Shown here: in pieces, positions 1 through 64,000 of the stretch
Layout of the letters: each line of letters starts with the position of its first letter
Numbering within the stretch: the first letter of the stretch is position 1
Source of the DNA: Sphingomonas sediminicola
GTDB lineage: Bacteria; Pseudomonadota; Alphaproteobacteria; Sphingomonadales; Sphingomonadaceae
Length of the DNA: 64,000 nt
Assembly (NCBI RefSeq): GCF_014489515.1
Contig: NZ_CP060782.1
Coordinates: 1,302,001 to 1,366,000 of the forward strand
Direction: 5' to 3'
Notes under the pieces: model-generated
Databases searched by the model: none
Seen by the model: the letters and a program-made list of their open reading frames with translations, nothing else
Told to the model about the DNA's origin: nothing
Made by a program: the position numbers and the translations under genes

Positions 1-1882
1 ACCATTGCTGTAGACCTTGAGGCCGAACGCCCTTTCCGCGTCGGCAACGCGACCGTCGACCCCCTCTCCCGCGAGGCAGAATTTCCCGGCGGGCGTGAGC
101 GGATCCAGCCCCAACACCTGAAGGTCCTGATAGCGCTCGTCCGTCAGACCGGTGATGTCGTGACCCGCTCGACTTTGATCGATTCCTGCTGGGGAGGGCG
201 GATCGTCGGCGAGGACGTCATCAACCGCTCGATCTCCATCTTGCGCGATTTCGCAGAACGAGTTGGCGGCTTTTCGATCGAGACGGTGCCAAAGGCCGGT
301 TATCGCTTGCTCGAGGAAGGAGCGAAAGGCTCGTCGGCAAGGCACCCACTGCGTTGGACGCTCTTCGCCGCTTTGCTGATCGCCATCGCGGTCGGGTTCT
401 GGCTTGCTCCTCGATTGCTGGGCGGCCCAGATTCAAGGCCGCCCCTGGTGGCTCTGAAGCCTCTGACCTCCAGCGGAGACCCCGGCACTCGCGAACTTGC
501 AGCAGCGACCGGCGACGCCCTCTCGCACATGATGGTCGCGGCTAGCTTTCACGGCAAACTCGCATGGCCGGCTACCTCAAAGGATGAAGCAAAGGCCGAC
601 CTCGTCCTGTCCGGAGACGTAAGACGCAACGGAAATACGTATTCTGCCCTGATGCAGCTCCGGGACCGACGAACCGGCACGTTGCTGTTTTCACAGCTTT
701 ATGAGGCCCTGTCGCAGACGCCGGACCCCTGCCGGAACAGATCGGGGCCCAGATCACCAGCAATCTGACGGGCGTTCTCGCATTGATGGTCCTCGACAGG
801 AGCCACTCCAGATCTCCCGAGCTCGCCGCCGAGAAGCTGAAGACCATTGCCGTGACGGTGACCGATGACGATCCCCTGATCAGCTATAAGATTTCCAACC
901 GGATCGGCGCCAGCCATCCGGACTGGTTGCTGGCCCAGCTCGGCGTCGCATACGACACGGCCTTCGCCCTCAGTTCTCTGCCAAAGGCGGAGCGACAAGA
1001 AGCCGTCCAGAAGGCCCGAGTTGCCGCCGATAAGGCGCTTCGGATGGCGCCCGATTTCGGCGACACCTACGCACCGTGGTGCCTCCTCCACCCGTCGACC
1101 TATTCCCGCGAGTGCGAGGATCGCCTTCGCGCGGGCATGGAGGCCGATCCGGATGCGCCATTCACGCCGGTCTTCCTGAGCTCACTCTTGTACAAAGTCG
1201 GAAGGTTCGAGGAATCGTCCCAGTTCGCTCGGACCGGACTGGCCGGGATCCCTTCCATCCCCACAAGCTACGGCGGGTCATACGCACTTCGATCCTGCTC
1301 GGGGAAAAGGAAGAAGCGGAGCAACTGTTCGCGCAGGCAGTTCGGTGGTGGCCCAAGCATCCGGGTCTCCACTGGGATCGTCTCTTTGCTTACGCACTCA
1401 CCGGCGATTTCGACGGCGCGGCGAAAGCGATTGGGCAATTGCCGTCGGGCGTATTGGACCGGGCGCGATCCCAGATTGCGGCTATGTTGTCCGCGTTCAA
1501 CGCGCGTGATCTGGTCCGCCTGAGAGCAGTCTGCCTGGACCCCAAGGCCGACTTCCTCGCTAGGAACTACTGCCTGACAGCCCTGCATCGTCTCAATGAT
1601 CACGACAGCGCGCTTCAGGTGGCTGACCATCTCTTCCCGCGCGTCGTCGGAGCCACGCCAAAAGAAGACGAAGCAATTTGGCTCGACGATCCTTCGGGAG
1701 GCCTAGAGCCTATGCTTTCCGCTCCGACGGCCGCATGGCTAAGATTAGACCCCAAGTTCCTGGTTTTCGCAGAGAGGACTGGAGCAATCCGCTATTGGCG
1801 AGCCGATCGGCTTCCCGATTTCTGCAGAAAGCGCCCCGAGCCGATCTGCAGCACACTGATAAAGTTCGGTCGGCGGTCTTAA
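1..1882 (+). CDS. Membrane-anchored winged-helix regulator with TPR-like region (5' partial, two apparent frameshifts)
   Basis: The reading frame is already open at base 1, so the true start lies outside the window. The first ~100 codons encode an OmpR/ToxR-type winged-helix DNA-binding domain (ending in the typical 'VPKAGYRL' wing). One transmembrane helix follows (about 355-420, WTLFAALLIAIAVGFWLA), then a long extracytoplasmic part with TPR-like helices and an ARTG-type repeat. This is the CadC/ToxR architecture: cytoplasmic DNA binding, one membrane span, periplasmic sensing. The frame breaks twice. At the CCCC run 726-729 one extra C turns 'TPDPCRN' into 'TPDPLPEQIGAQ'. At CCCC 1259-1262 one extra C restores 'PSIPHKLRRVI'. 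Both look like homopolymer errors. The stop (1880-1882) overlaps the stop of the convergent gene. The regulated genes cannot be told from the sequence. Confidence 0.75.
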
Positions 1883-2333
1883 GACAGCCGCGGTTTCCCT
1901 TTCGGCGGCTTGCGTGGACGCGATGGACCGCCACCCGGCCCACCGGGACCGCGCGGGCCCTTGCTCGGCCCATCCCCCTCCGGTCGTGGCGGACCGCGCC
2001 TCCCTGGCCATGGCGGACCGTGCGACGATCATTGGGCACCCTGCGATCCCGCTCCGGAACGCGATCCATCGGTCGCTGCGCCTGCATCTGCTGGCGCGGT
2101 CCGACCGCATAGCCTTCTTTCAGGAGCTGCGTGAACGCAGAGCGCGTGCTGTTCACGATGGCGTCCTGAAGCGCCTTCGGCAGGTCGGCGAATGTCACGT
2201 TCGGATGAATCGCCTGGACGTCGCGCAATAGCTGGTTGGGAAGGCCGCCGGAGGCCGATTTCAGCGCGGCGACAGCATCGAGCACGGCCGAAAAGACGAT
2301 CGACTGCATCACATCGTTGGCGGCTCTTTGCAT
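1879..2333 (-). CDS. Hypothetical protein with Gly/Pro/Arg-rich tail (apparent frameshift)
   Basis: The N-terminal ~75 residues are ordered and helical (MQRAANDVMQSIVFSAVLDA...). The C-terminal part is low-complexity, Pro/Gly/Arg-rich, and ends in a Lys/Arg-rich tail (KPPKGKPRLS). The frame that holds the N-terminus runs past the expected end as Arg-rich text, whereas the neighbouring frame gives GPRGPGGPGGG-type sequence. It ends at a stop (1879-1881) that interlocks with the stop of the convergent regulator in the palindrome TTAA. Adding one G to the GGG run (minus strand; + positions 2002-2004) joins the two frames, giving about 151 aa. The function is unknown. The basic tail might bind nucleic acid, but nothing further supports this. 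Confidence 0.6.
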
Positions 2334-2394
2334 TTGTCTCTACTCGCGGCTGGTGGACTTGCCCTCTGCCCGTCCCTAATTGCCGCTGCAAGTC

Positions 2395-3195
2395 ATGACA
2401 CGCACCTTTCACAAGATGCACGGGCTCGGAAACGACTTCGTAATCTTCGACGCGCGCGAAGAGCCACTCGCGATGGACGAGCCGCTTGCCCGCGCAGTCT
2501 CGGATCGCAAGACGGGTATCGGCTGCGACCAATTGGTCGTCCTTGAGAAGTCGACTGTCGCCGATTTGCGAATGCGGATCTGGAACCATGACGGGATCGA
2601 GGTCGAGAGCTGCGGCAACGCCTCGCGCTGCGTAGTCGCGCTAACTCACGCCAAGACGATTGAGACTGGCGGCGGCCTCGTCAGGGGTGAGGAAGACGGC
2701 AGCGATATCGAGGTATCGCTGGGCGAACCTCATTTCGAATGGGACCAAGTACCGGTCACCTACGCCATACCGACCAACCCGATGCCGATGGCGTGGGGTG
2801 AGCTTCACAATCCGGTGGCGCTCAGCGTCGGCAACCCGCACGTCGTCTTCTTCGTCGACAATGCCGACAGCATCGACCTCGACGAGCTCGGCCCGCGGAT
2901 CGAACACGACCCGGTGTTCCCCGACCGGATCAACGTGAACGTCGCCGAGGTCCATCCCGACGGCATCCGCCTTCGGACCTGGGAGCGCGGCGCCGGCATT
3001 ACCCGAGCCTGTGGCACCGGCGCCAGCGCAACGGCGGTCGCTGCAATCCTGACAAAGCGCGTTCAGTCGCCGGTGAAAGTCACCATGCGAGGCGGATCCC
3101 TGACGATTGCCTGGGCGCCGGGCGAGCCGATCCGCATGCGTGGCAGTGCAACCTACGTCTTCAAGGGCGAAATCGAGCTGGAGGCGCTTGCGTGA
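2395..3195 (+). CDS. dapF: Diaminopimelate epimerase
   Basis: Interconverts LL- and meso-diaminopimelate in the lysine/peptidoglycan pathway, in the cytoplasm, without a cofactor. The 266-aa protein shows the two-fold DapF fold with both catalytic cysteines: the first in 'ESCGNASRCV' near residue 72 and the second in 'TRACGTGASA' near residue 207. The N-terminus 'FHKMHGLGNDFVIFDAR' is diagnostic. The ATG at 2395 is preferred to an in-frame TTG 15 bases upstream because homologues begin just before 'FHKMHG'. Its TGA overlaps the GTG start of mtaB by 4 bases, so it heads a translationally coupled operon. dapA lies 49 kb away on the other strand. Confidence 0.97.
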   Translation: MTRTFHKMHGLGNDFVIFDAREEPLAMDEPLARAVSDRKTGIGCDQLVVLEKSTVADLRMRIWNHDGIEVESCGNASRCVVALTHAKTIETGGGLVRGEEDGSDIEVSLGEPHFEWDQVPVTYAIPTNPMPMAWGELHNPVALSVGNPHVVFFVDNADSIDLDELGPRIEHDPVFPDRINVNVAEVHPDGIRLRTWERGAGITRACGTGASATAVAAILTKRVQSPVKVTMRGGSLTIAWAPGEPIRMRGSATYVFKGEIELEALA

Positions 3196-4373
3196 GCGTC
3201 GAGACGATTACGCTCGGGTGCCGGCTGAACTTTGCTGAAAGCGAAACCATCCGCCGGTTGGCAACGACCAATGAGGATTGGATCGTTGTAAACAGCTGCG
3301 CCGTCACGAATGAGGCGGTGCGGCAAACCCGGCAGGCGATCCGGCACACACGCCGCCAGCGACCGGATACCCGTATTCTCGTAACGGGGTGCGCGGCAGA
3401 GCTCGATCCGGCGACGTTTGCGGATATGCCGGAAGTCGACCGTGTCGTCGGAAACGACAATAAGATCGGTAGCTTACAGCTCGATGCCAGCAGGGCGTCG
3501 CAAATCGTTCCGGCCGGATTCCTGGGCCATGTCCGTAGCTTCGTCGCCGTGCAAAATGGCTGCGATCACCGCTGCACCTTCTGCTCGATCTGGCAGGCGC
3601 GTGGTCCGAGCAGGTCCCTTCCCTTCGCAGCAATCCGCGAGGCGATTGAACGAGAACTCGATCGCGGGGCGAAGGAAATTGCCCTCACGGGCGTCGATAT
3701 CACCAGCTACGACCACGGCGGGATGAACCTAGGGAAGTTGTGCCAGCAACTCCTGAAGTCGATCCCTGCCCTCGCCCGCCTGCGGCTCTCATCGCTCGAC
3801 AGTATCGAGATAGACGACGCTTTGTTCGAGCTGGTCGGGGGCGAGCCACGCTTGATGCCGCACTTCCATCTCTCGCTGCAGGCCGGCGACGACATGATCC
3901 TGAAGCGGATGAAGCGGCGCCACAGCCGCGCCGAGGCGGTCCGGACGGTCGAGCGCATCAAGGATGTCCGGCCGGACGCTACCATAGGAGCCGATTTGAT
4001 CGCCGGCTTCCCAACCGAAACCGAGGAAATGGCCCTGAACAGTCTGAAATTACTTGAGGATTGCGACGTCGTTGCCGCCCACATCTTTCCCTTCTCGCCA
4101 AGGCCCGAAACTCCGGCCGACCGCATGCCCCAGCTTTCGCGGGAACTCGTAAAGGCCCGTGCTGCCCGGCTGCGACAGGCTGCCGCTCAACGGAGGACTC
4201 GCTGGCTCGGCGGCCTCGTTGGCTCCAACCAGCAAGTGCTCATCGAGAACAACAGCAAGGGCCATAGCGACGGCTTTGCCCCGGTCCGCATTGAAGGCAC
4301 CTCGCGCGGCGACACCGGCACCGCGCGCATTGTCCGCAGCGACGGCGATCACCTGACGGCGGTGTGGGCATGA
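3192..4373 (+). CDS. mtaB: tRNA t6A37 methylthiotransferase MtaB-like
   Basis: Radical-SAM methylthiotransferase that converts t6A37 to ms2t6A37 in tRNAs reading ANN codons. The 393-aa protein has an N-terminal UPF0004 domain with cysteines in 'GCRLN', 'VNSCAVT' and 'VTGCAAEL' for the auxiliary Fe-S cluster. The radical-SAM CxxxCxxC motif is 'CDHRCTFC' near residue 128, and a TRAM-like C-terminus follows. The GTG start overlaps the dapF stop (GTGA), and its own stop overlaps the ftsY start (ATGA). MtaB rather than MiaB or RimO is inferred from the short N-terminus and from the neighbours; substrate assignment within this family rests on homology. Confidence 0.9.
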   Translation: MSVETITLGCRLNFAESETIRRLATTNEDWIVVNSCAVTNEAVRQTRQAIRHTRRQRPDTRILVTGCAAELDPATFADMPEVDRVVGNDNKIGSLQLDASRASQIVPAGFLGHVRSFVAVQNGCDHRCTFCSIWQARGPSRSLPFAAIREAIERELDRGAKEIALTGVDITSYDHGGMNLGKLCQQLLKSIPALARLRLSSLDSIEIDDALFELVGGEPRLMPHFHLSLQAGDDMILKRMKRRHSRAEAVRTVERIKDVRPDATIGADLIAGFPTETEEMALNSLKLLEDCDVVAAHIFPFSPRPETPADRMPQLSRELVKARAARLRQAAAQRRTRWLGGLVGSNQQVLIENNSKGHSDGFAPVRIEGTSRGDTGTARIVRSDGDHLTAVWA

Positions 4374-5287
4374 GTTGGCTCGACCGCTTGCGTGGCGGGT
4401 TTGCAAAGACAGCGGATCGTGTCGCGGAAAACCTGACCGGCCTGACCAGCCGTGCGGCACTGGATACGGCGACTCTCGACGACATCGAAGAAGCGCTGAT
4501 CGCTTCGGACCTGGGTCCGGAAGCATCCCATCGCATCCGCGAAGCCATCGCCCGCCAGAAGTTCGAGCGCCTCGACGAACGGGGTCTTCGATCGATCCTC
4601 GCCGATGAGATCGAGAAGATCCTCACTCCCGTGGCCAAGCCTCTACAGGTGTGGGGCTTTCCGCGGCCGCATGTCATTCTGGTGATCGGGGTCAATGGCT
4701 CCGGCAAGACGACGACGATCGGCAAGCTGGCACATTGGCTGAAGGAGCAGGATTACGGCGTCCTGCTCGCTGCTGGTGACACTTTCCGCGCCGCTGCCAT
4801 CGAACAGCTCAAGATCTGGGGCGACCGCATCGGCGCACCCGTCATTACGGGTAAGGAAGGCGGCGACGCGGCGGGCATCGTGTTCGATGGCGTGAAGCAG
4901 GCAACTGCAACGGGGATCGACGTGCTGGTCGTCGACACCGCTGGCCGCCTCCAGAACAAATCGCACCTGATGGAGGAACTGTCCAAGATCCGCCGCGTGC
5001 TCGGTCGCCTCAATCCCGAAGCGCCCCATGACATCTTGCTCGTGCTGGACGCGACGACCGGTCAGAACGCGCTTGCGCAGGTGGAGGTGTTCCGCGAGAG
5101 CGCCGGGGTGACCGGGCTCATCATGACCAAGCTGGACGGCACCGCGCGCGGCGGCGTGCTGGTAGCCGCTGCCGAGAAGTTCGGGCTTCCGATCCATGCG
5201 ATTGGCGTCGGCGAGACGGCCGACGACCTGCGCCCGTTCGATCCGCGGGCGGTTGCGCGGGCCATTGCAGGACTGCCACCCGAATGA
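4370..5287 (+). CDS. ftsY: Signal recognition particle receptor FtsY
   Basis: SRP-receptor GTPase that docks ribosome-SRP complexes at the inner membrane. The 305-aa protein has the short acidic-poor N-terminus usual in alphaproteobacteria, then the N domain and the G domain. Visible motifs are G1 'GVNGSGKTTTIGKLA' (near residue 107), the insertion-box 'GDTFRAAAIEQL', G3 'DTAGR', G4 'TKLDG' and the C-terminal 'GVGETADDLRPFD'. The ATG at 4370 (MSWLDRLR) overlaps the mtaB stop by 4 bases and is preferred over a GTG six bases earlier. The stop overlaps the next gene by 4 bases. Confidence 0.97.
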   Translation: MSWLDRLRGGFAKTADRVAENLTGLTSRAALDTATLDDIEEALIASDLGPEASHRIREAIARQKFERLDERGLRSILADEIEKILTPVAKPLQVWGFPRPHVILVIGVNGSGKTTTIGKLAHWLKEQDYGVLLAAGDTFRAAAIEQLKIWGDRIGAPVITGKEGGDAAGIVFDGVKQATATGIDVLVVDTAGRLQNKSHLMEELSKIRRVLGRLNPEAPHDILLVLDATTGQNALAQVEVFRESAGVTGLIMTKLDGTARGGVLVAAAEKFGLPIHAIGVGETADDLRPFDPRAVARAIAGLPPE

Positions 5288-5898
5288 GCGAACCTGCACG
5301 CAAGGGATCGTCATGGACGATGCTGCTCGATTACGGGCCGCTCCTCGTCTTCTTCATCGCCTACAAGGTGGCTGGGTCCGGTTTGCAGGGGTCGCTGGTC
5401 GCGACCCTCGCCTTCATGGTCGCCGTGATCATCTCGATCGCCATCGGGCTCGCGGTGGTGAAGCGCGTGTCGCCGATGGTCTGGATCTCAACCATCCTGA
5501 TCCTGGGATTTGGAGCGATCACGCTCTACTTGCGCGATCCGAAGTTCATCCAGATGAAGCCGACCGTTATCTACATCGGTTTCGCGGTGTTGCTCGGTGG
5601 CGGTCTTCTTCGCGGGAAGCCCCTTCTCAAATGGCTGTTCGGCCCCGTCTTTCCGGGCCTCACCCAGGAGGGCTGGATGAAGCTCAGCCGCAACTGGGCT
5701 CTCTTCTTCGTGGCTCTGGCCATCGCGAACGAGATCATGCGCGCGACCCTTGACTTCGACACCTGGCTGACAGTCAAGGTCTGGGGCGTCACGATCGTCT
5801 CGCTGGTCTTCGCTATCGCCAATATGCCAATGCTTCTTCGGCACGGGCTGGATCCTGAGAGCAAGGGCGAAGTGATCACGGACACGCCGGTAGAATGA
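5284..5898 (+). CDS. yciB: Septation protein A / YciB (IspZ) family inner-membrane protein
   Basis: A 204-aa polytopic protein with about five or six hydrophobic segments: [65 protein letters not shown] and [15 protein letters not shown]. The motif '[19 protein letters not shown]' is typical of the YciB/IspZ family. The family is linked to envelope integrity and cell division, but its biochemical role is not settled. It starts at an ATG overlapping the ftsY stop (ATGA) and ends overlapping the ABC ATPase start (ATGA), so it belongs to the dapF operon. Confidence 0.9.
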
Positions 5899-6833
5899 CC
5901 GATCCAATCCTATCCATTCGCGGCCTGACAAAAGTCTACGGCAGCGGTACCGAGGCGCTGAAGCCGATCAATCTCGATATCAGGCGCGGCGAGATATTCG
6001 CTCTTCTGGGGCCGAACGGCGCCGGCAAGACGACGATGATCAGCATCATCTGCGGTATCGTGAAACCGACCGCGGGCGAAGTGCTGATCGACGGCAAGGA
6101 CTGGCAGCGCAACTATCGCGAAGCGCGCAAGCGGATCGGTCTCGTCCCCCAGGAACTCACGATGGACGTATTCGAGCCGCTGATAAGCACCGTCAGCTTC
6201 AGCCGCGAGCTGTTCGGCCGCCGTCCCGACCCGAAGCGGATCGAAGAGATTCTCCGCGAGCTGTCGTTGTGGGACAAGAGGAAGACGATCCTAAAGGAAT
6301 TGTCGGGCGGGATGAAGCGCCGCGTCATGATCGCCAAGGCCCTCGCCCACGATCCGGACATCCTGTTCCTCGACGAGCCCACCGCCGGTGTGGACGTCGA
6401 GCTTCGCCGCGACATGTGGAACATGGTCCGCCGCCTTCGGGAGGACGGCACGACAATCATCCTGACGACGCACTACATCGAGGAAGCAGAGGAAATGGCC
6501 GACCGGGTGGGCGTCATCAACAAGGGCGAGCTCATCCTTGTCGAAGAGAAGAACGAGCTGATGAAGAAGCTCGGCCGCAAGGTGCTGCACCTGCAACTTA
6601 CCGAGCGACTGGACGCGGTGCCGCCTGCACTTGGCGAGTGGAACCTGAAGCTGAGCGCCGACGGCGGGATGTTGACATACGAATTCGACGCCAAGGCTGA
6701 GCGAACCGGCATTCCCTCGCTTTTGACCGCGATGCGAGACGCCGGCATCGGCTTCAAGGACCTTGATACGCACCAGTCCAGCCTGGAAGACATTTTCGTG
6801 GGCCTGATCAACCACAAGAGGGCCGCGGCATGA
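5895..6833 (+). CDS. ABC-2 type exporter, ATP-binding subunit
   Basis: A 312-aa ATPase with Walker A '[14 protein letters not shown]' near residue 38, signature '[16 protein letters not shown]', Walker B '[12 protein letters not shown]' and H-loop 'LTTHYIEEA'. The C-terminal extension ending in '[11 protein letters not shown]' is typical of NodI/CcmA-like exporters of the ABC-2 class. It works with the permease directly downstream (4-base ATGA overlap) to export an unknown substrate across the inner membrane. Coupling to the dapF-mtaB-ftsY-yciB genes may only be for co-expression. Confidence 0.93.
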
Positions 6834-7591
6834 ATCTCCATGGCATCTGGGCCATCTACAAGTTCGAGATGCACCGTTTCCGCCGGACGCTGTGGACCGG
6901 GCTGGCGGTGCCGGTCATTACGACTTCGCTCTATTTCGTCGTGTTCGGGTCGGCGATCGGTTCCCGGATGCGCGAGATCAATGGAATCGACTACGGCAGC
7001 TTCATCGTCCCGGGATTGATGATGCTGTCGTTGTTCAATGAAAGCATATTCAATTCGAGCTTCGGCATCCACATGCCGCGCTTCACCGGTACCATCTACG
7101 AGATCCTTTCGGCGCCGCTGAGCGCTCTAGAGACAGTACTGGGCTATGTCGGTGCGGCCGCGAGCAAGGCGATTATCGTCGCTTTGGTGATCTTCGTGAC
7201 CGCCCATCTGTTCGTCGACGTGCAGGTCAAACACCCCATCCTGATGCTTCTCTACCTTCTGCTGGTGGCGGGGACCTTTTGCCTGTTCGGCTTCATCGTC
7301 GGCGTCTGGGCCAAGGGCTTCGAGCAGCTCCAGATCATCCCCTTGCTGGTGGTTACGCCCCTCACCTTCCTCGGAGGTGCTTTTTATTCGATCGACATGC
7401 TGGGCCAGCCATGGCGGAGCATCACCCTGTTCAATCCGGTCGTTTATCTAATCAACGGTTTCAGGTGGACCTTCTTCGGAACTGCTGACGTGTCGTTCGA
7501 AGCGGCACTGACAGCTACGTTTGCGTTCTTCCTCGTCTGCGCGAGCGTGATCTGGTGGATATTCCGAACCGGCTATCGACTTAAGCAATAG
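6830..7591 (+). CDS. ABC-2 type exporter, permease subunit
   Basis: A 253-aa protein with six predicted membrane spans, for example '[18 protein letters not shown]', '[15 protein letters not shown]', '[17 protein letters not shown]' and a final '[13 protein letters not shown]'. The conserved ABC-2 segment '[19 protein letters not shown]', followed by '[12 protein letters not shown]', matches the NodJ/YadH-type permeases. The start overlaps the stop of the ATPase gene. It is the last gene of the coupled operon; 40 bases separate it from the next coding region. Confidence 0.92.
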
Positions 7592-7631
7592 GCGAAGGCA
7601 CACTGCCTTCCGGGCACTACCGGGGGTAATC

Positions 7632-8063
7632 ATGCAGCAATTTGTGAGGCTTATCGGCTGGGCATACGCCCTGCTGTTCGTGGGCGTCACCGCCCTGGGC
7701 TACATGCCGCCACTGATGGACATGAACGGCTATCTTTTCGGACTGTTCAAGCTCCAGTGGTGGGACGATGCGCTCCACCTCGGCTCAGGTATTTGGGCAG
7801 CGATCGCAGCCTGGAAATCCTACGGCGCGACCCGCACCTATTTCCGCATCTTCGGCCCACTCTATTTCCTTGACGGGGTCTGCGGACTGCTGACTGGCAT
7901 GGGCTATCTCGACCTCGGCATCATCCTTCACGGGCCTGCAAACATCCCGCTGGAGACCCGCATCGCGGCCAACTTGCCGCATATCGCAATCGGCGGCTTC
8001 GCGATCATCGTCGGCTACCTCATCGCGCGTCGCCGCAGCGCCGGTGAGCCCGCGACCGCGTGA
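7632..8063 (+). CDS. Small polytopic membrane protein (DUF4383-like)
   Basis: A 143-aa protein with four hydrophobic stretches, at the N-terminus (LIGWAYALLFVGVTALGYM), near residue 55 (HLGSGIWAAIAAW), near residue 75 and at the C-terminus (IAIGGFAIIVGYLIA). The 'NGYLFGLF...HLGSGIWA' pattern resembles the DUF4383 family of unknown function, but this is from memory and not certain. Its stop overlaps the GTG start of the next gene (GTGA), which suggests the two membrane proteins are made together. Confidence 0.8.
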   Translation: MQQFVRLIGWAYALLFVGVTALGYMPPLMDMNGYLFGLFKLQWWDDALHLGSGIWAAIAAWKSYGATRTYFRIFGPLYFLDGVCGLLTGMGYLDLGIILHGPANIPLETRIAANLPHIAIGGFAIIVGYLIARRRSAGEPATA

Positions 8064-9129
8064 AGCGCCGCTGGAAAGTCCTGCTGGGCATTGCCGGCGG
8101 GTTGGCAGCGCTCGCGGCGATTCCGATTCTCTACATAGAAATCGGCTGCTCAGGCGAGGCCAAAGCCGACGGTTACAAACCGCTCGTAAGGGACAAGGCA
8201 TGGCAACGCGAGGAAGCGCGAACCTGGCTGACCTATCCCGAATGGCACATCGTCTATTCGGCGGAGAGCTTCGCCCGCTTCCTCGAGCGCAATCCGCCCA
8301 GCGGCTATTCCTACCTGCGTGACATCCGCGGCTTCTGGTCGAGCTATTGCGCGGTCAATCGCGCTTCAGCAGCAAGCGGAGGAGCAGACGGCGGCACGCG
8401 GGTCATGCTCTACACGATCGGTCTCAGCTTCTCGGCCGAGCTTCTGGTCAAAGGCTTCTACGAGAACACGGTCGGGCGGGTTTCCGAATGGATCGGGGCT
8501 GGGACAGCGCCGACGATCGCTACGCGACCAAAATACAGCGGCGGTACGGCGCATTCATGCACGAAACGCCCTGGTATGAATTTCCGTTCGGGCGCGCCCT
8601 CTCGGGACTGTGGAGCACCACCGAACCGAAGCACAAGGTCCGTCACTGGGAACGGCGTCTCGCGCTCAGCGGCGAATATGGCGTGAAGGCCGGATATGCG
8701 TCGCTGATCGGATGGGCGTCCGGCGCCAGCCTGGGCCCTGACGAGCGGACGCTCCGCTTCGTTGCCAAGGGAAATCCGGAGCAGATTGAGCGCGTGGACG
8801 GGCGACTTAAGCCCGTTGGCAAGGTCGGCGCCGGCGATGCTTTGGTTGAAGCACCCCGCTACGCTCAGTTCAGCGACTTGCTGACAAAGCTGTCGCAAAG
8901 CCCCGTTCAGCTGGTTGAGATCAGCGGAAACGACGACATCTTCGTCACCGCGCTCGTTCCGATCAAAGCCAATCCCGTGACCGGTGCGACCAAATTGATG
9001 GCAATGCCCTTACCCGACCGGCCCGGTTGGCAGCGCATCGGCCTATCGACCAAGGTTCCTGCCCTGCTTCCGCTCTTTCGCTCCATCCGTTCGTCGGGCG
9101 GCGAGATCGAGCACGTCTACGACTATTGA
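8060..9129 (+). CDS. Membrane-anchored hypothetical protein (apparent frameshift)
   Basis: The N-terminus is a single membrane anchor (KVLLGIAGGLAALAAIPILYI) followed by a soluble domain of about 320 residues; 'TWLTYPEWHIVYSAESFARF' is a striking conserved-looking segment. The frame breaks in the GGGG run at 8495-8498. With five G the text reads 'SEWIGGWDSADDRYATKI' and continues to the stop at 9129, giving 356 aa. I do not recognise the family. It is coupled to the upstream small membrane protein by a 4-base overlap and faces the FAD oxidoreductase gene 3 bases away. Confidence 0.7.
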
Positions 9130-9132
9130 GCG

Positions 9133-10704
9133 TCAGCTAAAGGCCGGCGCGTAGCGTTCGTACCAGGTGTTGCTAAAGCGATTTTCCGGGTCCCACTTCC
9201 GCTTGGCGGCGAAGAACTCGCGGATTTCCGGATAGGAATCGACAAGCTGCTGTGGACCGTAGTGAAGCTGGTAGGGCAGGAAGAAGCGCCCGCCCTTGGC
9301 GTGGGCCAGGTCGATCAGGTCGCTCGTCAGTCTGGCCATCTTCGCGTTGCCGTCCGCGTCGGTTCGCTGGTTGAAATAGAGCACAACCGAGTAGGCGGGC
9401 TCCGGCGCGTAGCTGAGCCTGTTCGCTTCCTTTCCGACGACCCTGACCGAAACGTTGAGCAGGTTCGCGTCATGCGTTCGGACGATGTTCCTCAGGCCGA
9501 CGACGAATGGCAGCAATTGCTCGCGGGGACGAAATATTCCTGAAGGATGTCGGTGTCATTCTTCATCGCGTTGCGGAGGTACGGGACGCTGTCGTGCATC
9601 GGGTCGTTGCGGGATACGAGGCAGGCCTCGCCGTCTTTCATCGCCTGAGCGCGGGTGACGGTGCAGGCCTCGAACCGGTGTTCGAGATTCTTCTCCGCCC
9701 ACCATTTGAAGCTTCGAAACGCCGTCGAGCGCTTCGCAAGATTGACCGTCAGACGGCGCATTTTCACTGAGCCGACGTCCTTCAGCGGCGCCCGCTCGGC
9801 ACCCCCCTCGTCGGTCTTGCGATAGGTGTAGATCAGCGCCTCATCGAGGAGTGACCCGGGCGCCGTCGAGATATGCGTGTACATCAGGCCAATTGACGGA
9901 TCAGCGATGATCTTCGCCAGCTTTGCCGGCAGATCCCTCGTGGCGATGAGCTCGCGCTCAGACCAGTAGATGGAGTTCGGAACGACCTCCAGCTCGGCTG
10001 AAAGGATGATCCCGAACAGGCCATATCCGCCGACGATAAGGTCGAAGAGTGCCGGATTCTGTTCGCGCGAGACAGTTTCAATCCGGTCGTCGGCCAGCAA
10101 TACCCTCAACGATCGGATGGAATTCCGGACCGCGCCGGCCTGATGATCCATTCCATGGGCATTGACCGAGATTGAACCGCCAACCGTGAAGATGTCCGTG
10201 GATTGCATCGCCTTGACCGCGAACCGCGGATGGATGGCGTTCTGAATGTCATGCCAGGTCGCACCCGCACCGACGACGACTGTCAATTTTTCCGGGTCGA
10301 GCCGGATGCTGTTCATGTGCCGCATGTCGAGCATCACGCCGCCCGGCGGAAGGCGTGCCCCCCATGCTGTGCCGGACGCCCGCTGGTGAAATCGAGAGGC
10401 CTGTGGCCTTCGCGTAGGCCAGCGCCTGCTGAACCTCCTTCTCGCTCCGAGGAGCGACGATCCCGGCGACCGCCGTCCTGCTGAGGCAGCTGGCGTCGTT
10501 GACGGTTCCGCCCTTCTGCTCCCAGCGAGGCTCCTGAACCTGCTGATCGGCAGAAACGGCGTGTGACGCCTGCACCGGCGGAAGGATGCTCCCGCAATCC
10601 TTTTCGCCTTCAGGCTCTGCGGCTAGCGGCTGTAAGGCAGCCGCAGCGCCGGCTGCGGTTACGGCGGCGACAGACGCGCCTATTACCAGCGTACGTCGCC
10701 TCAT
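9133..10704 (-). CDS. FAD-binding oxidoreductase, VAO/PCMH type (three apparent frameshifts)
   Basis: Exported flavoprotein with an N-terminal signal sequence (MRRRTLVIGASVAAVTAAGAAAA). A FAD-binding PCMH domain follows (IVAPRSEKEVQQALAYAKATG, RHSMGGHAF, 'GAGATWHDIQNAI', 'GGSISVNAHGMDHQ'). The C-terminal domain resembles the lactone-oxidase/berberine-bridge class and ends 'KRKWDPENRFSNTWYERY'. The coding sequence is split in three. One added base each at C6 10358-10363 and CCC 10342-10344 (+ strand) gives 'SMGGHAFRRGGVMLDMRHM'. One added base at GGGG 9525-9528 gives 'EYFVPREQLLPFVVGL'. The corrected length is about 524 aa. The substrate is unknown; aldonolactone or sugar oxidation is a family-level guess. 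Confidence 0.8.
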
Positions 10705-10713
10705 GCCTCGTAT

Positions 10714-10742
10714 CCCCCCATACCGGCACAGGTATGGAGGGG
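10714..10742. terminator. Stem-loop between sodB and the FAD oxidoreductase gene
   Basis: An inverted repeat pairs 10714-10724 (CCCCCCATACC) with 10731-10742 (GGTATGGAGGGG) around a six-base loop, with one mismatch. It lies between the sodB stop and the oxidoreductase start, both on the minus strand. No T-run follows, so intrinsic termination is uncertain; it could also shape the 5' end of the downstream message. Confidence 0.4.
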
Positions 10743-10771
10743 CGTAAAGGGCTCCGCAAGAAGCGTGGCGG

Positions 10772-11428
10772 TTAGGTCGTCAGTTCAGGCTGCTTCGAGG
10801 TTGACGCTTCCTGGTTGGCACGGTCGGCGCCCTTCCCATCGAGGTTCTGGGCAACGAAATCCCAGTTCACGATGTTCGAAAGGACCGAGGTCACGAACTT
10901 CGGCCGCTCATTGCGATAGTCGATGTAATAGGCGTGTTCCCACACATCGAGCGTGAAGAGCGGCACCATTCCGTCGTGCACCAATGGAGTGTCCGCATCG
11001 TGCAGCGACGTGATCTTGAGTTGATCGCGGTCGAGCAGGAGCCACGCCCAGCCGTTCGAGAAGTGATTCACGGCCTCGTCGCCGAGCTTCTGGAGCATGG
11101 GTTCGATGCCGCCGAACCCGTCGTTGATCAGCTGCGCGAGCTTGCCGCTCGGCTGCTGCTTGTCGGGGCTAAGGCATTGCCAGAAGAAGCTATGGTTCCA
11201 GAGCTGGGCGCTGTTGTTGAAGAGCTTCTTGTCGCCGCTGGTGCCCGCCTTGCGCACCACGTCGACCAGCGAGGCGCCGGAGAGGTCGCCTTTCCCCTCG
11301 ATCATCTCGTTGGTCTTCTTGACGTAGGTCGCGTGGTGCTTGCCGTGGTGGAACTCGAGTGTCTCGGCCGACATGTGCGGCGCAAGCGCGTCCTTCGAAA
11401 AGGGCAGATCGGGAAGCTGAAAAGCCAT
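10772..11428 (-). CDS. sodB: Superoxide dismutase, iron/manganese family
   Basis: Dismutates superoxide in the cytoplasm. The 218-aa protein has the metal ligands in order: His in 'LEFHHGKHHATYV' (about 27), His in 'LWNHSFFWQCL' (about 75), and Asp and His in 'LDVWEHAYYIDY' (about 160). The 'NHSFFW' and 'NHFSNGWAWL' stretches favour the iron type, although metal preference cannot be fixed from sequence. Of two candidate starts, the ATG at 11428 (MAFQLPDLP) sits 9 bases from AAGGAGA, while the ATG at 11437 touches that site and is too close. A stem-loop follows the gene. Confidence 0.96.
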   Translation of the reverse strand: MAFQLPDLPFSKDALAPHMSAETLEFHHGKHHATYVKKTNEMIEGKGDLSGASLVDVVRKAGTSGDKKLFNNSAQLWNHSFFWQCLSPDKQQPSGKLAQLINDGFGGIEPMLQKLGDEAVNHFSNGWAWLLLDRDQLKITSLHDADTPLVHDGMVPLFTLDVWEHAYYIDYRNERPKFVTSVLSNIVNWDFVAQNLDGKGADRANQEASTSKQPELTT

Positions 11429-11571
11429 GGCGGTCATTCTCCTTCGGGTGTTGCCCGAACAACGTTGAGCGAGCCCAGTCGCTCCGCTGTTCATCGCAGA
11501 TGTTGCGATTTGATGTTTCGGGCCGTAAGTAGTTCCCCAGCGCCGCTCAAGCGGTGGACTGGGGGAGAGAC

Positions 11572-12150
11572 ATGGGAAAGTTTTTTGAAAACCTGAATGG
11601 CGTCCTGATCGCGGGACTCGTGCTGGCGATCCTGATCGCGGTGTTCCCGGACAGCGGTTACGGAAACTCGGTCGGTGCAGGCAATCTCTGGCTGGGCTTG
11701 TTCCAGTGGCTGCACGTATTCTTCGGCATCACCTGGATCGGCCTGCTCTACTACTTCAACTTCGTGCAGATCCCGACCATGCCGTCGGTCCCGGCCGAGC
11801 TGAAGCCAGGCGTGTCGAAATACATCGCGCCGAAGGCTCTGTTCTACTTCCGCTGGGGCGCCGCCTTCACCGTCCTGACAGGACTAATCGTCGCCTACCT
11901 GTACGGCGAGGAGAAAGCGCTTCTGCTCAACGATCCGTCCAACCGGCTGATCGGCATCGGCATGTGGCTCGCGCTGATCATGGCCTTCAACGTCTGGTTC
12001 GTGATCTGGCCGAACCAGAAGCGCGCGCTGGGAATCGTGGAAGCTGACGATGCAAGCAAGGCCAAGTCAGCGCGCACGGCGATGATCTTCTCCAGGATCA
12101 ACACATTGCTGTCGATCCCGATGCTGCTGGCGATGACCAACCAGCACTAG
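11572..12150 (+). CDS. PuuD-like (urate hydroxylase family) integral membrane protein
   Basis: A 192-aa protein with about four to five membrane helices (GVLIAGLVLAILIAVF, LFQWLHVFFGITWIGLLYYF, AAFTVLTGLIVAYLY, MWLALIMAFNVWFVIW). The 'WLHVFFGITWIGLLYYFNF' and 'NVWFVIWPNQK' motifs belong to the membrane domain of PuuD-type urate hydroxylases. The C-terminal cytochrome c domain of canonical PuuD is absent and no purine-degradation gene lies nearby, so a urate role should not be assumed. The ATG at 11572 follows a GGGGGAGA ribosome-binding site; upstream in-frame codons lack one. It is convergent with the next gene. Confidence 0.75.
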   Translation: MGKFFENLNGVLIAGLVLAILIAVFPDSGYGNSVGAGNLWLGLFQWLHVFFGITWIGLLYYFNFVQIPTMPSVPAELKPGVSKYIAPKALFYFRWGAAFTVLTGLIVAYLYGEEKALLLNDPSNRLIGIGMWLALIMAFNVWFVIWPNQKRALGIVEADDASKAKSARTAMIFSRINTLLSIPMLLAMTNQH

Positions 12151-12158
12151 GAATGGGC

Positions 12159-12178
12159 GAGCCGCTTAGCGGCGGCTC
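12159..12178. terminator. Short inverted repeat at convergent gene ends
   Basis: GAGCCGC (12159-12165) and GCGGCTC (12172-12178) form a 7-bp GC stem with a 6-base loop. The repeat lies between the PuuD-like gene and the convergent TPR gene and overlaps the stop codon of the latter. It lacks a T-run in either direction, so it is at best a weak bidirectional terminator. Confidence 0.35.
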
Positions 12179-12717
12179 ACCTTGTACCGTGCCAGGTCAC
12201 GCCGCGGGGCATCCCACTTCGGCTTGAGCGAAGTCGCCTGCTGGAGGTCCGTGTAGGCGGCCTTCAAGTTGCCGACGTCCTCATTGGCAAGAGCTCGGCC
12301 GTAATAGGCCACTTCCGGCAGTTCCGTACGGAGCTCGATGGCTTTGGAGAACAGCGGCACCGCTTCCGCGCTCTTTTCGTTCCGAAGCTGCAGGATCGCC
12401 ATGTTCAGATATGGCTCCGACCGGTTCGGATCCATCGCCATTGCCGTGCTGAAGTCGGAATAGGCGCGACTATAATCGTCGCGCAGCATCAGCAGGATGC
12501 CGCGGTTCACATGGGTCGCCAGCTCATCCTGAGGCGAAAGCGCTTCTTCCGAGAATGCGCTGTCGCATGTGTTGAGCGACTCCAGAGTCGTATTGTGCTG
12601 CTCGGCAGCCTTGAAGCAGCCCTGAGCGTAGCTGCCTCCGATGACCATTACGCCTGCATATGCTGGGAGTGCCGCGGTCAGAGCCGCGGTGCTGACAGCA
12701 AGGACCAGTGCTTTCAT
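12166..12717 (-). CDS. Exported TPR-repeat protein
   Basis: A 183-aa protein with a cleavable signal peptide (MKALVLAVSTAALTAALPAYA) and three TPR-like helical pairs. Typical repeats are 'ATHVNRGILLMLRDDYSRAYSDF', 'SEPYLNMAILQLRNEKSAEAVPLF' and 'PEVAYYGRALANEDVGNLKAAYTDL'. The start at 12717 follows AGGAGG at good spacing. It should be a periplasmic protein-interaction scaffold; its partner is unknown. It lies just beyond the 3' end of the divergently controlled pspF. Confidence 0.82.
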   Translation of the reverse strand: MKALVLAVSTAALTAALPAYAGVMVIGGSYAQGCFKAAEQHNTTLESLNTCDSAFSEEALSPQDELATHVNRGILLMLRDDYSRAYSDFSTAMAMDPNRSEPYLNMAILQLRNEKSAEAVPLFSKAIELRTELPEVAYYGRALANEDVGNLKAAYTDLQQATSLKPKWDAPRRDLARYKVSRR

Positions 12718-12795
12718 AAAAGCCTCCTCACTTGCTCTTGCAGGATACGCCAATCTGCGGCGGTTTTCAGCGCTGAATCGACGAACGGACGAACG

Positions 12796-13839
12796 TCAGG
12801 CGGTGTCGGTTTCCAGCAGCTTGTGGCGCTTCAGAGCGTGGCGAAGCTGGTCGTAGCTGAGATTGAGCGCGGTCGCGGTTGCGCGCTGGTTGAATCGGTT
12901 CGCCGCGAGCGCGTTCTGGAGAAGCGCTCGCTCATAGTCTGAAACCGCCGCACGGAAGTCGCTGGTCGATGTCGGAGGAGCGACCGGGGACGCGGCCTCC
13001 GATGCTTCGATCTCGGACTCCGGCTCGACCTGCGCGCGAGGCTGCGAAGTCGTTGCCTGCGGCGCCCAGGGCGAATGGAACGGGTCGAACTGGATGGCCT
13101 CGACCGGCCGTTCCGGATCCTCCCATCGGTAGACAGCACGTTCCACTACGTTCTTGAGTTCGCGAATATTTCCGGGCCAGGAATAGCCCTCGAGCTCTCC
13201 AACCGCGGTCGTGGAGAAACCGGGCCAGTTCGGCCAGTCCAGCTCGACGGCCATGCGGCGACCGAAATGATCGGCCAGCAATGGAATGTCGCCGGTCCGC
13301 GCACGAAGCGGGGGCAAGGTTACGACCTCAAAGGACAGCCGGTCGAGCAGGTCGGCGCGGAACCTGCCCTTCTCGACCTCGGCTGGAAGACTAGCATTGG
13401 TCGCCGCGACGATGCGGACGTCTACGTCGATCGGCTTGGACGCGCCAATCCGGGTGATTTCGCCATATTCCACCGCGCGGAGGAGACGATCCTGCGCCGG
13501 CATCGAAAGCGTACCAAGCTCATCGAGGAACAAGGTCCCGCCATCCGCTTCCTCAAAGCGGCCGTGCCGGGTCTTCGACGCACCGGTGAAGCTTCCGGCT
13601 TCGTGTCCGAACAACTCCGCCTCGATCAGGGTTTCGGGAAGCGCGGCGCAGTTCATCACGATCAGAGGCGCGGCCCAGCGGCCGGACAAATGGTGCAGAC
13701 GTTCTGCGATCAATTCCTTGCCGGTGCCGCGTTCGCCGATCACAAGGACAGGGCGATTGAGCGGCGCCGCGCGGCTCGCGCGCTCGACCGCGTCGAGAAA
13801 GGCGAGGCTTTGCCCGACGAATTGATTTGTCCGCTCCAT
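12796..13839 (-). CDS. pspF: Sigma-54 activator of the phage-shock operon
   Basis: Bacterial enhancer-binding protein that drives the sigma-54-dependent psp promoter and is held inactive by PspA. The 347-aa protein begins directly with the AAA+ domain; there is no receiver, which is typical of PspF. Motifs: Walker A 'GERGTGKELIAERLHH' (residue 34), sigma-54-contact loop 'GSFTGA' (a Ser variant of GAFTGA), Walker B 'GGTLFLDELG' and arginine-finger region 'FRADLLDRLSFEVVTLPPLR'. A Pro/Ser/Glu-rich linker leads to a Fis-type helix-turn-helix at the C-terminus (RATATALNLSYDQLRHALKR). It is divergent from pspA, with a sigma-54 promoter between them. Confidence 0.94.
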   Translation of the reverse strand: MERTNQFVGQSLAFLDAVERASRAAPLNRPVLVIGERGTGKELIAERLHHLSGRWAAPLIVMNCAALPETLIEAELFGHEAGSFTGASKTRHGRFEEADGGTLFLDELGTLSMPAQDRLLRAVEYGEITRIGASKPIDVDVRIVAATNASLPAEVEKGRFRADLLDRLSFEVVTLPPLRARTGDIPLLADHFGRRMAVELDWPNWPGFSTTAVGELEGYSWPGNIRELKNVVERAVYRWEDPERPVEAIQFDPFHSPWAPQATTSQPRAQVEPESEIEASEAASPVAPPTSTSDFRAAVSDYERALLQNALAANRFNQRATATALNLSYDQLRHALKRHKLLETDTA

Positions 13840-13843
13840 TGCA

Positions 13844-13860
13844 CTGACAGTTGGTGTCAG
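13844..13860. promoter_or_regulatory. Palindrome, candidate PspF binding site
   Basis: CTGACA (13844-13849) and TGTCAG (13855-13860) form a perfect 6-bp inverted repeat with a 5-base spacer. It starts 5 bases upstream of the pspF start codon and is centred about 92 bases upstream of the -24 element of the pspA promoter. That is the usual distance for an enhancer-binding protein. Occupation here could both activate pspA and repress pspF; this is inference from position and symmetry. Confidence 0.45.
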
Positions 13861-13943
13861 ACCCCATCTGTTGGCAAGATATTTCGACAGAATTTTTGGC
13901 GGATTTCGGTTGTTTTGGCGGACTTTTGAGAATTCCGTTAAAG

Positions 13944-13959
13944 TGGCACGAACCTTGTA
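13944..13959 (+). promoter_or_regulatory. Sigma-54 promoter of the psp operon
   Basis: TGGCACG (13944-13950), four bases, then TTGTA (13955-13959) matches the -24/-12 consensus TGGCACG-N4-TTGCA/T with one deviation (T for C in the -12 element). It faces pspA, whose ATG is 45 bases downstream. Together with the adjacent divergent pspF this fixes the control of the operon. Confidence 0.8.
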
Positions 13960-14003
13960 TAGAATTTAGGCATACAGGCCTGATTACGATTGCGGAGTAC
14001 GAA

Positions 14004-14672
14004 ATGGGTATCTTCTCTCGAACGAGGGACATCTTCGCGGCGAACATGACGGAGCTCCTCGACCGGTCAGAAGACCCGGCGAAGATGATCCGCATGATCA
14101 TTCTCGAGATGGAAGAGACGTTGGTGGAAGTGCGGGCTAGCGCCGCGCGCTCGATTGCCGACGGGAAGGAAATGCGCCGGGCGCTCAAGCGCCTCGAAGA
14201 TCTTCAATCGAGCTGGACCGAGAAGGCCGAGCTCGCGCTGAGCAAGGACCGAGAGGACCTGGCCAAGGCGGCGCTAATAGAGCGCCAAAAGGCCACCGAC
14301 ATGGCCGAGGGCCTTCGCGCCGAGATCGACCAGATCGACGAGACGCTGAAGACCTACGAAGCCGATATCTCCAAACTGCAGGGCAAGCTGCGCGAGGCTC
14401 GCGCCCGCCAGAATGCTATTGCGGCGCGGCTGGAAAGCGCGGTCACTCGCGCGAAGGCTCGCGAGATCCTTCACGGAGGGCGTACCGAAGACGCCTTCTC
14501 CAAGTTCGATGTTCTGGAGCGCCGCGCCGACTTTGCCGAAGGGCGTGCGGACGCGCTCGGAATGACCGGGCCGAAGAGCCTCGAAGAAGAGATTGCAGAG
14601 CTGCAGGCGTCCGAAAAGGTCGACGCCGAACTGGAAGCCATGAAGGCCGCGCTGAAGCGCAAAGGGGATTAG
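14004..14672 (+). CDS. pspA: Phage shock protein A
   Basis: A 222-aa ESCRT-III/IM30-family protein, almost wholly helical coiled coil, that binds stressed inner membrane and represses PspF. The N-terminal amphipathic segment 'MGIFSRTRDIFAANMTELLD' and 'PAKMIRMIILEMEETLVEVR' are typical. The ATG at 14004 fits this N-terminus; the longer open frame upstream crosses the promoter and is not coding. It is followed after 3 bases by pspB. It is first in an operon that seems to run through five further small membrane-protein genes. Confidence 0.96.
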   Translation: MGIFSRTRDIFAANMTELLDRSEDPAKMIRMIILEMEETLVEVRASAARSIADGKEMRRALKRLEDLQSSWTEKAELALSKDREDLAKAALIERQKATDMAEGLRAEIDQIDETLKTYEADISKLQGKLREARARQNAIAARLESAVTRAKAREILHGGRTEDAFSKFDVLERRADFAEGRADALGMTGPKSLEEEIAELQASEKVDAELEAMKAALKRKGD

Positions 14673-14675
14673 AAT

Positions 14676-14984
14676 ATGGAGGACGTGCTTATTCCTGTAC
14701 TGGTCGTCGGAATCCTTTTCCTGGGACTGCCGTGGCTGGTGTTTCACTACGTCACGAAGTGGAAGCAGACGGCGACCATCACCGGCGCCGACGAAAAATT
14801 GCTTGACGAGTTGTATGATCTCGCCCGCAGGCTCGACGATCGCCTCTGCTCGATCGAGCGCATCATGACCGCCGAAAATCCGAACTGGAGGCAGCAGTGC
14901 CTGCCCGACGCCACGGACCGCATCGCCGAAGAGCTGAGCGAAGTTCGCAGCCGCGGCCGCTCGCGCGTCCGGACCGGAGAATGA
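14676..14984 (+). CDS. pspB: Phage shock protein B
   Basis: A 102-aa inner-membrane protein with one N-terminal helix (VLIPVLVVGILFLGLPWLVFHYVTKW) and a cytoplasmic coiled coil with 'LARRLDDRLCSIERIMTAENPNWR', which aligns by eye with the C-terminus of E. coli PspB. It is about 25 residues longer than the E. coli protein, with an Arg-rich tail. It works with PspC to sense membrane stress and relieve PspA inhibition of PspF. The stop overlaps the ATG of pspC (ATGA). Confidence 0.92.
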   Translation: MEDVLIPVLVVGILFLGLPWLVFHYVTKWKQTATITGADEKLLDELYDLARRLDDRLCSIERIMTAENPNWRQQCLPDATDRIAEELSEVRSRGRSRVRTGE

Positions 14985-15376
14985 CCATGGCCTATCAGCC
15001 ACCCAGCCGCACCCGCTTCTACCGGGACAAGCGCAACGGCAAGATCATGGGGATCTGCGCCGGACTCGCGGACTACACTGGTTTCGACGTGACCCTCGTC
15101 CGGATCACGATGATCGCGGCAGTGTTCCTGAGCAGCGGCTCCATCCTCCCGGTCTATTTCATCGCCGGATGGGTCGCGCCCGACAGGCCGCGCGAGCTTG
15201 AGGGGACGGACACGGAGACGCGCGAGTTCTGGCAGTCGGTTCGCCGGTCCCCAACCCGAACCGCTCGGGACATTCGGTTGCGGCTGAAAGACATCGATCG
15301 CCGGCTCGGTGATGTCGAGAGCTATGTGACGACCGAGAACCGCTCCCTCGCCCGCGAGATCGAGCAGCTTCGATAA
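14981..15376 (+). CDS. pspC: Phage shock protein C
   Basis: A 131-aa protein with the PspC domain: 'FYRDKRNGKIMGICAGLADYTGFDVTLVRI' then a membrane helix 'MIAAVFLSSGSILPVYFIAGWV'. Unlike short PspC proteins it carries a C-terminal coiled coil, 'RLKDIDRRLGDVESYVTT' followed by 'LAREIEQLR', which resembles the tails of PspB and of the five genes downstream. The start may be ATG 14981 (overlapping the pspB stop) or ATG 14987. Confidence 0.92.
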   Translation: MTMAYQPPSRTRFYRDKRNGKIMGICAGLADYTGFDVTLVRITMIAAVFLSSGSILPVYFIAGWVAPDRPRELEGTDTETREFWQSVRRSPTRTARDIRLRLKDIDRRLGDVESYVTTENRSLAREIEQLR

Positions 15377-15400
15377 CAATTCCAAGCGGAGGGTGAGTCC

Positions 15401-15655
15401 ATGAACTTTGCGCCCCTGATCCCGATTGCCGGCATAACGGCCGGCGTCGCCATCATGTGGATCTGCTATAAGGTCATGGAGCTTCGTGTGATCGGGCGGA
15501 AAGCTCTGGAAGAGGCCGCTCGAGAATCCGCAGAGAAGAAGAAGCTCGAAGCGAGGCTTGCGGTGCTCGAACGGATCGTCACCGATCGCGGAATCCAGAC
15601 AGCCGAGCAGATCGACGCGCTTCTTGAGCGACAACCGACCCGCATCGAATCCTGA
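15401..15655 (+). CDS. PspB-like small membrane protein 1 of 5
   Basis: An 84-aa protein with an N-terminal membrane helix (IPIAGITAGVAIMWICYKVM), a charged helical linker (KALEEAARESAEKKKLEA) and the module 'RLAVLERIVTDRGIQTAEQI' followed by DALLERQ. The last part resembles the C-terminus of PspB. It lies 24 bases after pspC and 2 bases before the next gene. The exact function is unknown; assembly with PspB/PspC or PspA is inferred from the shared coiled coil and the operon. Confidence 0.85.
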   Translation: MNFAPLIPIAGITAGVAIMWICYKVMELRVIGRKALEEAARESAEKKKLEARLAVLERIVTDRGIQTAEQIDALLERQPTRIES

Positions 15656-15657
15656 CC

Positions 15658-15918
15658 ATGTTCTGGATGCTCATCTTCTCGCTCGCGTTGGCCTTCATCG
15701 TTGCCGGCGTGGTCCTGAACCTGCTGAAGGTACAGGCCGGCTTCACGGCACCGGACCAGGCCGAGCGACTGTCCGAACGAGAGATGGATGCGATCCGGGC
15801 AGAAAACGTTGAGCTGAAACATCGCATTGCCGAACTGACCGAGCGCCTGACCGTCCTCGAGCGGATCGCGACAGATCCGGCCGAACGCGTCTCCCGTGAG
15901 ATCGAAGAACTACGCTGA
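15658..15918 (+). CDS. PspB-like small membrane protein 2 of 5
   Basis: An 86-aa protein: membrane helix 'MLIFSLALAFIVAGVVLNLL', a linker, then a heptad-rich stretch (ENVELKHRIAELTERL) leading into 'TVLERIATDPAERVSREIEE' and LR at the C-terminus. The same order of elements is found in its four neighbours, although the membrane helices differ strongly. That argues for old duplications rather than recent copying. Confidence 0.85.
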   Translation: MFWMLIFSLALAFIVAGVVLNLLKVQAGFTAPDQAERLSEREMDAIRAENVELKHRIAELTERLTVLERIATDPAERVSREIEELR

Positions 15919-15930
15919 GGATATTGAGCC

Positions 15931-16266
15931 ATGGATTCCGAAGTTCTGAGCCTTCTTGCAAACCTGTTCCCGATGATCGCGGTGATCGTGGCAGTCAGCG
16001 TCGGAGGCTGGGTGTTCACCACCTGGCTGAGAATCAAGAACGGCTATCCGCTGGAAACGTCCTGGGGAACGCCGCTGCATCCCTCGAACAGCCGCGAGCA
16101 TGCTGAGCGCATCAAGTTGCTCACGAGTGAAAACGCCCAGCTTCGGGCCGAGCTCGGGTCCATCAAGGATCGGCTGGAGACGGTCGAGCGGATCGTGACC
16201 GACCAGCCGCATCGCCTCGCCCGCGAAATCGACGCGCTGGCGATCGACAAGGGGGGTAACGCCTGA
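15931..16266 (+). CDS. PspB-like small membrane protein 3 of 5
   Basis: A 111-aa protein, the longest of the set. The membrane helix 'LFPMIAVIVAVSVGGWVFTTW' is followed by a loop with Pro/Gly (NGYPLETSWGTPLHPSNSRE), then a coiled coil 'LLTSENAQLRAELGSIKDRL' and the module 'ETVERIVTDQPHRLAREIDA'. The TGA overlaps the start of the next gene by 1 base. The loop could be a flexible spacer or a recognition segment, absent from the other four. Confidence 0.85.
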   Translation: MDSEVLSLLANLFPMIAVIVAVSVGGWVFTTWLRIKNGYPLETSWGTPLHPSNSREHAERIKLLTSENAQLRAELGSIKDRLETVERIVTDQPHRLAREIDALAIDKGGNA

Positions 16267-16550
16267 TGGGACCGGGAGAAGTCATAAGCCTTCTGATCGT
16301 CGTCCTCATTCCGACGATTTTCCTGTCTTACATGGCACGGCGCTTCTTCACGTTCCGTGAGAAGCAGCTCGATGCCCAAACCAGCCTTGCAGCCGAGAAG
16401 GCGGCCCAATATGCCGCGAACAACGCCGAGCTGGAGGCGCGACTCCGCGTGCTGGAGCAGATAGTCACGGATGGCGGCCTGCAAACGGCCGCGCAGATCG
16501 AAGCTCTTCGCGAGAAGCCTCGGCTGGAACATGGAGACAAGGCTCAATGA
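16266..16550 (+). CDS. PspB-like small membrane protein 4 of 5
   Basis: A 94-aa protein: membrane helix 'VISLLIVVLIPTIFLSYMA', a basic boundary (RRFFTFREKQ), an Ala-rich coiled coil (LAAEKAAQYAANNAELEARL) and the module 'RVLEQIVTDGGLQTAAQIEA'. Its module is closest to that of member 1 (both have 'TDxGxQTAxQIxAL'), so those two may descend from one duplication. It overlaps the next start by 4 bases (ATGA). Confidence 0.85.
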   Translation: MGPGEVISLLIVVLIPTIFLSYMARRFFTFREKQLDAQTSLAAEKAAQYAANNAELEARLRVLEQIVTDGGLQTAAQIEALREKPRLEHGDKAQ

Positions 16551-16789
16551 ACCCCTTCGAAATGGTCGCGGTCATCGTGGTTGCAGTGATGATCGCCTCG
16601 GTTCTGAGAGCGAAATACGGTCATGCGCAACGTGGCGAGGCGCAAATCGATCCACGCGAGCACGCCGAGAATTTGCGGCTGCGCGACGAGGTGAAGGACC
16701 TAAAGGAGCGCATCCAGGTGCTCGAGCGGATCACGATCGAGAAGGAAAACACCCTCTCGAAGCAGATCGAAGAGCTTCGCGACCGCTAG
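16547..16789 (+). CDS. PspB-like small membrane protein 5 of 5
   Basis: An 80-aa protein: membrane helix 'PFEMVAVIVVAVMIASVL', then a linker and a coiled coil 'ENLRLRDEVKDLKERIQVLE' running into 'RITIEKENTLSKQIEELRDR'. The module is the most diverged of the five (TIEKEN in place of TD). The gene closes the psp run; sufE begins 29 bases later. Confidence 0.83.
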   Translation: MNPFEMVAVIVVAVMIASVLRAKYGHAQRGEAQIDPREHAENLRLRDEVKDLKERIQVLERITIEKENTLSKQIEELRDR

Positions 16790-16818
16790 AAGGCGGGTCG
16801 ACCGGCTGCTAGGCGGGC

Positions 16819-17238
16819 GTGGTGACCGGCCTGCCCTCACTCCAAGACATCCTTGACGAGTATGAACTGCTCGAAGGCGAGGATCGTTACCGGTTGCTCA
16901 TCGATCTCGGGCGCGAGCTTGACCCGATGCCTGAGGCGTTGAAGACCGACGCGACCAAGGTCCGCGGATGCTCTGCTTCGGTCTGGGTCTACCCGACGAC
17001 CACGGAAAACGGGCGGTTGCATTTCCTTGCGGACAGCAATGCCGCGATCACCAAGGGCATTGTCGCGCTGATTCTCTCGGCTGTGCAGGACAAGCCAGCC
17101 GAGGAAGTGGCTGCGATGGATGTCACCGAAGCCCTGGCGCCGTTCGAGCTTCGCAAGCATCTGAGCGCGAACCGCACTCAGGGCGTCCCAAACATGATCG
17201 CGCTGATCCGGGAAACCGCCCAGCGGCTCGCCGCATGA
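16819..17238 (+). CDS. sufE: SufE family sulfur acceptor
   Basis: Accepts persulfide sulfur from the cysteine desulfurase SufS for Fe-S cluster assembly in the cytoplasm. The 139-aa protein shows 'DRYRLLIDLGREL', the active cysteine in 'KVRGCSASVWVYP' (near residue 53) and 'ANRTQGVPNMIALI' at the C-terminus. The start is one of two tandem GTG codons (16819/16822). No other suf genes are in the window. The stop overlaps the next start (ATGA). Confidence 0.93.
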   Translation: MVTGLPSLQDILDEYELLEGEDRYRLLIDLGRELDPMPEALKTDATKVRGCSASVWVYPTTTENGRLHFLADSNAAITKGIVALILSAVQDKPAEEVAAMDVTEALAPFELRKHLSANRTQGVPNMIALIRETAQRLAA

Positions 17239-17671
17239 GCGATACTGCGAAGACCGCGAGCTTCGATCCCGAGCGCTTTTTCGAACTGGCTCGCCGGGTC
17301 GGGCACGGCATGGCCCTGGGGCTCGAGTATCGCGCCTCCGGCGACAACTGGATGGAGCTTTGCCTCCCATGGCGCGAAGAGCTGGTGGGAGTGCCCGAGA
17401 CAGGGGTGCTCGCGTCAGGCGCCATCGTCAGCCTCATCGATACGGCCAGCGGCGGCTCGGTCTGGATGACCCTCGGCCACTTCGTCCCGATCGTCACGCT
17501 GGATCTCAGGCTCGACTACATGCGCCCAGCCTTGAAGGGTGAAACCGTCATCGCGCGCTGCGAATGCGTGAAGCTGACGCGTCAGATCGCCTTCATTCGC
17601 GGCGTTGCCCACGGGGAGATCCGGAACGGCCCATCGCGCATAGCGCGGCGACCTTCATGCTCAGCAGCTAG
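17235..17671 (+). CDS. PaaI-type hotdog thioesterase (apparent frameshift)
   Basis: Hotdog-fold protein of the PaaI/4HBT class, which hydrolyses acyl- or aryl-CoA thioesters. The core is 'GVLASGAIVSLIDTASGGSV' with the helix-proximal Asp, then 'VTLDLRLDYMRPALKGETVI'. The frame breaks at GGGG 17613-17616; one more G gives 'GVAHGGDPERPIAHSAATFM' and a stop at 17669-17671. That stop interlocks (CTAG) with the stop of the convergent gene. The corrected protein is 145 aa, normal for the family. The substrate is unknown. Confidence 0.85.
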
Positions 17672-18203
17672 GCGACTTTTCCGTTCTTGCGTTCTTCTGC
17701 CTTGCGAAGGACTTCATAGGCCGCCTGGACCTTCTGAAACTTGTCGGCAGCTTTCCTATTGCCGGCGTTCGTGTCGGGATGATGCTCCTTGGCGAGGCGG
17801 CGATACGCCACCTTCACATCCTTGAATTCGACGTCCGGATCGAGCTCCAGCACTTCCAGCGCGCGCATCTCGTCTCGGCTGCGGCTGCCATCGCCGGACC
17901 AGCCATTGCCATTGAGCAGATGTGCGGAAGGCTGAAGCGCCCGATTCTTCTTCGGCGGCACGGCGCGCAGCTTCCTCGGGCTAAGCCCGGCAAAGTAATT
18001 CCAGTTCTTGTTATATTCGGCGGCGTGCGCCTCGCAGAAGTACCAGCGGTCCTTGCTATGCGGCGCCTTGGGCGCGGGCCGATCGCCGACTTCGTTGCAG
18101 CCCTCGCGATCGCAAAGGCGAACCTTGGATGCACCGCGCCCCGCCGCACCATAGGCGCGCCACCGCGGGAAGCCCAGTCGTTCGATCTCTTCGTGCCTAC
18201 CAT
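17668..18203 (-). CDS. DnaJ-domain protein (start uncertain)
   Basis: The C-terminus is a J domain of about 60 residues, 'EVLELDPDVEFKDVKVAYRR' then LAKEHHPDTNAGNR, with the HPD motif that stimulates Hsp70 ATPase. The N-terminal half has paired cysteines ('VRLCDREGC' and 'RWYFCEAH'), a possible small metal site. The open frame extends upstream into the RNase P RNA gene, which cannot be right. An ATG at 18203 with a GTGGAG site would connect if one base were missing near 18190, giving 'MVGTKEIERLGF'. This is tentative. It is a specialised, short DnaJ-like co-chaperone, not DnaJ itself. Confidence 0.75.
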
Positions 18204-18254
18204 CTCCACTCCACCTAATGGCGAGCGGAGACGTTCGCCAGTCAGTCAGATATC

Positions 18255-18624
18255 GCCAGAGGGCCTGTAAGCCGGGTTCTGTCCAGCGCATTGCTGCGCC
18301 TGTGCGGCCATTCCTCTAGGAGACGGATTACTCCGTCCCTCAAGCAACCAACCCGGGCGACGAGCCGGAACAAGCTCATATGCCGCCCTATTCGGTCTTG
18401 CACCCGGTGGGGTTTTCCGTGCCGGTGACGTTGCCGCCCCGCGGTGCGCTCTTGCCGCACCCTTTCGACCTTACCCGCCCAAGGACGAGCGGTATGCTTT
18501 CTGTGGCACTTTCCCTGAGCCCTGCCGAAGCATGACCCGCCGGGCGTTACCCGGCACCGTTGTTCCGTGGAGCCCGGACTTTCCTCGTGTCTCTTGCGAA
18601 ACCGCGGCCGCCTGGCCCTCTGGC
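18255..18624 (-). ncRNA. rnpB: RNase P RNA, bacterial type A
   Basis: Catalytic RNA that trims the 5' leader of pre-tRNAs. On the minus strand the conserved P4 strand and flank 'GAGGAAAGTCCGGGCTCC' lies near 18590-18565, and the 3' element 'CAGAACCCGGCTTACAGG' lies near 18281-18264. Helix P1 is visible at the ends: GCCAGAGGGCC at the 5' end pairs perfectly with GGCCCTCTGGC at the 3' end (18255-18265). These define the limits, about 370 nt. The 5' end is only 14 bases beyond the amidase stop codon, so its promoter must lie within the amidase gene, or the RNA is cut from a longer transcript. Confidence 0.95.
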
Positions 18625-18638
18625 AGTCTGCATATGGG

Positions 18639-19325
18639 TTATTGCGGCCTTGGCAGCAACAGGGCCAGCAACTTGGCCCTGCATTCACCGTCGATTATGC
18701 CGTCGATCAGGTCCGGCCGGAAACGACGTTGAAAGGCAATCACAGCCTTCTGTTCGTCCGTTACATCGTAGCCGAAACGTTCGAGCGCGAGCAGGAAGGC
18801 CGCGTCCGTCCAGAAGGGATCGATCAGGTCGCGGATCGGGCTTGGAAGTGCCAGGCGGTAGCGAGCCAACGCCTCCCATGGGAACAGCTCGCCCGGATCT
18901 TCCTTGCGCGCGGGCGCGACATCGGAATGGCCGACGACATTGCCGCGGCCGATGCCGTGGCGCCCCTTGATGTCAGCGACGAGCGGGATGAGCGATGCCA
19001 GCTGCTCGTCAGGAAAATTGCGGTAGCCAAACTCGTGCCCCGGATTGACCAGCTCGATTCCAACGCTGGCCGAGTTCACGTCCGAAATGCCCCGCCAGCG
19101 CGACTTTCCGGCGTGCCAGGCGCGCATCTCCTCATCGACCAGCCGATAGATCGTGCCGTCCTCATCGACCAGGTAATGGCAGGAGACCTTCGCGTCCGGC
19201 GAGGTCAGCCGGTTCAGTGCGCCTTCCGCGTCGGGCATGCCCGTATAGTGCAGGACGATCATGGAAACTGGCATCGTCCGCTCGTCGAAATTCGGCGACG
19301 GCCTTTCGATCACGTCCAGATCCAT
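18639..19325 (-). CDS. AmpD-like N-acetylmuramoyl-L-alanine amidase
   Basis: Zinc amidase that cleaves the lactyl-amide bond of muropeptides. The 228-aa protein shows the amidase_2 domain: Zn ligand His in 'MIVLHYTGM' (residue 26), 'SCHYLVDEDGTIYRLVDEE', 'WHAGKS', 'SVGIELVNPGHE', and His/Asp in 'GHSDVAPARKEDPG'. A peptidoglycan-binding type domain at the C-terminus (VTDEQKAVIAFQRRFRPD) suggests action on murein as well as on free fragments. No signal peptide is evident, which favours a cytoplasmic AmpD role in recycling. Confidence 0.92.
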   Translation of the reverse strand: MDLDVIERPSPNFDERTMPVSMIVLHYTGMPDAEGALNRLTSPDAKVSCHYLVDEDGTIYRLVDEEMRAWHAGKSRWRGISDVNSASVGIELVNPGHEFGYRNFPDEQLASLIPLVADIKGRHGIGRGNVVGHSDVAPARKEDPGELFPWEALARYRLALPSPIRDLIDPFWTDAAFLLALERFGYDVTDEQKAVIAFQRRFRPDLIDGIIDGECRAKLLALLLPRPQ

Positions 19326-19368
19326 GCGCCCAATGGCGCATCAGCCGCAGATTCGGTCAACCCCAAGC

Positions 19369-20240
19369 TCAAGCTCGCGCGGCGGCCCGACGCTCCTGGA
19401 TAGTCCTGCGATCCGATTTATCGCGATTTTCCAGCCGATAGAGACCGCGAGCCTTCGGATCCGCAGACAGCTTCTTCGTCTGACCGATGACTGTTTCGCC
19501 CGCGCCAAGCATCAACCAACCGTCGTCCGCCATCGCCGATGACAGCCGGTCGAACGCCAGCGCCTTCTTCTCCGAGCAGAGATAGAGCAGGACGTTCCGG
19601 CAGAGCACGATATCGAAGCCACCCGGCTGCGGCGGTTGCTCAAGCAGGTTGTGGACCTGGAACCGGACCTGCTTGCGAAGCGGCTCCGCAATCCGCCAGC
19701 CGTCTCCGCATTCCTCGAACCAGCGGATGGTCTGCGTGATTGCCAGCCCCGCTGGACTTCGAACTGCGAGTAGACGCCGCTCTTCGCCCGGTCGATCACG
19801 CAGCTCGACACGTCGGTGCCAAGGATGTCGATAGTCCAGCCTTTCCACTTCTCCGCATCGTCGGCGAACAGCATCGCCAGAGAGTAGACTTCCTGTCCCG
19901 TCGAGCAGCCGGCCGACCAGATGCGGAGCCTCTTCTTCGAGGCACGCTTCACGGCCAGCGCCGGCAGCGCATATTTCGAGATCGTGTCGAACGGTGTCCG
20001 GTCGCGAAAGAAGTAGGTCTCGTTGTTGAGCAGAGCCTCGACCACCTGGTTCGACAGTCCCGGCTCCTTGTTCATGACAAGGATTGTGATGAGCTCGTCC
20101 AGCGTCGCGATTCCGCGCTCGCGGAGCAATGCCGAAAGCGCGGTCTCTATCCGCCAGCGCCGGCTCATCGTCAGTTGCTGGCCGGTACGCGCCTCGAGCA
20201 ATCCGGCGAGGATTCGGCTGGAACTATCGCTTATCTGCAA
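19369..20240 (-). CDS. cheR: Chemotaxis protein methyltransferase CheR (apparent frameshift)
   Basis: Methylates glutamates of chemoreceptors using SAM. Motifs: N-terminal helical domain, 'NETYFFRDRTPFD', SAM site 'LRIWSAGCSTGQEVYSLAM', and 'GFDIVLCRNVLLYL'. The C-terminal part is in another frame. One extra G in the run at + 19747-19750 gives 'YSQFEVQRGLAITQTIRWFE' and a 290-aa protein. The start is a TTG at 20240 that overlaps the end of cheB (MQISDSSSRIL), preceded by a GGGAGG site. It is the last gene of the chemotaxis run. Confidence 0.9.
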
Positions 20241-21343
20241 GCGCCGCCTCCCACCCGCGACGCGATACGCCTTGCAAGTTTGTCGGGAGGCATAATCGCG
20301 CATGCGAGGCCAGCCTCCAGAATGGAGCGCGGCATGCCCCAGACGGCGCAGCTCGCTTCGTCCTGCGCAAGGACGGAGCCGCCTGCCGCGACCATTCGCG
20401 CCGCGCCCTGGACACCATCGCGGCCCATGCCGGTCAGGACCACGCCTGCAGCCGAAGCGCCATAGAGAGCACTGACCGACTGGAACATCGGATCGACGGA
20501 CGGCATGCAGCCTGAATAGGACGCGCTGCGGTCGAGATGCACGACAGGGCCATCGGGCCCATCGACGACCATCAAGTGCGCATCGCCCGGGGCGATGATC
20601 ACGCGGTCAGGAAGCAGCGCCATGCCCTCTTCCGCAACCAGCGTCTCGCGCTTGGCGGCAATGCCGAGCTGGCGAGCGAAGACCGGCATGAAAGGGACTG
20701 GCAAATGTTGGGTGACGAGGATCGGGATCCCGATGCGCCTCGGCAGAGTCTCGAAGAAGCTGTTGAGCGCGTGAATTCCGCCCGTAGACGCGCCGACCGC
20801 GAGCAGCTCGACTCGCTCGGCCGACATGGCGCGGAGGGGTGCGTTGACGACGGCGCTTACCGGAGCGACTGCCGCCGGCCGTTGATCCTCGGCATATCCA
20901 AGCGCTTTGAGGCGCGAGATCAGCACCTCGGAGAAGCGGCCGTTGAAGCGACCCGTGCCCGGCTTCGGCAAGGCATCCGCCGCACCGAGGGCAAGCGCTG
21001 CGACCGTCTCCTCGGCGCCTTCCTCGGCCACCGATGACACGATCATCACGTGCGCGCCGCAGGCGTTGTCGAGGATACGCGGAATGGACCGCAGCCCGCC
21101 CGCGCCCGGCATTTCGAGATCGAGAAGGATCGTGTCGACCCGAACCGCCTGAAGCGCGTCAATCGCGTCCTCGGCCGTTCCGGCAACCGCCGCGATTTCG
21201 AAGGAACTGTCGCTTTCGATCATCCGCGACAGGACGGAGCGCGCGACGGCGCTGTCATCCACGATCATCAGTCGGATGCGGCGGCGATGTTTTACTGGCG
21301 GGACCGACTGGCGATCCCGCGAACTGGCGAGCGCCCGCTCCAC
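20231..21343 (-). CDS. cheB: Chemotaxis methylesterase/response regulator CheB
   Basis: Removes receptor methyl groups when phosphorylated by CheA. The 370-aa protein has a receiver domain (acidic pair 'VDDSAVARS', phosphoacceptor Asp in 'ILLDLEMPG', Lys in 'LPKPGTG') and a CheB methylesterase domain. The catalytic Ser is in 'GASTGGIHAL', His in 'VTQHLPVPF' and Asp in 'TGMGRDG'. Length and order are normal for the family. The stop overlaps the start of cheR. Confidence 0.95.
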   Translation of the reverse strand: MERALASSRDRQSVPPVKHRRRIRLMIVDDSAVARSVLSRMIESDSSFEIAAVAGTAEDAIDALQAVRVDTILLDLEMPGAGGLRSIPRILDNACGAHVMIVSSVAEEGAEETVAALALGAADALPKPGTGRFNGRFSEVLISRLKALGYAEDQRPAAVAPVSAVVNAPLRAMSAERVELLAVGASTGGIHALNSFFETLPRRIGIPILVTQHLPVPFMPVFARQLGIAAKRETLVAEEGMALLPDRVIIAPGDAHLMVVDGPDGPVVHLDRSASYSGCMPSVDPMFQSVSALYGASAAGVVLTGMGRDGVQGAARMVAAGGSVLAQDEASCAVWGMPRSILEAGLACAIMPPDKLARRIASRVGGGACR

Positions 21344-21353
21344 GGCCCGAACC

Positions 21354-21719
21354 TTAAGCTACGCCGACGAGCTGAAGCTTGATGTGCAGCGTTTCTCGGT
21401 CGAACGGCTTCATCACATATTCGTCGGCACCTGCTTCCAGCGCGGCGCGGATATGCGCCATGTCGTTCTCGGTGGTGCAGAAGACGACCTTGGGCTGGTC
21501 GCTATGGCCCCGCTGCCTGAGCATGCGGAGGAACTCCATTCCGCTCATGACCGGCATATTCCAGTCTAGCAGGACGACGTCCGGCATCTTTGCTTCGCAG
21601 CGCGACAGGGCCTCACGCCCGTCACCGGCCTCGTCGACTTCGAACTCGAGCGTCTCGAGGATGTGCCGAGCGACCTTTCGGATGACCTTGGAGTCGTCGA
21701 CGATCAGACAGGTCTTCAT
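21354..21719 (-). CDS. cheY: CheY-like single-domain response regulator
   Basis: A 121-aa receiver with no output domain. Acidic pocket 'LIVDDSKVIRKVAR', phosphoacceptor Asp in 'VVLLDWNMPVMSG', Thr in 'VVFCTTEND', Lys in 'YVMKPFD'. It is located between cheB and cheW, so it is the likely CheA target that binds the flagellar switch, or an equivalent output. No flagellar genes are in the window. The start at 21719 gives 'MKTCLIVDDSK'. Confidence 0.92.
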   Translation of the reverse strand: MKTCLIVDDSKVIRKVARHILETLEFEVDEAGDGREALSRCEAKMPDVVLLDWNMPVMSGMEFLRMLRQRGHSDQPKVVFCTTENDMAHIRAALEAGADEYVMKPFDRETLHIKLQLVGVA

Positions 21720-21782
21720 AACTGGAACGCTTCCCACTCCCGGTTTCGATTAGGCACTTAAACGCTAAGGGTAACGAAGAGC

Positions 21783-22220
21783 TTAAGCGGCCTTGACTTC
21801 GACGCCGCTAACGAGAGCGGCAATATCGATCAGCAGGATCGGTCCCTGCTCGGTCTCGACCATGCCTTTGGATACGCGCTCCCAGCCCTCGCCCATGGCC
21901 GCTCGCACGATTACAGGCTCCGACAGAACCTCGACGACGTCTTCGACCAGGTCGACGATCAATGCGTAATGGTGACCGTCCAGTTCGACGACTGCTGCTT
22001 CGCGGATTCCGTCTGAGCAATCGGTCGCGCCAAGCTCGAGCGAGCGCATGCAGTCGATGACGGTAAGCACGCGGCTGCGCAAAGCCGAAAGGCCCGCGAC
22101 ATGAGGCGCGGCACGCGGAACCGGAATCAAGGTGTCCAGCTCGACAACGGACTCGACGGCTGCAGCGGGAAGCGCCACACGCTCGCCGCCGATGGTGACG
22201 ATCAGAAGAAGCTCGGCCAT
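21783..22220 (-). CDS. cheW: Chemotaxis coupling protein CheW
   Basis: A 145-aa CheW domain that links receptors to CheA. The five-stranded SH3-like pattern is visible in 'LLLIVTIGGERVALPAAAVE', 'VAGLSALRSRVLTVIDCMRS' and 'GPILLIDIAALV'. It follows cheA immediately: the last base of its ATG (22220) is shared with the cheA stop. Stoichiometric co-expression with CheA is therefore likely. Confidence 0.92.
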   Translation of the reverse strand: MAELLLIVTIGGERVALPAAAVESVVELDTLIPVPRAAPHVAGLSALRSRVLTVIDCMRSLELGATDCSDGIREAAVVELDGHHYALIVDLVEDVVEVLSEPVIVRAAMGEGWERVSKGMVETEQGPILLIDIAALVSGVEVKAA

Positions 22221-24552
22221 CAGCGCCTCCCTGCGCCTGCGGACTTGAGCGCCGTCAGCAGAGCGGCCCGGTCATAGCGATAGATGGTTTCGTCCTTTGC
22301 TGAGGTCGGATCAGGCTCCGAGCGGAGACGGATGATGCGCGCCGCCGTGAGATCGCCGCTCGAAGCTTCCGACAGGATGGCGAGATCGACTTCATACTCG
22401 TCGGCTTCGGACACGACGCGGTAACCGGCGGCCTCGACGATCGGACGTAGCATGTTCTGCATCCATGGGTCATCAGCCGGAAGCCTGCAGACAGGTTGCT
22501 CAGACAGGCGCTCGGCCGCAGTCAGGAAGGTGGAGAACAGCCAGTGCGGATCGACCAGCTCAGCCGGTTCGCCGGCAACCAGGGTCACCGCGGAGACTTC
22601 GCCCGGATGCTCGGCCGGAATGATGTCGTGTGCAATGGCGGAGAGATCGATGACCTCCCGGAAGGCATAGCCAATCTCGCAAGTGCCATCATTGAGACGG
22701 AACAGCCTGACCTTTTCGGACGGCAATTCTCCATTGACGCCCGCAAGCGGAAGGATGGCTTCGCCGAGTTGCACACGAAGCTGCCCGGCGCCCGGCCGGA
22801 TTGCCGTGGCCGGGACCTCCTCGATGCGGTCGACGATCGCCAGGCGCATGGCGCGCCGGCCGCCGTCCAGTCCGTGGAATAGCAGAACAGGTGTATCGAC
22901 TTCGACGGCCGCTATCGGAGCGTCTACGATGCGGGCGGCGCGGTCGTGTGATTCGAGCTTCACCCCGCCAACCTGTGCAATTCCGGCCGGATCGAAGAGC
23001 AGGATCGGGCTGCCGTCGTCGGCGAGCGTCGTTCCCGCATAAAGACCGGTCGCCATGACCGCCGGCGCGGCCGGCTTCACGACGAGCTCCTCGTGATCAT
23101 GGATTCGGTCGACCGCGAGGGCGTAGACATCGGTACCTGCCGGACGGAGGACGACAAGGCTGCGTTCATGCTCCGGAATGTCGCTTTTCAGTCCAAGAAC
23201 GTCAGACAGTGCGATTTCGGGAACCCGACGACCGCGGATGGTTGCAACCCCTGCCCCGCCGAGTTTTTCGAGCGTGACGGATTCCCCATTTGCGCGCACG
23301 ATCTCGTCGATCGCCGAACGTGGGATCGCGAAGCTTTGTCCGGCGACGGAAACGGTAAGCGCCGGAATGATGGTCAAGGTGAGCGGGACACGCAGGGTCA
23401 TTCGCGTTCCGGCACCAAATGTGCTGTCGACCTCAACGATTCCGCCGATGCGCTCGATGTTAGACCGGACGACGTCCATGCCGACGCCGCGCCCGGAAAT
23501 TGCCGTCACTTCCTTGGCGGTCGACAGGCCAGCTTCGAAGATGAGTGCAAGCTGCTCGCGCGGTTCGAGATCGGACGCCTCCGACTTCTCGATCACACCG
23601 GCTGCAATCGCCTTCTCGACGAGCTTCTTGCCGTTGATGCCTCGTCCATCGTCCTGGATGTCGATCAGGATCTGGTTGCCCGATTGACGCGCTGAGACGG
23701 ACAGGATGCCAATCTCGCGCTTGCCGGCCTTGAGACGCTCGGCAGGAAGCTCGATCCCGTGGTCGACTGCGTTGCGGATGATGTGGGTCAGGGGATCGCG
23801 GATCATTTCGATCATTTCGCGATCGAGTTCGACGTCTCCGCCTTCGATGTCGACTAGCACCTGCTTGCCTAGTTCGGCCGACAGGTCACGGACCATCCGT
23901 GGAAGGGCGACGAACAGGTTCTCGATCCGCTGCATCCGAGTCCGGGTGATTGCATCCCGCATGTCTGCGATGATCGAGGAAAGACGCTCGAACGCGCCGT
24001 CGACGGCGACGTCGCCCGGAGCCTCACGCAAACGGCGCGCAAGCTCGTTACGGGCCAGCACCATGTCCGAAACGCCGCTCATCAGGCGGTCGAGCAGTTC
24101 GACGGAGAGCCGGATCGTGCGCGGGGCGACGGCCTTGCTCTGCGCTTCCGCCACGGTGGCAGCAACGGGTGCGAGAGGTGTCTCGGCCCCTGTTCAAGCG
24201 CCTGAATCAGGATGCTGTCGTCACCAGTCGAAATATCCTCGCCAGCGTCCAGCGCCGCTACCATCTCGGCGATGCGGTCGATGACGGCGAGAACGGCGCT
24301 CACCAGTGGCCCGTCCGGCTGACGGCGGCCTGCGCGCACTTCTGCAAGCGCATCCTCTGCAGCGTGGCTGAGCGCCTCAAGCCGCGGGAAGTCGAAGAAG
24401 CCGCAATTGCCTTTGACGGTGTGGACGAAACGGAAGATGGAATCGAGACGTGCGCGGTCGTCCGGCGATGCCTCCCAGGCGACGATCTCTCCGCCCAGCG
24501 CCTCGAGCATCTCGCGGCATTCGGCAATGAATTCGGAAATCAGATCGTCCAT
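22220..24552 (-). CDS. cheA: Chemotaxis histidine kinase CheA with degenerate C-terminal receiver (apparent frameshift)
   Basis: Kinase that phosphorylates CheY and CheB. Domains in order: P1 HPt with His44 in 'FRFVHTVKGNCGFFDF'; a short linker without an obvious P2; P3 'VELLDRLMSGVSDMVLARNE'; the ATPase domain ('DPLTHIIRNAVDHGIE', 'IQDDGRGI', 'SGRGVGMDVVRSNI'); and two CheW-like segments. A final ~100 residues look like a receiver lacking the phosphoacceptor Asp and Lys ('LPADDPWMQNMLRPIVEAAG', 'VDLAILSEA'). The gene is split at the run + 24187-24190. One extra base gives 'QALEQGAETPLAPVAATVAE', about 777 aa in all. Confidence 0.93.
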
Positions 24553-24597
24553 CGGTACGCGGTCCCGCCCTCTCGGGCCGCTTATGGCGCGCAGTTG

Positions 24598-24612
24598 TTA
24601 ATGCGCCGTTAT
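24598..24612. promoter_or_regulatory. CtrA-like half-perfect site upstream of cheA
   Basis: TTAA-TGCGCCG-TTAT (24598-24612) matches the CtrA full site TTAA-N7-TTAA with one mismatch. It lies about 45 bases upstream of the cheA start, inside the 73-base gap between chpT and cheA. Chance occurrence of a one-mismatch site is not rare; function is inference from position. Confidence 0.3.
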
Positions 24613-24625
24613 CCCTGATGGACGT

Positions 24626-25266
24626 TCAGTTCCGGGGAACGATCGCTCCGATGATCAGGACTTCGGGCGAAGGCTCCGAAAGACGGATCGCACCGCCAGC
24701 TTCCTTGGCGAGAGCCTGGGCCAGCCATGCCCCTGCAGCGCGCGGCTCGATTTGACCTTCGGCAGGTACGCCCTTCGTCAGCATCTCGCGAAGCCCGGCA
24801 TCGAGCATGACGCGCGGCCCCTCACCCCGGATCGCGATTTCCAGTCCTTCTTGAGTCGTTTCCGCGCCAACGTCGAGGCGGCCGCCACGGACGAGCGCAT
24901 CTCCTGCGATCAAAGCCAGGTTAAGTAGCAACTTCATCGCGCCTTTCGACAGCTTCTCCGGCGTGACCATCCAGCCAAACTCGATCCTGCGCTCCGCCCG
25001 AAGATGCCTTGCAGCGCGACCTTCGCCTCATTGGCGTCGATCGCGTCCGCGAAGCCGCCACCCGCCCCAAAGGCCAGCCGGAAGAACTTGAGCTTATTTG
25101 CAGTCGCCTTCGCACTGTCGGCCAGCAATTCGACACAACGGTCGCGCATCTCCGGGTCCTGCTCGTCGGCCATCAACTCGATGCCGTTGTTGAGCGCTCC
25201 AACCGGAGACATCAGGTCGTGACAGAGCCTGGAGCAGAGCAGGCTTGCGAGATCAACGGCGTTCAT
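24626..25266 (-). CDS. chpT: Histidine phosphotransferase ChpT (apparent frameshift)
   Basis: Relays phosphate from the hybrid kinase CckA to CtrA and CpdR in the alphaproteobacterial cell-cycle network. Phospho-acceptor His16 lies in 'LCSRLCHDLMSPVGALNNGI'; the rest is a degenerate kinase-like ATP-lid domain (PEKLSKGAMKLLLNLALIAG). The frame breaks at CCC 24997-24999 (+ strand); one more G on the coding strand restores 'FGAERRIEFGWMVTPEKL', giving 213 aa. The start is ATG 25266. It sits just upstream of cheA on the same strand; its kinase cckA is 20 kb away. Confidence 0.88.
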
Positions 25267-25371
25267 GGCCGCGTGAATGAGCCAAGGTTTAACATCGCGC
25301 AAGTTCTTCCACTTTCACCCGCGGCCTAAGCCCTTTACGCGGACTTTCTGCGTTCGGAGTTGGAGGGACAG

Positions 25372-26644
25372 CTGAAGACCATTTTGCTTGCTGTGCTTGC
25401 TGCAGCGCTCTCGCCCACAATGGCGACAGCCGCTCCGGCCACGCGGACCGCGTCCGCGACGATGAATATCGACAAGGCGCGCATCGACCGAGCACTCGCG
25501 GAGATGGTGACAGGCGGCCGCGCCGCCGGTGCCTCTGCCCTCGTTTGGCGGACGGCAAGGAAATCTATTTCGGTACCGCCGGCTATGCCGACCGCGAGGC
25601 GAAGCGGCCAATGCGCCGCGACACGCTCGCACAGATCTGGTCGATGACCAAGCCGGTCACCGGCGTCGCGCTGATGCAGCTGTGGGAGCAGGGAAAATTC
25701 CGGCTGGACGACCCGCTCTCCGATTATTTGCCCGAATTCGCGCAGACGAAGGTTTACGAAGGTGCGGACAGCGCCGGGAACCCGGTCCTGCGCCCGCCCC
25801 ACCGCCCAATCCTGGTCCGCGATATCTTCCGTCACACGGCAGGACTGGGGGATGGTCCGGGAGATTCCTATCCGCAGAAGGCGCTCGCCGCCGCGGACCC
25901 GCTCAATCCCGGCAACGATCTGCCCGAATTCAGCCGGCGCATGGCCACGGTGCCTTTGGCGTACGAACCCGGCACCCAATGGCGATACAGCCTCGCCGTC
26001 GATGTCCAGGCCACGCTCGTCGAGAAGCTGTCCGGCCAGAAGTTCGAGGATTACGTCCGGCAGCACATCTTCGTGCCGCTGCGAATGAGAGACACCGCAT
26101 GGACGCAGCCGCAGGAGCGCTATTCGCGCCTGGCCATACCCTACGCCAGAGGCTCTGACGGAAAGCTTCAGCGCAAGAACGAAGCCGACATACGCCTATG
26201 GAATTTCTCCAACAGGAAGCTCACTCGTGGCGGTGCCGGGCTGGTGTCGTCGCTCGACGATTACATGCGGTTCGCCCGAATGCTGCTGAACGGAGGCGCG
26301 CTTGATGGCGTGAGAATCCTCAAGCCCGCGACCGCCAAGTTGATGTCCACCGACCAACTCGACCCGCGGATCGTGGAGCGCTCTTGGCTTCCGGACAAGC
26401 TCAATGGGGTTTCGGGCTGGATTTCGCAGTTCGAACGGGACAGCCGAAGAGCAAGAAGGAAAACCGCGGCGCCGTCGGAGAATTCTTCTGGGACGGCGCC
26501 TGGTCGACGCTCTTCTGGGTCGATCCGGCGAACAAGCTAACGGTCGTCTATTTCGTCCAGTCGGAGCCGTTCGACGGGACGCTCCACCACGACATCCGGC
26601 GGGCGGTCTATGGCGACAATTACCTCGGGCCAAAGGGCGACTAG
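25372..26644 (+). CDS. Exported serine hydrolase, class C beta-lactamase family (two apparent frameshifts)
   Basis: Penicillin-binding-protein-like esterase/peptidase with a signal peptide (KTILLAVLAAALSPTMATAA). Catalytic Ser-x-x-Lys is 'IWSMTKPVTG', the Tyr motif is 'RYSLAVD', and the terminal 'FFWDGAWSTLFWVDP' is typical of the EstB/AmpC-like class. Frames join with one extra G at 25547-25548 ('ASALVWADGKEIYFG') and one at GGGG 26406-26409 ('KLNGGFGLDFAVRTG'). The start is unclear: GGAGGGA at 25362 favours the CTG at 25372 (giving 'MKTILLAV') over a TTG at 25360. The corrected length is about 424 aa. The substrate is unknown; beta-lactam hydrolysis should not be assumed. Confidence 0.83.
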
Positions 26645-26702
26645 CGCCAATCATTGAAAGACCTTCGCCAGATTCCCATATCCAACACGTGGGGGCCACC
26701 AG

Positions 26703-27641
26703 GTCATCAGCGTCGAGCTAAAGTCGAGCCATGCAGGATGGCGGCTGGACCGCGCGCTGGCCGATGCCGTTCCAACCCTATCGCGCGAAAGGCTGAAAGC
26801 GCTGATCCGCAGCGGTGCATTGCAGTCGGAGGCTTCGGCCGCTGTTCGCGACCCGGCTCTCAAGGTCCGTGGAATCGAAGCGTTCACACTGACTGTTCCC
26901 GAAGCCCGACCGGCTCATAACGAGCCGCAGGACATTCCGCTGAGGTTGGTCTTCGAGGACGAACATCTACTGGTCGTCGACAAGCCGGCTGGCCTCGTCG
27001 TCCACCCTGCTGCCGGCAATCCCGATGGGACGCTGGTCAATGCGCTGCTTCACCATTGCGGTGGAACCCTGTCCGGTATCGGAGGAGTTGCCCGACCCGG
27101 CATCGTCCACCGCATCGACAAGGATACGTCAGGCCTGTTGGTGGTCGCCAAGACGGACGTAGCGCACGAAGGTCTCGCCAAGCAGTTCGCTGCTCACAGT
27201 ATCGATCGGCGCTATCTCGCGATCGTCGCGGGGCTTCCGAAGACGGCAGAGGGAATTGTGGACGCTCCGCTCGCCCGTTCTTCGACCAACCGCAAGAAGA
27301 TTTCGATAGTCGAAGGAAGTCGCGGGAAACGCGCCGTAACCCACTGGCGTCGCTTGCAAATCCTGCAGGACGCGGCTCTTGTCGAATGCAGGCTCGAGAC
27401 GGGCCGAACGCATCAGGTTCGAGTCCACATGGCGTCGCTCGGCCATCCATTGCTGGGCGATCCGGTTTACGGCCATTCTGGAAAGAGCAGCCGCGAGCTG
27501 TTGAAAAGATTGAACTTTCATCGCCAGGCGTTGCACGCAGCGGAGCTTGGCTTCACGCATCCGGTCACCAAGCACCGCCTGTCGTTCGCCAGTGGCATGC
27601 CAGCGGACATGCAGGAACTGTTCACCGCCCTTTTGGTATAG
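26703..27641 (+). CDS. rluD: Large-subunit rRNA pseudouridine synthase, RluD type (start uncertain)
   Basis: Makes pseudouridines in helix 69 of 23S rRNA. An S4-like N-terminus (AGWRLDRALADAVPTLSRER) is followed by the catalytic domain: 'VVDKPAGLVVHPAAGN', catalytic Asp in 'GIVHRIDKDTSGLLVVAKT', and 'LETGRTHQVRVHMASLGHPL'. No ATG, GTG or TTG is in frame before the conserved N-terminus. A GTG at 26689 would join if the G run 26691-26695 had one more G (reading MGGHQVISVEL). The span given begins at the first codon that clearly belongs. The gene precedes rpoH by 57 bases. Confidence 0.9.
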   Translation, partial: VISVELKSSHAGWRLDRALADAVPTLSRERLKALIRSGALQSEASAAVRDPALKVRGIEAFTLTVPEARPAHNEPQDIPLRLVFEDEHLLVVDKPAGLVVHPAAGNPDGTLVNALLHHCGGTLSGIGGVARPGIVHRIDKDTSGLLVVAKTDVAHEGLAKQFAAHSIDRRYLAIVAGLPKTAEGIVDAPLARSSTNRKKISIVEGSRGKRAVTHWRRLQILQDAALVECRLETGRTHQVRVHMASLGHPLLGDPVYGHSGKSSRELLKRLNFHRQALHAAELGFTHPVTKHRLSFASGMPADMQELFTALLV

Positions 27642-27698
27642 GTTCTAACGAGCTAGGACGAGTAATAAGCGTCCGGCCCAGGGAGACGTAATAAGCGC

Positions 27699-28601
27699 AT
27701 GGCACAAAGAAATGTCGTCTCGATCCCCGCCAGTGGCGGGGAGGCAGGGCTCAATCGCTATCTGTCCGAGATCAAGAAATTCCCGATCCTCGCTCCAGAG
27801 GAAGAGTATATGCTCGCCAAGCGCTGGCGTGAGCATGGGGATACGGACGCGGCCGCGAAGCTCGTCAATTCGCACCTCCGCCTCGTGGCGAAGATCGCCA
27901 TGGGTTACCGGGGCTACGGCCTGCCGGTCAGCGAGCTGATCTCCGAAGGCAATATCGGCCTGATGCAAGGCGTGAAGAAGTTCGAGCCCGATCGGGGCTT
28001 CCGCCTCGCCACCTACGCGATGTGGTGGATCCGCGCGTCGATCCAGGAATTCATCCTGCGCTCGTGGAGCCTCGTGAAGATGGGCACCACCGCGGCGCAA
28101 AAGAAGCTCTTCTTCAACCTTCGCCGGATGAAGAACCAGATCGAGGCGTTCGAGGAGGGCGACCTCAAACCTGCCGACGTCGCCAAGATCGCCAAGGACC
28201 TCGGCGTCACCGAGGACGAAGTGATCTCGATGAACCGCCGCATGGGAATGGGTGGCGACACCAGCCTCAATGCCCCGCTGCGCGACACCGAGGGCGAAGG
28301 CCAGTGGCAGGACTTCCTTGTCGACACCGGCCCGCTCCAGGACGAACTGATCGCGGAGGACGAGGAAAGCCGCGTCCGCCATGACCTGCTCATGGATGCG
28401 CTCGAGACGCTGAACGATCGTGAGAAGCATATCCTCACCGAACGGCGCCTGACCGACGAGCCGAAGACGCTCGAGGAGCTCAGCCAGGTCTACAACGTCA
28501 GTCGCGAGCGTATCCGGCAGATCGAAGTCCGAGCGTTCGAGAAACTGCAGTCGGCGCTGATCCGGCTGGCGGGTGAAAAACGGCTGCTTCCGGCCGCCTA
28601 A
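27699..28601 (+). CDS. rpoH: Heat-shock sigma factor RpoH (sigma-32)
   Basis: Directs RNA polymerase to heat-shock promoters. The 300-aa protein shows region 2 ('SHLRLVAKIAMGYRGYGLPV', 'DRGFRLATYAMWWIRASIQE'), the RpoH box 'QKKLFFNLRRMK', and region 4 with 'LNDREKHILTERRLTDEPKT' and helix-turn-helix 'SRERIRQIEVRAFEKLQ'. The ATG at 27699 is preceded by AGGGAGA at a rather long spacing. Sphingomonads often carry more than one rpoH; only one is in the window. Confidence 0.96.
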   Translation: MAQRNVVSIPASGGEAGLNRYLSEIKKFPILAPEEEYMLAKRWREHGDTDAAAKLVNSHLRLVAKIAMGYRGYGLPVSELISEGNIGLMQGVKKFEPDRGFRLATYAMWWIRASIQEFILRSWSLVKMGTTAAQKKLFFNLRRMKNQIEAFEEGDLKPADVAKIAKDLGVTEDEVISMNRRMGMGGDTSLNAPLRDTEGEGQWQDFLVDTGPLQDELIAEDEESRVRHDLLMDALETLNDREKHILTERRLTDEPKTLEELSQVYNVSRERIRQIEVRAFEKLQSALIRLAGEKRLLPAA

Positions 28602-28607
28602 GCCGCG

Positions 28608-29270
28608 GTGACAACAGCCCGCCGATCTGGCGGCAAGGGCCTGCGTCAGTTTCTGGACGCGGAGCAGCAGCGTGCCTGGCTGGAAGGCAATGCCGAGTTG
28701 TCCGATGCGGACGAGCGCGCGGAGTCGCTAGAGCAGCGTTTCAAATATGTTGCCCGGTTCGAGAAGTTTCTCCGTCGCCCGCAGGCGGAGGATGTTCTCG
28801 GCCTACTCCGGCTCTATGCCGAACGCTGCATACCCATCCCGCGCACGACCGAACGCTTCTACTGGTCCGTCTCCTGCCTTCCATCGACGTCCGACAAACC
28901 ACTCGTTCGCATAAATGCGAGCTGGATGGAGTTGTTCACGCTCTACGCAGATGGCGAGGACGTCCGGGCGCGATTCATCGTCCATCTTTCGGATTTCACA
29001 ACGGACCGAACCGCCACGGCGGACGATCTGGACGAAGGGCTTCTGGAACGATCCGTCGTCGAGCCAAACGACATCGCCTGCACTTTCCCGAGCGCGGTCG
29101 ATCTATTCGTGATCAAGGTGCGGAGCTCTACCTCAATCCGCGCATTTCTCACCGATGATCGAGCGTTGCGCGGGATCCGGAATTTCAACCTTACCCACAT
29201 GAACCGCGGGCGTAACGCATATCAGGCGAGCCACTCCTACAGCCTTGCCGACCATATGCTGGACGGCTGA
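28608..29270 (+). CDS. Hypothetical protein downstream of rpoH
   Basis: A 220-aa soluble protein of unknown family, starting with GTG only 6 bases after the rpoH stop and so probably co-transcribed. The N-terminal 70 residues are charged and helical (FLDAEQQRAWLEGNAELSDA); the rest is mixed alpha/beta with 'FYWSVSCLPSTSD', 'ASWMELFTLYADGEDVRARF' and 'MNRGRNAYQASHSYSLADHM'. No signal peptide or membrane span. I recognise no catalytic motif. A link with the heat-shock sigma factor is suggested only by position. Confidence 0.7.
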   Translation: MTTARRSGGKGLRQFLDAEQQRAWLEGNAELSDADERAESLEQRFKYVARFEKFLRRPQAEDVLGLLRLYAERCIPIPRTTERFYWSVSCLPSTSDKPLVRINASWMELFTLYADGEDVRARFIVHLSDFTTDRTATADDLDEGLLERSVVEPNDIACTFPSAVDLFVIKVRSSTSIRAFLTDDRALRGIRNFNLTHMNRGRNAYQASHSYSLADHMLDG

Positions 29271-29580
29271 ACTCGTTCGTCGCCCGAGGGGCGCACTCGA
29301 CTGTCTGCACCCCTAGACGTGTACTTCAGAGCCTTTTCATTCCGCTTTCGTGGTCAAGACGAGGCTAGCTCTCAGCAGTGCCTAATCCAGTGAGGGAATG
29401 AAGATTTCTAACTTTTGATAAGGTTCGCGCAGGAACTAACAGGCGTATCTAGACAGCCCTCGGCGAAGCGCCCGGCAAGATTATTCCGGCCGCGCGCTCC
29501 GACGGCCAGTTACAAACCGGCCGCGACCACGATGATGACGAGCGGCAGAGCAGCAAAGCGGGTGTCGAGGAGGACGTCTC
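29271..29580. other. Intergenic region upstream of the haloperoxidase-like gene
   Basis: 310 bases without a convincing gene on either strand. The stretch 29390-29435 is markedly AT-richer than its surroundings (GGGAATGAAGATTTCTAACT and following) and may hold the promoter of the downstream gene, but no clear -35/-10 pair or known operator is seen. A GAGGAGG ribosome-binding site lies just before the ATG at 29581. Confidence 0.5.
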
Positions 29581-31022
29581 ATGATGATCTCGAAATTCGA
29601 TAGCGCACTTAACTCCTTCAGCTCTCCGAAAACGGCGAACAAATCGGACTCTCGTCTGCGAAGAGCGCGTGTGAAGCGGGGGGCGGGGCTCTTCGCCATC
29701 GCCCTGCTCGCTTCCGTCACCCTGGATCCCGGCCCCGCTTACGCTTCTGAGAACGATGCGGTGCGCGTATGGAATGAAAGAGCCGCAATCACTCTCGTCA
29801 ACGGCCCAGCTGCCGCCACGCCAGGCGTCCAGTTTACGCCTCCGGTCGCGTTCATTCATATCGCGATGGTCCAGGGCGCCGTCTACGACGCCGTCAACGC
29901 CATCAAGGGCGGCCACGACCCCTACCTGGACGGACTGAAGGCACCTACCAGCGCATCCAAGGGCGCAGCAGCTTCGACAGCAGCGCATGATGTCCTGATC
30001 GGCCTCGTCAATCAGGCGCCGTTGACGGCAACGCTGACCGCCGCGGTCAAGACGGCAATCAAAGCCCGTCTCGATGCAGAATACGCCAGCTCGCTGGCCG
30101 AGATCCCCGCAGGCGACGCCAAGGCCAACGGGATCAAAGTCGGAGCCGCGGCTGCCGCGGCGATGTTGGCCAACCGGGCCGGTGACGGCCGCTTCGGCGC
30201 GCCCGGCTTTCCCTTCCCGCCTCGCCGGGTCCCGGGCAATGGCGCCCGAACCCGGTAAACGACCCGAACGCATGGGTACGCAACGTGCGACCGTTCACCC
30301 TGCCGAGCTCGGATTACTTCCAAACGTCAGGGCCGCCGCTCCCTCTGACAAGCGCCCAGTACACGGCCGAGTTCAATGAGGTGAAGGCGAAAGGCCGGGC
30401 CACCGGATCTACGCGGACGGCGGCTGAGACATCGCTGGCGCAATTTACGGGCGGTCACCCGGTTCCCATGTTGTACACAGCCATGCGCCAGGTGGCGGCC
30501 GATAAGGGACTGACAATCACTCAACAAGCGCGATTCCACGCCATGACCGCCATGACAGCGGCGGACAGCCTGATCAATTGCTTTGCAGAAAAGGGTCGCT
30601 GGGGCTTCTGGCGGCCGACGAGCGCGATCCAGCTCGCCGACACCGACGGCAACGATGCGACCGAGCCCGATACCGGCTGGACCTCGCTCCTGCCGTTGCC
30701 GCCATACGCAGACGAGCCATCGGGCGCCAACTGCGTCTTCAGCGGGTTCCTGAACAGCGCCAAGGCGTTCTTCGGCAGCGACGCAGCGGAGTTCGATCTC
30801 GTGAGCCCGGGCGTCGGACCGGGGACGGGATCGACGCGGCATTACAGCCGCTTCACCGATGTCATCCCCGACATCATCGATGCGCGAGTCTTCGGCGGGC
30901 TTCACTTCCGCACGGCCGACGTACATGGCGCCCTGCTCGGGCAATCGGTAGCGGGCTATGTGGATGCGAACTTCTTCAACTGCCGCAACGCCGGCCAGTG
31001 CAAGCAGGAAGGACGCGAGTAA
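29581..31022 (+). CDS. Vanadium-dependent haloperoxidase-like protein (PAP2 superfamily; apparent frameshift)
   Basis: Exported helical-bundle protein with a signal sequence (AGLFAIALLASVTLDPGPAYA) and the acid-phosphatase/haloperoxidase fold. Oxyanion-site elements: Lys and Arg in 'AEKGRWGFWRPTSAI', the loop 'DEPSGANCVFSGFL', and Arg/His in 'ARVFGGLHFRTADVHG'. The loop usually reads PSGH; here Ala stands where the acid-base His is expected. The frame breaks at CCC 30216-30218; one more C gives 'FPFPASPGPGQWRPNPVNDP', about 480 aa. Haloperoxidase activity is therefore doubtful; an altered oxyanion-binding enzyme is possible. A small exported protein follows. Confidence 0.78.
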
Positions 31023-31062
31023 CGCCGGCGGTGAAGCCCGGCCTGTGGGAGGTGTCAGCGTA

Positions 31063-31425
31063 ATGCGAACCGCTCTGTGCATGGCGATTGGAATCGCGAT
31101 CGTGGTTGGTGATGCCCCCGCGACCTTTGCCCAGGATTCGCGAGCTGCGGATCAGGGCAAATCCGCGGGGTCGGCAAAAACCCGGCAGACGCATCAAGGG
31201 CTCGACAGCAGTAAGGGCATTTCTCTCGTAGTGCCGATCGGCAAGATCTCGGTTGATCATGGTTCCCCGGGCGGCGAGCCCGTTTATGTACGCCGTTCAA
31301 CTGTCAGGGAGGGCATGACAATCGTGGAAGCTTCTACAACGCCCTTCATGCCTGTTTTGGCCTCCAACGGAGGACCTCCGGGAGTCCAATTGATCGTTAG
31401 ACCGGATCAGCCGGCGGGTTGGTAG
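31063..31425 (+). CDS. Small exported hypothetical protein
   Basis: A 120-aa protein with a signal peptide (ALCMAIGIAIVVGDAPATFA) and a mature part rich in Gly, Ser and Lys at first, then beta-prone ('ISLVVPIGKISVDHGSPGG', 'GMTIVEASTTPFMPVLASNG'). No cysteine in the mature part. The ATG at 31063 follows GGGAGG. It lies 40 bases after the haloperoxidase-like gene and may share its message. No family recognised. Confidence 0.6.
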   Translation: MRTALCMAIGIAIVVGDAPATFAQDSRAADQGKSAGSAKTRQTHQGLDSSKGISLVVPIGKISVDHGSPGGEPVYVRRSTVREGMTIVEASTTPFMPVLASNGGPPGVQLIVRPDQPAGW

Positions 31426-31649
31426 CATTTCGAAGGTAACCGCAGCGTCCGTGTCAAACGCCTGGTGTAGGCCGACTGCCTCTTCTTCGCCGCTCTTGGA
31501 AAAACGTCAGCCCGTCGCATCGTTGCGGAAGCGAATCGTCGCACGCTCTTGCCAACGGCAGCAAAGAGTCCGACGCTAATCGTTTCGAAGAGCGCGTGAG
31601 CGCCTTCTAGCGACTCGCACGCCCGCCAAACGGACGAAGGGAGAGTCGC

Positions 31650-33674
31650 ATGCCTGGTATTGCCAACGGCACTCGAGCAATCGCGCTGGTCGGACCGGCC
31701 GGCGCGGGAAAGACCAGCCTTGCCGAAGCCATGTTGTTCGCGGCCGGAGCAACGGATCGGCTGGGTTCGACGGCAAATGGCAGCAGCATCGGCGACAACA
31801 GTCCTGAATCGCGGCAACGCGGCGGCTCCACGGAGCTCAATCTCTACAATTTCAAATATCTCGACGACGAATTCGCACTGATCGATGTCCCTGGCTCGAT
31901 CGGCTTTTCGGCGGATGGCGCCCGCGCGGTTGCGGCCGCCGATTTGGCGATTGTCGTGGTCGACCCGGACCCCTCGCGCGCGCCGCTGGCAGCCCCTGCC
32001 CTGCGGATGCTCGACGAGCTCGGCATTCCCCACCTGATTTACGTCAACCGGATCGACCAGGCGCACGGCCGGATCCGCGACTTGCTGACCGCACTGCAGC
32101 CGATGAGCGTGTCCCCGCTGCTCGCCCGCCAGATTCCGATCTGGGACGGCGAGAAGGTCAGTGGCTTCGTCGACCTCGCGCTGGAATATGCGTTCAAATA
32201 TCGCGCAGGCCAGGAGTCCGAGCGGATCGAGATTCCATCCGATCTCCAGGACCGTGAGATCGAAGCGCGGACCCATATGCTCGAACAGCTCGCGGACCAT
32301 GACGACGAACTTCTCGAGCAACTGCTGATGGACGAGACCCCGACCCGCGAGAAAGTCCTTCAGGACCTCGCCCGCGAGACCGGAGATAATATCGGCGTCT
32401 CGGTCCTGTTTGGGTCCGCGACAGGCTCATGGGGCGTTCGCCGCCTGCTGAAAGCACTCCGGCATGAAGCTCCAGGCCCGCAAGTCGCGGCGGCACGCCT
32501 CTCGGTTTCCGATCCGTCAATGTACGCGTTCAAGATCCTGCACGGATCGATCGGCCGCCTCGCCCTTGCCCGTGTGCTGGGCGGAAAGATTTCGGAAGGC
32601 TCGGACCTCAAGACCCAGGACGGCGATCACGCCCGCGCCGGATCGCTGTTCAAGGTTCAGGGCGAGAAGACCCAGAAGATCGGCGAGGCCCGCGCCGGCG
32701 ACGTCGTTGCCGTGGCCAAGGTCGACTCCGTCAAGGGAGGACAGTGGCTGGGAACCGGCAAGTTGCCGCCGCCAGTCGAGATCGAGTTCCCGGCACGCAA
32801 TTGCGCGCTCGCGATCGAGCCCGCCGACCGCAAGGACGACGTGAAGCTGTCCGGAGCCTTGCAGCGGCTCACCGAGGAGGATGCCGGCCTCATCGTCGAG
32901 CATGACGATGCAAATCATGAGATCCGACTTCGCGGGATCAACGACGAGCATCTCAACACCGTCATCTCTCGGCTCAAGCGCCGCTACGGCGTGGAAGTGA
33001 AGAGCCATGCTCCGGCAATCGGATATCGCGAATCTGTCCGGAAGCCGGTTCGCCAGCATGGACGCCACAAGAAGCAATCCGGCGGCCACGGCCAGTTCGG
33101 CGACGTGATCATCGAAATCCGTCCCGTAGGCCGCGGCGACGGCTTCCAGTTCGAAGAGAAGATCCACGGCGGCTCGGTGCCGAAGCAGTGGATTCCAGCC
33201 GTCGAGGAAGGCGTCCGCGAAGCAATGGCAAAAGGACCGCTCGGCTTCCAGGTCGTCGACGTTGCCGTGACCCTCGTCGACGGAAGCTATCACAGCGTCG
33301 ACAGCTCCGAGCTTGCGTTCCGGTTGGCCGGCCGTCTGGCCATGCAGGAAGCGCTTACTGCGGCTCAACCCCACCTTCTGGAGCCCATGCATCGAGTCAC
33401 GGTCGTTTGTCCGTCGAGCGCGACGAGCCGCATCACATCGGCTGTGGCAGGTCGGCGCGGGCAGATGCTTGGAATGGCGCCACGCGATGGTTGGACCGGC
33501 TGGGATCGCGTCGAGGCCCTTCTGCCGGAAGCGGAGCTTGGCGGCCTGGAGGCGGAACTGCGCTCGCAGAGCCAGGGCCTTGCAACCTACGAGGCGCAGT
33601 TCGACCATCTGGCGGAACTCAACGGCCCCTTGGCAGACAAGGTCATCCAGCAGCGCGTTCCCGAACCCGCCTGA
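31650..33674 (+). CDS. Elongation factor G-like GTPase with altered G motifs
   Basis: A 674-aa protein with all EF-G domains: GTPase, domain II (FKILHGSIGRLALARVLGGK), III, IV ('RQHGRHKKQSGGHGQFGDVI') and V ('RGQMLGMAPRDGW'). P-loop 'GPAGAGKTSL' is intact, but G3 reads 'DVPGS' (residues 79-83) instead of D-x-P-G-H, so the His that activates water in translational GTPases is missing. G4 is 'NRID' rather than NKxD. This is the second EF-G-type class seen in many alphaproteobacteria, distinct from the fusA of the str operon. Its role is unsettled; it may act on ribosomes without fast GTP hydrolysis. Confidence 0.9.
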   Translation: MPGIANGTRAIALVGPAGAGKTSLAEAMLFAAGATDRLGSTANGSSIGDNSPESRQRGGSTELNLYNFKYLDDEFALIDVPGSIGFSADGARAVAAADLAIVVVDPDPSRAPLAAPALRMLDELGIPHLIYVNRIDQAHGRIRDLLTALQPMSVSPLLARQIPIWDGEKVSGFVDLALEYAFKYRAGQESERIEIPSDLQDREIEARTHMLEQLADHDDELLEQLLMDETPTREKVLQDLARETGDNIGVSVLFGSATGSWGVRRLLKALRHEAPGPQVAAARLSVSDPSMYAFKILHGSIGRLALARVLGGKISEGSDLKTQDGDHARAGSLFKVQGEKTQKIGEARAGDVVAVAKVDSVKGGQWLGTGKLPPPVEIEFPARNCALAIEPADRKDDVKLSGALQRLTEEDAGLIVEHDDANHEIRLRGINDEHLNTVISRLKRRYGVEVKSHAPAIGYRESVRKPVRQHGRHKKQSGGHGQFGDVIIEIRPVGRGDGFQFEEKIHGGSVPKQWIPAVEEGVREAMAKGPLGFQVVDVAVTLVDGSYHSVDSSELAFRLAGRLAMQEALTAAQPHLLEPMHRVTVVCPSSATSRITSAVAGRRGQMLGMAPRDGWTGWDRVEALLPEAELGGLEAELRSQSQGLATYEAQFDHLAELNGPLADKVIQQRVPEPA

Positions 33675-33702
33675 CAGCCTAAATTGCCGCGCGACATAGC
33701 CA

Positions 33703-33726
33703 GCCGGCTCGTCTAGGCGAGCCGGC
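33703..33726. repeat. Perfect 9-bp inverted repeat before the flippase gene
   Basis: GCCGGCTCG (33703-33711) and CGAGCCGGC (33718-33726) form a perfect GC-rich stem with a six-base loop (TCTAGG). It ends two bases before the ATG at 33729, so it would sequester the translation start of the flippase and cover the place of its ribosome-binding site. No T-run follows, so a terminator is less likely than a translational block or an RNA-processing site. Confidence 0.55.
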
Positions 33727-33728
33727 GA

Positions 33729-35032
33729 ATGAAGCACTGGTTCAAGGACGCGCATTTCAGGTCGCTGCTCAAGAACAGCAGCTACCTGGCCGTCTCGAAA
33801 GTCGTGGCCGCAATCGCCGGGATCGCGACGCTCGCTTTCGCGGGCCGCGGGCTCGGCGTGATGCTGTTCGGAATGCTGGTCCTCATCACCAGCTACGCAA
33901 AGGCCGCTAGCGGGCTCAGCAAGTTCCAGTCGTGGCAGCTGATCGTCCGCTACGGCGGACAGGCGCTGGCCCTTGGCGAGCACGAGGATTTCAAGTCGTC
34001 GACCGGCTTTGCCTTCGCTCTGGACGTGGTCAGCGGCATCGGGGCATGATCGTTGCGGTCATGGTGCTCCCATTCCTCGGCGGCTGGTTCGGAATTCCCG
34101 ACAAATATCTCTGGCTGGCAATGCTCTACTGCACGCTGCTTCCGACCATGGGAGCGGCAACGCCGGTGGGAGTTCTCCGCGCCCTGGACCGCTTCGACCT
34201 CATCAGCTGGCAAGGAACGACCTATCCGATCGCCCGGGCAGTCCTCGCCGGCATCGCCTTCGCGGCCGGAGCGCCGTTCGAAATCTATGTCGGGATCTGG
34301 TTCATCACAGACCTTGGCGGCGACATCTACTTCTGGTTCCTGGCGTGGCGTGAGCTTCGCAGGCGCGGGCTGCTGAAAGGCATTCGCCCGACGCTTCGGC
34401 CGACGACCCTGCCTGGCGCATGGCGCTTCGCGATCCATGTGAACCTGACGTCGAGCCTGATTACGGCCTGGGGGCCCATCGCCCGGCTCGTCGTCGGCGG
34501 CTTGCTGGGGCCGAGCGCGGCCGCACTGTTCCGCGTCGCGTCCAGCCTCGCCGACAGCGCGCAGAAACCCGCCGACTTCCTTTCGAAGGCCTTCTATCCG
34601 GAAGTCGTCCGGATGGACCTTTCCACCAAGCATCCCTGGAAGCTCATGCTACGAAGCGCGGCCTTTTCTGGAATGGTCGCATCGGCCGCAGTTCTGCTGC
34701 TGCTAGTTGGCGGCAAGTCGTTGGTTAGCCTCATTTTCGGCGACGAGTTCCTGGGAGCCTACCCGGTCCTCATGGTGCTTATCATCGCGCCGGTCATCGG
34801 CATCTTCAGCTTCCCGCTGCCCTCGATGCTTTATGCGCTCGATCGGCCCGACGCGCCGCTGAAGGCGCGGCTAATCGGAACGATCGTCTATTTCGGCCTG
34901 ATCGCGCCGCTCTGCTGGAACTTCGGAATAATGGGCGCAGCCGTCGCTTTCGTCCTCGCCTATGCGTCGATGGGGATTGTCCTCGCGCTGCAGGTCAGGG
35001 CTGAATATCGGCGCGTCCGATCGAAGGCTTGA
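33729..35032 (+). CDS. Polysaccharide/lipid-linked oligosaccharide flippase (apparent frameshift)
   Basis: Polytopic MOP-superfamily transporter (Wzx-like) that moves lipid-linked glycans across the inner membrane. There are about 12 hydrophobic segments, starting 'LLKNSSYLAVSKVVAAIAGI' and ending 'GIMGAAVAFVLAYASMGIVL', with the cytoplasmic motif 'GPSAAALFRVASSLADSAQK'. The frame breaks at GGGG 34041-34044; one added G turns a TGA into 'GIGGMIVAVMVLP', giving 434 aa. It is followed by an ELM1-like gene in a 1-base stop/start overlap, so the two probably serve one surface-glycan pathway. Confidence 0.88.
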
Positions 35033-36024
35033 TGAGCGCGCGGCGTCCGAGAATCTGGGTCCTGCTGGGACATAGGCGCGGCGACAACAACCAACTGCTT
35101 GCACTCGCGGAGGGACTTCGGCTCCCGTTCGAGACCCGGACGCCGACCTATCGGAAGTTCTGGCCGATCTTCCTAAAGTTGTTTCCGGCACGTCCGCATT
35201 TGCTTACCAGCGACGCCAGGCGAAATCTGCAGCCGCCCTGGCCAGATCTGGTCATCGGGATCGGCCGGCGCAGCGTCGCAGCCGCTCGTTGGATCAGAGG
35301 TGCCAGCGGCGGCCGGACGAAGATCGTCCGTCTCGGCAATCCGAGGGCCGAGGCGAAACTGTTCGATCTCGTGATCACTACGCCCCAGTATCCTGTGAGG
35401 GACCAAGGCAATGTATTGACCTTGCCCGTCTCGATGGCACGTTATCGCAAGGCTCCGAAACCGACGAACGAAGAAGAGAATTGGCTCGGCGAGCTGCCAC
35501 GACCTCACTTTCTCGTGTCTGTCGGCGGAAAGACACGGTACTGGGCGCTGCAAGATGAAGTGCTCGCGAATGCAGTGAAACGGCTCGCAGACAAGGCACG
35601 ATCAGCTGGCGGATCGCTGATCGTCGCAACAAGCCCACGAACGCCACCTTCCGCAATTGAAGCAATCGCTCGCTCAGGCGCCGAATGCGAGATCGTCGCC
35701 GACGGCAGAATTCGCTACCCCGTACTGCTCGCCGATGCTGACCAGCATTATGTCACGGCCGAGAGCGTTTCGATGATCTCCGAGGCGGTGCTGACGGGTA
35801 AGCCGGTTGGCCTCATTCCGGTTGATCTCGACGAAGAGGGACAGCGAGAGCTCGGCACGAACGGCCTTTCCGGCTCGAAACGCGACGTCCGCCGTTTCTG
35901 GACCGAGCTGCAATCGAAAGGGCTCGTGGGCACAATCGATGAGCCAAACGCCGGAGCCGTCGAAGACCCTGTTGAAACCGCCGTCGCGGCGGTGAAACGC
36001 TTGCTAGGCGACCGCGTCGAGTAG
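35032..36024 (+). CDS. ELM1 / GtrOC1-like putative nucleotide-diphospho-sugar glycosyltransferase (DUF1022)
   Basis: A 330-aa protein with the pattern of the bacterial 'mitochondrial fission ELM1' family: 'IWVLLGHRRGDNNQLLALAE' at the N-terminus, 'PDLVIGIGRRSVAAARWI', 'LPRPHFLVSVGGKTRYWALQ' and 'ADQHYVTAESVSMISEAVLT'. The fold is GT-B-like and the family is often found among LPS genes; no enzymatic activity has been firmly assigned. ATG 35032 shares its A with the flippase TGA. It ends 21 bases inside the convergent glycosyltransferase gene. Confidence 0.85.
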   Translation: MSARRPRIWVLLGHRRGDNNQLLALAEGLRLPFETRTPTYRKFWPIFLKLFPARPHLLTSDARRNLQPPWPDLVIGIGRRSVAAARWIRGASGGRTKIVRLGNPRAEAKLFDLVITTPQYPVRDQGNVLTLPVSMARYRKAPKPTNEEENWLGELPRPHFLVSVGGKTRYWALQDEVLANAVKRLADKARSAGGSLIVATSPRTPPSAIEAIARSGAECEIVADGRIRYPVLLADADQHYVTAESVSMISEAVLTGKPVGLIPVDLDEEGQRELGTNGLSGSKRDVRRFWTELQSKGLVGTIDEPNAGAVEDPVETAVAAVKRLLGDRVE

Positions 36025-36879
36025 CTGCCACCCGCGATAGCGGTCGACCAGCCGAAGCGAGTCATGCCGGACATGATTCGCCGCCATTTCCGCCTTCAAT
36101 TCCTCGCGTGTGACCTCCCCCGTATCCACGAGATCGGCGAGTAGCGAATAGACCAGGGCCTCCTGCTTCGGGTCCGGGTGCTCCTGATAGTGCCGGTTGG
36201 TCCAGCGCCGGAGAAAATCGAACGGCCCGCGCTCGCGGAGCGTGTAATCGACCGGAAGGCCGGTTTTCCAGGGCTGCGTCCGGCGCTTGGTCGTATGGAG
36301 AATCCCAGTCTCCGGCGAAAGGCGATCGAAATCGTTCCAGTGCGGGTCGAGAAACCCAATGGTCGAACGGTCTTCGCGCTTCAGCTCGATCCAGTCGACA
36401 TAATCGAACCGGTGATTGAACAGGTCGTCGAGATCCCTCTCGAACTGCCAGTGCTTCAGCTTCGAGGTGTCGAGCAGCATGACCGATGTGGCGATATAGT
36501 CGGGCTGATTGTTATGGCCGGGACGGGCCACCGCCATGATGGCCTTGCCCTCCATATCCTGCTCCAGCAGGTCCGCGACGTCTCCTACGCCGAAGCAGTC
36601 CGGATCGGTGACGACTGCCCTTCCTTCGAAGTTCATCAGGCTTGGCGGTGCGAAACGCAGCGGCGTGAAGCTCTGCAGGTCGTCCGGCTCCCAGGGGCGC
36701 ACGGTGCCGGCACGAAGGATCGACTGGCCCTGCTGCATGATGCGCGGAAAGTCCTGCACCCGCATGATCTTCACATCGAAACTGTCCGGCCTGGCACTTG
36801 CGCGCTTGTAGCTGTGGGCCGAAATCTTCGCGCCGAGCAGCTGCCGGTCGTTGGCCTGAATGAAGACCGTTGGTTTCAC
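36004..36879 (-). CDS. GT8-like glycosyltransferase, putative
   Basis: A 291-aa protein starting '[20 protein letters not shown]', with '[19 protein letters not shown]' and '[20 protein letters not shown]', where DPD could be the metal-binding DxD of a GT-A fold. The GTG start overlaps the kdsA stop (GTGA), tying it to the Kdo cluster. It may add a sugar to the LPS core, but donor and acceptor cannot be read from sequence. No membrane span. Confidence 0.7.
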
Positions 36880-37727
36880 AGGCTTGCCTCTTCGAAGCCT
36901 CGCTCTTTCACCGTTCGATCGAGCTCCACCAGAGTGGTCAGCAGGCTTTCCATCCGGTCGAGCGGCCATGCATTGGGTCCGTCGGACTTGGCATTCGACG
37001 GGTCGGGATGGGTCTCCATGAAAAGGCCCGAAACGCCGGTCGCCACGGCTGCACGCGCAAGCACCGGCACGAATTCGCGCTGGCCGCCGGAGCTTGTCCC
37101 CTGCCCACCAGGAAGCTGCACCGAATGTGTCGCGTCAAACACGACCGGGCAGTTGGTCTCCCGCATGATCGCGAGACTGCGCATGTCGGACACGAGGTTG
37201 TTATAGCCGAACGACGCGCCCCGCTCACAGACCATGATCGTCTCCTCGTTGACGCCGGCCGCCTGGGCGGCGTTCCGGGCCTTGTCGACGACGTTGACCA
37301 TGTCGTGCGGCGCCATGAACTGCGCCTTCTTGATGTTCACCGGCTTGCCCGAGGCAGCGACGGCGTGAATGAAGTCGGTCTGCCTGGCCAGGAACGCAGG
37401 CGTCTGGAGCACGTCCACGGCCTGCGCGACAGGCTCGATCTGCGGAATGTCGTGAACGTCCGTCAGGATCGGCACGTCCAGCGCCTCACGAACCTTGCTC
37501 AGGATCCGGAGACCCTCGTCCATCCCTGGGCCGCGGAAACTCTTGTCGGACGATCGGTTCGCCTTATCGAAGCTGGACTTGAAGATGAACAGGATGCCGA
37601 GCTTGTCGGTGATCGCCTTGAGCTTCTCCGCAGTGCGAAGCTGCAGTTCCTCGCTCTCGATCACGCACGGGCCCGCTATCAGGAAGAAGGGCCGATTCAG
37701 CCCGATGTCTCGTCCGAACAATTGCAT
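36876..37727 (-). CDS. kdsA: 3-deoxy-8-phosphooctulonate synthase
   Basis: Condenses phosphoenolpyruvate with arabinose 5-phosphate to Kdo 8-phosphate. The 283-aa TIM-barrel protein shows '[20 protein letters not shown]', '[12 protein letters not shown]', '[20 protein letters not shown]', '[10 protein letters not shown]' and '[16 protein letters not shown]'. The absence of Cys in the N-terminal 'GPCVIES' neighbourhood of metal ligands does not allow a firm class call. It is part of a minus-strand run kdsD-kdsB-HAD-kdsA-glycosyltransferase. Confidence 0.96.
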
Positions 37728-37737
37728 GGCGGCCTAT

Positions 37738-38540
37738 CTAGTGCAGGCCGTCGACAACCGCCACCGGTTGCCAGTCGCCGAGGCCGTTTTGCGGTCCGAA
37801 ATCGTGCGGGAAAGGTTCGCCGGCGTGAATTCCACCGGCCACGAACACCACCTCAAAGCCCATCTTCGCTGCGCCAAGCACGTCCGTCTGAAGCGCGTCA
37901 CCTATGGCGAGGACCGTGTCGGGAGGTGGATCGCCCGCTAGCCCAAGAGCATGCCTGTAGATCGAGGGAAACGGCTTCCCGTACCACTCGACGCGCCCGC
38001 CTAGACTCAGGAACACGTCCGCGAGCGCTCCGGCACATGGCTCCGGGACGCCGCCCCGGACGACCACCCGGTCGGGGTTCAGACAATGCATGAGAACGTC
38101 GCGGCGGCTGAGATCCTCAAGCGTAGACTTATAGTCGCCCACCTCCCTACGATCGTCGTCGAGACCGGTACACGCCAGCTGGTCGAACTCGCCGTCGTCA
38201 GCGAATTGAACGTCCCTGCCTTCGAGGATGACGCGATCCGCGTGTGTGCCGATGAACCCGACCGGGCGGCCGATCGACGTCAGGGCAGCAATTCCTGCCT
38301 CGCCGCTTGTGGATAGGGCATCCCATGCGTCGCGGGCAGGCCAATGCGCGCGAGCTGGCTTTCGACCGCTTCGGCGGTTCGCGGCGCATTCGTGATCAGG
38401 ATTACGGTGCGGCCTTCGCTCCGCCATTGGAGGAGTCGTTCGGCGGCTCCGGGATAAAGGTTCACGCCGTCATGAACCACGCCCCAGATATCGCAGAGTA
38501 TGACCCGGTAGCGCTCTGGAAGCGCGTCGAGGTAGCTCAT
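37738..38540 (-). CDS. HAD-superfamily (subclass IIA) hydrolase in the Kdo cluster (apparent frameshift)
   Basis: Phosphatase-like protein with HAD motif I 'VILCDIWGVVHDG' (second Asp replaced by Trp-Gly in the usual IIA pattern), motif II 'VILITNAPR', and motif IV region 'VLAIGDALQTDVLGAAKMGF'. The frame changes at GGG 38334-38336 (+ strand); one extra C on the coding strand gives 'ARIGLPRDAWDALSTSGEAG', 267 aa. It resembles the TIGR01459-type HAD proteins of unknown substrate. It sits between kdsB and kdsA, overlapping kdsB by 4 bases, exactly where a Kdo 8-phosphate phosphatase would be expected. Confidence 0.85.
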
Positions 38541-39334
38541 TCCAGCCCGGCGTCGATGAGCGCCTGCTCGATCGGCTCCACATCCTCTGGATTGTTCAGT
38601 TCTCGAAGCGCGTAGGGCGGTGGCTGCACGTCCACGACGGCTACCGGAAGGCCGGCAACGAGGAACCGTAGCTGCTCCAGCCCTTCGAGCGTCTCAAGCT
38701 CGCTCACCGGGGTCGTCACGTAGCGCTCCAGCGCTTCTGGGCGATAGGCGTAGACCCCGACATGAAGCCGCACGGGCGACATTTCGCCGTCGAGGGTACC
38801 GGCGGGCAAATGCGGGATGAGGCGCTTGGAGAAATAGAGCGCGTGCCCCTGGTCATTGATAACCGCCGAGGTTCCGCCGACGCGGCCCGCGGCTTCCTCC
38901 GCCTGGAGCGCCCGCACTTCGCTGCTCCGAAGTCGCATGGCCGGGGTCGCTACCAAGGCGTCCTGGTCGTCTCGCATACGATCGATCAGAGCTTCGACGA
39001 ACCCGGGCGGCGTGAGCAGCGCGTCGCCCTGGAAATTGATGACCAGGTCCGGATCGTGAAGTTGGCCAAGCGCCTCTGCGCAGCGCTCTGTACCGTTGCG
39101 GCACTCCGGCGAAGTCATGATGACTCCGACGCCGTAGCGCGTGCATTCCTCGACGATCCGCTCATCGTCGGTCGTGACGAACACGCCGGACGCTTCGCGG
39201 ACCCGACGGGCCGCTTCTACCGTCCGAAGGATCAGGGGCTTTGCCGTTCCGCTCGACCCTTTCAGCGGGACCAACGGCTTGCCCGGGTAGCGCGAGGACG
39301 CGAAGCGCGCCGGGATCAGGATGACCACGTTCAT
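38537..39334 (-). CDS. kdsB: CMP-Kdo synthetase
   Basis: Activates Kdo as CMP-Kdo for LPS assembly. The 265-aa nucleotidyltransferase shows the start 'VVILIPARFASSRYPGKPLV', 'GVFVTTDDERIVEECTRYGV', 'TSPECRNGTERCAEAL', 'INFQGDALLTPPG' and 'HVGVYAYRPEALERYVTTP'. Its ATG overlaps the stop of kdsD (4 bases), and its stop overlaps the HAD gene. Confidence 0.96.
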   Translation of the reverse strand: MNVVILIPARFASSRYPGKPLVPLKGSSGTAKPLILRTVEAARRVREASGVFVTTDDERIVEECTRYGVGVIMTSPECRNGTERCAEALGQLHDPDLVINFQGDALLTPPGFVEALIDRMRDDQDALVATPAMRLRSSEVRALQAEEAAGRVGGTSAVINDQGHALYFSKRLIPHLPAGTLDGEMSPVRLHVGVYAYRPEALERYVTTPVSELETLEGLEQLRFLVAGLPVAVVDVQPPPYALRELNNPEDVEPIEQALIDAGLE

Positions 39335-40317
39335 CGCGCGGACGGACAGTCGTGAATGTGGAGGACGCCGAGTGGTCTCTTCCGGCCATTGTCCTCGTCC
39401 ACGACGAAAAGAGTCGTGATCCGATATTCGTCGAACAAGGTCAGGGCTTCATCGACGAGCGCGTCCGGCCCAATCGTCTTCGGGTCCTTCGTCATGAAGT
39501 CGCTCGCCACATGGTCGAGGCCCTCTTCCATGTGCCGACGAAGATCGCCGTCCGTAATCACGCCGATCAGGTAGCCTTCGCCGTCGACAACGCCGACGAC
39601 GCCAAGACGCTTCTCGCTCATCTGCACGATCGTCTCGCGCATCCTGCTGTCGCCCGATGTGAGCGGCAGCTGATTGCCGGAGTGCATCAGCCGTTTCACC
39701 GGCTTCAAACGAGCGCCGAGCGATCCGCCTGGGTGCAAGCGCCCGAAATCGGTGCGCGTGAAGCCCTTCAGGTGCATGACCGTCATCGCGAGCGCATCGC
39801 CCAGCGCCAAAGTCATGGTCGTCGATGTCGTCGGGGCGACCGACTCCGGACCTACTTCCTGCCAATGCGGAAGAACGAGAGCGGCCTCCGCCGAGCTTGC
39901 GAGCATGGATTGCGGGTTGCCGGTGATCGCGATCACAGGAATTCCGACTGCAGAGAAATGGTCGATCACCGGCTCTAGCTCGGCCGTCTCACCGCTTTGG
40001 GAGATGAGAATCGCGATGTCGCCGCCGGCCGCCATGCCGAGGTCGCCGTGAATGGCCTCTGCAAGGTGCAGGAAGGTGGCCGTCGTCCCGGTCGAAGCAA
40101 AAGTGGCGGCGATCTTGCGGCCCACATGCCCGGATTTGCCAAGGCCGCTGACAATTAGTTTGCCTTTGCACTCGACAATCAGCCCGACCGCCCGCTCAAA
40201 GCTCTCGCCGAGACTGTCGGCAAGCGCATCCAGCGCCCGAGCCTCGTCGTGGAGCACATCGCGGCCGAAGCTCAGCAGATCGACAGCCGAAGGGTTTGAC
40301 GCAGACGTTCCAGCCAT
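39331..40317 (-). CDS. kdsD: D-arabinose-5-phosphate isomerase, KdsD/KpsF family
   Basis: Converts ribulose 5-phosphate to arabinose 5-phosphate, the first step to Kdo. The ~328-aa protein has an SIS domain ('LIVSGLGKSGHVGRKIAATF', 'STGTTATFLHLAEAIHGDLG', 'AILISQSGETAELEPVIDHF') and two CBS domains ('MRETIVQMSEKRLGVVGVVD', 'ITTLFVVDEDN'). ATG 40317 (MAGTSAS) is preferred to one 9 bases upstream. It heads the minus-strand Kdo run. Confidence 0.95.
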   Translation of the reverse strand: MAGTSASNPSAVDLLSFGRDVLHDEARALDALADSLGESFERAVGLIVECKGKLIVSGLGKSGHVGRKIAATFASTGTTATFLHLAEAIHGDLGMAAGGDIAILISQSGETAELEPVIDHFSAVGIPVIAITGNPQSMLASSAEAALVLPHWQEVGPESVAPTTSTTMTLALGDALAMTVMHLKGFTRTDFGRLHPGGSLGARLKPVKRLMHSGNQLPLTSGDSRMRETIVQMSEKRLGVVGVVDGEGYLIGVITDGDLRRHMEEGLDHVASDFMTKDPKTIGPDALVDEALTLFDEYRITTLFVVDEDNGRKRPLGVLHIHDCPSAR

Positions 40318-40412
40318 TCGCCGCACCTAGCCAGAGCGCGGCCACCTGTGAAGTCGACCGCTTGACGAACCGCGGGCACCCGCTTGTGTCGTGACCATTC
40401 AAGGGAGACAAT

Positions 40413-41728
40413 GTGGCAAAGCAACTGACCAGGTTCATCCTGATCGCACTGGTGCTCGGCGTCATCGCCGGTTGGGCGATCAATGCCGCGATCGACGACG
40501 GCTCCCCCGAGAGCGCGGAGCGGCTGAAGCAAATCGCCGAATATCTCAGCATCGTCACCGCCCTCTTCCTGCGGCTGATCAAGATGATCATCGCGCCGCT
40601 GGTCTTCTCGACGCTGGTCGCCGGCATTGCACACATGGGCGATATTGCCGCGCTCGGACGTGTCGGCCTGCGCTCGATCACCTGGTTCATCCTCGCGAGC
40701 CTGGTTTCGCTCACGCTTGGACTCGTTCTCGTCAACCTCCTCCAGCCTGGCGTCGGACTGAACCTGCCGTTGCCGCCGACAACAGCGGCGAGCGGTATCG
40801 AAACCGCTGCATTCAACCTGAAGGACTTCATCACCCACCTCGTCCCCGCGTCGATCTTTGATGCGATGAGCACGAACGAAATCCTGCCGATCGTCATCTT
40901 CTCGATCTTCTTCGGCGTCGCCCTGACAGCGATCGGTGATGCGGGACGACCGATCGTTCGCGGCGTCGAATCCCTGGTGAAGGTGATGCTCCAGGTCACC
41001 GATTACGTGATGCGGTTCGCGCCCTTCGCGGTCTTCACCGCGGTGACCAGCTCCATTGCCGAACAGGGACCGGAGATCCTCTTCACGTTCGGCAAGTTCG
41101 TCGGCAGCTTCTACCTTGGTCTCTTCGTTCTCTGGATGCTGCTGGTCGCGGCTGCATTCGTGATCGTCGGGCCGCGCACGCGCCACCTCGTCCGATACAT
41201 CCGTGATCCGATCGTGCTCGCTTTCTCGACGGCGTCGAGCGAGGCCGCCTATCCACGGACCCTGGAAGCGCTCGACCGCTTCGGCGTCCCCCCGCGCATC
41301 GCCAGCTTCGTCCTGCCGCTCGGCTATTCGTTCAATCTCGACGGGTCGATGATGTACATGACCTTCGCGACGATCTTCATCGCTCAGGCATATGGAATCG
41401 ATCTCAGCCTCGGGCAGGAAGTCACCATGCTCCTGGTCCTGATGATCACGTCCAAGGGATGGCCGGTGTTCCGCGAGCGAGCCTTGTCGTGATCGCGGCC
41501 ACCATGGCAATGTTCAGCATCCCCGAGGCCGGGCTGTTGCTTATCCTCGCGGTCGACCACTTCCTCGACATGGGCCGGTCAGCCACGAACGTCGTGGGCA
41601 ACGCGGTCGCCTCTGCAGTTGTCGCCAAGTGGGAGGGCGAACTCGATCCGGAAGAGCCGGCGGACATCGAGCCGCCGCATGCGCCCTCACACGTCGCCCG
41701 GACGAAGCCGATCGACGACCACTTCTAG
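40413..41728 (+). CDS. Dicarboxylate/amino acid:cation symporter (apparent frameshift)
   Basis: DAACS-family transporter (GltP/DctA type) of the inner membrane. Diagnostic motifs: 'FLRLIKMIIAPLVFSTLVAG', serine-rich 'LAFSTASSEAAYPRTLEALD', 'PLGYSFNLDGSMMYMTFATI' and, after the break, 'RSATNVVGNAVASAVVAKWE'. The frame is lost at GGG 41457-41459; one more G gives 'SKGMAGVPRASLVVIAATM', 438 aa. It starts with GTG after AGGGAGA. The substrate is probably a C4-dicarboxylate, glutamate or aspartate. Confidence 0.92.
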
Positions 41729-41732
41729 ATTG

Positions 41733-42992
41733 TCACGCGAACGGCTGGTCGATGCTCGATGGCGGGACGGTGAACCACTTCGGGCCTGCCTCCGTCATGT
41801 GGAAACAGTCCTCCAGCCGGATACCGAACCTGCCGGGCAGGTAGATGCCCGGTTCGTTCGAGAAGCACATGCCGGGCGCGAGCGCCGTCTTCTCGCCGTG
41901 GACGAGATTGACGGGCTCGTGACCCTCCATGCCGATGCCGTGCCCTGTGCGGTGTGACGTCCCAGGGAGCTTGTACCCCGGTCCATAGCCCCAGCTTTCG
42001 TAAGCGCTCCGAACGGCATCATCGACGCTCCCGGCGGGCGCTCCGACCTTCGCCGCGGCCATTGCGATATCCTGCCCGCGCCGCATCTGTTCCCACACCT
42101 TGCGCTGATCGGCCGAAGGCGAGCCTCCAAAGACAAAAGTCCGCGAGATGTCGGATTGGTAGCCGTGGACCTCGCAACCGCAGTCGAGCAGGACGACCTC
42201 GCCCTTGCGCACATGCTGCGGCCTGCCCGATCCGTGCGGATAGGCCGCCGCTTCGCCGAGCAGGATCAACCCGCCGTCAGTGCTGGCGCCCTGGGCCTGT
42301 ACCGCCGCGACATACATTTCGTTGATCTGCGTGGGCGTCATGCCCTCGCGGATCCTGGGATGGATGTGGCGGAATGCTGCGATGGTGATGTCCGCGGCCG
42401 ACTGCATCAGCGCAAGCTCCGCGCTCGACTTGATCATCCGCTGTGCTCGAACGACCGGATTGGCGCTGACGATCTTTGCAGAGGGCAGCTGTTCCCTCAG
42501 GCGATCCAGGATCCAGAAGCGATTGGTCTCCTCGAACCCGATCGTTTCGCCTGCGACGCCCCGCTCCTTGAGGAAATCGGCGACGAACTTGAGCGGTTCC
42601 TCATCTTCCTGCCATGTCCGGACCTCGGCGGGAACGACGAGCATTTCCCTGATCGTCGGCCCCTCGAAGAAGGGCGTGACGATTATCGGATCGCCCTGGG
42701 CCGGGATGACTGCGCCCGTCAGGCGTTCGCTCCGCCACCACTGGATGCCCGTGTAATAATCGAGGCTCGGTCCGGACTCGACGAGCACTGCGCCAATGCC
42801 GTTGCGCTGCATGAGGTCGCGAGCCCTGGCCAAGCGCGCCAGCCGTTCCTCGTTTGAAATCGGCGGCGGCAATTTGACCGGACCGAGCTCGTCCTGGGCG
42901 GCAGCTGCGATCCTCGGTGGAATTGCGGCGGACGCCACAATCGCGCCCGCGCTCATCATCAATCCACGACGGCTCAAGGTCGTTTCAAGCAT
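41733..42992 (-). CDS. Exported Xaa-Pro aminopeptidase-like M24 metallopeptidase
   Basis: A 419-aa pita-bread-fold peptidase with an N-terminal twin-arginine-like signal (LSRRGLMMSAGAIVASAAIP). The N-terminal creatinase domain is followed by the catalytic domain with metal ligands in 'GEVVLLDCGCEVHGYQSDIS' (Asp, Asp), 'SHRTGHGIGMEGHE' (His), 'CFSNEPGIYLPG' (Glu) and 'FGIRLEDCFHM' (Glu). All five ligands look present. It probably trims proline-containing peptides in the periplasm. It is convergent with the symporter, 4 bases apart. Confidence 0.9.
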   Translation of the reverse strand: MLETTLSRRGLMMSAGAIVASAAIPPRIAAAAQDELGPVKLPPPISNEERLARLARARDLMQRNGIGAVLVESGPSLDYYTGIQWWRSERLTGAVIPAQGDPIIVTPFFEGPTIREMLVVPAEVRTWQEDEEPLKFVADFLKERGVAGETIGFEETNRFWILDRLREQLPSAKIVSANPVVRAQRMIKSSAELALMQSAADITIAAFRHIHPRIREGMTPTQINEMYVAAVQAQGASTDGGLILLGEAAAYPHGSGRPQHVRKGEVVLLDCGCEVHGYQSDISRTFVFGGSPSADQRKVWEQMRRGQDIAMAAAKVGAPAGSVDDAVRSAYESWGYGPGYKLPGTSHRTGHGIGMEGHEPVNLVHGEKTALAPGMCFSNEPGIYLPGRFGIRLEDCFHMTEAGPKWFTVPPSSIDQPFA

Positions 42993-43055
42993 TTCTCGCC
43001 CCTTTTCGCTGCAACGACTGTTGCACGCGCTTCATGCTTAGGCCAGCAGGCGAAG

Positions 43056-44330
43056 ATGCCGATAGACTTGCGACATTTGCCCGGTTCCGGGCCACGGCCT
43101 GGACCGCGCGAGACGATTGCGCTCCTCGCAGGGTTGATGGCTCTGAATGCCTTTGCCATCGACGCAATGATTCCGGCGCTCCCGGAGATCGGCAAATCGT
43201 TGAACATCGCTCGCGAGAACGACCAGCAGCTGGTGGTCGTGGCCTACTTCCTGGGCTTCGCATCGACACAGCTTCTGTGGGGCCCTCTCGCCGACCGGTA
43301 CGGACGAAAGCCGATCCTGGCCGCCGGCGTATCGCTTTACATTCTCTTCGCCGGCCTCTGCGCCATTGCGGGAAGTTTCCCTCTCCTCATCGCCGGGCGG
43401 GTGGCGATGGGCGCGTCAGCTGCGGTTACCCGGGTGCTGGTCGTCGCAATGGTTAGAGACCTGTTCGAAGGCGAAGCCATGGCGCGGATCATGAGCCTCG
43501 TGTTCATGGTCTTCATGGTCGTCCCGGTGCTCGCGCCCAGCATCGGGCAATTGATCCTGCTTGTCGCGCCGTGGCGAGCCATCTTCCTCGTGCTCTCCTG
43601 CTACGGCCTCGTCATGCTTACCTGGTCCTGGCTTCGGCTTCCGGAGACCCTGCATCCCGAATATCGCCGTAATCTCGCTCCTTCCGAAATTGCCAGCGCG
43701 GTCGTCGCGAGCGTCAAGGAGCCGTTGTCGCGCGGATACACGCTGGCGCTGACCGCCACTTTCGGAGCCCTGGTCGCCTACATCAGCTCCATTCAACAGA
43801 TTATCGCCGACGCCTTCGGAAGGCCCGAAATCCTTGGGCTGGCCTTCGGTGCGATCGCTGCGCCGATGGCCCTCGCCTCTTGGACGAACGCGCGCGTAGT
43901 TGGGCGCTTTGGATTGAGGCGGGTCGGCCATTGCGCGACGGTGGCGTTCGCCGTCGTCGCGATCACTCATGCTGTGGCGGTCAGTGCCGGGCTGGAGAGC
44001 CTGCTGGTCTTCATCATCCTGCAGGGTCTGACGATGGTCTGCTTTTCGTTTGCATCGTCCAATCTCAGCACGCTGGCGATGGACCGGATGGCTGAAATCG
44101 CAGGAACGGCTTCGTCGGTTCAGGGAGTCGTCGGTACGGTCGGTGCCGCGATCATCGGCTATGCAATCGGACAGGCGTTCGACGGCACAGTCCGTCCGTT
44201 CCTCTGGGGCATGACGGCCTGCGCAATCACTGCCTTGATCATCATTGTGCTGACAGAGCCGAAACGGCTCTTTGCGGGACCGTCCGCGGTCGGCGAGCAG
44301 ATTGAACCGCACGCCGCCGCGGAAGCCTAA
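43056..44330 (+). CDS. MFS drug-resistance transporter, Bcr/CflA family
   Basis: A 424-aa protein with 12 predicted spans. The N-terminal 'ALNAFAIDAMIPALPEIGKS' and loop motif 'QLLWGPLADRYGRKPILAAG' are typical of the DHA1 Bcr/CflA group of proton-driven exporters. 'RVAMGASAAVTRVLVVAMVR' matches the antiporter motif C region. It is divergent from the M24 peptidase gene. Substrates are unknown. Confidence 0.92.
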   Translation: MPIDLRHLPGSGPRPGPRETIALLAGLMALNAFAIDAMIPALPEIGKSLNIARENDQQLVVVAYFLGFASTQLLWGPLADRYGRKPILAAGVSLYILFAGLCAIAGSFPLLIAGRVAMGASAAVTRVLVVAMVRDLFEGEAMARIMSLVFMVFMVVPVLAPSIGQLILLVAPWRAIFLVLSCYGLVMLTWSWLRLPETLHPEYRRNLAPSEIASAVVASVKEPLSRGYTLALTATFGALVAYISSIQQIIADAFGRPEILGLAFGAIAAPMALASWTNARVVGRFGLRRVGHCATVAFAVVAITHAVAVSAGLESLLVFIILQGLTMVCFSFASSNLSTLAMDRMAEIAGTASSVQGVVGTVGAAIIGYAIGQAFDGTVRPFLWGMTACAITALIIIVLTEPKRLFAGPSAVGEQIEPHAAAEA

Positions 44331-44339
44331 TCAGTTGAA

Positions 44340-45422
44340 TTACTCGGCGGCGATGTCGTCGTCAGCCGACGGACCCACCATCAACGCTTCGCCGACTTCA
44401 TCGGTCTTTCCGCGAATTGCACGATCGATGCGGTCGGCGATCTCCGGGTTTTCCTTGAGATAGACCTTGGCGTTCTCCCGGCCTTGCCCGATGCGAATCG
44501 AGTCGTAGCTGAACCAGGCACCCGACTTCTCGATCAGGCCGGCCTTGACGCCGAGATCGAGGATCTCGCCCACCTTTGACACGCCCTCACCGTACATGAT
44601 GTCGAACTCGACCTGCTTGAACGGTGGAGCGACCTTGTTCTTCACCACTTTCACGCGGGTCGTGTTGCCGACGATGTCGTCGCGATCCTTGATCTGTCCG
44701 GTGCGACGAATGTCGAGGCGGACCGAAGCGTAGAACTTCAACGCGTTGCCGCCGGTTGTCGTCTCCGGATTGCCGTACATGACGCCGATCTTCATGCGGA
44801 CCTGGTTGATGAAGATCACCAGGCAACGCGAGCGGCTGATCGAGCCAGTCAGCTTGCGCAGCGCCTGGCTCATCAGGCGAGCCTGCAGGCCGACGTGACT
44901 GTCGCCCATCTCGCCCTCGATTTCCGCCCTCGGGACGAGCGCAGCAACCGAGTCCACGACCAGCACGTCGATCGCGTTCGAACGGACCAAAGTGTCGACA
45001 ATCTCGAGCGCCTGCTCGCCCGTATCGGGCTGCGAGACGATCAACTCGTCGATGTCGACACCGAGTTTCTTCGCGTAAGCCGGATCGAGCGCATGCTCGG
45101 CGTCCACAAAGGCTGCAGTTCCGCCGGTGCGCTGTGCTTCGGCAATCGCATGCAAAGCGAGCGTCGTCTTGCCCGAGCTTTCCGGGCCATAGATTTCCAC
45201 AACGCGTCCGCGCGGAAGACCGCCAACGCCAAGCGCGATGTCGAGACCAAGGCTGCCGGTCGAGATCGTGTCGATCTCGATCTTCTCGCGGCTGCCGAGC
45301 TTCATCGCCGAGCCCTTGCCGAAGGCGCGATCGATCTGCGCGAGCGCCGCCTCAAGAGCCTTTTGCCTATCCATTCCGGGTACTTCCAATCCGCTTCCGA
45401 TGACCTTGAGCTGCGCTGCCAT
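44340..45422 (-). CDS. recA: Recombinase RecA
   Basis: ATP-dependent strand-exchange protein and co-protease of LexA. The 360-aa protein has Walker A '[20 protein letters not shown]', the Walker B region '[20 protein letters not shown]', loop L1 '[20 protein letters not shown]', '[20 protein letters not shown]' and an acidic C-terminus. ATG 45422 (MAAQLKVIG) has GAGGA 8 bases upstream; an in-frame ATG 9 bases earlier abuts that site. A palindrome overlapping the likely promoter lies about 65 bases upstream. Confidence 0.97.
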
Positions 45423-45484
45423 GCTATTCATCCTCTCGTCAACGGGCGGCCGAGCCCCACCGCCATAATCTTTTCGTACATGCT

Positions 45485-45501
45485 TTGTTCTATGAGAACA
45501 A
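45485..45501. promoter_or_regulatory. Palindromic operator candidate of recA (possible LexA site)
   Basis: TTGTTCT (45485-45491) and AGAACAA (45495-45501) form a perfect 7-bp inverted repeat with a 3-base spacer. On the minus strand the repeat starts with TTGTTC, which with a 17-base spacer to TACGAA could be the recA promoter -35/-10. The known alphaproteobacterial LexA box is the direct repeat GTTC-N7-GTTC, so this inverted form is not a standard match; the assignment is tentative. Confidence 0.45.
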
Positions 45502-45581
45502 GAGGGGAACGGGTGACCGGAAAGTCAAAGGATGATCAGGGCATTGAAATCGGGAAGAGCAAGCCGCCGTGGCTCGCAACT

Positions 45582-45935
45582 TCAAAGCGCGAACGCAGCA
45601 TCCAGGGCGGGCGTTACGCGATCCACGGTGTAAGGCTTCTCAATCACGGGCACGTTGGCGAACTGGGCCGGCGGCGGATCCACGTGGCCACCAGTCGCAA
45701 GCACAAACGGGATTTGCATGTCACGAAGCCGTTGGGCGACTGGCCAGACGCTCTCACCCTTCAGATTGACATCGAGAATGGCGATGTCGAAACCGCCCTT
45801 GTCGGCTTCTGCCATTGCGTCCTGCACGGATTCGCATGTCGCGGTGACGGAATGGCCGAGCGACTCAAGGAAATCCTCGAGCATCATCGCAATTAGCGGC
45901 TCGTCCTCAACAACCAGGATACTACGCTGCCCCAT
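45582..45935 (-). CDS. Orphan single-domain response regulator
   Basis: A 117-aa receiver: 'ILVVEDEPLIAMMLEDFLES', phosphoacceptor Asp in 'IAILDVNLKGE', Thr in 'PFVLATGGH', Lys in 'VIEKPYT'. All catalytic positions look intact and there is no output domain. It lies between recA and the hybrid kinase cckA on the same strand, 44 bases from the latter. It may be an extra partner of CckA or an unrelated stress regulator; its partner is unknown. Confidence 0.88.
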   Translation of the reverse strand: MGQRSILVVEDEPLIAMMLEDFLESLGHSVTATCESVQDAMAEADKGGFDIAILDVNLKGESVWPVAQRLRDMQIPFVLATGGHVDPPPAQFANVPVIEKPYTVDRVTPALDAAFAL

Positions 45936-45979
45936 ATTGCCTCGGATACTGTGGGCCTTCGCTTCAGCATAGCCCTAAT

Positions 45980-48352
45980 TCATTGAACAGGCGTAAGGGC
46001 CTTTCGGGCCGCCTCGGCCAGTTCCTGGACTGAGAAGGGTTTGGGCAAGAAGGCGACCTTGTCGATATCGATCGATTTGCGAAGCTGTTCCTCGGCGTAG
46101 CCGGACATGAACAGCACCGGTAGGTCGGGGCGGGATTTCCGCGCTTCGCGCACCATCGTCGGCCCGTCCATTTCCGGCATGACCACGTCGCTGATCAGCA
46201 GCGCGAACTCATCGCCGCGATCGAGAATCTCGAGAGCTTCCTGGCCATTGTTGGCGGTGACGACCGAATAGCCGTGCCGGGTGAGCGCCCTCTCGGCGAC
46301 CGTCCGGACCATCGGCTCGTCCTCGACCAGCAGGACCGTGCCCGTGCCCCAAAGCTCGTTGTCGCCGCCCTTGGTCTCGCGTCGCGCCTTCGCCGGCTCC
46401 TCCGCCTGATGGACCGGGAGATAGATGATGAAGCGCGTTCCCTCGTCCACTTTCGAGTCCGCGAAAATGAAGCCGCCTGACTGCTTCACGATACCGTACA
46501 CGGTAGACAAGCCGAGGCCGGTCCCCTTTCCGACCTCCTTGGTCGTAAAGAACGGCTCGAACACCTTACCGAGGACGTTCGCCGGAATCCCACAGCCAGT
46601 GTCGCTCACCGACAGCGCCGTATAATCGGCGATCGGAAGGATCTCCGATCCGAGCTCGGCGACCTGGTCGGCGCGCACCGCATAAGTCTGGATGGTTACG
46701 GTCCCGCCCCCCTTTGACGCCATGGCGTCACGCGCGTTCACCGCAAGATTGATGATGACCTGCTCGAGCTGGCCCGGATCGGCGCGGATCGAGCCGAGAT
46801 TGCGGCCGTGTTTCACGACCAGGACGACTGTCTCGCCGAGAAGGCGCTTCAGAAGGTGCGAAACCTCGGAGACAACGTCCGGAAGCTGCAACACCTGCGG
46901 ACGGAGGGTCTGCTGGCGAGAGAAGGCAAGCAGCTGGCGGGTCAGGCCGGCGGCGCGGTTCGAGTTCGACTTGATCTGCTGGATGTCGTCGTAGTCGCTG
47001 TCACCCGGCGTGTGCCGCATCAGCATCAGGTCGCAATGGCCGATGATGGCAGTCAGGATGTTGTTGAAGTCGTGCGCCACGCCGCCCGCGAGCTGACCGA
47101 CTGCCTGCATCTTGGTCGCCTGGGCGATCTGTCGCTTGAGCTTCGCTTCCTCGCTATTGTCCTTGAGCAGGAGCAAGACCGCTGCATCGCCCAGCCCGCG
47201 CAATCCTGCAATTGTCAGCGCGACCGGTTCCTTCGGATCACGGGTAAGGCGGACGGCGATGTCGCCGGACATTGCCGGGCCTCGCGCGTTGCGGCGAACC
47301 GCGTCCGCGACCGCAGCCTTGTCCTCCTTCGCGACAAGGTCGCCGGGATAGACTGCCTTGCCCTTCATGCCAGCCGCGGTCCGGAAGGCCTGGTTCATTG
47401 TGAGGAAGCGGCCGTCACGATCGACCAGAGCGAGCCCGATCGGCATCATGTCGAGCAGGGCCTGAAGATTCGATGAGCTGCTCGAGGTTTCCGATCCATC
47501 GAACAGCAGGAAGGTCCCCGTCCCGGTCGGGTTTGCCGGATTCACGGGCACATGTACCGCGCGCAGCTCGCTACCGGCCTCGCCCTCGGCCGACAGGTGG
47601 AACATCCCATCCTCGGCGACATGTACGAGCTCCGAAAAGCGAGGACATTCGTCGGCGTGCCCGGCAGGTATTGCCCGGTCTGCAAACAGCTTGTTCGCGG
47701 CGAGGACTCGCCCTTCTCCGTCGACGAGAGCCGCAAGGACTCCTGCCCTCGTCAGGCGCTCGCCGGTGACTCCCGAAATTCCCTGAATGGCAAGTGCCAT
47801 GGGATCCGCAGAGGGTGGATTTGGATAGCGCCAAAGGAGCATGTCATTGCGAAGTCCGGCGCGCTGCACCTCCACGGCGGCCGTCCCGGCCAGCGTGGCC
47901 ACACCCGCAGCGCAGCCAGCACCATCGCGCCACGCCATCGACACCGCGGCAATGATTGACTGAGTCGACTCCTCATCAGCTGGCAATTTCAGCGGAGGAA
48001 CGGCCTCGAAGCGCATCCGATAGGCTTCGTTCGCTGCCAGCAAGGCGCCGTCTTGCGACGTGATCGCGGCGGGCTCATCGCAAAGCGCGAGAGCGGCTCC
48101 AACGAGGCTGTAATCCGGGCCTTGAGCCAAAGTTTCTGAAGTTTCGACCTTGGCCGGCCGACGCAGCGCGAGAGCGCCGGCAATCGCGCCTGCTGCGGCG
48201 AGACCCGCGAGAACTAGCGCTGGAACGGGACCGACTAGAAACCACAGAGCCGCAAGGCTGAGCGCTGCGGCTCCGACGATACCCGGGAGCAGCCACCGAC
48301 TGCCGCCGTCCAGTGGACGGGAAGCAATCGGCGGAAGCTCCTGGTGCAGCAT
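45980..48352 (-). CDS. cckA: Hybrid histidine kinase CckA
   Basis: Cell-cycle kinase/phosphatase that controls CtrA through ChpT. The 790-aa protein has two N-terminal membrane helices (LLPGIVGAAALSLAALWFLV, PALVLAGLAAAGAIAGALAL) and PAS-like regions, the second with 'LLDMMPIGLALVDRDGRFLT'. HisKA has its His in 'QLAGGVAHDFNNILTAIIGH', followed by HATPase ('INLAVNARDAM', 'GTGLGLSTVYGIV') and a C-terminal receiver with Asp in 'LLISDVVMPEMDGP'. This arrangement is that of CckA. It overlaps the stop of the upstream M13 peptidase by 1 base. Confidence 0.93.
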   Translation of the reverse strand: MLHQELPPIASRPLDGGSRWLLPGIVGAAALSLAALWFLVGPVPALVLAGLAAAGAIAGALALRRPAKVETSETLAQGPDYSLVGAALALCDEPAAITSQDGALLAANEAYRMRFEAVPPLKLPADEESTQSIIAAVSMAWRDGAGCAAGVATLAGTAAVEVQRAGLRNDMLLWRYPNPPSADPMALAIQGISGVTGERLTRAGVLAALVDGEGRVLAANKLFADRAIPAGHADECPRFSELVHVAEDGMFHLSAEGEAGSELRAVHVPVNPANPTGTGTFLLFDGSETSSSSSNLQALLDMMPIGLALVDRDGRFLTMNQAFRTAAGMKGKAVYPGDLVAKEDKAAVADAVRRNARGPAMSGDIAVRLTRDPKEPVALTIAGLRGLGDAAVLLLLKDNSEEAKLKRQIAQATKMQAVGQLAGGVAHDFNNILTAIIGHCDLMLMRHTPGDSDYDDIQQIKSNSNRAAGLTRQLLAFSRQQTLRPQVLQLPDVVSEVSHLLKRLLGETVVLVVKHGRNLGSIRADPGQLEQVIINLAVNARDAMASKGGGTVTIQTYAVRADQVAELGSEILPIADYTALSVSDTGCGIPANVLGKVFEPFFTTKEVGKGTGLGLSTVYGIVKQSGGFIFADSKVDEGTRFIIYLPVHQAEEPAKARRETKGGDNELWGTGTVLLVEDEPMVRTVAERALTRHGYSVVTANNGQEALEILDRGDEFALLISDVVMPEMDGPTMVREARKSRPDLPVLFMSGYAEEQLRKSIDIDKVAFLPKPFSVQELAEAARKALTPVQ

Positions 48353-50418
48353 TACCAGATACGTACGCGGTCAGCCGGTGCGAGGTAAAGCTTCTGTCCC
48401 TGCTGGACGTTGAACGCCGGGTACCAGGGGTCGAGGTTCCGGACGACGTTCGTGCGAACCGGACAAGGCGAGTGCGGATCGGTCAGCAGCTGCTGGCGGA
48501 GCGCCGGCTCGCGTTGCTTGCACCGCCACACCTGCGCCCAGCCGAGGTAGAAGCGTTGATCGCCGGTGGTGCCGTCGATGACCGGCGGCTCCTTTCCGCC
48601 AAGCGAAGCAAGGTAAGCGTCGTGAGCGACAGTCAGGCCGGCCAGGTCCGCGACGTTTTCGCCCATGGTCAGCTTGCCGTTGACGTGCAGTCCGGGCAGC
48701 GGCTCGTAGGCGTTGACCTGCTGTTCGTACTTGTCGAGGCGCGACTTGAAGGCCTTGCTGTCGCTGGGGGTCCACCAGTCGATCAGCTTTCCGGTGCTGT
48801 CATACTTCGCACCCTGATCGTCGAAATGGTGGCTGAGCTCGTGCCCGATCACTGCGCCGATACCGCCGTAGTTGACCGCCGGATCGGCGTTCGGGTCGAA
48901 GAACGGCGGCTGCAGGATGGCTGCGGGGAACACGATCTCGACCAGCCCGGAATTGGCGTAGGCGTTGATCGTCATCGGCGTCATGCCCCACTCCCAGCGC
49001 CGGATGGGGCCGCCGAGCTTGCCGATCTCGTAGGCATTCTCGAACTGCTTCGAGCGCATTGCGTTTCCGAGCAGATCGTTGGCGTCGATTGAGAGGCCAC
49101 CCATGTCGCGCCACTGGCTCGCGTAGCCGATCTTCGGGGTGAACGCGGCGAGCTTTTGATGAGCCTTCGCCTTCGTTTCGGGGCTCATCCACTCGAGCGC
49201 GTCTATGCGCCGGCCCATCGCCGAGATGATGTTCTTCACCATCTTGTCGGCTGCAGCCTTTGTCTCGGGCGGGAAGTATTTCGCGACGTAGAGCTGGCTG
49301 ACATCGTCGCCGAGCGCTGCGGTCGTGAAGTTCACGGCGCGCTTCCACCGCGGCTCCTGCTCCGGAATGCCCGACAAGGCGGTACCGGCAAAGCTGAAGC
49401 GCTCGTCATCGAACTTCTTCGGCAGGTACGGTGCGTAGCTGTCGATCGAGCGGACCAGGAGCTGGTCCTTGAGGACCGAAAGCGGCGCCTTGGCGATCGC
49501 CGCGGCTTCGCCGGTAAAGGCGCTCGGCTGAGCCACGAGCACTTCCGCGATCTTCGGCGAAATCGCGCCGAAGAATCCGGAGAAGTCGAAACCGGGAGCC
49601 CGCCTCTTGAGCTGCGCGATCGTGAACTTGTTGTACGTCTTGTCCGCGTCGCGGCTGTCGGCGCGCGTCCAGTGCGCTTTCGCGATCTTCGTCTCAAGGT
49701 CGAGGATCGCCTTGGCACGAGCCGCCGCATTGGCCTCACCCGCTAGGGTCAGCACATTGGTGAGGTGCGTCAGATACTTGGCGCGCGTGTCGACGAGCTT
49801 GGGATCGGTCGACAGGTAATAATCCCGATCGGGCATACCGAGGCCGCCCTGAAGGAGGTTCAGAATGTAATTTTCCGGCGCCTTGTCATCCTGCCCGACG
49901 AACATCCGGAAGGGGCCTGAAATGCCGATCTGGTCGGCCTTGGCATAAAGCCCACTGAGGCTGCTCTTGCCCTTGATCGCGCGGATCTCGTTCAGCCATG
50001 GCTCCAGGGGAGCAAGGCCTTTCGCCTCGATAGCCCCTTCGTTCATGAAGCTGTTGTAGGCCGCACCGATCTTGCTGTTCGGGTCCTTCGCCTGTTCTTC
50101 GATGATCCCGCGAGTTCGCGTCTTCGAAAGATCATCGAGCACGTTGAACATGCCGTAGCGAGCCTTATCGGACGGGATTTGCGTCGTCTGATCCCAGGTT
50201 CCGCTCGCGTAGCCGAAGAAGTCGTCACCAGCCTTGACGCTCGTGTTCATGCCCGCGGCATCGAAACCGTAGCTTCCATACTCAGGCTTCGGCACCGCAG
50301 GCGCTTCGGCTGCCGGCGGACCGGGCTCTTCAACTGGGGGCGGTGGGACATCGGCGGGACGGGTTACGCAGCCAGCGAGCGCCGTGCTCGCGGCGAGAAC
50401 AACAATCAGACGATACAT
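48352..50418 (-). CDS. M13-family metallopeptidase (neprilysin/PepO-like), lipoprotein
   Basis: A 688-aa zinc peptidase with a lipoprotein signal: 'VVLAASTALAGC' gives a lipobox before Cys17. The catalytic motif is 'VIGHELSHHFDDQG' (HExxH), the third ligand is in 'MGENVADLAGLTVAHDAY' and substrate-binding 'NAYANSGLVEIVFPAAIL' replaces the usual NAYY. It should be anchored in the envelope and cut oligopeptides. The first residues after the lipobox are Pro-rich (PADVPPPPVEEPGPPAAEAP), a likely tether. It lies upstream of cckA with stop/start overlap. Confidence 0.93.
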   Translation of the reverse strand: MYRLIVVLAASTALAGCVTRPADVPPPPVEEPGPPAAEAPAVPKPEYGSYGFDAAGMNTSVKAGDDFFGYASGTWDQTTQIPSDKARYGMFNVLDDLSKTRTRGIIEEQAKDPNSKIGAAYNSFMNEGAIEAKGLAPLEPWLNEIRAIKGKSSLSGLYAKADQIGISGPFRMFVGQDDKAPENYILNLLQGGLGMPDRDYYLSTDPKLVDTRAKYLTHLTNVLTLAGEANAAARAKAILDLETKIAKAHWTRADSRDADKTYNKFTIAQLKRRAPGFDFSGFFGAISPKIAEVLVAQPSAFTGEAAAIAKAPLSVLKDQLLVRSIDSYAPYLPKKFDDERFSFAGTALSGIPEQEPRWKRAVNFTTAALGDDVSQLYVAKYFPPETKAAADKMVKNIISAMGRRIDALEWMSPETKAKAHQKLAAFTPKIGYASQWRDMGGLSIDANDLLGNAMRSKQFENAYEIGKLGGPIRRWEWGMTPMTINAYANSGLVEIVFPAAILQPPFFDPNADPAVNYGGIGAVIGHELSHHFDDQGAKYDSTGKLIDWWTPSDSKAFKSRLDKYEQQVNAYEPLPGLHVNGKLTMGENVADLAGLTVAHDAYLASLGGKEPPVIDGTTGDQRFYLGWAQVWRCKQREPALRQQLLTDPHSPCPVRTNVVRNLDPWYPAFNVQQGQKLYLAPADRVRIW

Positions 50419-50428
50419 TTAACTTCCT

Positions 50429-51013
50429 TCAGGAGATCTCCGAAGCCGACACACCCTCCCGGTCGGCATAGCGGCGCTGTATCCATTTGCGCCCGATCCA
50501 CCATCGCCATCCGACGAGCGACATCCAATATCCTGCGAACGCGAAAATCGCGGCTATCACGGCAAGGCCGGTCACCATCGCCGGAGCGGCATCGGACAGC
50601 AGCCAGGCAAGCCACCGCCATACGCTCGCATGGGTGTTGGAAAGCACCTGCAGCGTCGTAAGGTCCGCGTGGAACCCCATGCGGTTGCCGACGTCCACCG
50701 CAGCAATCAGGAAAAACGGGGTCGTCGCCGGGTTGGAGAGGAATGTCATCGCCGCGGCGATCGCGACATTACCCCTTAGCGCCATACAAACCAGCGCAGC
50801 GCCGACGATCTGGAGACCCGGCACCATCAGGAAGATGCCAACGAACAGGCCGATTGCCACTCCGCGTGGCACCGACCGGCGAGTGAAGCGCCACAGGTCC
50901 GATCCCCGGATGCGGTGACCGAACGGCTTCAGCCAGCGACTGTTCTGGACTTCCTCGCGGGAAGGCGCGTGCTTCGCCATGAAGCCGCGGATGGCGCTCG
51001 CAAAATCAGCCAC
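50429..51013 (-). CDS. DUF2062 membrane protein
   Basis: A 194-aa protein with the DUF2062 core '[20 protein letters not shown]' and '[20 protein letters not shown]', and a further C-terminal span ([20 protein letters not shown]). The family is of unknown function and is sometimes fused to glycosyltransferases. Its start overlaps the smpB stop by 8 bases, so the two are translationally linked. Confidence 0.85.
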
Positions 51014-51488
51014 GCGACCTCATTAGCCGCGCCTGCTCGCGCTTCCAGTCGCGCTCCTTCACAGTGTCGCGCTTGTCGTGCACCTTCTTACCCCGGGCGA
51101 GGGCCAACTCGACTTTCGCCCTGCCTTTCGAATTGAAATATATGGATAGCGGCACAAGGGTTAACCCTTGGCGAGTGACCGCGCCGTGCAATTTCGCGAT
51201 CTCGCGCCCTTTAAGCAACAGCTTCCTCTTTCGCCGAGGCTCGTGGTTGAGGCGGTTTCCGTGGCTGTATTCGGGAATATGGCTGTTGATCAGCCAGATC
51301 TCGTCGCCATCGACCGTGGCGTAACTCTCCGCAATCGACCCTTCGCCCTGGCGAAGTGCCTTCACTTCAGTCCCGGTGAGGGCGATACCAGCCTCGAACC
51401 GGTCGTCGACGAAATAGTCGAAGCGCGCGCGGCGATTCTCGGCGACGACCTTCGTCTTGTCGAACGGGGATGGCAGAGGCTTGGACAC
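51006..51488 (-). CDS. smpB: SsrA-binding protein SmpB
   Basis: Carries tmRNA to stalled ribosomes for trans-translation. The 160-aa protein has the OB-fold motifs '[20 protein letters not shown]', '[20 protein letters not shown]' and '[20 protein letters not shown]', and the basic tail '[19 protein letters not shown]' that mimics an anticodon stem. The tmRNA gene itself is not in the window. It follows dapA by 12 bases. Confidence 0.96.
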
Positions 51489-51500
51489 GAAAATTCCGAT

Positions 51501-52376
51501 TTAAAGCAGGCCGGCGTGCTCCAACGCCTTGTCGACCGCGCGCTTCGACGCATCCGACGGCTCGGTCAAGGGCAAGCGCAGGTCGGCCGGATAACCGGGC
51601 CGCACGCGGGTCAATGCATATTTGGTCGGCCCGGGCGACGCATCGGAAAACAAAGCGGCATGAAGCGGATAGAGTCGGTCCTGTAGCTCCAGCGCATCGT
51701 CCCAGCGGCCCTCGCGCGTCGCGGCCTGGAAATCCGAACACAGCTTGGGTGCGACGTTCGCGGTCACGGAAATGCAGCCGACTCCACCCATGGCATTGAA
51801 GCCCAATGCCATGTCGTCGTTGCCGGAAAGCTGAATGAAATCCTCGCCGCATGCGAGCCGTTGGGCGGTCACGCGGGCGAGATTGCCAGTCGCATCCTTG
51901 ATGGCAACGATGCGCGGATGCTTCGCGGCTTCAGCCAAGGCTTCGACTGAAATGTCGGCAACCGTGCGGGACGGCACATTGTAGACCACGATCGGCAGCG
52001 GCGAAGCCTCGGCAACTGCCGTGAAATGGGCCACGAGGCCGGCCTGGCTCGGCTTATTGTAATAAGGAACGACAACGAGCGCGGCGTCGGCGCCCACGTC
52101 CGCCGCCGCGCGGACCATGTCGATCGCGGCCTGCGTCGAGTAGCTTCCGCATCCGGCGATGACTGGCACCCGGCCGTTCGAGACCCGCACGGTCGTCGCG
52201 ATGACCTCGCGATGCTCCTCATGGCTGAGGGTCGCGCTTTCGCCCGTCGTCCCGCACGGAACCAGCGCGTTCGACCCTTCCGTAATCTGCCAATCAACGA
52301 ACTCTCGAAGTGAGTCTTCATCGACACACTTGCCGGAAAAAGGTGTCACCAGTGCAGGTATCGACCCGTAAAACAT
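51501..52376 (-). CDS. dapA: 4-hydroxy-tetrahydrodipicolinate synthase
   Basis: First dedicated step of lysine/diaminopimelate synthesis, condensing pyruvate with aspartate semialdehyde. The 291-aa TIM barrel shows 'PCGTTGESATLSHEEHREVI', Tyr in 'PIVVYNVPSRTVADIS' (near 133) and Schiff-base Lys in 'IVAIKDATGNLARVT' (near 161). It is divergent from the transglycosylase gene, with 80 bases between the starts. Together with dapF it provides the peptidoglycan cross-link amino acid. Confidence 0.96.
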   Translation of the reverse strand: MFYGSIPALVTPFSGKCVDEDSLREFVDWQITEGSNALVPCGTTGESATLSHEEHREVIATTVRVSNGRVPVIAGCGSYSTQAAIDMVRAAADVGADAALVVVPYYNKPSQAGLVAHFTAVAEASPLPIVVYNVPSRTVADISVEALAEAAKHPRIVAIKDATGNLARVTAQRLACGEDFIQLSGNDDMALGFNAMGGVGCISVTANVAPKLCSDFQAATREGRWDDALELQDRLYPLHAALFSDASPGPTKYALTRVRPGYPADLRLPLTEPSDASKRAVDKALEHAGLL

Positions 52377-52456
52377 GAACTTTTCGCCTTCACGACATGT
52401 TCGCCGAGGTGGATACTCAGCCGCGTTCAGCGACTGATAAGGAGGGCAGTCGGATA

Positions 52457-54427
52457 ATGTCCAGCATGAGAGGTGTCGCTCTAATACTCTTGCTCGTCAC
52501 GTCGACGGCTGCGTCCACGCAGACGACGTACCCAGCCTATTCAGCGCCGAGGCCGGCCTATGCGTCTCCAACCGCGGGCTACAGTGTCGGTTACGCACTG
52601 AACGACTGGCGTCGCCTGCGACAGAACAGCGGATTCACCTTCGGGGATTATGCCCGTTTTCTGAATGCCAATCCCGGCTGGCCCGAGGAATCCAAGCTCC
52701 GCCGCTGGGCCGAAGCGGCAATGCGCCCGGGCGAAAATGCCGGTGTGGTCCTGGCCTTCTTCTCGAATGAGCAGCCCAAGACCGGCAACGGCTACGCCCG
52801 CCTTGCCGACGCACTGAGCGCGACAGGACGGAATGCCGAGGCCCTCGCCGCCGTCCGGGCGGCCTGGGCTTCTTCCGATCTCAGCACGACCGACGAACAG
52901 AGCATTTTCGCCCGCTATGGCCAAAGCCTGACATGGCAGGATCATGATCGGCGGACGGATTCACTCCTGTTCGCGAAGGACGCGACTGATGCCGAGCGCT
53001 TCCTCCCGCTGACCTCCGCTGCGCGCCGCGGCGCATTCACCGCCCGCGTCGCGATGCAGAAGAGATGGCCGGATGCAGAGACCCGCTATCAGGCAGTCAT
53101 GGGGCAGGTGGTCACGGATGCAGGCCTGATGATGGACCGCGCGCGCTACCTGCGCGACGCCAACTGGGAGCATTCCGCTCGTCAGCTTTTCGCCCGCGAC
53201 CACAATTTCACCTACCGGCCCGCCGACCCGGACCGCTTCATGGACATGCAGATCCTGCTGGCCGACAGCGCTGCCCAGAACGGCTACTGGAGTATCGCCT
53301 ACAATATCGCGCGCCAAACCGACGACGTCCTGACCCCTGGCGTCAATGTCAGCGACCAGGATCTTGGAATTCGAGACAAATATACGTCGCTTATGTGGCT
53401 TGGCGGGACCGCAGCGTGGAGCGGGCTCAACCGCCCGAACGACGCGATGATCATGTTCGACCGCTACTCGCGCGGCGGCAGGTCGCTGCAGGTGCTTTCG
53501 AAGGGCCTCTACTGGGCCGGCAAGGCCGCCATGTCCGCGCGTCGCGCGACCGAGGGAACCGCTTACTTCCAGCGAGCCGCTGCCTATCCTGAACTCTTCT
53601 ACGGCCAGCTCGCGCTCGAACAGCTGGGGCGTTCGGTTCCGGCTCCTGGGCCGCTTCCGACGTTCGCGGTCAACCCTCAGCAGCGGGCCGAGTTTGGAAC
53701 GAGACGCCTTGTGCAGGCTGTGCAAATCCTTGGTCAGCAGGGTCAGCGGGAAGAACAGACCCTGTTCGTTCGAGCCCTTGCCGAATCGCTCAACAATGAT
53801 GCCGAGCGCGTCCTTGCGACCCAGCTTGGCCAGCAAATCGGTCGCGAGGATTTGGGAGTTTGGGTCGCTCGAATGGCCCGCATCAAGGGCAACGCGTTCT
53901 ACGTCGAGTCCGCCTACCCGCGTCTGCAGGCATCGGTTAGCGGCGCACGCATGTGGTCGCTCGCGCATGGCATCACCCGACAGGAGAGCTCGTTCGATCG
54001 CGCCGCCGTCAGCCATGCCGGCGCACGGGGGATGATGCAGCTGATGCCCGGGACTGCTCGGGAGCAGGCTGGCAAGATGGGCATTGGCTATGATGGTTAC
54101 CGGCTGACGACCGATCCCTCATACAACGTCATGCTTGGCACTGCCTACTTCCAGCGCATGCTCAATATCTGGGACGGAAACGTTCCTTTGGCGGTCGCCA
54201 GCTACAACGCCGGCTCGGGCAACGTCGGAAAATGGGTCAACCGCTACGGAGATCCCCGCGGCCAGAAGGACGTTCTACATTGGATCGAGCAGATCCCGTT
54301 CAGCGAGACCAAGGCGTACGTGCAGCGGGTCATCGAAAACAGCGTCGTCTACGATCGCATGAACCCCGGCAGCACGGCCGGCACCATCCACGTTTCCAAC
54401 TATCTGGGAAAGAGCCGTCCGGGCTAA
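52457..54427 (+). CDS. Periplasmic soluble lytic transglycosylase (Slt70-like)
   Basis: Cleaves peptidoglycan glycan strands to 1,6-anhydro products. The 656-aa protein has a signal peptide (MRGVALILLLVTSTAASTQT), a long alpha-helical superhelix of about 450 residues, and the SLT domain at the C-terminus. Catalytic Glu is in 'SLAHGITRQESSFDRAAVSH', then 'GARGMMQLMPGTAREQAGKM', 'NVMLGTAYFQRML' and 'AVASYNAGSGNVGKWVNRYG'. The ATG at 52457 follows AAGGAGGG; an earlier frame extension lacks such a site. greB follows after 9 bases. Confidence 0.93.
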   Translation: MSSMRGVALILLLVTSTAASTQTTYPAYSAPRPAYASPTAGYSVGYALNDWRRLRQNSGFTFGDYARFLNANPGWPEESKLRRWAEAAMRPGENAGVVLAFFSNEQPKTGNGYARLADALSATGRNAEALAAVRAAWASSDLSTTDEQSIFARYGQSLTWQDHDRRTDSLLFAKDATDAERFLPLTSAARRGAFTARVAMQKRWPDAETRYQAVMGQVVTDAGLMMDRARYLRDANWEHSARQLFARDHNFTYRPADPDRFMDMQILLADSAAQNGYWSIAYNIARQTDDVLTPGVNVSDQDLGIRDKYTSLMWLGGTAAWSGLNRPNDAMIMFDRYSRGGRSLQVLSKGLYWAGKAAMSARRATEGTAYFQRAAAYPELFYGQLALEQLGRSVPAPGPLPTFAVNPQQRAEFGTRRLVQAVQILGQQGQREEQTLFVRALAESLNNDAERVLATQLGQQIGREDLGVWVARMARIKGNAFYVESAYPRLQASVSGARMWSLAHGITRQESSFDRAAVSHAGARGMMQLMPGTAREQAGKMGIGYDGYRLTTDPSYNVMLGTAYFQRMLNIWDGNVPLAVASYNAGSGNVGKWVNRYGDPRGQKDVLHWIEQIPFSETKAYVQRVIENSVVYDRMNPGSTAGTIHVSNYLGKSRPG

Positions 54428-54436
54428 GGTCTCCGA

Positions 54437-54922
54437 ATGAGTCAGGGACAACCGCGGTTCATCACCGCCGCCGGCTTCGCGAAGCTCCGATCCGAATATG
54501 AGGAGCTATTCGGCACCGAGCGGCCGAAGATCGTCGAGACCATCGCCTGGGCCGCCGCCAATGGCGACCGGTCGGAGAACGGCGATTATATCTACGGCCG
54601 GAAGAAGCTTCGCGAGATCGACCGGCGGCTCGGTTATCTCGCCAAGGTCATGAAGGCCGCGAAAGTCGTAGACCCCGCTGCGCAGGAGTCGCGCGACCAA
54701 ATCCGCTTTGGGGCAACCGTGGAACTCGCGGACGAAGACGATGCCCGTCGCACCCTGACCATCGTTGGCGACGACGAGGCGGACGCGTCAGTTGGACGAA
54801 TAGGCTGGAGCGCGCCCATTGCCCGGGCGCTCGTCGGCGCGCGGGTGGGCGACGAACGGATCGTCGGGTTGCCCGCCGGCGAGAAAAGCTACGAAGTAAT
54901 CGGTATCCGCTACCCGACCTGA
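54437..54922 (+). CDS. greB: Transcription elongation factor GreB
   Basis: Rescues backtracked RNA polymerase by stimulating transcript cleavage. The 161-aa protein has the N-terminal coiled coil with the two acidic tip residues in 'AAANGDRSENGDYIYGRKKL' and the C-terminal FKBP-like domain. 'NGDYIYGKK' distinguishes GreB from GreA. The 3' end overlaps the convergent surE by 13 bases. Confidence 0.93.
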   Translation: MSQGQPRFITAAGFAKLRSEYEELFGTERPKIVETIAWAAANGDRSENGDYIYGRKKLREIDRRLGYLAKVMKAAKVVDPAAQESRDQIRFGATVELADEDDARRTLTIVGDDEADASVGRIGWSAPIARALVGARVGDERIVGLPAGEKSYEVIGIRYPT

Positions 54923-55686
54923 TCGACAAAGCGATCACGGAGCTGCGCCAGCGAAGCGTCGTGGGTCAGATCAAGATGGAGCGGCGTCACCGAGACATAC
55001 CCGTCCGCGATGACCTCCAGGTCCGTGGAGTGACCTGGCGTTTCGACCACAGGCCCAAGACCGAACCAGAAATAGGTGTAGCCGCGCGGGTCCTGACGCT
55101 CGATGAGCCTCAACCGACCGTAATCTCGAATCCCCTGCCTGCAGACTCGCACGCCCTTCACCTGCTCGGGCGGAAGTGCAGGGAAATTGACGTTGATGAG
55201 ACTGCCCGGCGCCATCTTCAATCCAATCAGCGGCTCCAGTGCCCGCTCCGCCCAGGCTTCGGCGGCCGCGAACGGAACCGTGTCGCCCATGCCCTCGCGC
55301 GAATAGCTTTGGCTGAGCGCGATCGAGCGGACGCCCGCAAGCGCTCCTTCCATCGCCGCCGAAACGGTTCCTGAGTAGGTCACATCTTCAGCGAGGTTTG
55401 CGCCGCGGTTGATCCCCGAGAGGATGAGGTCCGGCGGCGAGTCCTTCATGATGTGGGCAAGCGCCATCATCACGGCGTCCGTGGGCGTTCCCGTCACCGA
55501 AAAACGGCGATTGTCGTGGCGCCGCACCCTGACCGGCTGCGTGAGCGTTAGGGAATGACCCGCGCCGGATTGCTCCTCGGTCGGGGCCACGACCCAGATG
55601 TCGTCCGAGAATCGCTGGGCAATCGTTTCGAGGAGGTCGAGTCCCCGGGCATTGATGCCATCATCATTTGTAAGGAGGATCCGCAT
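54910..55686 (-). CDS. surE: 5'/3'-nucleotidase SurE
   Basis: Metal-dependent nucleotidase/exopolyphosphatase linked to stationary-phase survival. The 258-aa protein begins 'MRILLTNDDGINARGLDLLE' with the DD metal ligands, then 'VVAPTEEQSGAGHSLTL', 'GTPTDAVMMALAHIM' and 'DLILSGINRGANLAEDVTYS'. ATG 55686 is chosen because this N-terminus is invariant in the family; a longer frame upstream is not conserved. Sphingomonad surE is often next to greB and a PCMT gene; no PCMT is seen here. Confidence 0.95.
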   Translation of the reverse strand: MRILLTNDDGINARGLDLLETIAQRFSDDIWVVAPTEEQSGAGHSLTLTQPVRVRRHDNRRFSVTGTPTDAVMMALAHIMKDSPPDLILSGINRGANLAEDVTYSGTVSAAMEGALAGVRSIALSQSYSREGMGDTVPFAAAEAWAERALEPLIGLKMAPGSLINVNFPALPPEQVKGVRVCRQGIRDYGRLRLIERQDPRGYTYFWFGLGPVVETPGHSTDLEVIADGYVSVTPLHLDLTHDASLAQLRDRFVDQVG

Positions 55687-55785
55687 GGCCGTGCCTATGC
55701 GGGACAGTTCAGGAGCCCGCAATGGCGCCTAATGCGCTAAATCGGCAACAGAATTGCCATTTATTCACTGTCCGTTTGACAGTTC

Positions 55786-55814
55786 TTGTTAAGGCGCAGG
55801 CGCTTATCTATAGC
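55786..55814 (+). promoter_or_regulatory. Candidate promoter of dksA
   Basis: TTGTTA (55786-55791) and TATAGC (55809-55814) are separated by 17 bases in the AT-richer part of the 289-base gap between surE and dksA. A perfect TTGACA lies just upstream (55776-55781) but has no well-spaced -10. If used, this gives a leader of about 155 bases before the dksA ATG. No further operator is evident. Confidence 0.3.
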
Positions 55815-55975
55815 CCCGTTGGGGGTTAACCGACTGAGTCCGGGTAGCTAAGTCCCGGGAAAGTCGACCTAATCCGCTTCCGGCTGCTCCGGATGTTCGG
55901 CCGCAGCCAGTGGCGGCGCGTACGGGGGTGCCACGAGGTCGGGGGATCTCGCTGGTCCGAGCTGGGAGGGGTTCA

Positions 55976-56440
55976 ATGGCTACTGCACTCGTCGACCTTT
56001 ACGGTGGGCAACCTATACCGTTCGATCGCATCGTCCTGGCCGAAGGATATCGTCCTTCGGAAGACGAAGAATTCATGTCCGATCTGCATCGGGCCTACTT
56101 CCTCCGGAAGCTCAAGGGCTGGAAGGAAGACATCCTCGAGGAAGCGCGCCAGACCATGGCCCAGCTTCAGGTCGACTCGCTCCGCGAACCCGACATTGCC
56201 GATCGCGCTTCGAGTGAAACCGATTGGGGCATCGAGCTCCGCACCCGCGACCGTCAGCGCAAGCTGATCGCCAAGATCGATTGCGCGATCCGCCGCCTTT
56301 ACGAAGGCGAATATGGCTATTGCGAAGTGACTGGCGATCCGATTTCGCTGGCTCGCTTGGAAGCCAGGCCGATCGCAACAATGACCCTGGAGGCGCAGGA
56401 GCGCCACGAGCGAATCGAGAAAGTGTCGCGGGACGACTGA
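55976..56440 (+). CDS. dksA: RNA polymerase-binding regulator DksA (cysteine-poor)
   Basis: ppGpp cofactor that binds the RNA polymerase secondary channel. The 154-aa protein has the coiled coil with acidic tip region ('LQVDSLREPDIADRASSETD') and the C-terminal finger 'EGEYGYCEVTGDPISLARLE'. Only one of the four zinc cysteines remains, so the finger cannot hold zinc in the usual way. Such Cys-poor DksA proteins are known from alphaproteobacteria and can work without zinc. ATG 55976 follows GGGAGGGG. Confidence 0.92.
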   Translation: MATALVDLYGGQPIPFDRIVLAEGYRPSEDEEFMSDLHRAYFLRKLKGWKEDILEEARQTMAQLQVDSLREPDIADRASSETDWGIELRTRDRQRKLIAKIDCAIRRLYEGEYGYCEVTGDPISLARLEARPIATMTLEAQERHERIEKVSRDD

Positions 56441-56464
56441 TTGCCGTCCCGCGGATGGCCGGTC

Positions 56465-56626
56465 CTAGTGGAAGTGACCGGCGAGTTCGTCCTTTAGCCT
56501 GAGCTTTTCTTTCTTGAGCTCATGAAGCTTGATCATGTCGGGGAGCGGGCGGTGCTCTTCCTCATCGATTTGCGCGGCGAGGGAAGCGTGCTGAGATGTG
56601 AGCTCCTCGACATGGGCCTTGTCCAT
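56465..56626 (-). CDS. YdcH family small protein (DUF465)
   Basis: A 53-aa helical hairpin: 'MDKAHVEELTSQHASLAAQI' then DEEEHRPLPDMIKLHELKK and KLRLKDELAGHFH. The order 'H..L..QI....RPLPDMIKLHELKKEKLRLKD' is that of the YdcH/DUF465 family, whose function is unknown. Start 56626 is spaced correctly from AGGA; an ATG 9 bases upstream touches that site. A second family member lies on the opposite strand 165 bases away. Confidence 0.85.
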   Translation of the reverse strand: MDKAHVEELTSQHASLAAQIDEEEHRPLPDMIKLHELKKEKLRLKDELAGHFH

Positions 56627-56790
56627 CGGTGCCATTCCTTTCCTTCAATGCGTCTGAATAGCGTCGAGAGTAAAACACTTTTCTGACGGTTTGTCTCGTA
56701 CCCAAAAGGTCCGTCCGCCCGACTGGAGTCGCGGCTCATCGCGGCCTAAGAGCAACGATGCGAAGGTGCTACGCGGAAGACACGAAGCGA

Positions 56791-56985
56791 ATGGACGACG
56801 CAATCCGGGAGCAGCTCGATGCCATGAAGGCAGAGCATCGGCGGCTGGATGAGCAGATCAGCGCCCTTTCCGCGAACCCATTGTCCGACCAGCTGGAAAT
56901 AGCCCGCCTGAAGCGCCGGAAGCTGATGCTGAAGGACCAGATCCAGCTGATTTTCGATCGAAATACGCCTGACATTATCGCCTGA
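56791..56985 (+). CDS. YdcH family small protein (DUF465), second copy
   Basis: A 64-aa helical hairpin 'AMKAEHRRLDEQISALSANP' followed by LSDQLEIARLKRRKLMLKDQI. It is the same family as the divergent neighbour but with a different turn (NPLSDQLEIARLKRRKL). The ATG at 56791 (MDDAIREQL) fits family lengths; an in-frame ATG at 56758 would add 11 residues, and no strong ribosome-binding site decides between them. rcdA follows. Confidence 0.82.
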   Translation: MDDAIREQLDAMKAEHRRLDEQISALSANPLSDQLEIARLKRRKLMLKDQIQLIFDRNTPDIIA

Positions 56986-57081
56986 GACTTGTCCCGTTAC
57001 GGGATTTTTCAGGCCGTCATCGCATCCGGCACCTCTTTTCGGGCGTTTTCAGCAGCCATGAAGAATGGCACTGATTGCGAG

Positions 57082-57567
57082 ATGGACGATTCGAGCATTG
57101 CGCAGTCTGAAGCGCGGATCACATCGCGGCTGATCGACAGCCTCTACACCGAGGCGATGCTGCTAGCCGATGAGGCGCGGTCTTACTTCGACGATGCCGG
57201 ACGCGACGACCGCAACACGCTCGAGCCCTTCATTCGCGTTGGCTTTGCCTGCGAGTCGCTGAAGGTCACGACCCGGATCATGCACATCGTCGCTTGGCTC
57301 CTGACGCAGCGCGCGATCGAGACCGGAGAGCTTCCCGGCAAGGAAGGCCGGCGGCCCGAACGCCGCCTTGGCCATGCCGCCGACAGCGACCCGGAGCTCG
57401 TGGCGAAGCTTCCAGCGTCCGCGCAGCGCCTGATCGAGGCGAGCAGCGAACTGTACGCGCGCATCCAGCGCATCGACGAGGGCGTCGTGGCCGAGGAGCC
57501 GGCTGCCAGCCCTGCCCGCGCACTGATGGGCAGGCTCGAACGCGGCCTCGGTGGGAATCTCGCCTAA
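57082..57567 (+). CDS. rcdA: DUF1465 / RcdA-like regulator of CtrA degradation
   Basis: A ~161-aa helical protein with 'RLIDSLYTEAMLLADEARSY', 'VGFACESLKVTTRIMHIVAW' and 'LPASAQRLIEASSELYARIQ', the pattern of DUF1465, to which Caulobacter RcdA belongs. RcdA is an adaptor that helps ClpXP degrade CtrA and other substrates. Possible ATGs are 57082 and 57058; I prefer the former because the family starts shortly before this motif. With chpT and cckA it is the third CtrA-network gene in the window. The exact adaptor role here is inferred. Confidence 0.78.
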   Translation: MDDSSIAQSEARITSRLIDSLYTEAMLLADEARSYFDDAGRDDRNTLEPFIRVGFACESLKVTTRIMHIVAWLLTQRAIETGELPGKEGRRPERRLGHAADSDPELVAKLPASAQRLIEASSELYARIQRIDEGVVAEEPAASPARALMGRLERGLGGNLA

Positions 57568-57588
57568 GCAACGCTAGTCTGCGCCGGA

Positions 57589-58734
57589 ATGCGCAGCTTC
57601 ACTTTCCATCCCGGACCCCGCCTGATCGCAGGCGAAGGCAAGTCGGACAGCATCGCCGATTTACTGCCCGAGGGGCCGGTCTTGTTCGTCACGGACGAAC
57701 AGCTCGTCGGTCTTGGCCTGACCGACTCGTGCCTGGAAGCGCTCGACGCCTCAGGACGTCCGTCCATTGTGTTCGATGCGGTTGAAGCCGACCCGTCGCG
57801 AACCACTCTCGAAGCGGCCGTCAAGGCCGGACGTTCGGCTGGCGTGAAGTCGGTTGTCGGCTTCGGTGGTGGAAGCCCCATGGATGTGGCCAAGCTCGCC
57901 GCCTACCTGCTTGGTTCGGGCGACGATCTCGACGCAATCTGGGGAGTCGACGTCGCCAAAGGGCAGCGGCTTCCGCTCGTCCTTGTCCCGACAACAGCGG
58001 GCACCGGATCCGAAGCGACGCCTATCTCGGTCATCACTTGCAAAGGCGGGGTGAAGCTGGCGGTCAATGCTCGACCCTTGACGGCTGACTGGGCGGTCCT
58101 CGATCCGATCCTCACGATCGGCCTGCCGCGCAGCGTGACGGCGGCAACGGGTATCGACGCCATTGTGCACGCTGTGGAGGCATACACTTCAGCGCGTTTC
58201 AAGAACCCGGTTTCCGACGCGCTGGCGCGAGAGGCGCTGCGCCTGCTTTCGAGCAATCTGCTGACGGCCTGCACGAACCCGCAGGATCTCGAAGCGCGAG
58301 AAGCCATGCTGCTCGGCGCCCATCTCGCGGGGCTCGCCTTCTCGAACGCTCCGGTCGCCGGAGTGCATGCCCTCGCCTACCCGCTAGGCGGCCTTCATCA
58401 CTTGCCCCACGGCGTGACAAACGCGCTGATGCTGCGACACGTGCTCCAGCACAATGCCGAGGCCGCGCGCGAGCATTATGCGGAGCTGGCGCTCATCGTC
58501 GTTCCAGAATGCGAACGCGAAGGAAGCCAGGCGCGCACCGCAATGCTGATCGATCGGCTCGACCAGCTCGTGAGCGAAAGCGGGATTGCGACGCGACTGC
58601 GCGACTACGGCATCGACATTGCCGAAGCTCCGACGCTTGCCCGCGAGGCGATGAAGCAGACGCGCTTGCTGGTGAACAATCCCTGCAAGATCACTGAAGC
58701 GGATGCGCAACGGCTCTATGAGGCAGCCTGGTGA
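57589..58734 (+). CDS. Iron-containing alcohol dehydrogenase
   Basis: A 381-aa group III dehydrogenase: NAD site 'VVGFGGGSPMDVAKLAAYLL', 'PTTAGTGSEATPISVITCKG', metal ligands in 'GIDAIVHAVEAYTSARF' and 'GVHALAYPLGGLHHLPHGVT'. It oxidises an alcohol or reduces an aldehyde/ketone; substrate unknown. It is coupled to the downstream thioesterase by a 4-base overlap (GTGA). Confidence 0.93.
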   Translation: MRSFTFHPGPRLIAGEGKSDSIADLLPEGPVLFVTDEQLVGLGLTDSCLEALDASGRPSIVFDAVEADPSRTTLEAAVKAGRSAGVKSVVGFGGGSPMDVAKLAAYLLGSGDDLDAIWGVDVAKGQRLPLVLVPTTAGTGSEATPISVITCKGGVKLAVNARPLTADWAVLDPILTIGLPRSVTAATGIDAIVHAVEAYTSARFKNPVSDALAREALRLLSSNLLTACTNPQDLEAREAMLLGAHLAGLAFSNAPVAGVHALAYPLGGLHHLPHGVTNALMLRHVLQHNAEAAREHYAELALIVVPECEREGSQARTAMLIDRLDQLVSESGIATRLRDYGIDIAEAPTLAREAMKQTRLLVNNPCKITEADAQRLYEAAW

Positions 58735-59162
58735 GCCGAAAGCCGCCGGCCGGAAGGGCCGACTTCAAAGCGTGGCGCAAGATGACGACCCGCTGGGCGG
58801 ACAATGATGCGTACGGCCACGTCAACAACACCGTCTATTATGAGTGGTTCGACAGCGCTGTGAATGCCTGGATGGTCGAGCAGGGCCTGCTCGACATCGC
58901 CAAGGGAGATCCCATCGCCCTGGTCGTCGAGACCCGCTGTACCTACGCGGCGCCGCTAGAATTTCCGCAGACGGTTGAAATCGGCCTGGCGGTCGCCGAA
59001 CTCGGCCGATCCAGTATCCGCTATCGAATCGGCATCTTTGCTGAAGGCAGCGACGGCGCTGCTGCGGAGGGTGAATTCGTCCATGTGGTGGTGGACCGTG
59101 CCTCGCGTCGCCCGGTCGAAATACCTTCCCACTGGCGTCCGAAGCTCGAGGCGATCAGCTAG
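58731..59162 (+). CDS. Acyl-CoA thioesterase, 4HBT hotdog family
   Basis: A 143-aa protein with the 4-hydroxybenzoyl-CoA thioesterase signature 'RWADNDAYGHVNNTVYYEWF', including the catalytic Asp near residue 25, and 'VETRCTYAAPLEFPQTVEIG'. YbgC-like length. It shares a message with the dehydrogenase upstream. It overlaps the 3' end of the convergent gene by 8 bases. The substrate is unknown. Confidence 0.9.
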   Translation: MSRKPPAGRADFKAWRKMTTRWADNDAYGHVNNTVYYEWFDSAVNAWMVEQGLLDIAKGDPIALVVETRCTYAAPLEFPQTVEIGLAVAELGRSSIRYRIGIFAEGSDGAAAEGEFVHVVVDRASRRPVEIPSHWRPKLEAIS

Positions 59163-60108
59163 CGCAGAGTCTGGCTTTCGCCGCCTGATATTCCGCGGAC
59201 ATTCGCGCGACCAGCTCGCCTGCGGGAAGAACAGCGTTGACCGCCCCTACCCCTTGCCCGGAGCCCCAGATGTCGCGCCAGGCCTTGGCGCCGGTGGCCG
59301 ACTGGAAGTTCATTGCGTCGGCGCCCGGAGCCGGCAGGTTGTCGGGGTCCAGCCCCGCCGCGACGATCGACGAGCGCAGGTAGTTGCCATGGATACCGGT
59401 GAAGAGGTTCGAATAGACGATATCGGCCGCGCCGCTTTTGACGATCGCCTGCTTGTACTCGTCGCTGGCTCGCGCCTCCGGCGTCGCAATGAAGGCGGAA
59501 CCGACGTACGCGAGATCGGCGCCCATCGCCTGGGCCGCGAGCACAGCCTCGCCGGATGCTATCGCCCCTGACAGAGCTAGCGGTCCGTCGAACCAGCGGC
59601 GGATTTCGTGGACGAGCGCAAACGGAGACCAGCGGCCGGCATGCCCGCCGGCACCAGCCGCTACCGCGATCAGGCCATCGGCGCCCTTTTCGATCGCCTT
59701 CCGCGCGAAACGGTCGTCGATGATGTCGTGAAGGGTGATGCCGCCCCATCCGTGGACGGCGTGGTTCAATTCTTCCCGCGCTCCCAAGGAGGTTATGACG
59801 ATCGGCACCTTCCACTCCGCACAGACCTGCATGTCGTGCTCGAAGCGGTCATTCGACCGGTGAACGATCTGGTTGACCGCAAAGGGCGCCGAGGGCGCGT
59901 CTGGATTATCGCGGTCATGCTCCGCAAGCGCTTCTGTGATTTCGTGCAACCACTCGTCGAGCTGAGACGCCGGGCGCGCATTCAGCGACGGGAAGCTGCC
60001 GACAACCCCAGCCTTGCACTGGGCAATGACCAGCTTCGGATTGGAGACGATGAAAAGCGGCGCGCCAATCACCGGCAACCGAAGGCGTTGAAGAATCGGC
60101 GGAAGCAT
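59155..60108 (-). CDS. Nitronate monooxygenase-type flavoprotein
   Basis: A 317-aa FMN-dependent TIM barrel of the NMO/2-nitropropane dioxygenase class: 'LRLPVIGAPLFIVSNPKLVI', 'KGADGLIAVAAGAGGHAGRW' with the catalytic His, 'LALSGAIASGEAVLAAQAMG' and 'LAYVGSAFIATPEA'. ATG 60108 is preferred (MLPPILQRLRLP); a longer frame is not conserved. It detoxifies nitronates, or acts as an NADH:quinone reductase in related proteins. Confidence 0.9.
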   Translation of the reverse strand: MLPPILQRLRLPVIGAPLFIVSNPKLVIAQCKAGVVGSFPSLNARPASQLDEWLHEITEALAEHDRDNPDAPSAPFAVNQIVHRSNDRFEHDMQVCAEWKVPIVITSLGAREELNHAVHGWGGITLHDIIDDRFARKAIEKGADGLIAVAAGAGGHAGRWSPFALVHEIRRWFDGPLALSGAIASGEAVLAAQAMGADLAYVGSAFIATPEARASDEYKQAIVKSGAADIVYSNLFTGIHGNYLRSSIVAAGLDPDNLPAPGADAMNFQSATGAKAWRDIWGSGQGVGAVNAVLPAGELVARMSAEYQAAKARLCAS

Positions 60109-60181
60109 CAGGCCGGTCGCACCATCATCGTCACGGCTTAGCCGCAGCCGTAACGATTGCGCCACTGCTAATTGTCTGAGG

Positions 60182-60715
60182 TCAGGCCGCCCGCCGGCCG
60201 TCGATATTTCCCGGCGGCGAGTAACGGCAGATCAGATAGTCCCAGTTGTCACTCGGATAGATTGCGCACCCGACATGAGTCGTGCCGCTCCAGACGACCT
60301 GGGTGTAATGGGCGACGTCCGCCCAATTCCCCGTCCTGCTGACATCAGGAAATGGCATGCCCGAACGGTAATAGGCTTTCTCCGCAATCCAGTTTCCGAC
60401 CATCTGCTCTGGAGAATAGGCGCCGCGGGTTCCCATCCAGAGGTTTTCGCGTTGGCCGAGCCGGTCTGCGCGCGCCGAATGCCGAAGACCGCCGAGCCGA
60501 GCAAGGGTCGGCCCGTACGACGCCGCGGCGGCCGCCAATGCCGGGTCCCAACGGAGTGGCGGAATACCCAGGCGAGCGCGCTCACGATTATGCGCGGCCA
60601 GCAGCTTCGCCGCGGTCACTCCTGAACCGTAAGAAAAGTTCGCCGATTGCGCTGGAACCGGGGCCAGCCCGCACAAAAGCAGCGCTCCGCAAGCCATCAG
60701 AACTTTGCGCATCAT
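60182..60715 (-). CDS. Secreted CAP-domain (SCP/PR1-like) protein
   Basis: A 177-aa protein with a signal peptide (VLMACGALLLCGLAPVPAQS) and a CAP domain: 'LLAAHNRERARLGIPPLRWD', 'LRHSARADRLGQRENLWMGT', 'VAHYTQVVWSGTTHVGCAIY' and 'YLICRYSPPGN'. Two cysteines (GCAIY, ICRY) could pair. The two His and two Glu that form the CAP cavity appear to be present. The bacterial role is unknown. Confidence 0.9.
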   Translation of the reverse strand: MMRKVLMACGALLLCGLAPVPAQSANFSYGSGVTAAKLLAAHNRERARLGIPPLRWDPALAAAAASYGPTLARLGGLRHSARADRLGQRENLWMGTRGAYSPEQMVGNWIAEKAYYRSGMPFPDVSRTGNWADVAHYTQVVWSGTTHVGCAIYPSDNWDYLICRYSPPGNIDGRRAA

Positions 60716-60851
60716 TGCACCCCGCCCAAGCCTCAAATCTACGGCGAACTTGGCGAATGTCCGCACCCTTGGACACGGCTTGTCGCCCGTTGGACTCGCT
60801 CTGGCGATAATTTTGGCTCGACGGACCGATTAAGGTCAGTGTTGCGATAGT

Positions 60852-61164
60852 TTGGCGGTGGAGCTTTCCTTGCCGCAGGCTCCACCCGCGATCGCGGACG
60901 CAACGATCGGGCGCGGGGTCATCCTCAACACGGCCTGCTCGATCGACCACGATTGCGTCATCGGCGACGGCGTCCACATCGGGCCAGGCGTACGGCTCTG
61001 CGGAAACGTGAGGGTCGGCACCTCGCAGCCTGATCGGAGTCGGCTCCGCCTTTCGGCCAGGGGTCACCATCGGATCAGATGTCGTTGTCGGAGCCGGAAG
61101 CACCGTCGTTGCAGAAATTCCGGACGGAAGCGTCGTGGCTGGCTGCCCGGCCCCCCGTTTGTAG
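60852..61164 (+). pseudogene. Remnant of a hexapeptide-repeat (NeuD-like) acyltransferase
   Basis: Left-handed beta-helix repeats are plain: 'ADATIGRGVILNTACSIDHD' and 'CVIGDGVHIGPGVRLCGNVR' in one frame, then 'SLIGVGSAFRPGVTIGSDVV' to 'DGSVVAGCPAPRL' in another. The shift near 61023-61027 is of the opposite sense to those elsewhere (one base too many, or two too few). About 100 N-terminal residues expected for NeuD/PglB-type proteins are missing, and the frame is closed at 60831. It is therefore a truncated remnant, or possibly an odd minimal transferase. Confidence 0.65.
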
Positions 61165-61177
61165 ATGCTAGCGGCCT

Positions 61178-61864
61178 CTAGAGTTCGACGTCTCCGGCTC
61201 GGATCACGTCGACTTCACCGTCACGGCGCAGACGAAGCGCTCCGTCGGGATCGATGCCGTCAAAAGTGCCGGTGACCTTCTCATCTGCGCTCGAATGGAC
61301 CGTGAGATGGGTCCCGACCGGATGGGCGCGAACGAGCCATGCCTGGGCGAACGCTTCGGGCGTCGAGCTGCGCCAAAGCGAGAGCATTCGCGCGAAGCTT
61401 CCCGCGAGCAGAGGCGCAAAGGCTTGAGGCAGGAGCGCGCCGTTCAGGGCTGCTGCGTCCCGGCCCTCCAGCTTGGGAGCAGATGAAAGATTCACACCGA
61501 AGCCGACGACGACCCGGTCACCGTTCCGTTCAAGCAGGATTCCCGCAAGCTTCGAGTGGCCGAGCATCAGGTCATTCGGCCACTTCAGCATAAGAGGCTG
61601 GCTCGGCACCGCGACGGCGACAGCTTCAATCAGCGCCAGTCCCGCGGCAAGTGAGAGCGACTGCGGAGCCGGATCGGCCGCGCCCAGCACGACCAAGGTA
61701 CTGCCGAAGAAATTGCCGGCTTCGCTGACCCATTCGCGGCGTTGGCGGCCGCGGCCTGCGTCTTGTGTCATGGCGACGAGCCAGTCGCCCTCGATCGCGT
61801 TGCCGTCATTCAGGAGATCGGCATTGGTCGAGCCGGTTCGCTCTACAATCCGTATCCGGGTCAG
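61178..61864 (-). CDS. birA: Biotin-[acetyl-CoA-carboxylase] ligase
   Basis: Attaches biotin to the carboxyl carrier protein. The ligase core starts 'VERTGSTNADLLNDGNAIEG', then 'AMTQDAGRGRQRREWVSEAG' with the biotin loop, 'PLMLKWPNDLMLGHSKLAGI' and a short SH3-like C-terminus. There is no DNA-binding domain, so it is a class I enzyme without repressor role. The conserved N-terminus lies upstream of the first ATG; in frame the only plausible start is a CTG at 61864 overlapping the nuoN TGA. Its position after nuoN is usual in sphingomonads. Confidence 0.9.
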   Translation of the reverse strand: MTRIRIVERTGSTNADLLNDGNAIEGDWLVAMTQDAGRGRQRREWVSEAGNFFGSTLVVLGAADPAPQSLSLAAGLALIEAVAVAVPSQPLMLKWPNDLMLGHSKLAGILLERNGDRVVVGFGVNLSSAPKLEGRDAAALNGALLPQAFAPLLAGSFARMLSLWRSSTPEAFAQAWLVRAHPVGTHLTVHSSADEKVTGTFDGIDPDGALRLRRDGEVDVIRAGDVEL

Positions 61865-63295
61865 AAGATCGACCCTGCAGCGCGATCGGTGATGGCACCG
61901 AGGGGACCGATCAGAAGATACCCGAGCGGCGACACTGCGATGGCTGCCAGGAAGATCAGCGCGCCCTGGATCGGCTGGGTCACGCGCGAGAACGGCTTGC
62001 CCGCCTCATCCATGTACATGACCTTGATGATCCGTAGGTAGTAATAGGCACCCACAACCGTGCCGACGATCGCTGCGACCGCCAAAGCGACCAATCCCGA
62101 GCTCACTGCTGCCTGGAAAACGAGCAGCTTCGGCCAGAAGCCGAACAAGGGCGGAATTCCAGCCAGGCTGAACATGAAGATCGCGAATGCGGCCGCGAAA
62201 GCCGGACGCGTCTGGGAAAGGCCTGAGAGTGAGGCGATGTCCTCGATCGGATCGCCATTCTCGTCGCGCATCCAGAGGACGCAAAGGAACGCTCCGAGGG
62301 TCATCACGACGTAGACCGCCATGTAGAACAACACCGACGAAGCGCCCTGCGGAGTGCCCGCGGCAAGTCCGACCAGCGCGAAGCCGACGTTGTTAATCGA
62401 CGAATAGGCCAGCAGTCGCTTGATGTTCGTCTGCCCGAACGCGGCGACCGCGCCGAGGAAGATGGACGCAAGCGCAGCGAAGATCACAATCTGCCGCCAT
62501 GCATCGGTCGCCGGAGCGAGCGCATCAAGGCAGACGCGCGTTCCCAGCAAGACGGCGGCGACCTTAGGAGCAGACGCGAAGAAGGCGGTCACTGGCGTTG
62601 GCGCGCCTTCGTAAACGTCGGGCGTCCACATGTGGAACGGCACGGCCGAGACCTTGAAGGCCACGCCGGCGAGGACGAATACGAGGCCGAAGAGCAGGCC
62701 AAGCGAGCTTGTCCCATCGCGAGCGAAGGCTGCGGCGATGCCGTTGAAGTTCATCGTGCCGGTGAAGCCGTAAAGCAGCGAGATTCCGTAAAGCAGGATA
62801 CCGCTCGCGAGTGCCCCAACACAAAGTACTTGAGGCCTGCCTCAGCCGAACGCTCGTCGGTCCGGCGGTAGGACGCCAGCACGTAGGAAGCGAGGCTCTG
62901 AAGCTCGAGGCCGACGTAGAGTGTGACAAGGCTCGTCGCCGAGACCATCACTGCGCCACCAAGCGCGCTGAACAGGATCAGGACCGAATATTCGGCGCTA
63001 TGCTCGGTATCCCGCTCGAACCAGCCATAGGCGGCGATGATCGCGACGGCAGACGCGATGAAGATAATCGCCTTGCCGAACGACCCGAATAGGTCGGCCG
63101 TGATCAGGCCGCCGAACACGCCGCCTGCGTGGGACGGAGCGCCGATCAAAGCGAAAGTTGCTGCGACGAGGACCGCGACCGACGCCCAACTCGTGAATCC
63201 GCCGCTGCGACGCCCCCCCAGGCAGCGACCATCATCAGGACGATGCCGCTGACCGTGAGGATCAGCTCAGGGAGGATGGGTGCGAACTGGTTCAT
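61861..63295 (-). CDS. nuoN: NADH-quinone oxidoreductase subunit N (two apparent frameshifts)
   Basis: Proton-pumping membrane subunit of complex I. It starts 'MNQFAPILPELILTVSGIVL' at 63295. Key motifs: 'LVTLYVGLELQSLASYVLAS', 'HMWTPDVYEGAPTPVTAFFA' and 'NIKRLLAYSSINNVGFALVG'. Two breaks are mended by one base each: C7 at 63213-63219 ('VAAWGGRRSGGFTSWASVAV') and CCCC 62814-62817 ('KYFVLGALASGILLYGISLL'), giving 478 aa, the normal length. The start overlaps the nuoM stop by one base (TAATG). Confidence 0.94.
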
Positions 63296-64000
63296 TAGTG
63301 TGCTGCCTCGGCTGCGTGCTGTTCAGCCTGCGGCTGCGGCTTGCCCGGAGTAAGGTTCATGTCGCCGGCCGGCGTTGCGCGCTCGACGCGCTCCAGGATC
63401 CGGCCGACGTCGTTGCGGAACGGGCGGATGAAGCTTTCAGGATAAATGCCCATCCAGAAGACGCCTGCTGCGATCGGTGCCAGCAGCCACCATTCGCGAG
63501 CCGACAGGTCGGTCATCAGTGCGGCTTCCTTCGTCCGCGCCTCACCGAAGGCGATCCGCCAGTAGAGCAGGAGCATGTATGCCGCGCCGAGAATGATCCC
63601 CGTCGTCGCCACGACCGCTGCCCAGCTTGAAACCTTGTACGTTCCGACCAGGCTCAGGAATTCACCGACGAAGTTGCTCGTGCCCGGAAGTCCCACACTC
63701 GCCATGGTGAACACCATGAACAGTAAAGCATAGCCCGGCATGTTGTTTGACAGACCGCCATACTTGGCGATCTCGCGGGTATGCAGCCGGTCGTAGACCA
63801 CGCCGACGCAAAGGAAGAGCGCACCCGACACGAGACCGTGGCCAAGCATGACCATCATCGCGCCTTCGATGCCCTGCCGGTTGAAAGCGAACAGGCCGAA
63901 CGTCACGAATGCCATGTGCGCGACCGACGAATAAGCGATCAGCTTCTTCATGTCGGTCTGAACCAAAGCGACAAGGCTAGTGTAGACGACCGCAATCCCG
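63295..64000 (-). CDS. nuoM: NADH-quinone oxidoreductase subunit M (5' part beyond the window)
   Basis: Antiporter-like subunit of complex I. The visible C-terminal 235 codons hold 'DMKKLIAYSSVAHMAFVTFG', 'GAMMVMLGHGLVSGALFLCV', 'YALLFMVFTMASVGLPGTSN' and 'LSREWW'-like terminal spans. The frame is open to base 64000, so the start lies outside. The order nuoM-nuoN-birA matches the end of a nuo operon. Confidence 0.95.
   Translation of the reverse strand, partial: GIAVVYTSLVALVQTDMKKLIAYSSVAHMAFVTFGLFAFNRQGIEGAMMVMLGHGLVSGALFLCVGVVYDRLHTREIAKYGGLSNNMPGYALLFMVFTMASVGLPGTSNFVGEFLSLVGTYKVSSWAAVVATTGIILGAAYMLLLYWRIAFGEARTKEAALMTDLSAREWWLLAPIAAGVFWMGIYPESFIRPFRNDVGRILERVERATPAGDMNLTPGKPQPQAEQHAAEAAH

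Follow-up and report, generated by a model that had tools for sequence, protein, structure and literature searches.

This locus raises the question of what five small genes directly behind pspABC may contribute to a Psp system. The window analysed here is a stretch of 64,000 nucleotides from the genome of Sphingomonas sediminicola. In it, the five genes (O1 to O5, in the following referred to as the array) lie behind pspF/pspABC in the class order b-a-a-b-d, where a to d are the four main classes obtained by clustering of array proteins (Table 1). Reading of the open reading frames returns these genes at the positions and with the lengths given by the first-pass annotation. The gaps from pspA via pspB, pspC and O1 to O5 to sufE amount to 3, -4, 24, 2, 12, -1, -4 and 29 bases, and this tight spacing, along with the conserved order described below, suggests co-transcription of the array with pspA. 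With the pspA start guessed by motif and a simple 12-position consensus, sigma-54-like boxes scoring at least 10 of 12 are present in 13/134 loci and in 2/134 random windows, which does not establish conservation of the box across the family; RpoN was found in 148/149 genomes.

Table 1. Features of the psp locus in the window
Feature	Position	Strand	Basis and remarks
pspF	12796..13839	minus	Sigma-54 activator of the psp operon; TIGR02974, 482.4 bits (cut-off 443.55)
Sigma-54 type -24/-12 promoter-like box TGGCACGAACCTTGTA	13944..13959	+	About 45 bases upstream of pspA; 11/12 specified positions of the consensus match
pspA	14004..14672	+	TIGR02977, 265.2 bits (cut-off 242.95)
pspB	14676..14984	+	TIGR02976, 76.2 bits (cut-off 51.7)
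pspC	14981..15376 (alternative start 14987)	+	TIGR02978, 122.2 bits (cut-off 104); C-terminal tail akin to the array module
O1, 84 aa, class b	15401..15655	+	Clustering; long branch in the tree
O2, 86 aa, class a by clustering	15658..15918	+	TIGR02978 39-121 at E 0.00048; on the tree it has a long branch and lies nearest to O5 and class d, so its class is unsure
O3, 111 aa, class a	15931..16266	+	NGYPLETSWG after the membrane helix; TIGR02978 72-121 at E 0.0018
O4, 94 aa, class b	16266..16550	+	Clustering; PF06667 at E 0.013
O5, 80 aa, class d	16547..16789	+	Clustering; TIGR02976 at E 7e-5, 23.0 bits (below cut-off 51.7)
sufE	16819..17238	+	PF02657, 121.6 bits (cut-off 27); usual right-hand neighbour of the array

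According to the earlier description, each of the five proteins has a single membrane helix at the N-terminus and all end in the same C-terminal module, which is confirmed by hydropathy (a membrane helix in each of O1 to O5), by profile searches and by shuffled controls. M1, R56 and E61 are invariant across the seven proteins PspB, PspC and O1 to O5, and when the complete genome is searched up to E 10 with a profile built from these seven, nothing is retrieved except the seven themselves and a pspC-like gene that belongs to a second psp locus. The 31-residue module was compared in 695 pairs of class a, b and d proteins from the same locus and displays 42% identity, compared with 9% after shuffling, whereas the membrane helices of these pairs display 24%, equal to the shuffled value. 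None of O1 to O5 scores above any Pfam or NCBIfam cut-off; O5 comes nearest to those of PspB (Table 1; 19.6 of 25.6 bits for PF06667), and the PspC domain PF04024 has no match in O1 to O5 in a Pfam search up to E 10.

Profile-profile comparison relates the array to both PspB and the PspC tail. The probability for PspB is 95 for class a and 89 for class b (reversed controls 2 and 19), a weak 32 for class d, and 2 for class c, so the proposed relation of the module to PspB stands for classes a and b, is weak for d and fails for c. The PspC tail yields 90-96 for the three classes a, b and d, with reversed controls not exceeding 28, and is an equal or better relative than PspB for them; single proteins stay below the NCBIfam cut-off. 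Class c does not match PspC (probability below 1) and is tied to the array only via classes b (95.5), a (88.6) and d (78.2). The first inspection had placed the module in both PspB and the PspC tail; as a correction, a, b and d align over 36-43 columns with the PspC tail and over 24-30 columns with PspB. When the tails of PspB and PspC from these genomes are compared directly, there is hardly any match (probability 3). At E 1e-3, the PspC-tail profile finds 163/209 class a proteins and the PspB profile 9/209, with none among reversed sequences. The view that all array proteins are plain PspB paralogues is narrowed by this far larger recovery with the PspC tail. Sequence searches of solved structures with PspB and PspC of the window gave no convincing relative (best E 0.23 and 0.59), the predicted model of O3 consists of just two helices (mean pLDDT 80, pTM 0.35), and that of PspC is poor (68).

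The part ahead of the module behaves differently. In the 15 loci with the order b-a-a-b-d-c, helix identity is 0.32-0.63 between orthologues and 0.24 between paralogues, compared with 0.24-0.29 after shuffling; the statement that helices and linkers differ strongly thus applies between paralogues, and less so between orthologues. Charge bias corresponds to a C-in orientation in 524/594 proteins (34 equal, 16 opposite, 20 with no helix called). By this charge criterion, the single-pass array proteins would have the N-terminus outside and the C-terminus inside. Speaking against the reading proposed below, PMC3068692 takes the C-terminal part of PspC to be putatively periplasmic and allows two topologies for it. 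Behind the helix, the motif [HN]GYxL is found in 143/209 class a proteins, 16/157 of class b, 0/124 of class c and 0/102 of class d; in alignment A5, which was preselected for this motif (115/122 named class a ORFs pass), the invariant G and Y are partly due to construction.

The array is not a peculiarity of this genome. Of 137 primary psp loci that were read across the bacterial family to which the genome belongs, 136 contain 1-8 array genes, usually in the order (a/b)n-d-c-sufE, with sufE present in 122/140 loci surveyed. Class c is last in 124/124 loci (five of them with c alone), and class d is next to last in 96/102 and last in 6/102. The expectation of a conserved set in related genomes was therefore borne out, including a recurrent class order. 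A fixed stoichiometry had been read from the tight spacing; gene number speaks against a single one across the family, as it varies from 0 to 8 in 140 loci and reaches 9 in named loci. In the window's genus, four genomes were read, and they have between 3 and 6 array genes. A profile of classes a, b and d finds members in 136/139 genomes with PspC (possibly slightly too high, as it can weakly catch PspC itself) and in 1/10 without; class c is found in 127/139 and 1/10, respectively. Among the 139 genomes with PspC, the a/b/d profile is hence missing in 3 and class c in 12.

In a tree of the 15 b-a-a-b-d-c loci, four of the six positions each form one group, and therefore most members look like old, separate genes. 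Label changes number 8, compared with 58.8 for shuffled labels, and a recent burst of duplication as the sole origin is disfavoured by this positional tree. The array genes are under purifying selection: median dN/dS is 0.16-0.22, compared with 0.14-0.17 for PspA/B/C, where array pairs with dN of at least 0.35 were dropped, which favours low values.

The class c gene of the window's genome is located in a second pspA-pspC locus. This arrangement, pspA2-pspC2-c, occurs in all three genomes of the genus for which the place of c was read (L179, L382, L383) and in two genomes of another genus (L177, L178); pspB was not found in these loci in any of the five. Outside the family, an extra psp-operon gene (L342:5458-5676) is related to PspB (E 2.9e-10) and another (L342:5711-5944) carries the PspC tail (E 5.6e-7), and a protein from outside the bacterial class (L375) matches both PspB (2.2e-10) and the PspC tail (3.2e-6). 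All of these matches are below cut-off, and the proteins serve as bridges that speak for the accessory role proposed below. Against it, class d has relatives in sister families and in one further family of the bacterial class (L333-L336, L339) for which no psp gene was found within about 6 kb, and for those in other classes none was found in the flanks of about 1.5 kb that were read. These relatives stand alone, and therefore a link between the tail and Psp does not hold in all cases.

As a separate observation, tail-less PspC genes are present in psp loci L337, L338, L344 and L385, and in L128, L145, L166 and L175 a tail-less gene precedes a full pspC. This hints at a tail supplied in trans, but tail-less PspC proteins may be common elsewhere, and the observation is given no weight here.

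We hypothesize that O1 to O5 are accessory single-pass Psp proteins which show PspC-type tails to PspA, PspB and PspC, a reading we consider probable. Each would carry, on a membrane helix of its own, a cytoplasmic helical tail akin to that of PspC and partly like PspB. Through their tails, the proteins would join PspB and PspC in mixed assemblies and may supply further, or competing, binding sites for PspA. In favour of this, the PspC tail binds PspA according to the introduction of PMC5596341; against it, PMC3068692 reports that the contact between PspB and PspC is independent of leucine zippers and that direct contact between PspA and PspB was not detected. We infer contacts of the array with PspA/B/C and separate inputs; the coiled-coil assemblies and the graded platform proposed in the first-pass annotation may be seen likewise. 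Because the helix is conserved in a position-specific manner, each array protein may respond to a membrane condition or a partner of its own. A far-reaching form of this idea, a multi-channel sensor in which up to eight or nine proteins with separately tuned helices compete with PspC for PspA via the common tail, is at present rather doubtful.

Alternatively, the array proteins could be interchangeable anchors that merely multiply docking sites for PspA, with no separate signals. The variable gene number, across the family as well as among the genomes read from the window's genus, and the one tail common to all are in line with such a dosage or scaffold role; positional orthology and position-specific helix conservation in the 15 loci argue against interchangeable members, and we regard it as unlikely. 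Similarly improbable, in our estimate, is a role as silencers that bind the PspC tail and keep it off PspA, like PspB in the off state, and thus set a threshold. Classes a and b do resemble PspB, a title cited in PMC5596341 states that cytoplasmic contacts of PspB and PspC silence the response, and passages of PMC3068692 report that PspB offsets one toxic effect of PspC. However, a, b and d share a longer part of their tails with PspC than with PspB, and therefore binding to PspA is as likely as binding to PspC.

It is very unlikely that the resemblance is a matter of chance among generic FtsB/DivIC-like membrane-anchored coiled coils with another purpose. Among 38 proteins sampled from classes a, b and d for Pfam and NCBIfam searches, there are single matches to FtsB, DivIC and other coiled-coil families, one of which, to PF08954 (E 3.4e-6), is stronger than the best Pfam match of the sample to PspB (E 0.00093). 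Still, the commonest families at E 0.01 in NCBIfam are PspC (8/38) and PspB (6/38), with every match under the cut-offs shown, and PspB is the commonest in Pfam (3/38); the reversed-sequence controls fail, and presence of the array is nearly tied to pspC. Neutral amplification of tandem copies without lasting function is highly improbable. In its favour are copy number that varies between close relatives and a recent-looking d-d pair with near-identical tails (L386), against which stand the recurrent order across the family, the old positional orthologues and a dN/dS near 0.2, although dropping divergent pairs favours such low values.

Throughout a bacterial family, one tail has been retained while the helix ahead of it has changed, at conserved positions and over many genera. 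This is a natural domain-swap set for asking which part does the sensing and which the signalling, and whether several inputs can drive PspA.

PspD and PspG of enterobacteria likewise add small membrane proteins to the Psp regulon; no such family is among the matches of O1 to O5 up to E 10 in Pfam and NCBIfam, insofar as these libraries contain them. Array proteins have in common with PspB (TIGR02976, PF06667) that they belong to the same operon, are of similar size, and have one membrane helix at the N-terminus and a helical C-terminal part, and classes a and b share the 24-30 aligned columns. They differ in that they score below both cut-offs, extend the tail as in PspC and have class-specific motifs; the relation is weak for class d and not detectable for class c. 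The module of a, b and d is like the PspC tail (TIGR02978, about 72-121) over its 36-43 columns, but array proteins are without PF04024, and one unrelated membrane helix precedes the module. Extra copies of PspB in the operon ("PspB duplicates") and a fusion of PspC with a divergent PspB at its C-terminus were noted by Ravi et al. 2024 (PMC11237479), which is the same idea of extra PspB genes and a PspB-like C-terminus of PspC. The main text of that paper has no word starting with "sphingo" or "erythrobacter", and the passages covered here give no ordered array, classes or numbers. Partly contrary to the initial impression that no function had been described for such an array, PspB duplicates were already in print; a description of an ordered, class-resolved array was not found in the open-licence literature. 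AOL22920.1, an example given by Ravi et al., may be an Erythrobacter protein, in which case these authors already saw one case of the array. Judging from sequence comparison, the array is ordered and resolved into classes, and it is found in nearly all loci read in the family and not only in this genome.

On the plus strand of the window, pspA, pspB and pspC are followed by five small single-helix membrane-protein genes (O1–O5) and by sufE, with pspF located upstream and divergent; the genome containing the window comprises 2.76 Mb. PspF, PspA, PspB and PspC of the window pass their NCBIfam cut-offs, and none of O1–O5 passes a cut-off in either Pfam or NCBIfam, both of which were scanned. Below the cut-offs, PspB is matched by O5 and O4 in Pfam and by O5 and O2 in NCBIfam. 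The NCBIfam PspC model is matched in the same range by O2, O3 and O5, reaching the C-terminal end of the model; O1 is without any match in the NCBIfam scan. When the whole genome is searched with a profile built from the seven small proteins, these seven are recovered together with a pspC-like gene from the genome's second psp locus.

Positions of features in the window and in two further loci
Feature	Position	Strand	Remark
sufE	16819-17238	+	29 bases behind O5; iron-sulphur gene
Bacterial RNase P RNA class A	18252-18500	-	match cut by the end of the searched stretch
Second psp locus with class c gene (L179)	contig 1, about 377.6-379.1 kb		genome of the window
Two adjacent class d genes (L386)	3896-4416		

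Survey of 149 genomes from the Sphingomonadaceae in the wide sense displays a PspC match in 139, over the cut-off in 137. The pspC loci of these 137 genomes (the window and 136 stretches) and three second loci were read, 140 in total. An iterated profile of the module, the common C-terminal segment or tail of the array proteins, finds 594 ORFs in 139 of the 140 loci. Every one of them has its stop downstream of that of pspC and, in loci where sufE was found, upstream of that of sufE; sufE is the usual right-hand neighbour (122/140 loci). A strongly hydrophobic stretch is present in 575 of the 594, and 553 start at most 50 bases after the preceding stop, with the caveat that overlong frames had their starts picked near that stop. 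The primary loci (n = 137) carry 0 (1 locus), 1 (6), 2 (7), 3 (19), 4 (44), 5 (34), 6 (16), 7 (8) or 8 (2) module genes, which are lower bounds because some contigs end early. Named loci, being the best 80 of at least 465 confirmed for class c (see below) and hence selected for its presence, hold 1 to 9 module genes each; Erythrobacter longus (L257) has 8 and Croceibacterium salegens (L212) has 9.

Clustering of the 594 ORFs yields class a (209), b (157), c (124), d (102) and one pair (2). Class c is the last gene in 124 of 124 cases, in five of these loci as the sole module gene, and its C-terminus, RIE-ADLKERIRKLEAIAAGVDL, is strongly conserved in a 15-protein alignment; class d stands next to last in 96 and last in 6 of 102 cases. 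The most frequent order is b-a-d-c (17 loci), followed by b-a-a-b-d-c and a-a-b-d-c (9 each); that of the window, by clustering, is b-a-a-b-d. A quick tree of 15 named loci ordered b-a-a-b-d-c, built on few columns and with long branches flagged, places b1, b4, d5 and c6 (class plus position) in one group each (support 97, 40, 96 and 99), and a2 and a3 require four changes each. Overall, the position labels need 8 changes versus a shuffled mean of 58.8, as low in none of 200 shuffles. O3 groups with a3, O4 is nearest to the b1 rows despite standing at position 4, O2 is nearest to O5 and d5, and O1 and O2 have long branches. Position-for-position correspondence is thus good among the 15 loci; the window follows it only in part.

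Within loci, identity was compared for classes a, b and d (592 of the 594 ORFs could be anchored). Paralogues of the same locus share 42% identity in the module versus 9% when shuffled, and 24% in the helix, equal to the shuffled 24%. Between the 15 loci, orthologues display helix identities of 0.32–0.63 (shuffled 0.24–0.29) and module identities of 0.56–0.92. Median dN/dS over 32 same-genus pairs is 0.217, 0.193, 0.213 and 0.164 for classes a, b, c and d, values that are lowered by the exclusion of array pairs with dN at or above 0.35, compared to 0.162 for PspA, 0.166 for PspB and 0.135 for PspC; single values reach 0.58. The two class d genes of L386 are nearly identical in the tail but differ considerably in the membrane helix, and look as if a tail or helix had recently been exchanged.

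In profile-profile comparisons controlled with reversed alignments, classes a, b and d match the PspC tail with probabilities of 96, 90 and 91 (reversed 28, 18, 2), and PspB with 95, 89 and 32 (reversed 2, 19, 2). Class c reaches at most 2 against either, and 95.5, 88.6 and 78.2 against b, a and d; PspB against the PspC tail gives 3 directly. At E 1e-3, the PspC-tail profile finds 163/209 a, 36/157 b, 13/102 d and 0/124 c single sequences, and the PspB profile 9 a, 7 b, 4 d and 0 c; neither finds a reversed sequence. Two genomes from a different alphaproteobacterial family (L342, L343) have a psp operon extended by a PspC-tail gene and a PspB-tail gene, both below cut-off, and a protein of another class of the phylum (L375) matches both models below their cut-offs. 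Such bridging proteins help to link the tails of PspB and PspC. PspC-domain genes without the C-terminal tail occur in L337, L338, L344, L385, L128, L145, L166 and L175, psp loci that also contain tail-bearing single-pass proteins; in L385 the sole PspC is tail-less and pspB was not found.

Class c is absent from the main array of the window and present in the second psp locus. This only class c match of the genome lies about 0.94 Mb from the window (L179), where it follows second copies of pspA and pspC. Two further genomes of the genus (L382, L383) contain this trio too, as do two of another genus (L177, L178) and one named record (L249). A pspB gene was not found in L179, L382, L383, L177 or L178.

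The profile of classes a, b and d matches 136 of the 139 PspC-containing genomes (the exceptions being G049, G075 and G097), possibly a slightly high count because it weakly catches PspC itself (one of six matches in the genome of the window), and one of the ten that lack PspC (G082, 66% complete). Class c is found in 127/139 and 1/10, respectively, and RpoN in 148 of the 149 genomes. In the order Sphingomonadales, 123 of 147 genomes match, with one or two matches in each listed genome of sister families and up to eight in the family; large expansion inside the psp operon was seen only in this family. Across the Alphaproteobacteria, with up to 13 candidates scored per genome, 14 of 385 genomes match at 1e-4, five belonging to the family. 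Among the nine others, which include G155, G220 and G470, only G329 is as strong as family members. In the loci inspected, G412 and G478 match by PspB itself, G391 by an extra gene inside the psp operon, and G336 and G206 by longer frames with no psp genes nearby. Class d relatives stand alone in sister families and other classes, with no psp genes in the flanks read; hence, a tail protein on its own is either ancient or has been moved widely. Solitary single-pass proteins bearing this tail were seen in other families and classes at L333, L334, L335, L336, L339, L369, L372, L374, L377 and L378, with no psp genes found in the flanks read. Those of L333, L335, L369, L374 and L377, scanned together with that of L375, give weak PspB or PspC model matches and pass no NCBIfam cut-off.

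We consider it somewhat probable that the array proteins serve an accessory Psp function through their tail; a separate input through each membrane helix appears unlikely. According to the accessible parts of a study in E. coli, the C-terminal part of PspC with its leucine zipper is needed for contact with PspA; its placement in the periplasm is treated as putative, two topologies being considered possible (PMC3068692). If the array tails have kept this ability, they would offer further docking or competing sites for PspA. The accessible parts of Ravi et al. (PMC11237479) do not describe this array. In Zymomonas mobilis, a 2012 paper, as far as its accessible text goes, reports that pspA, pspB and pspC increase with ethanol, and refers to a hypothetical gene belonging to the psp regulon (PMC3495753).
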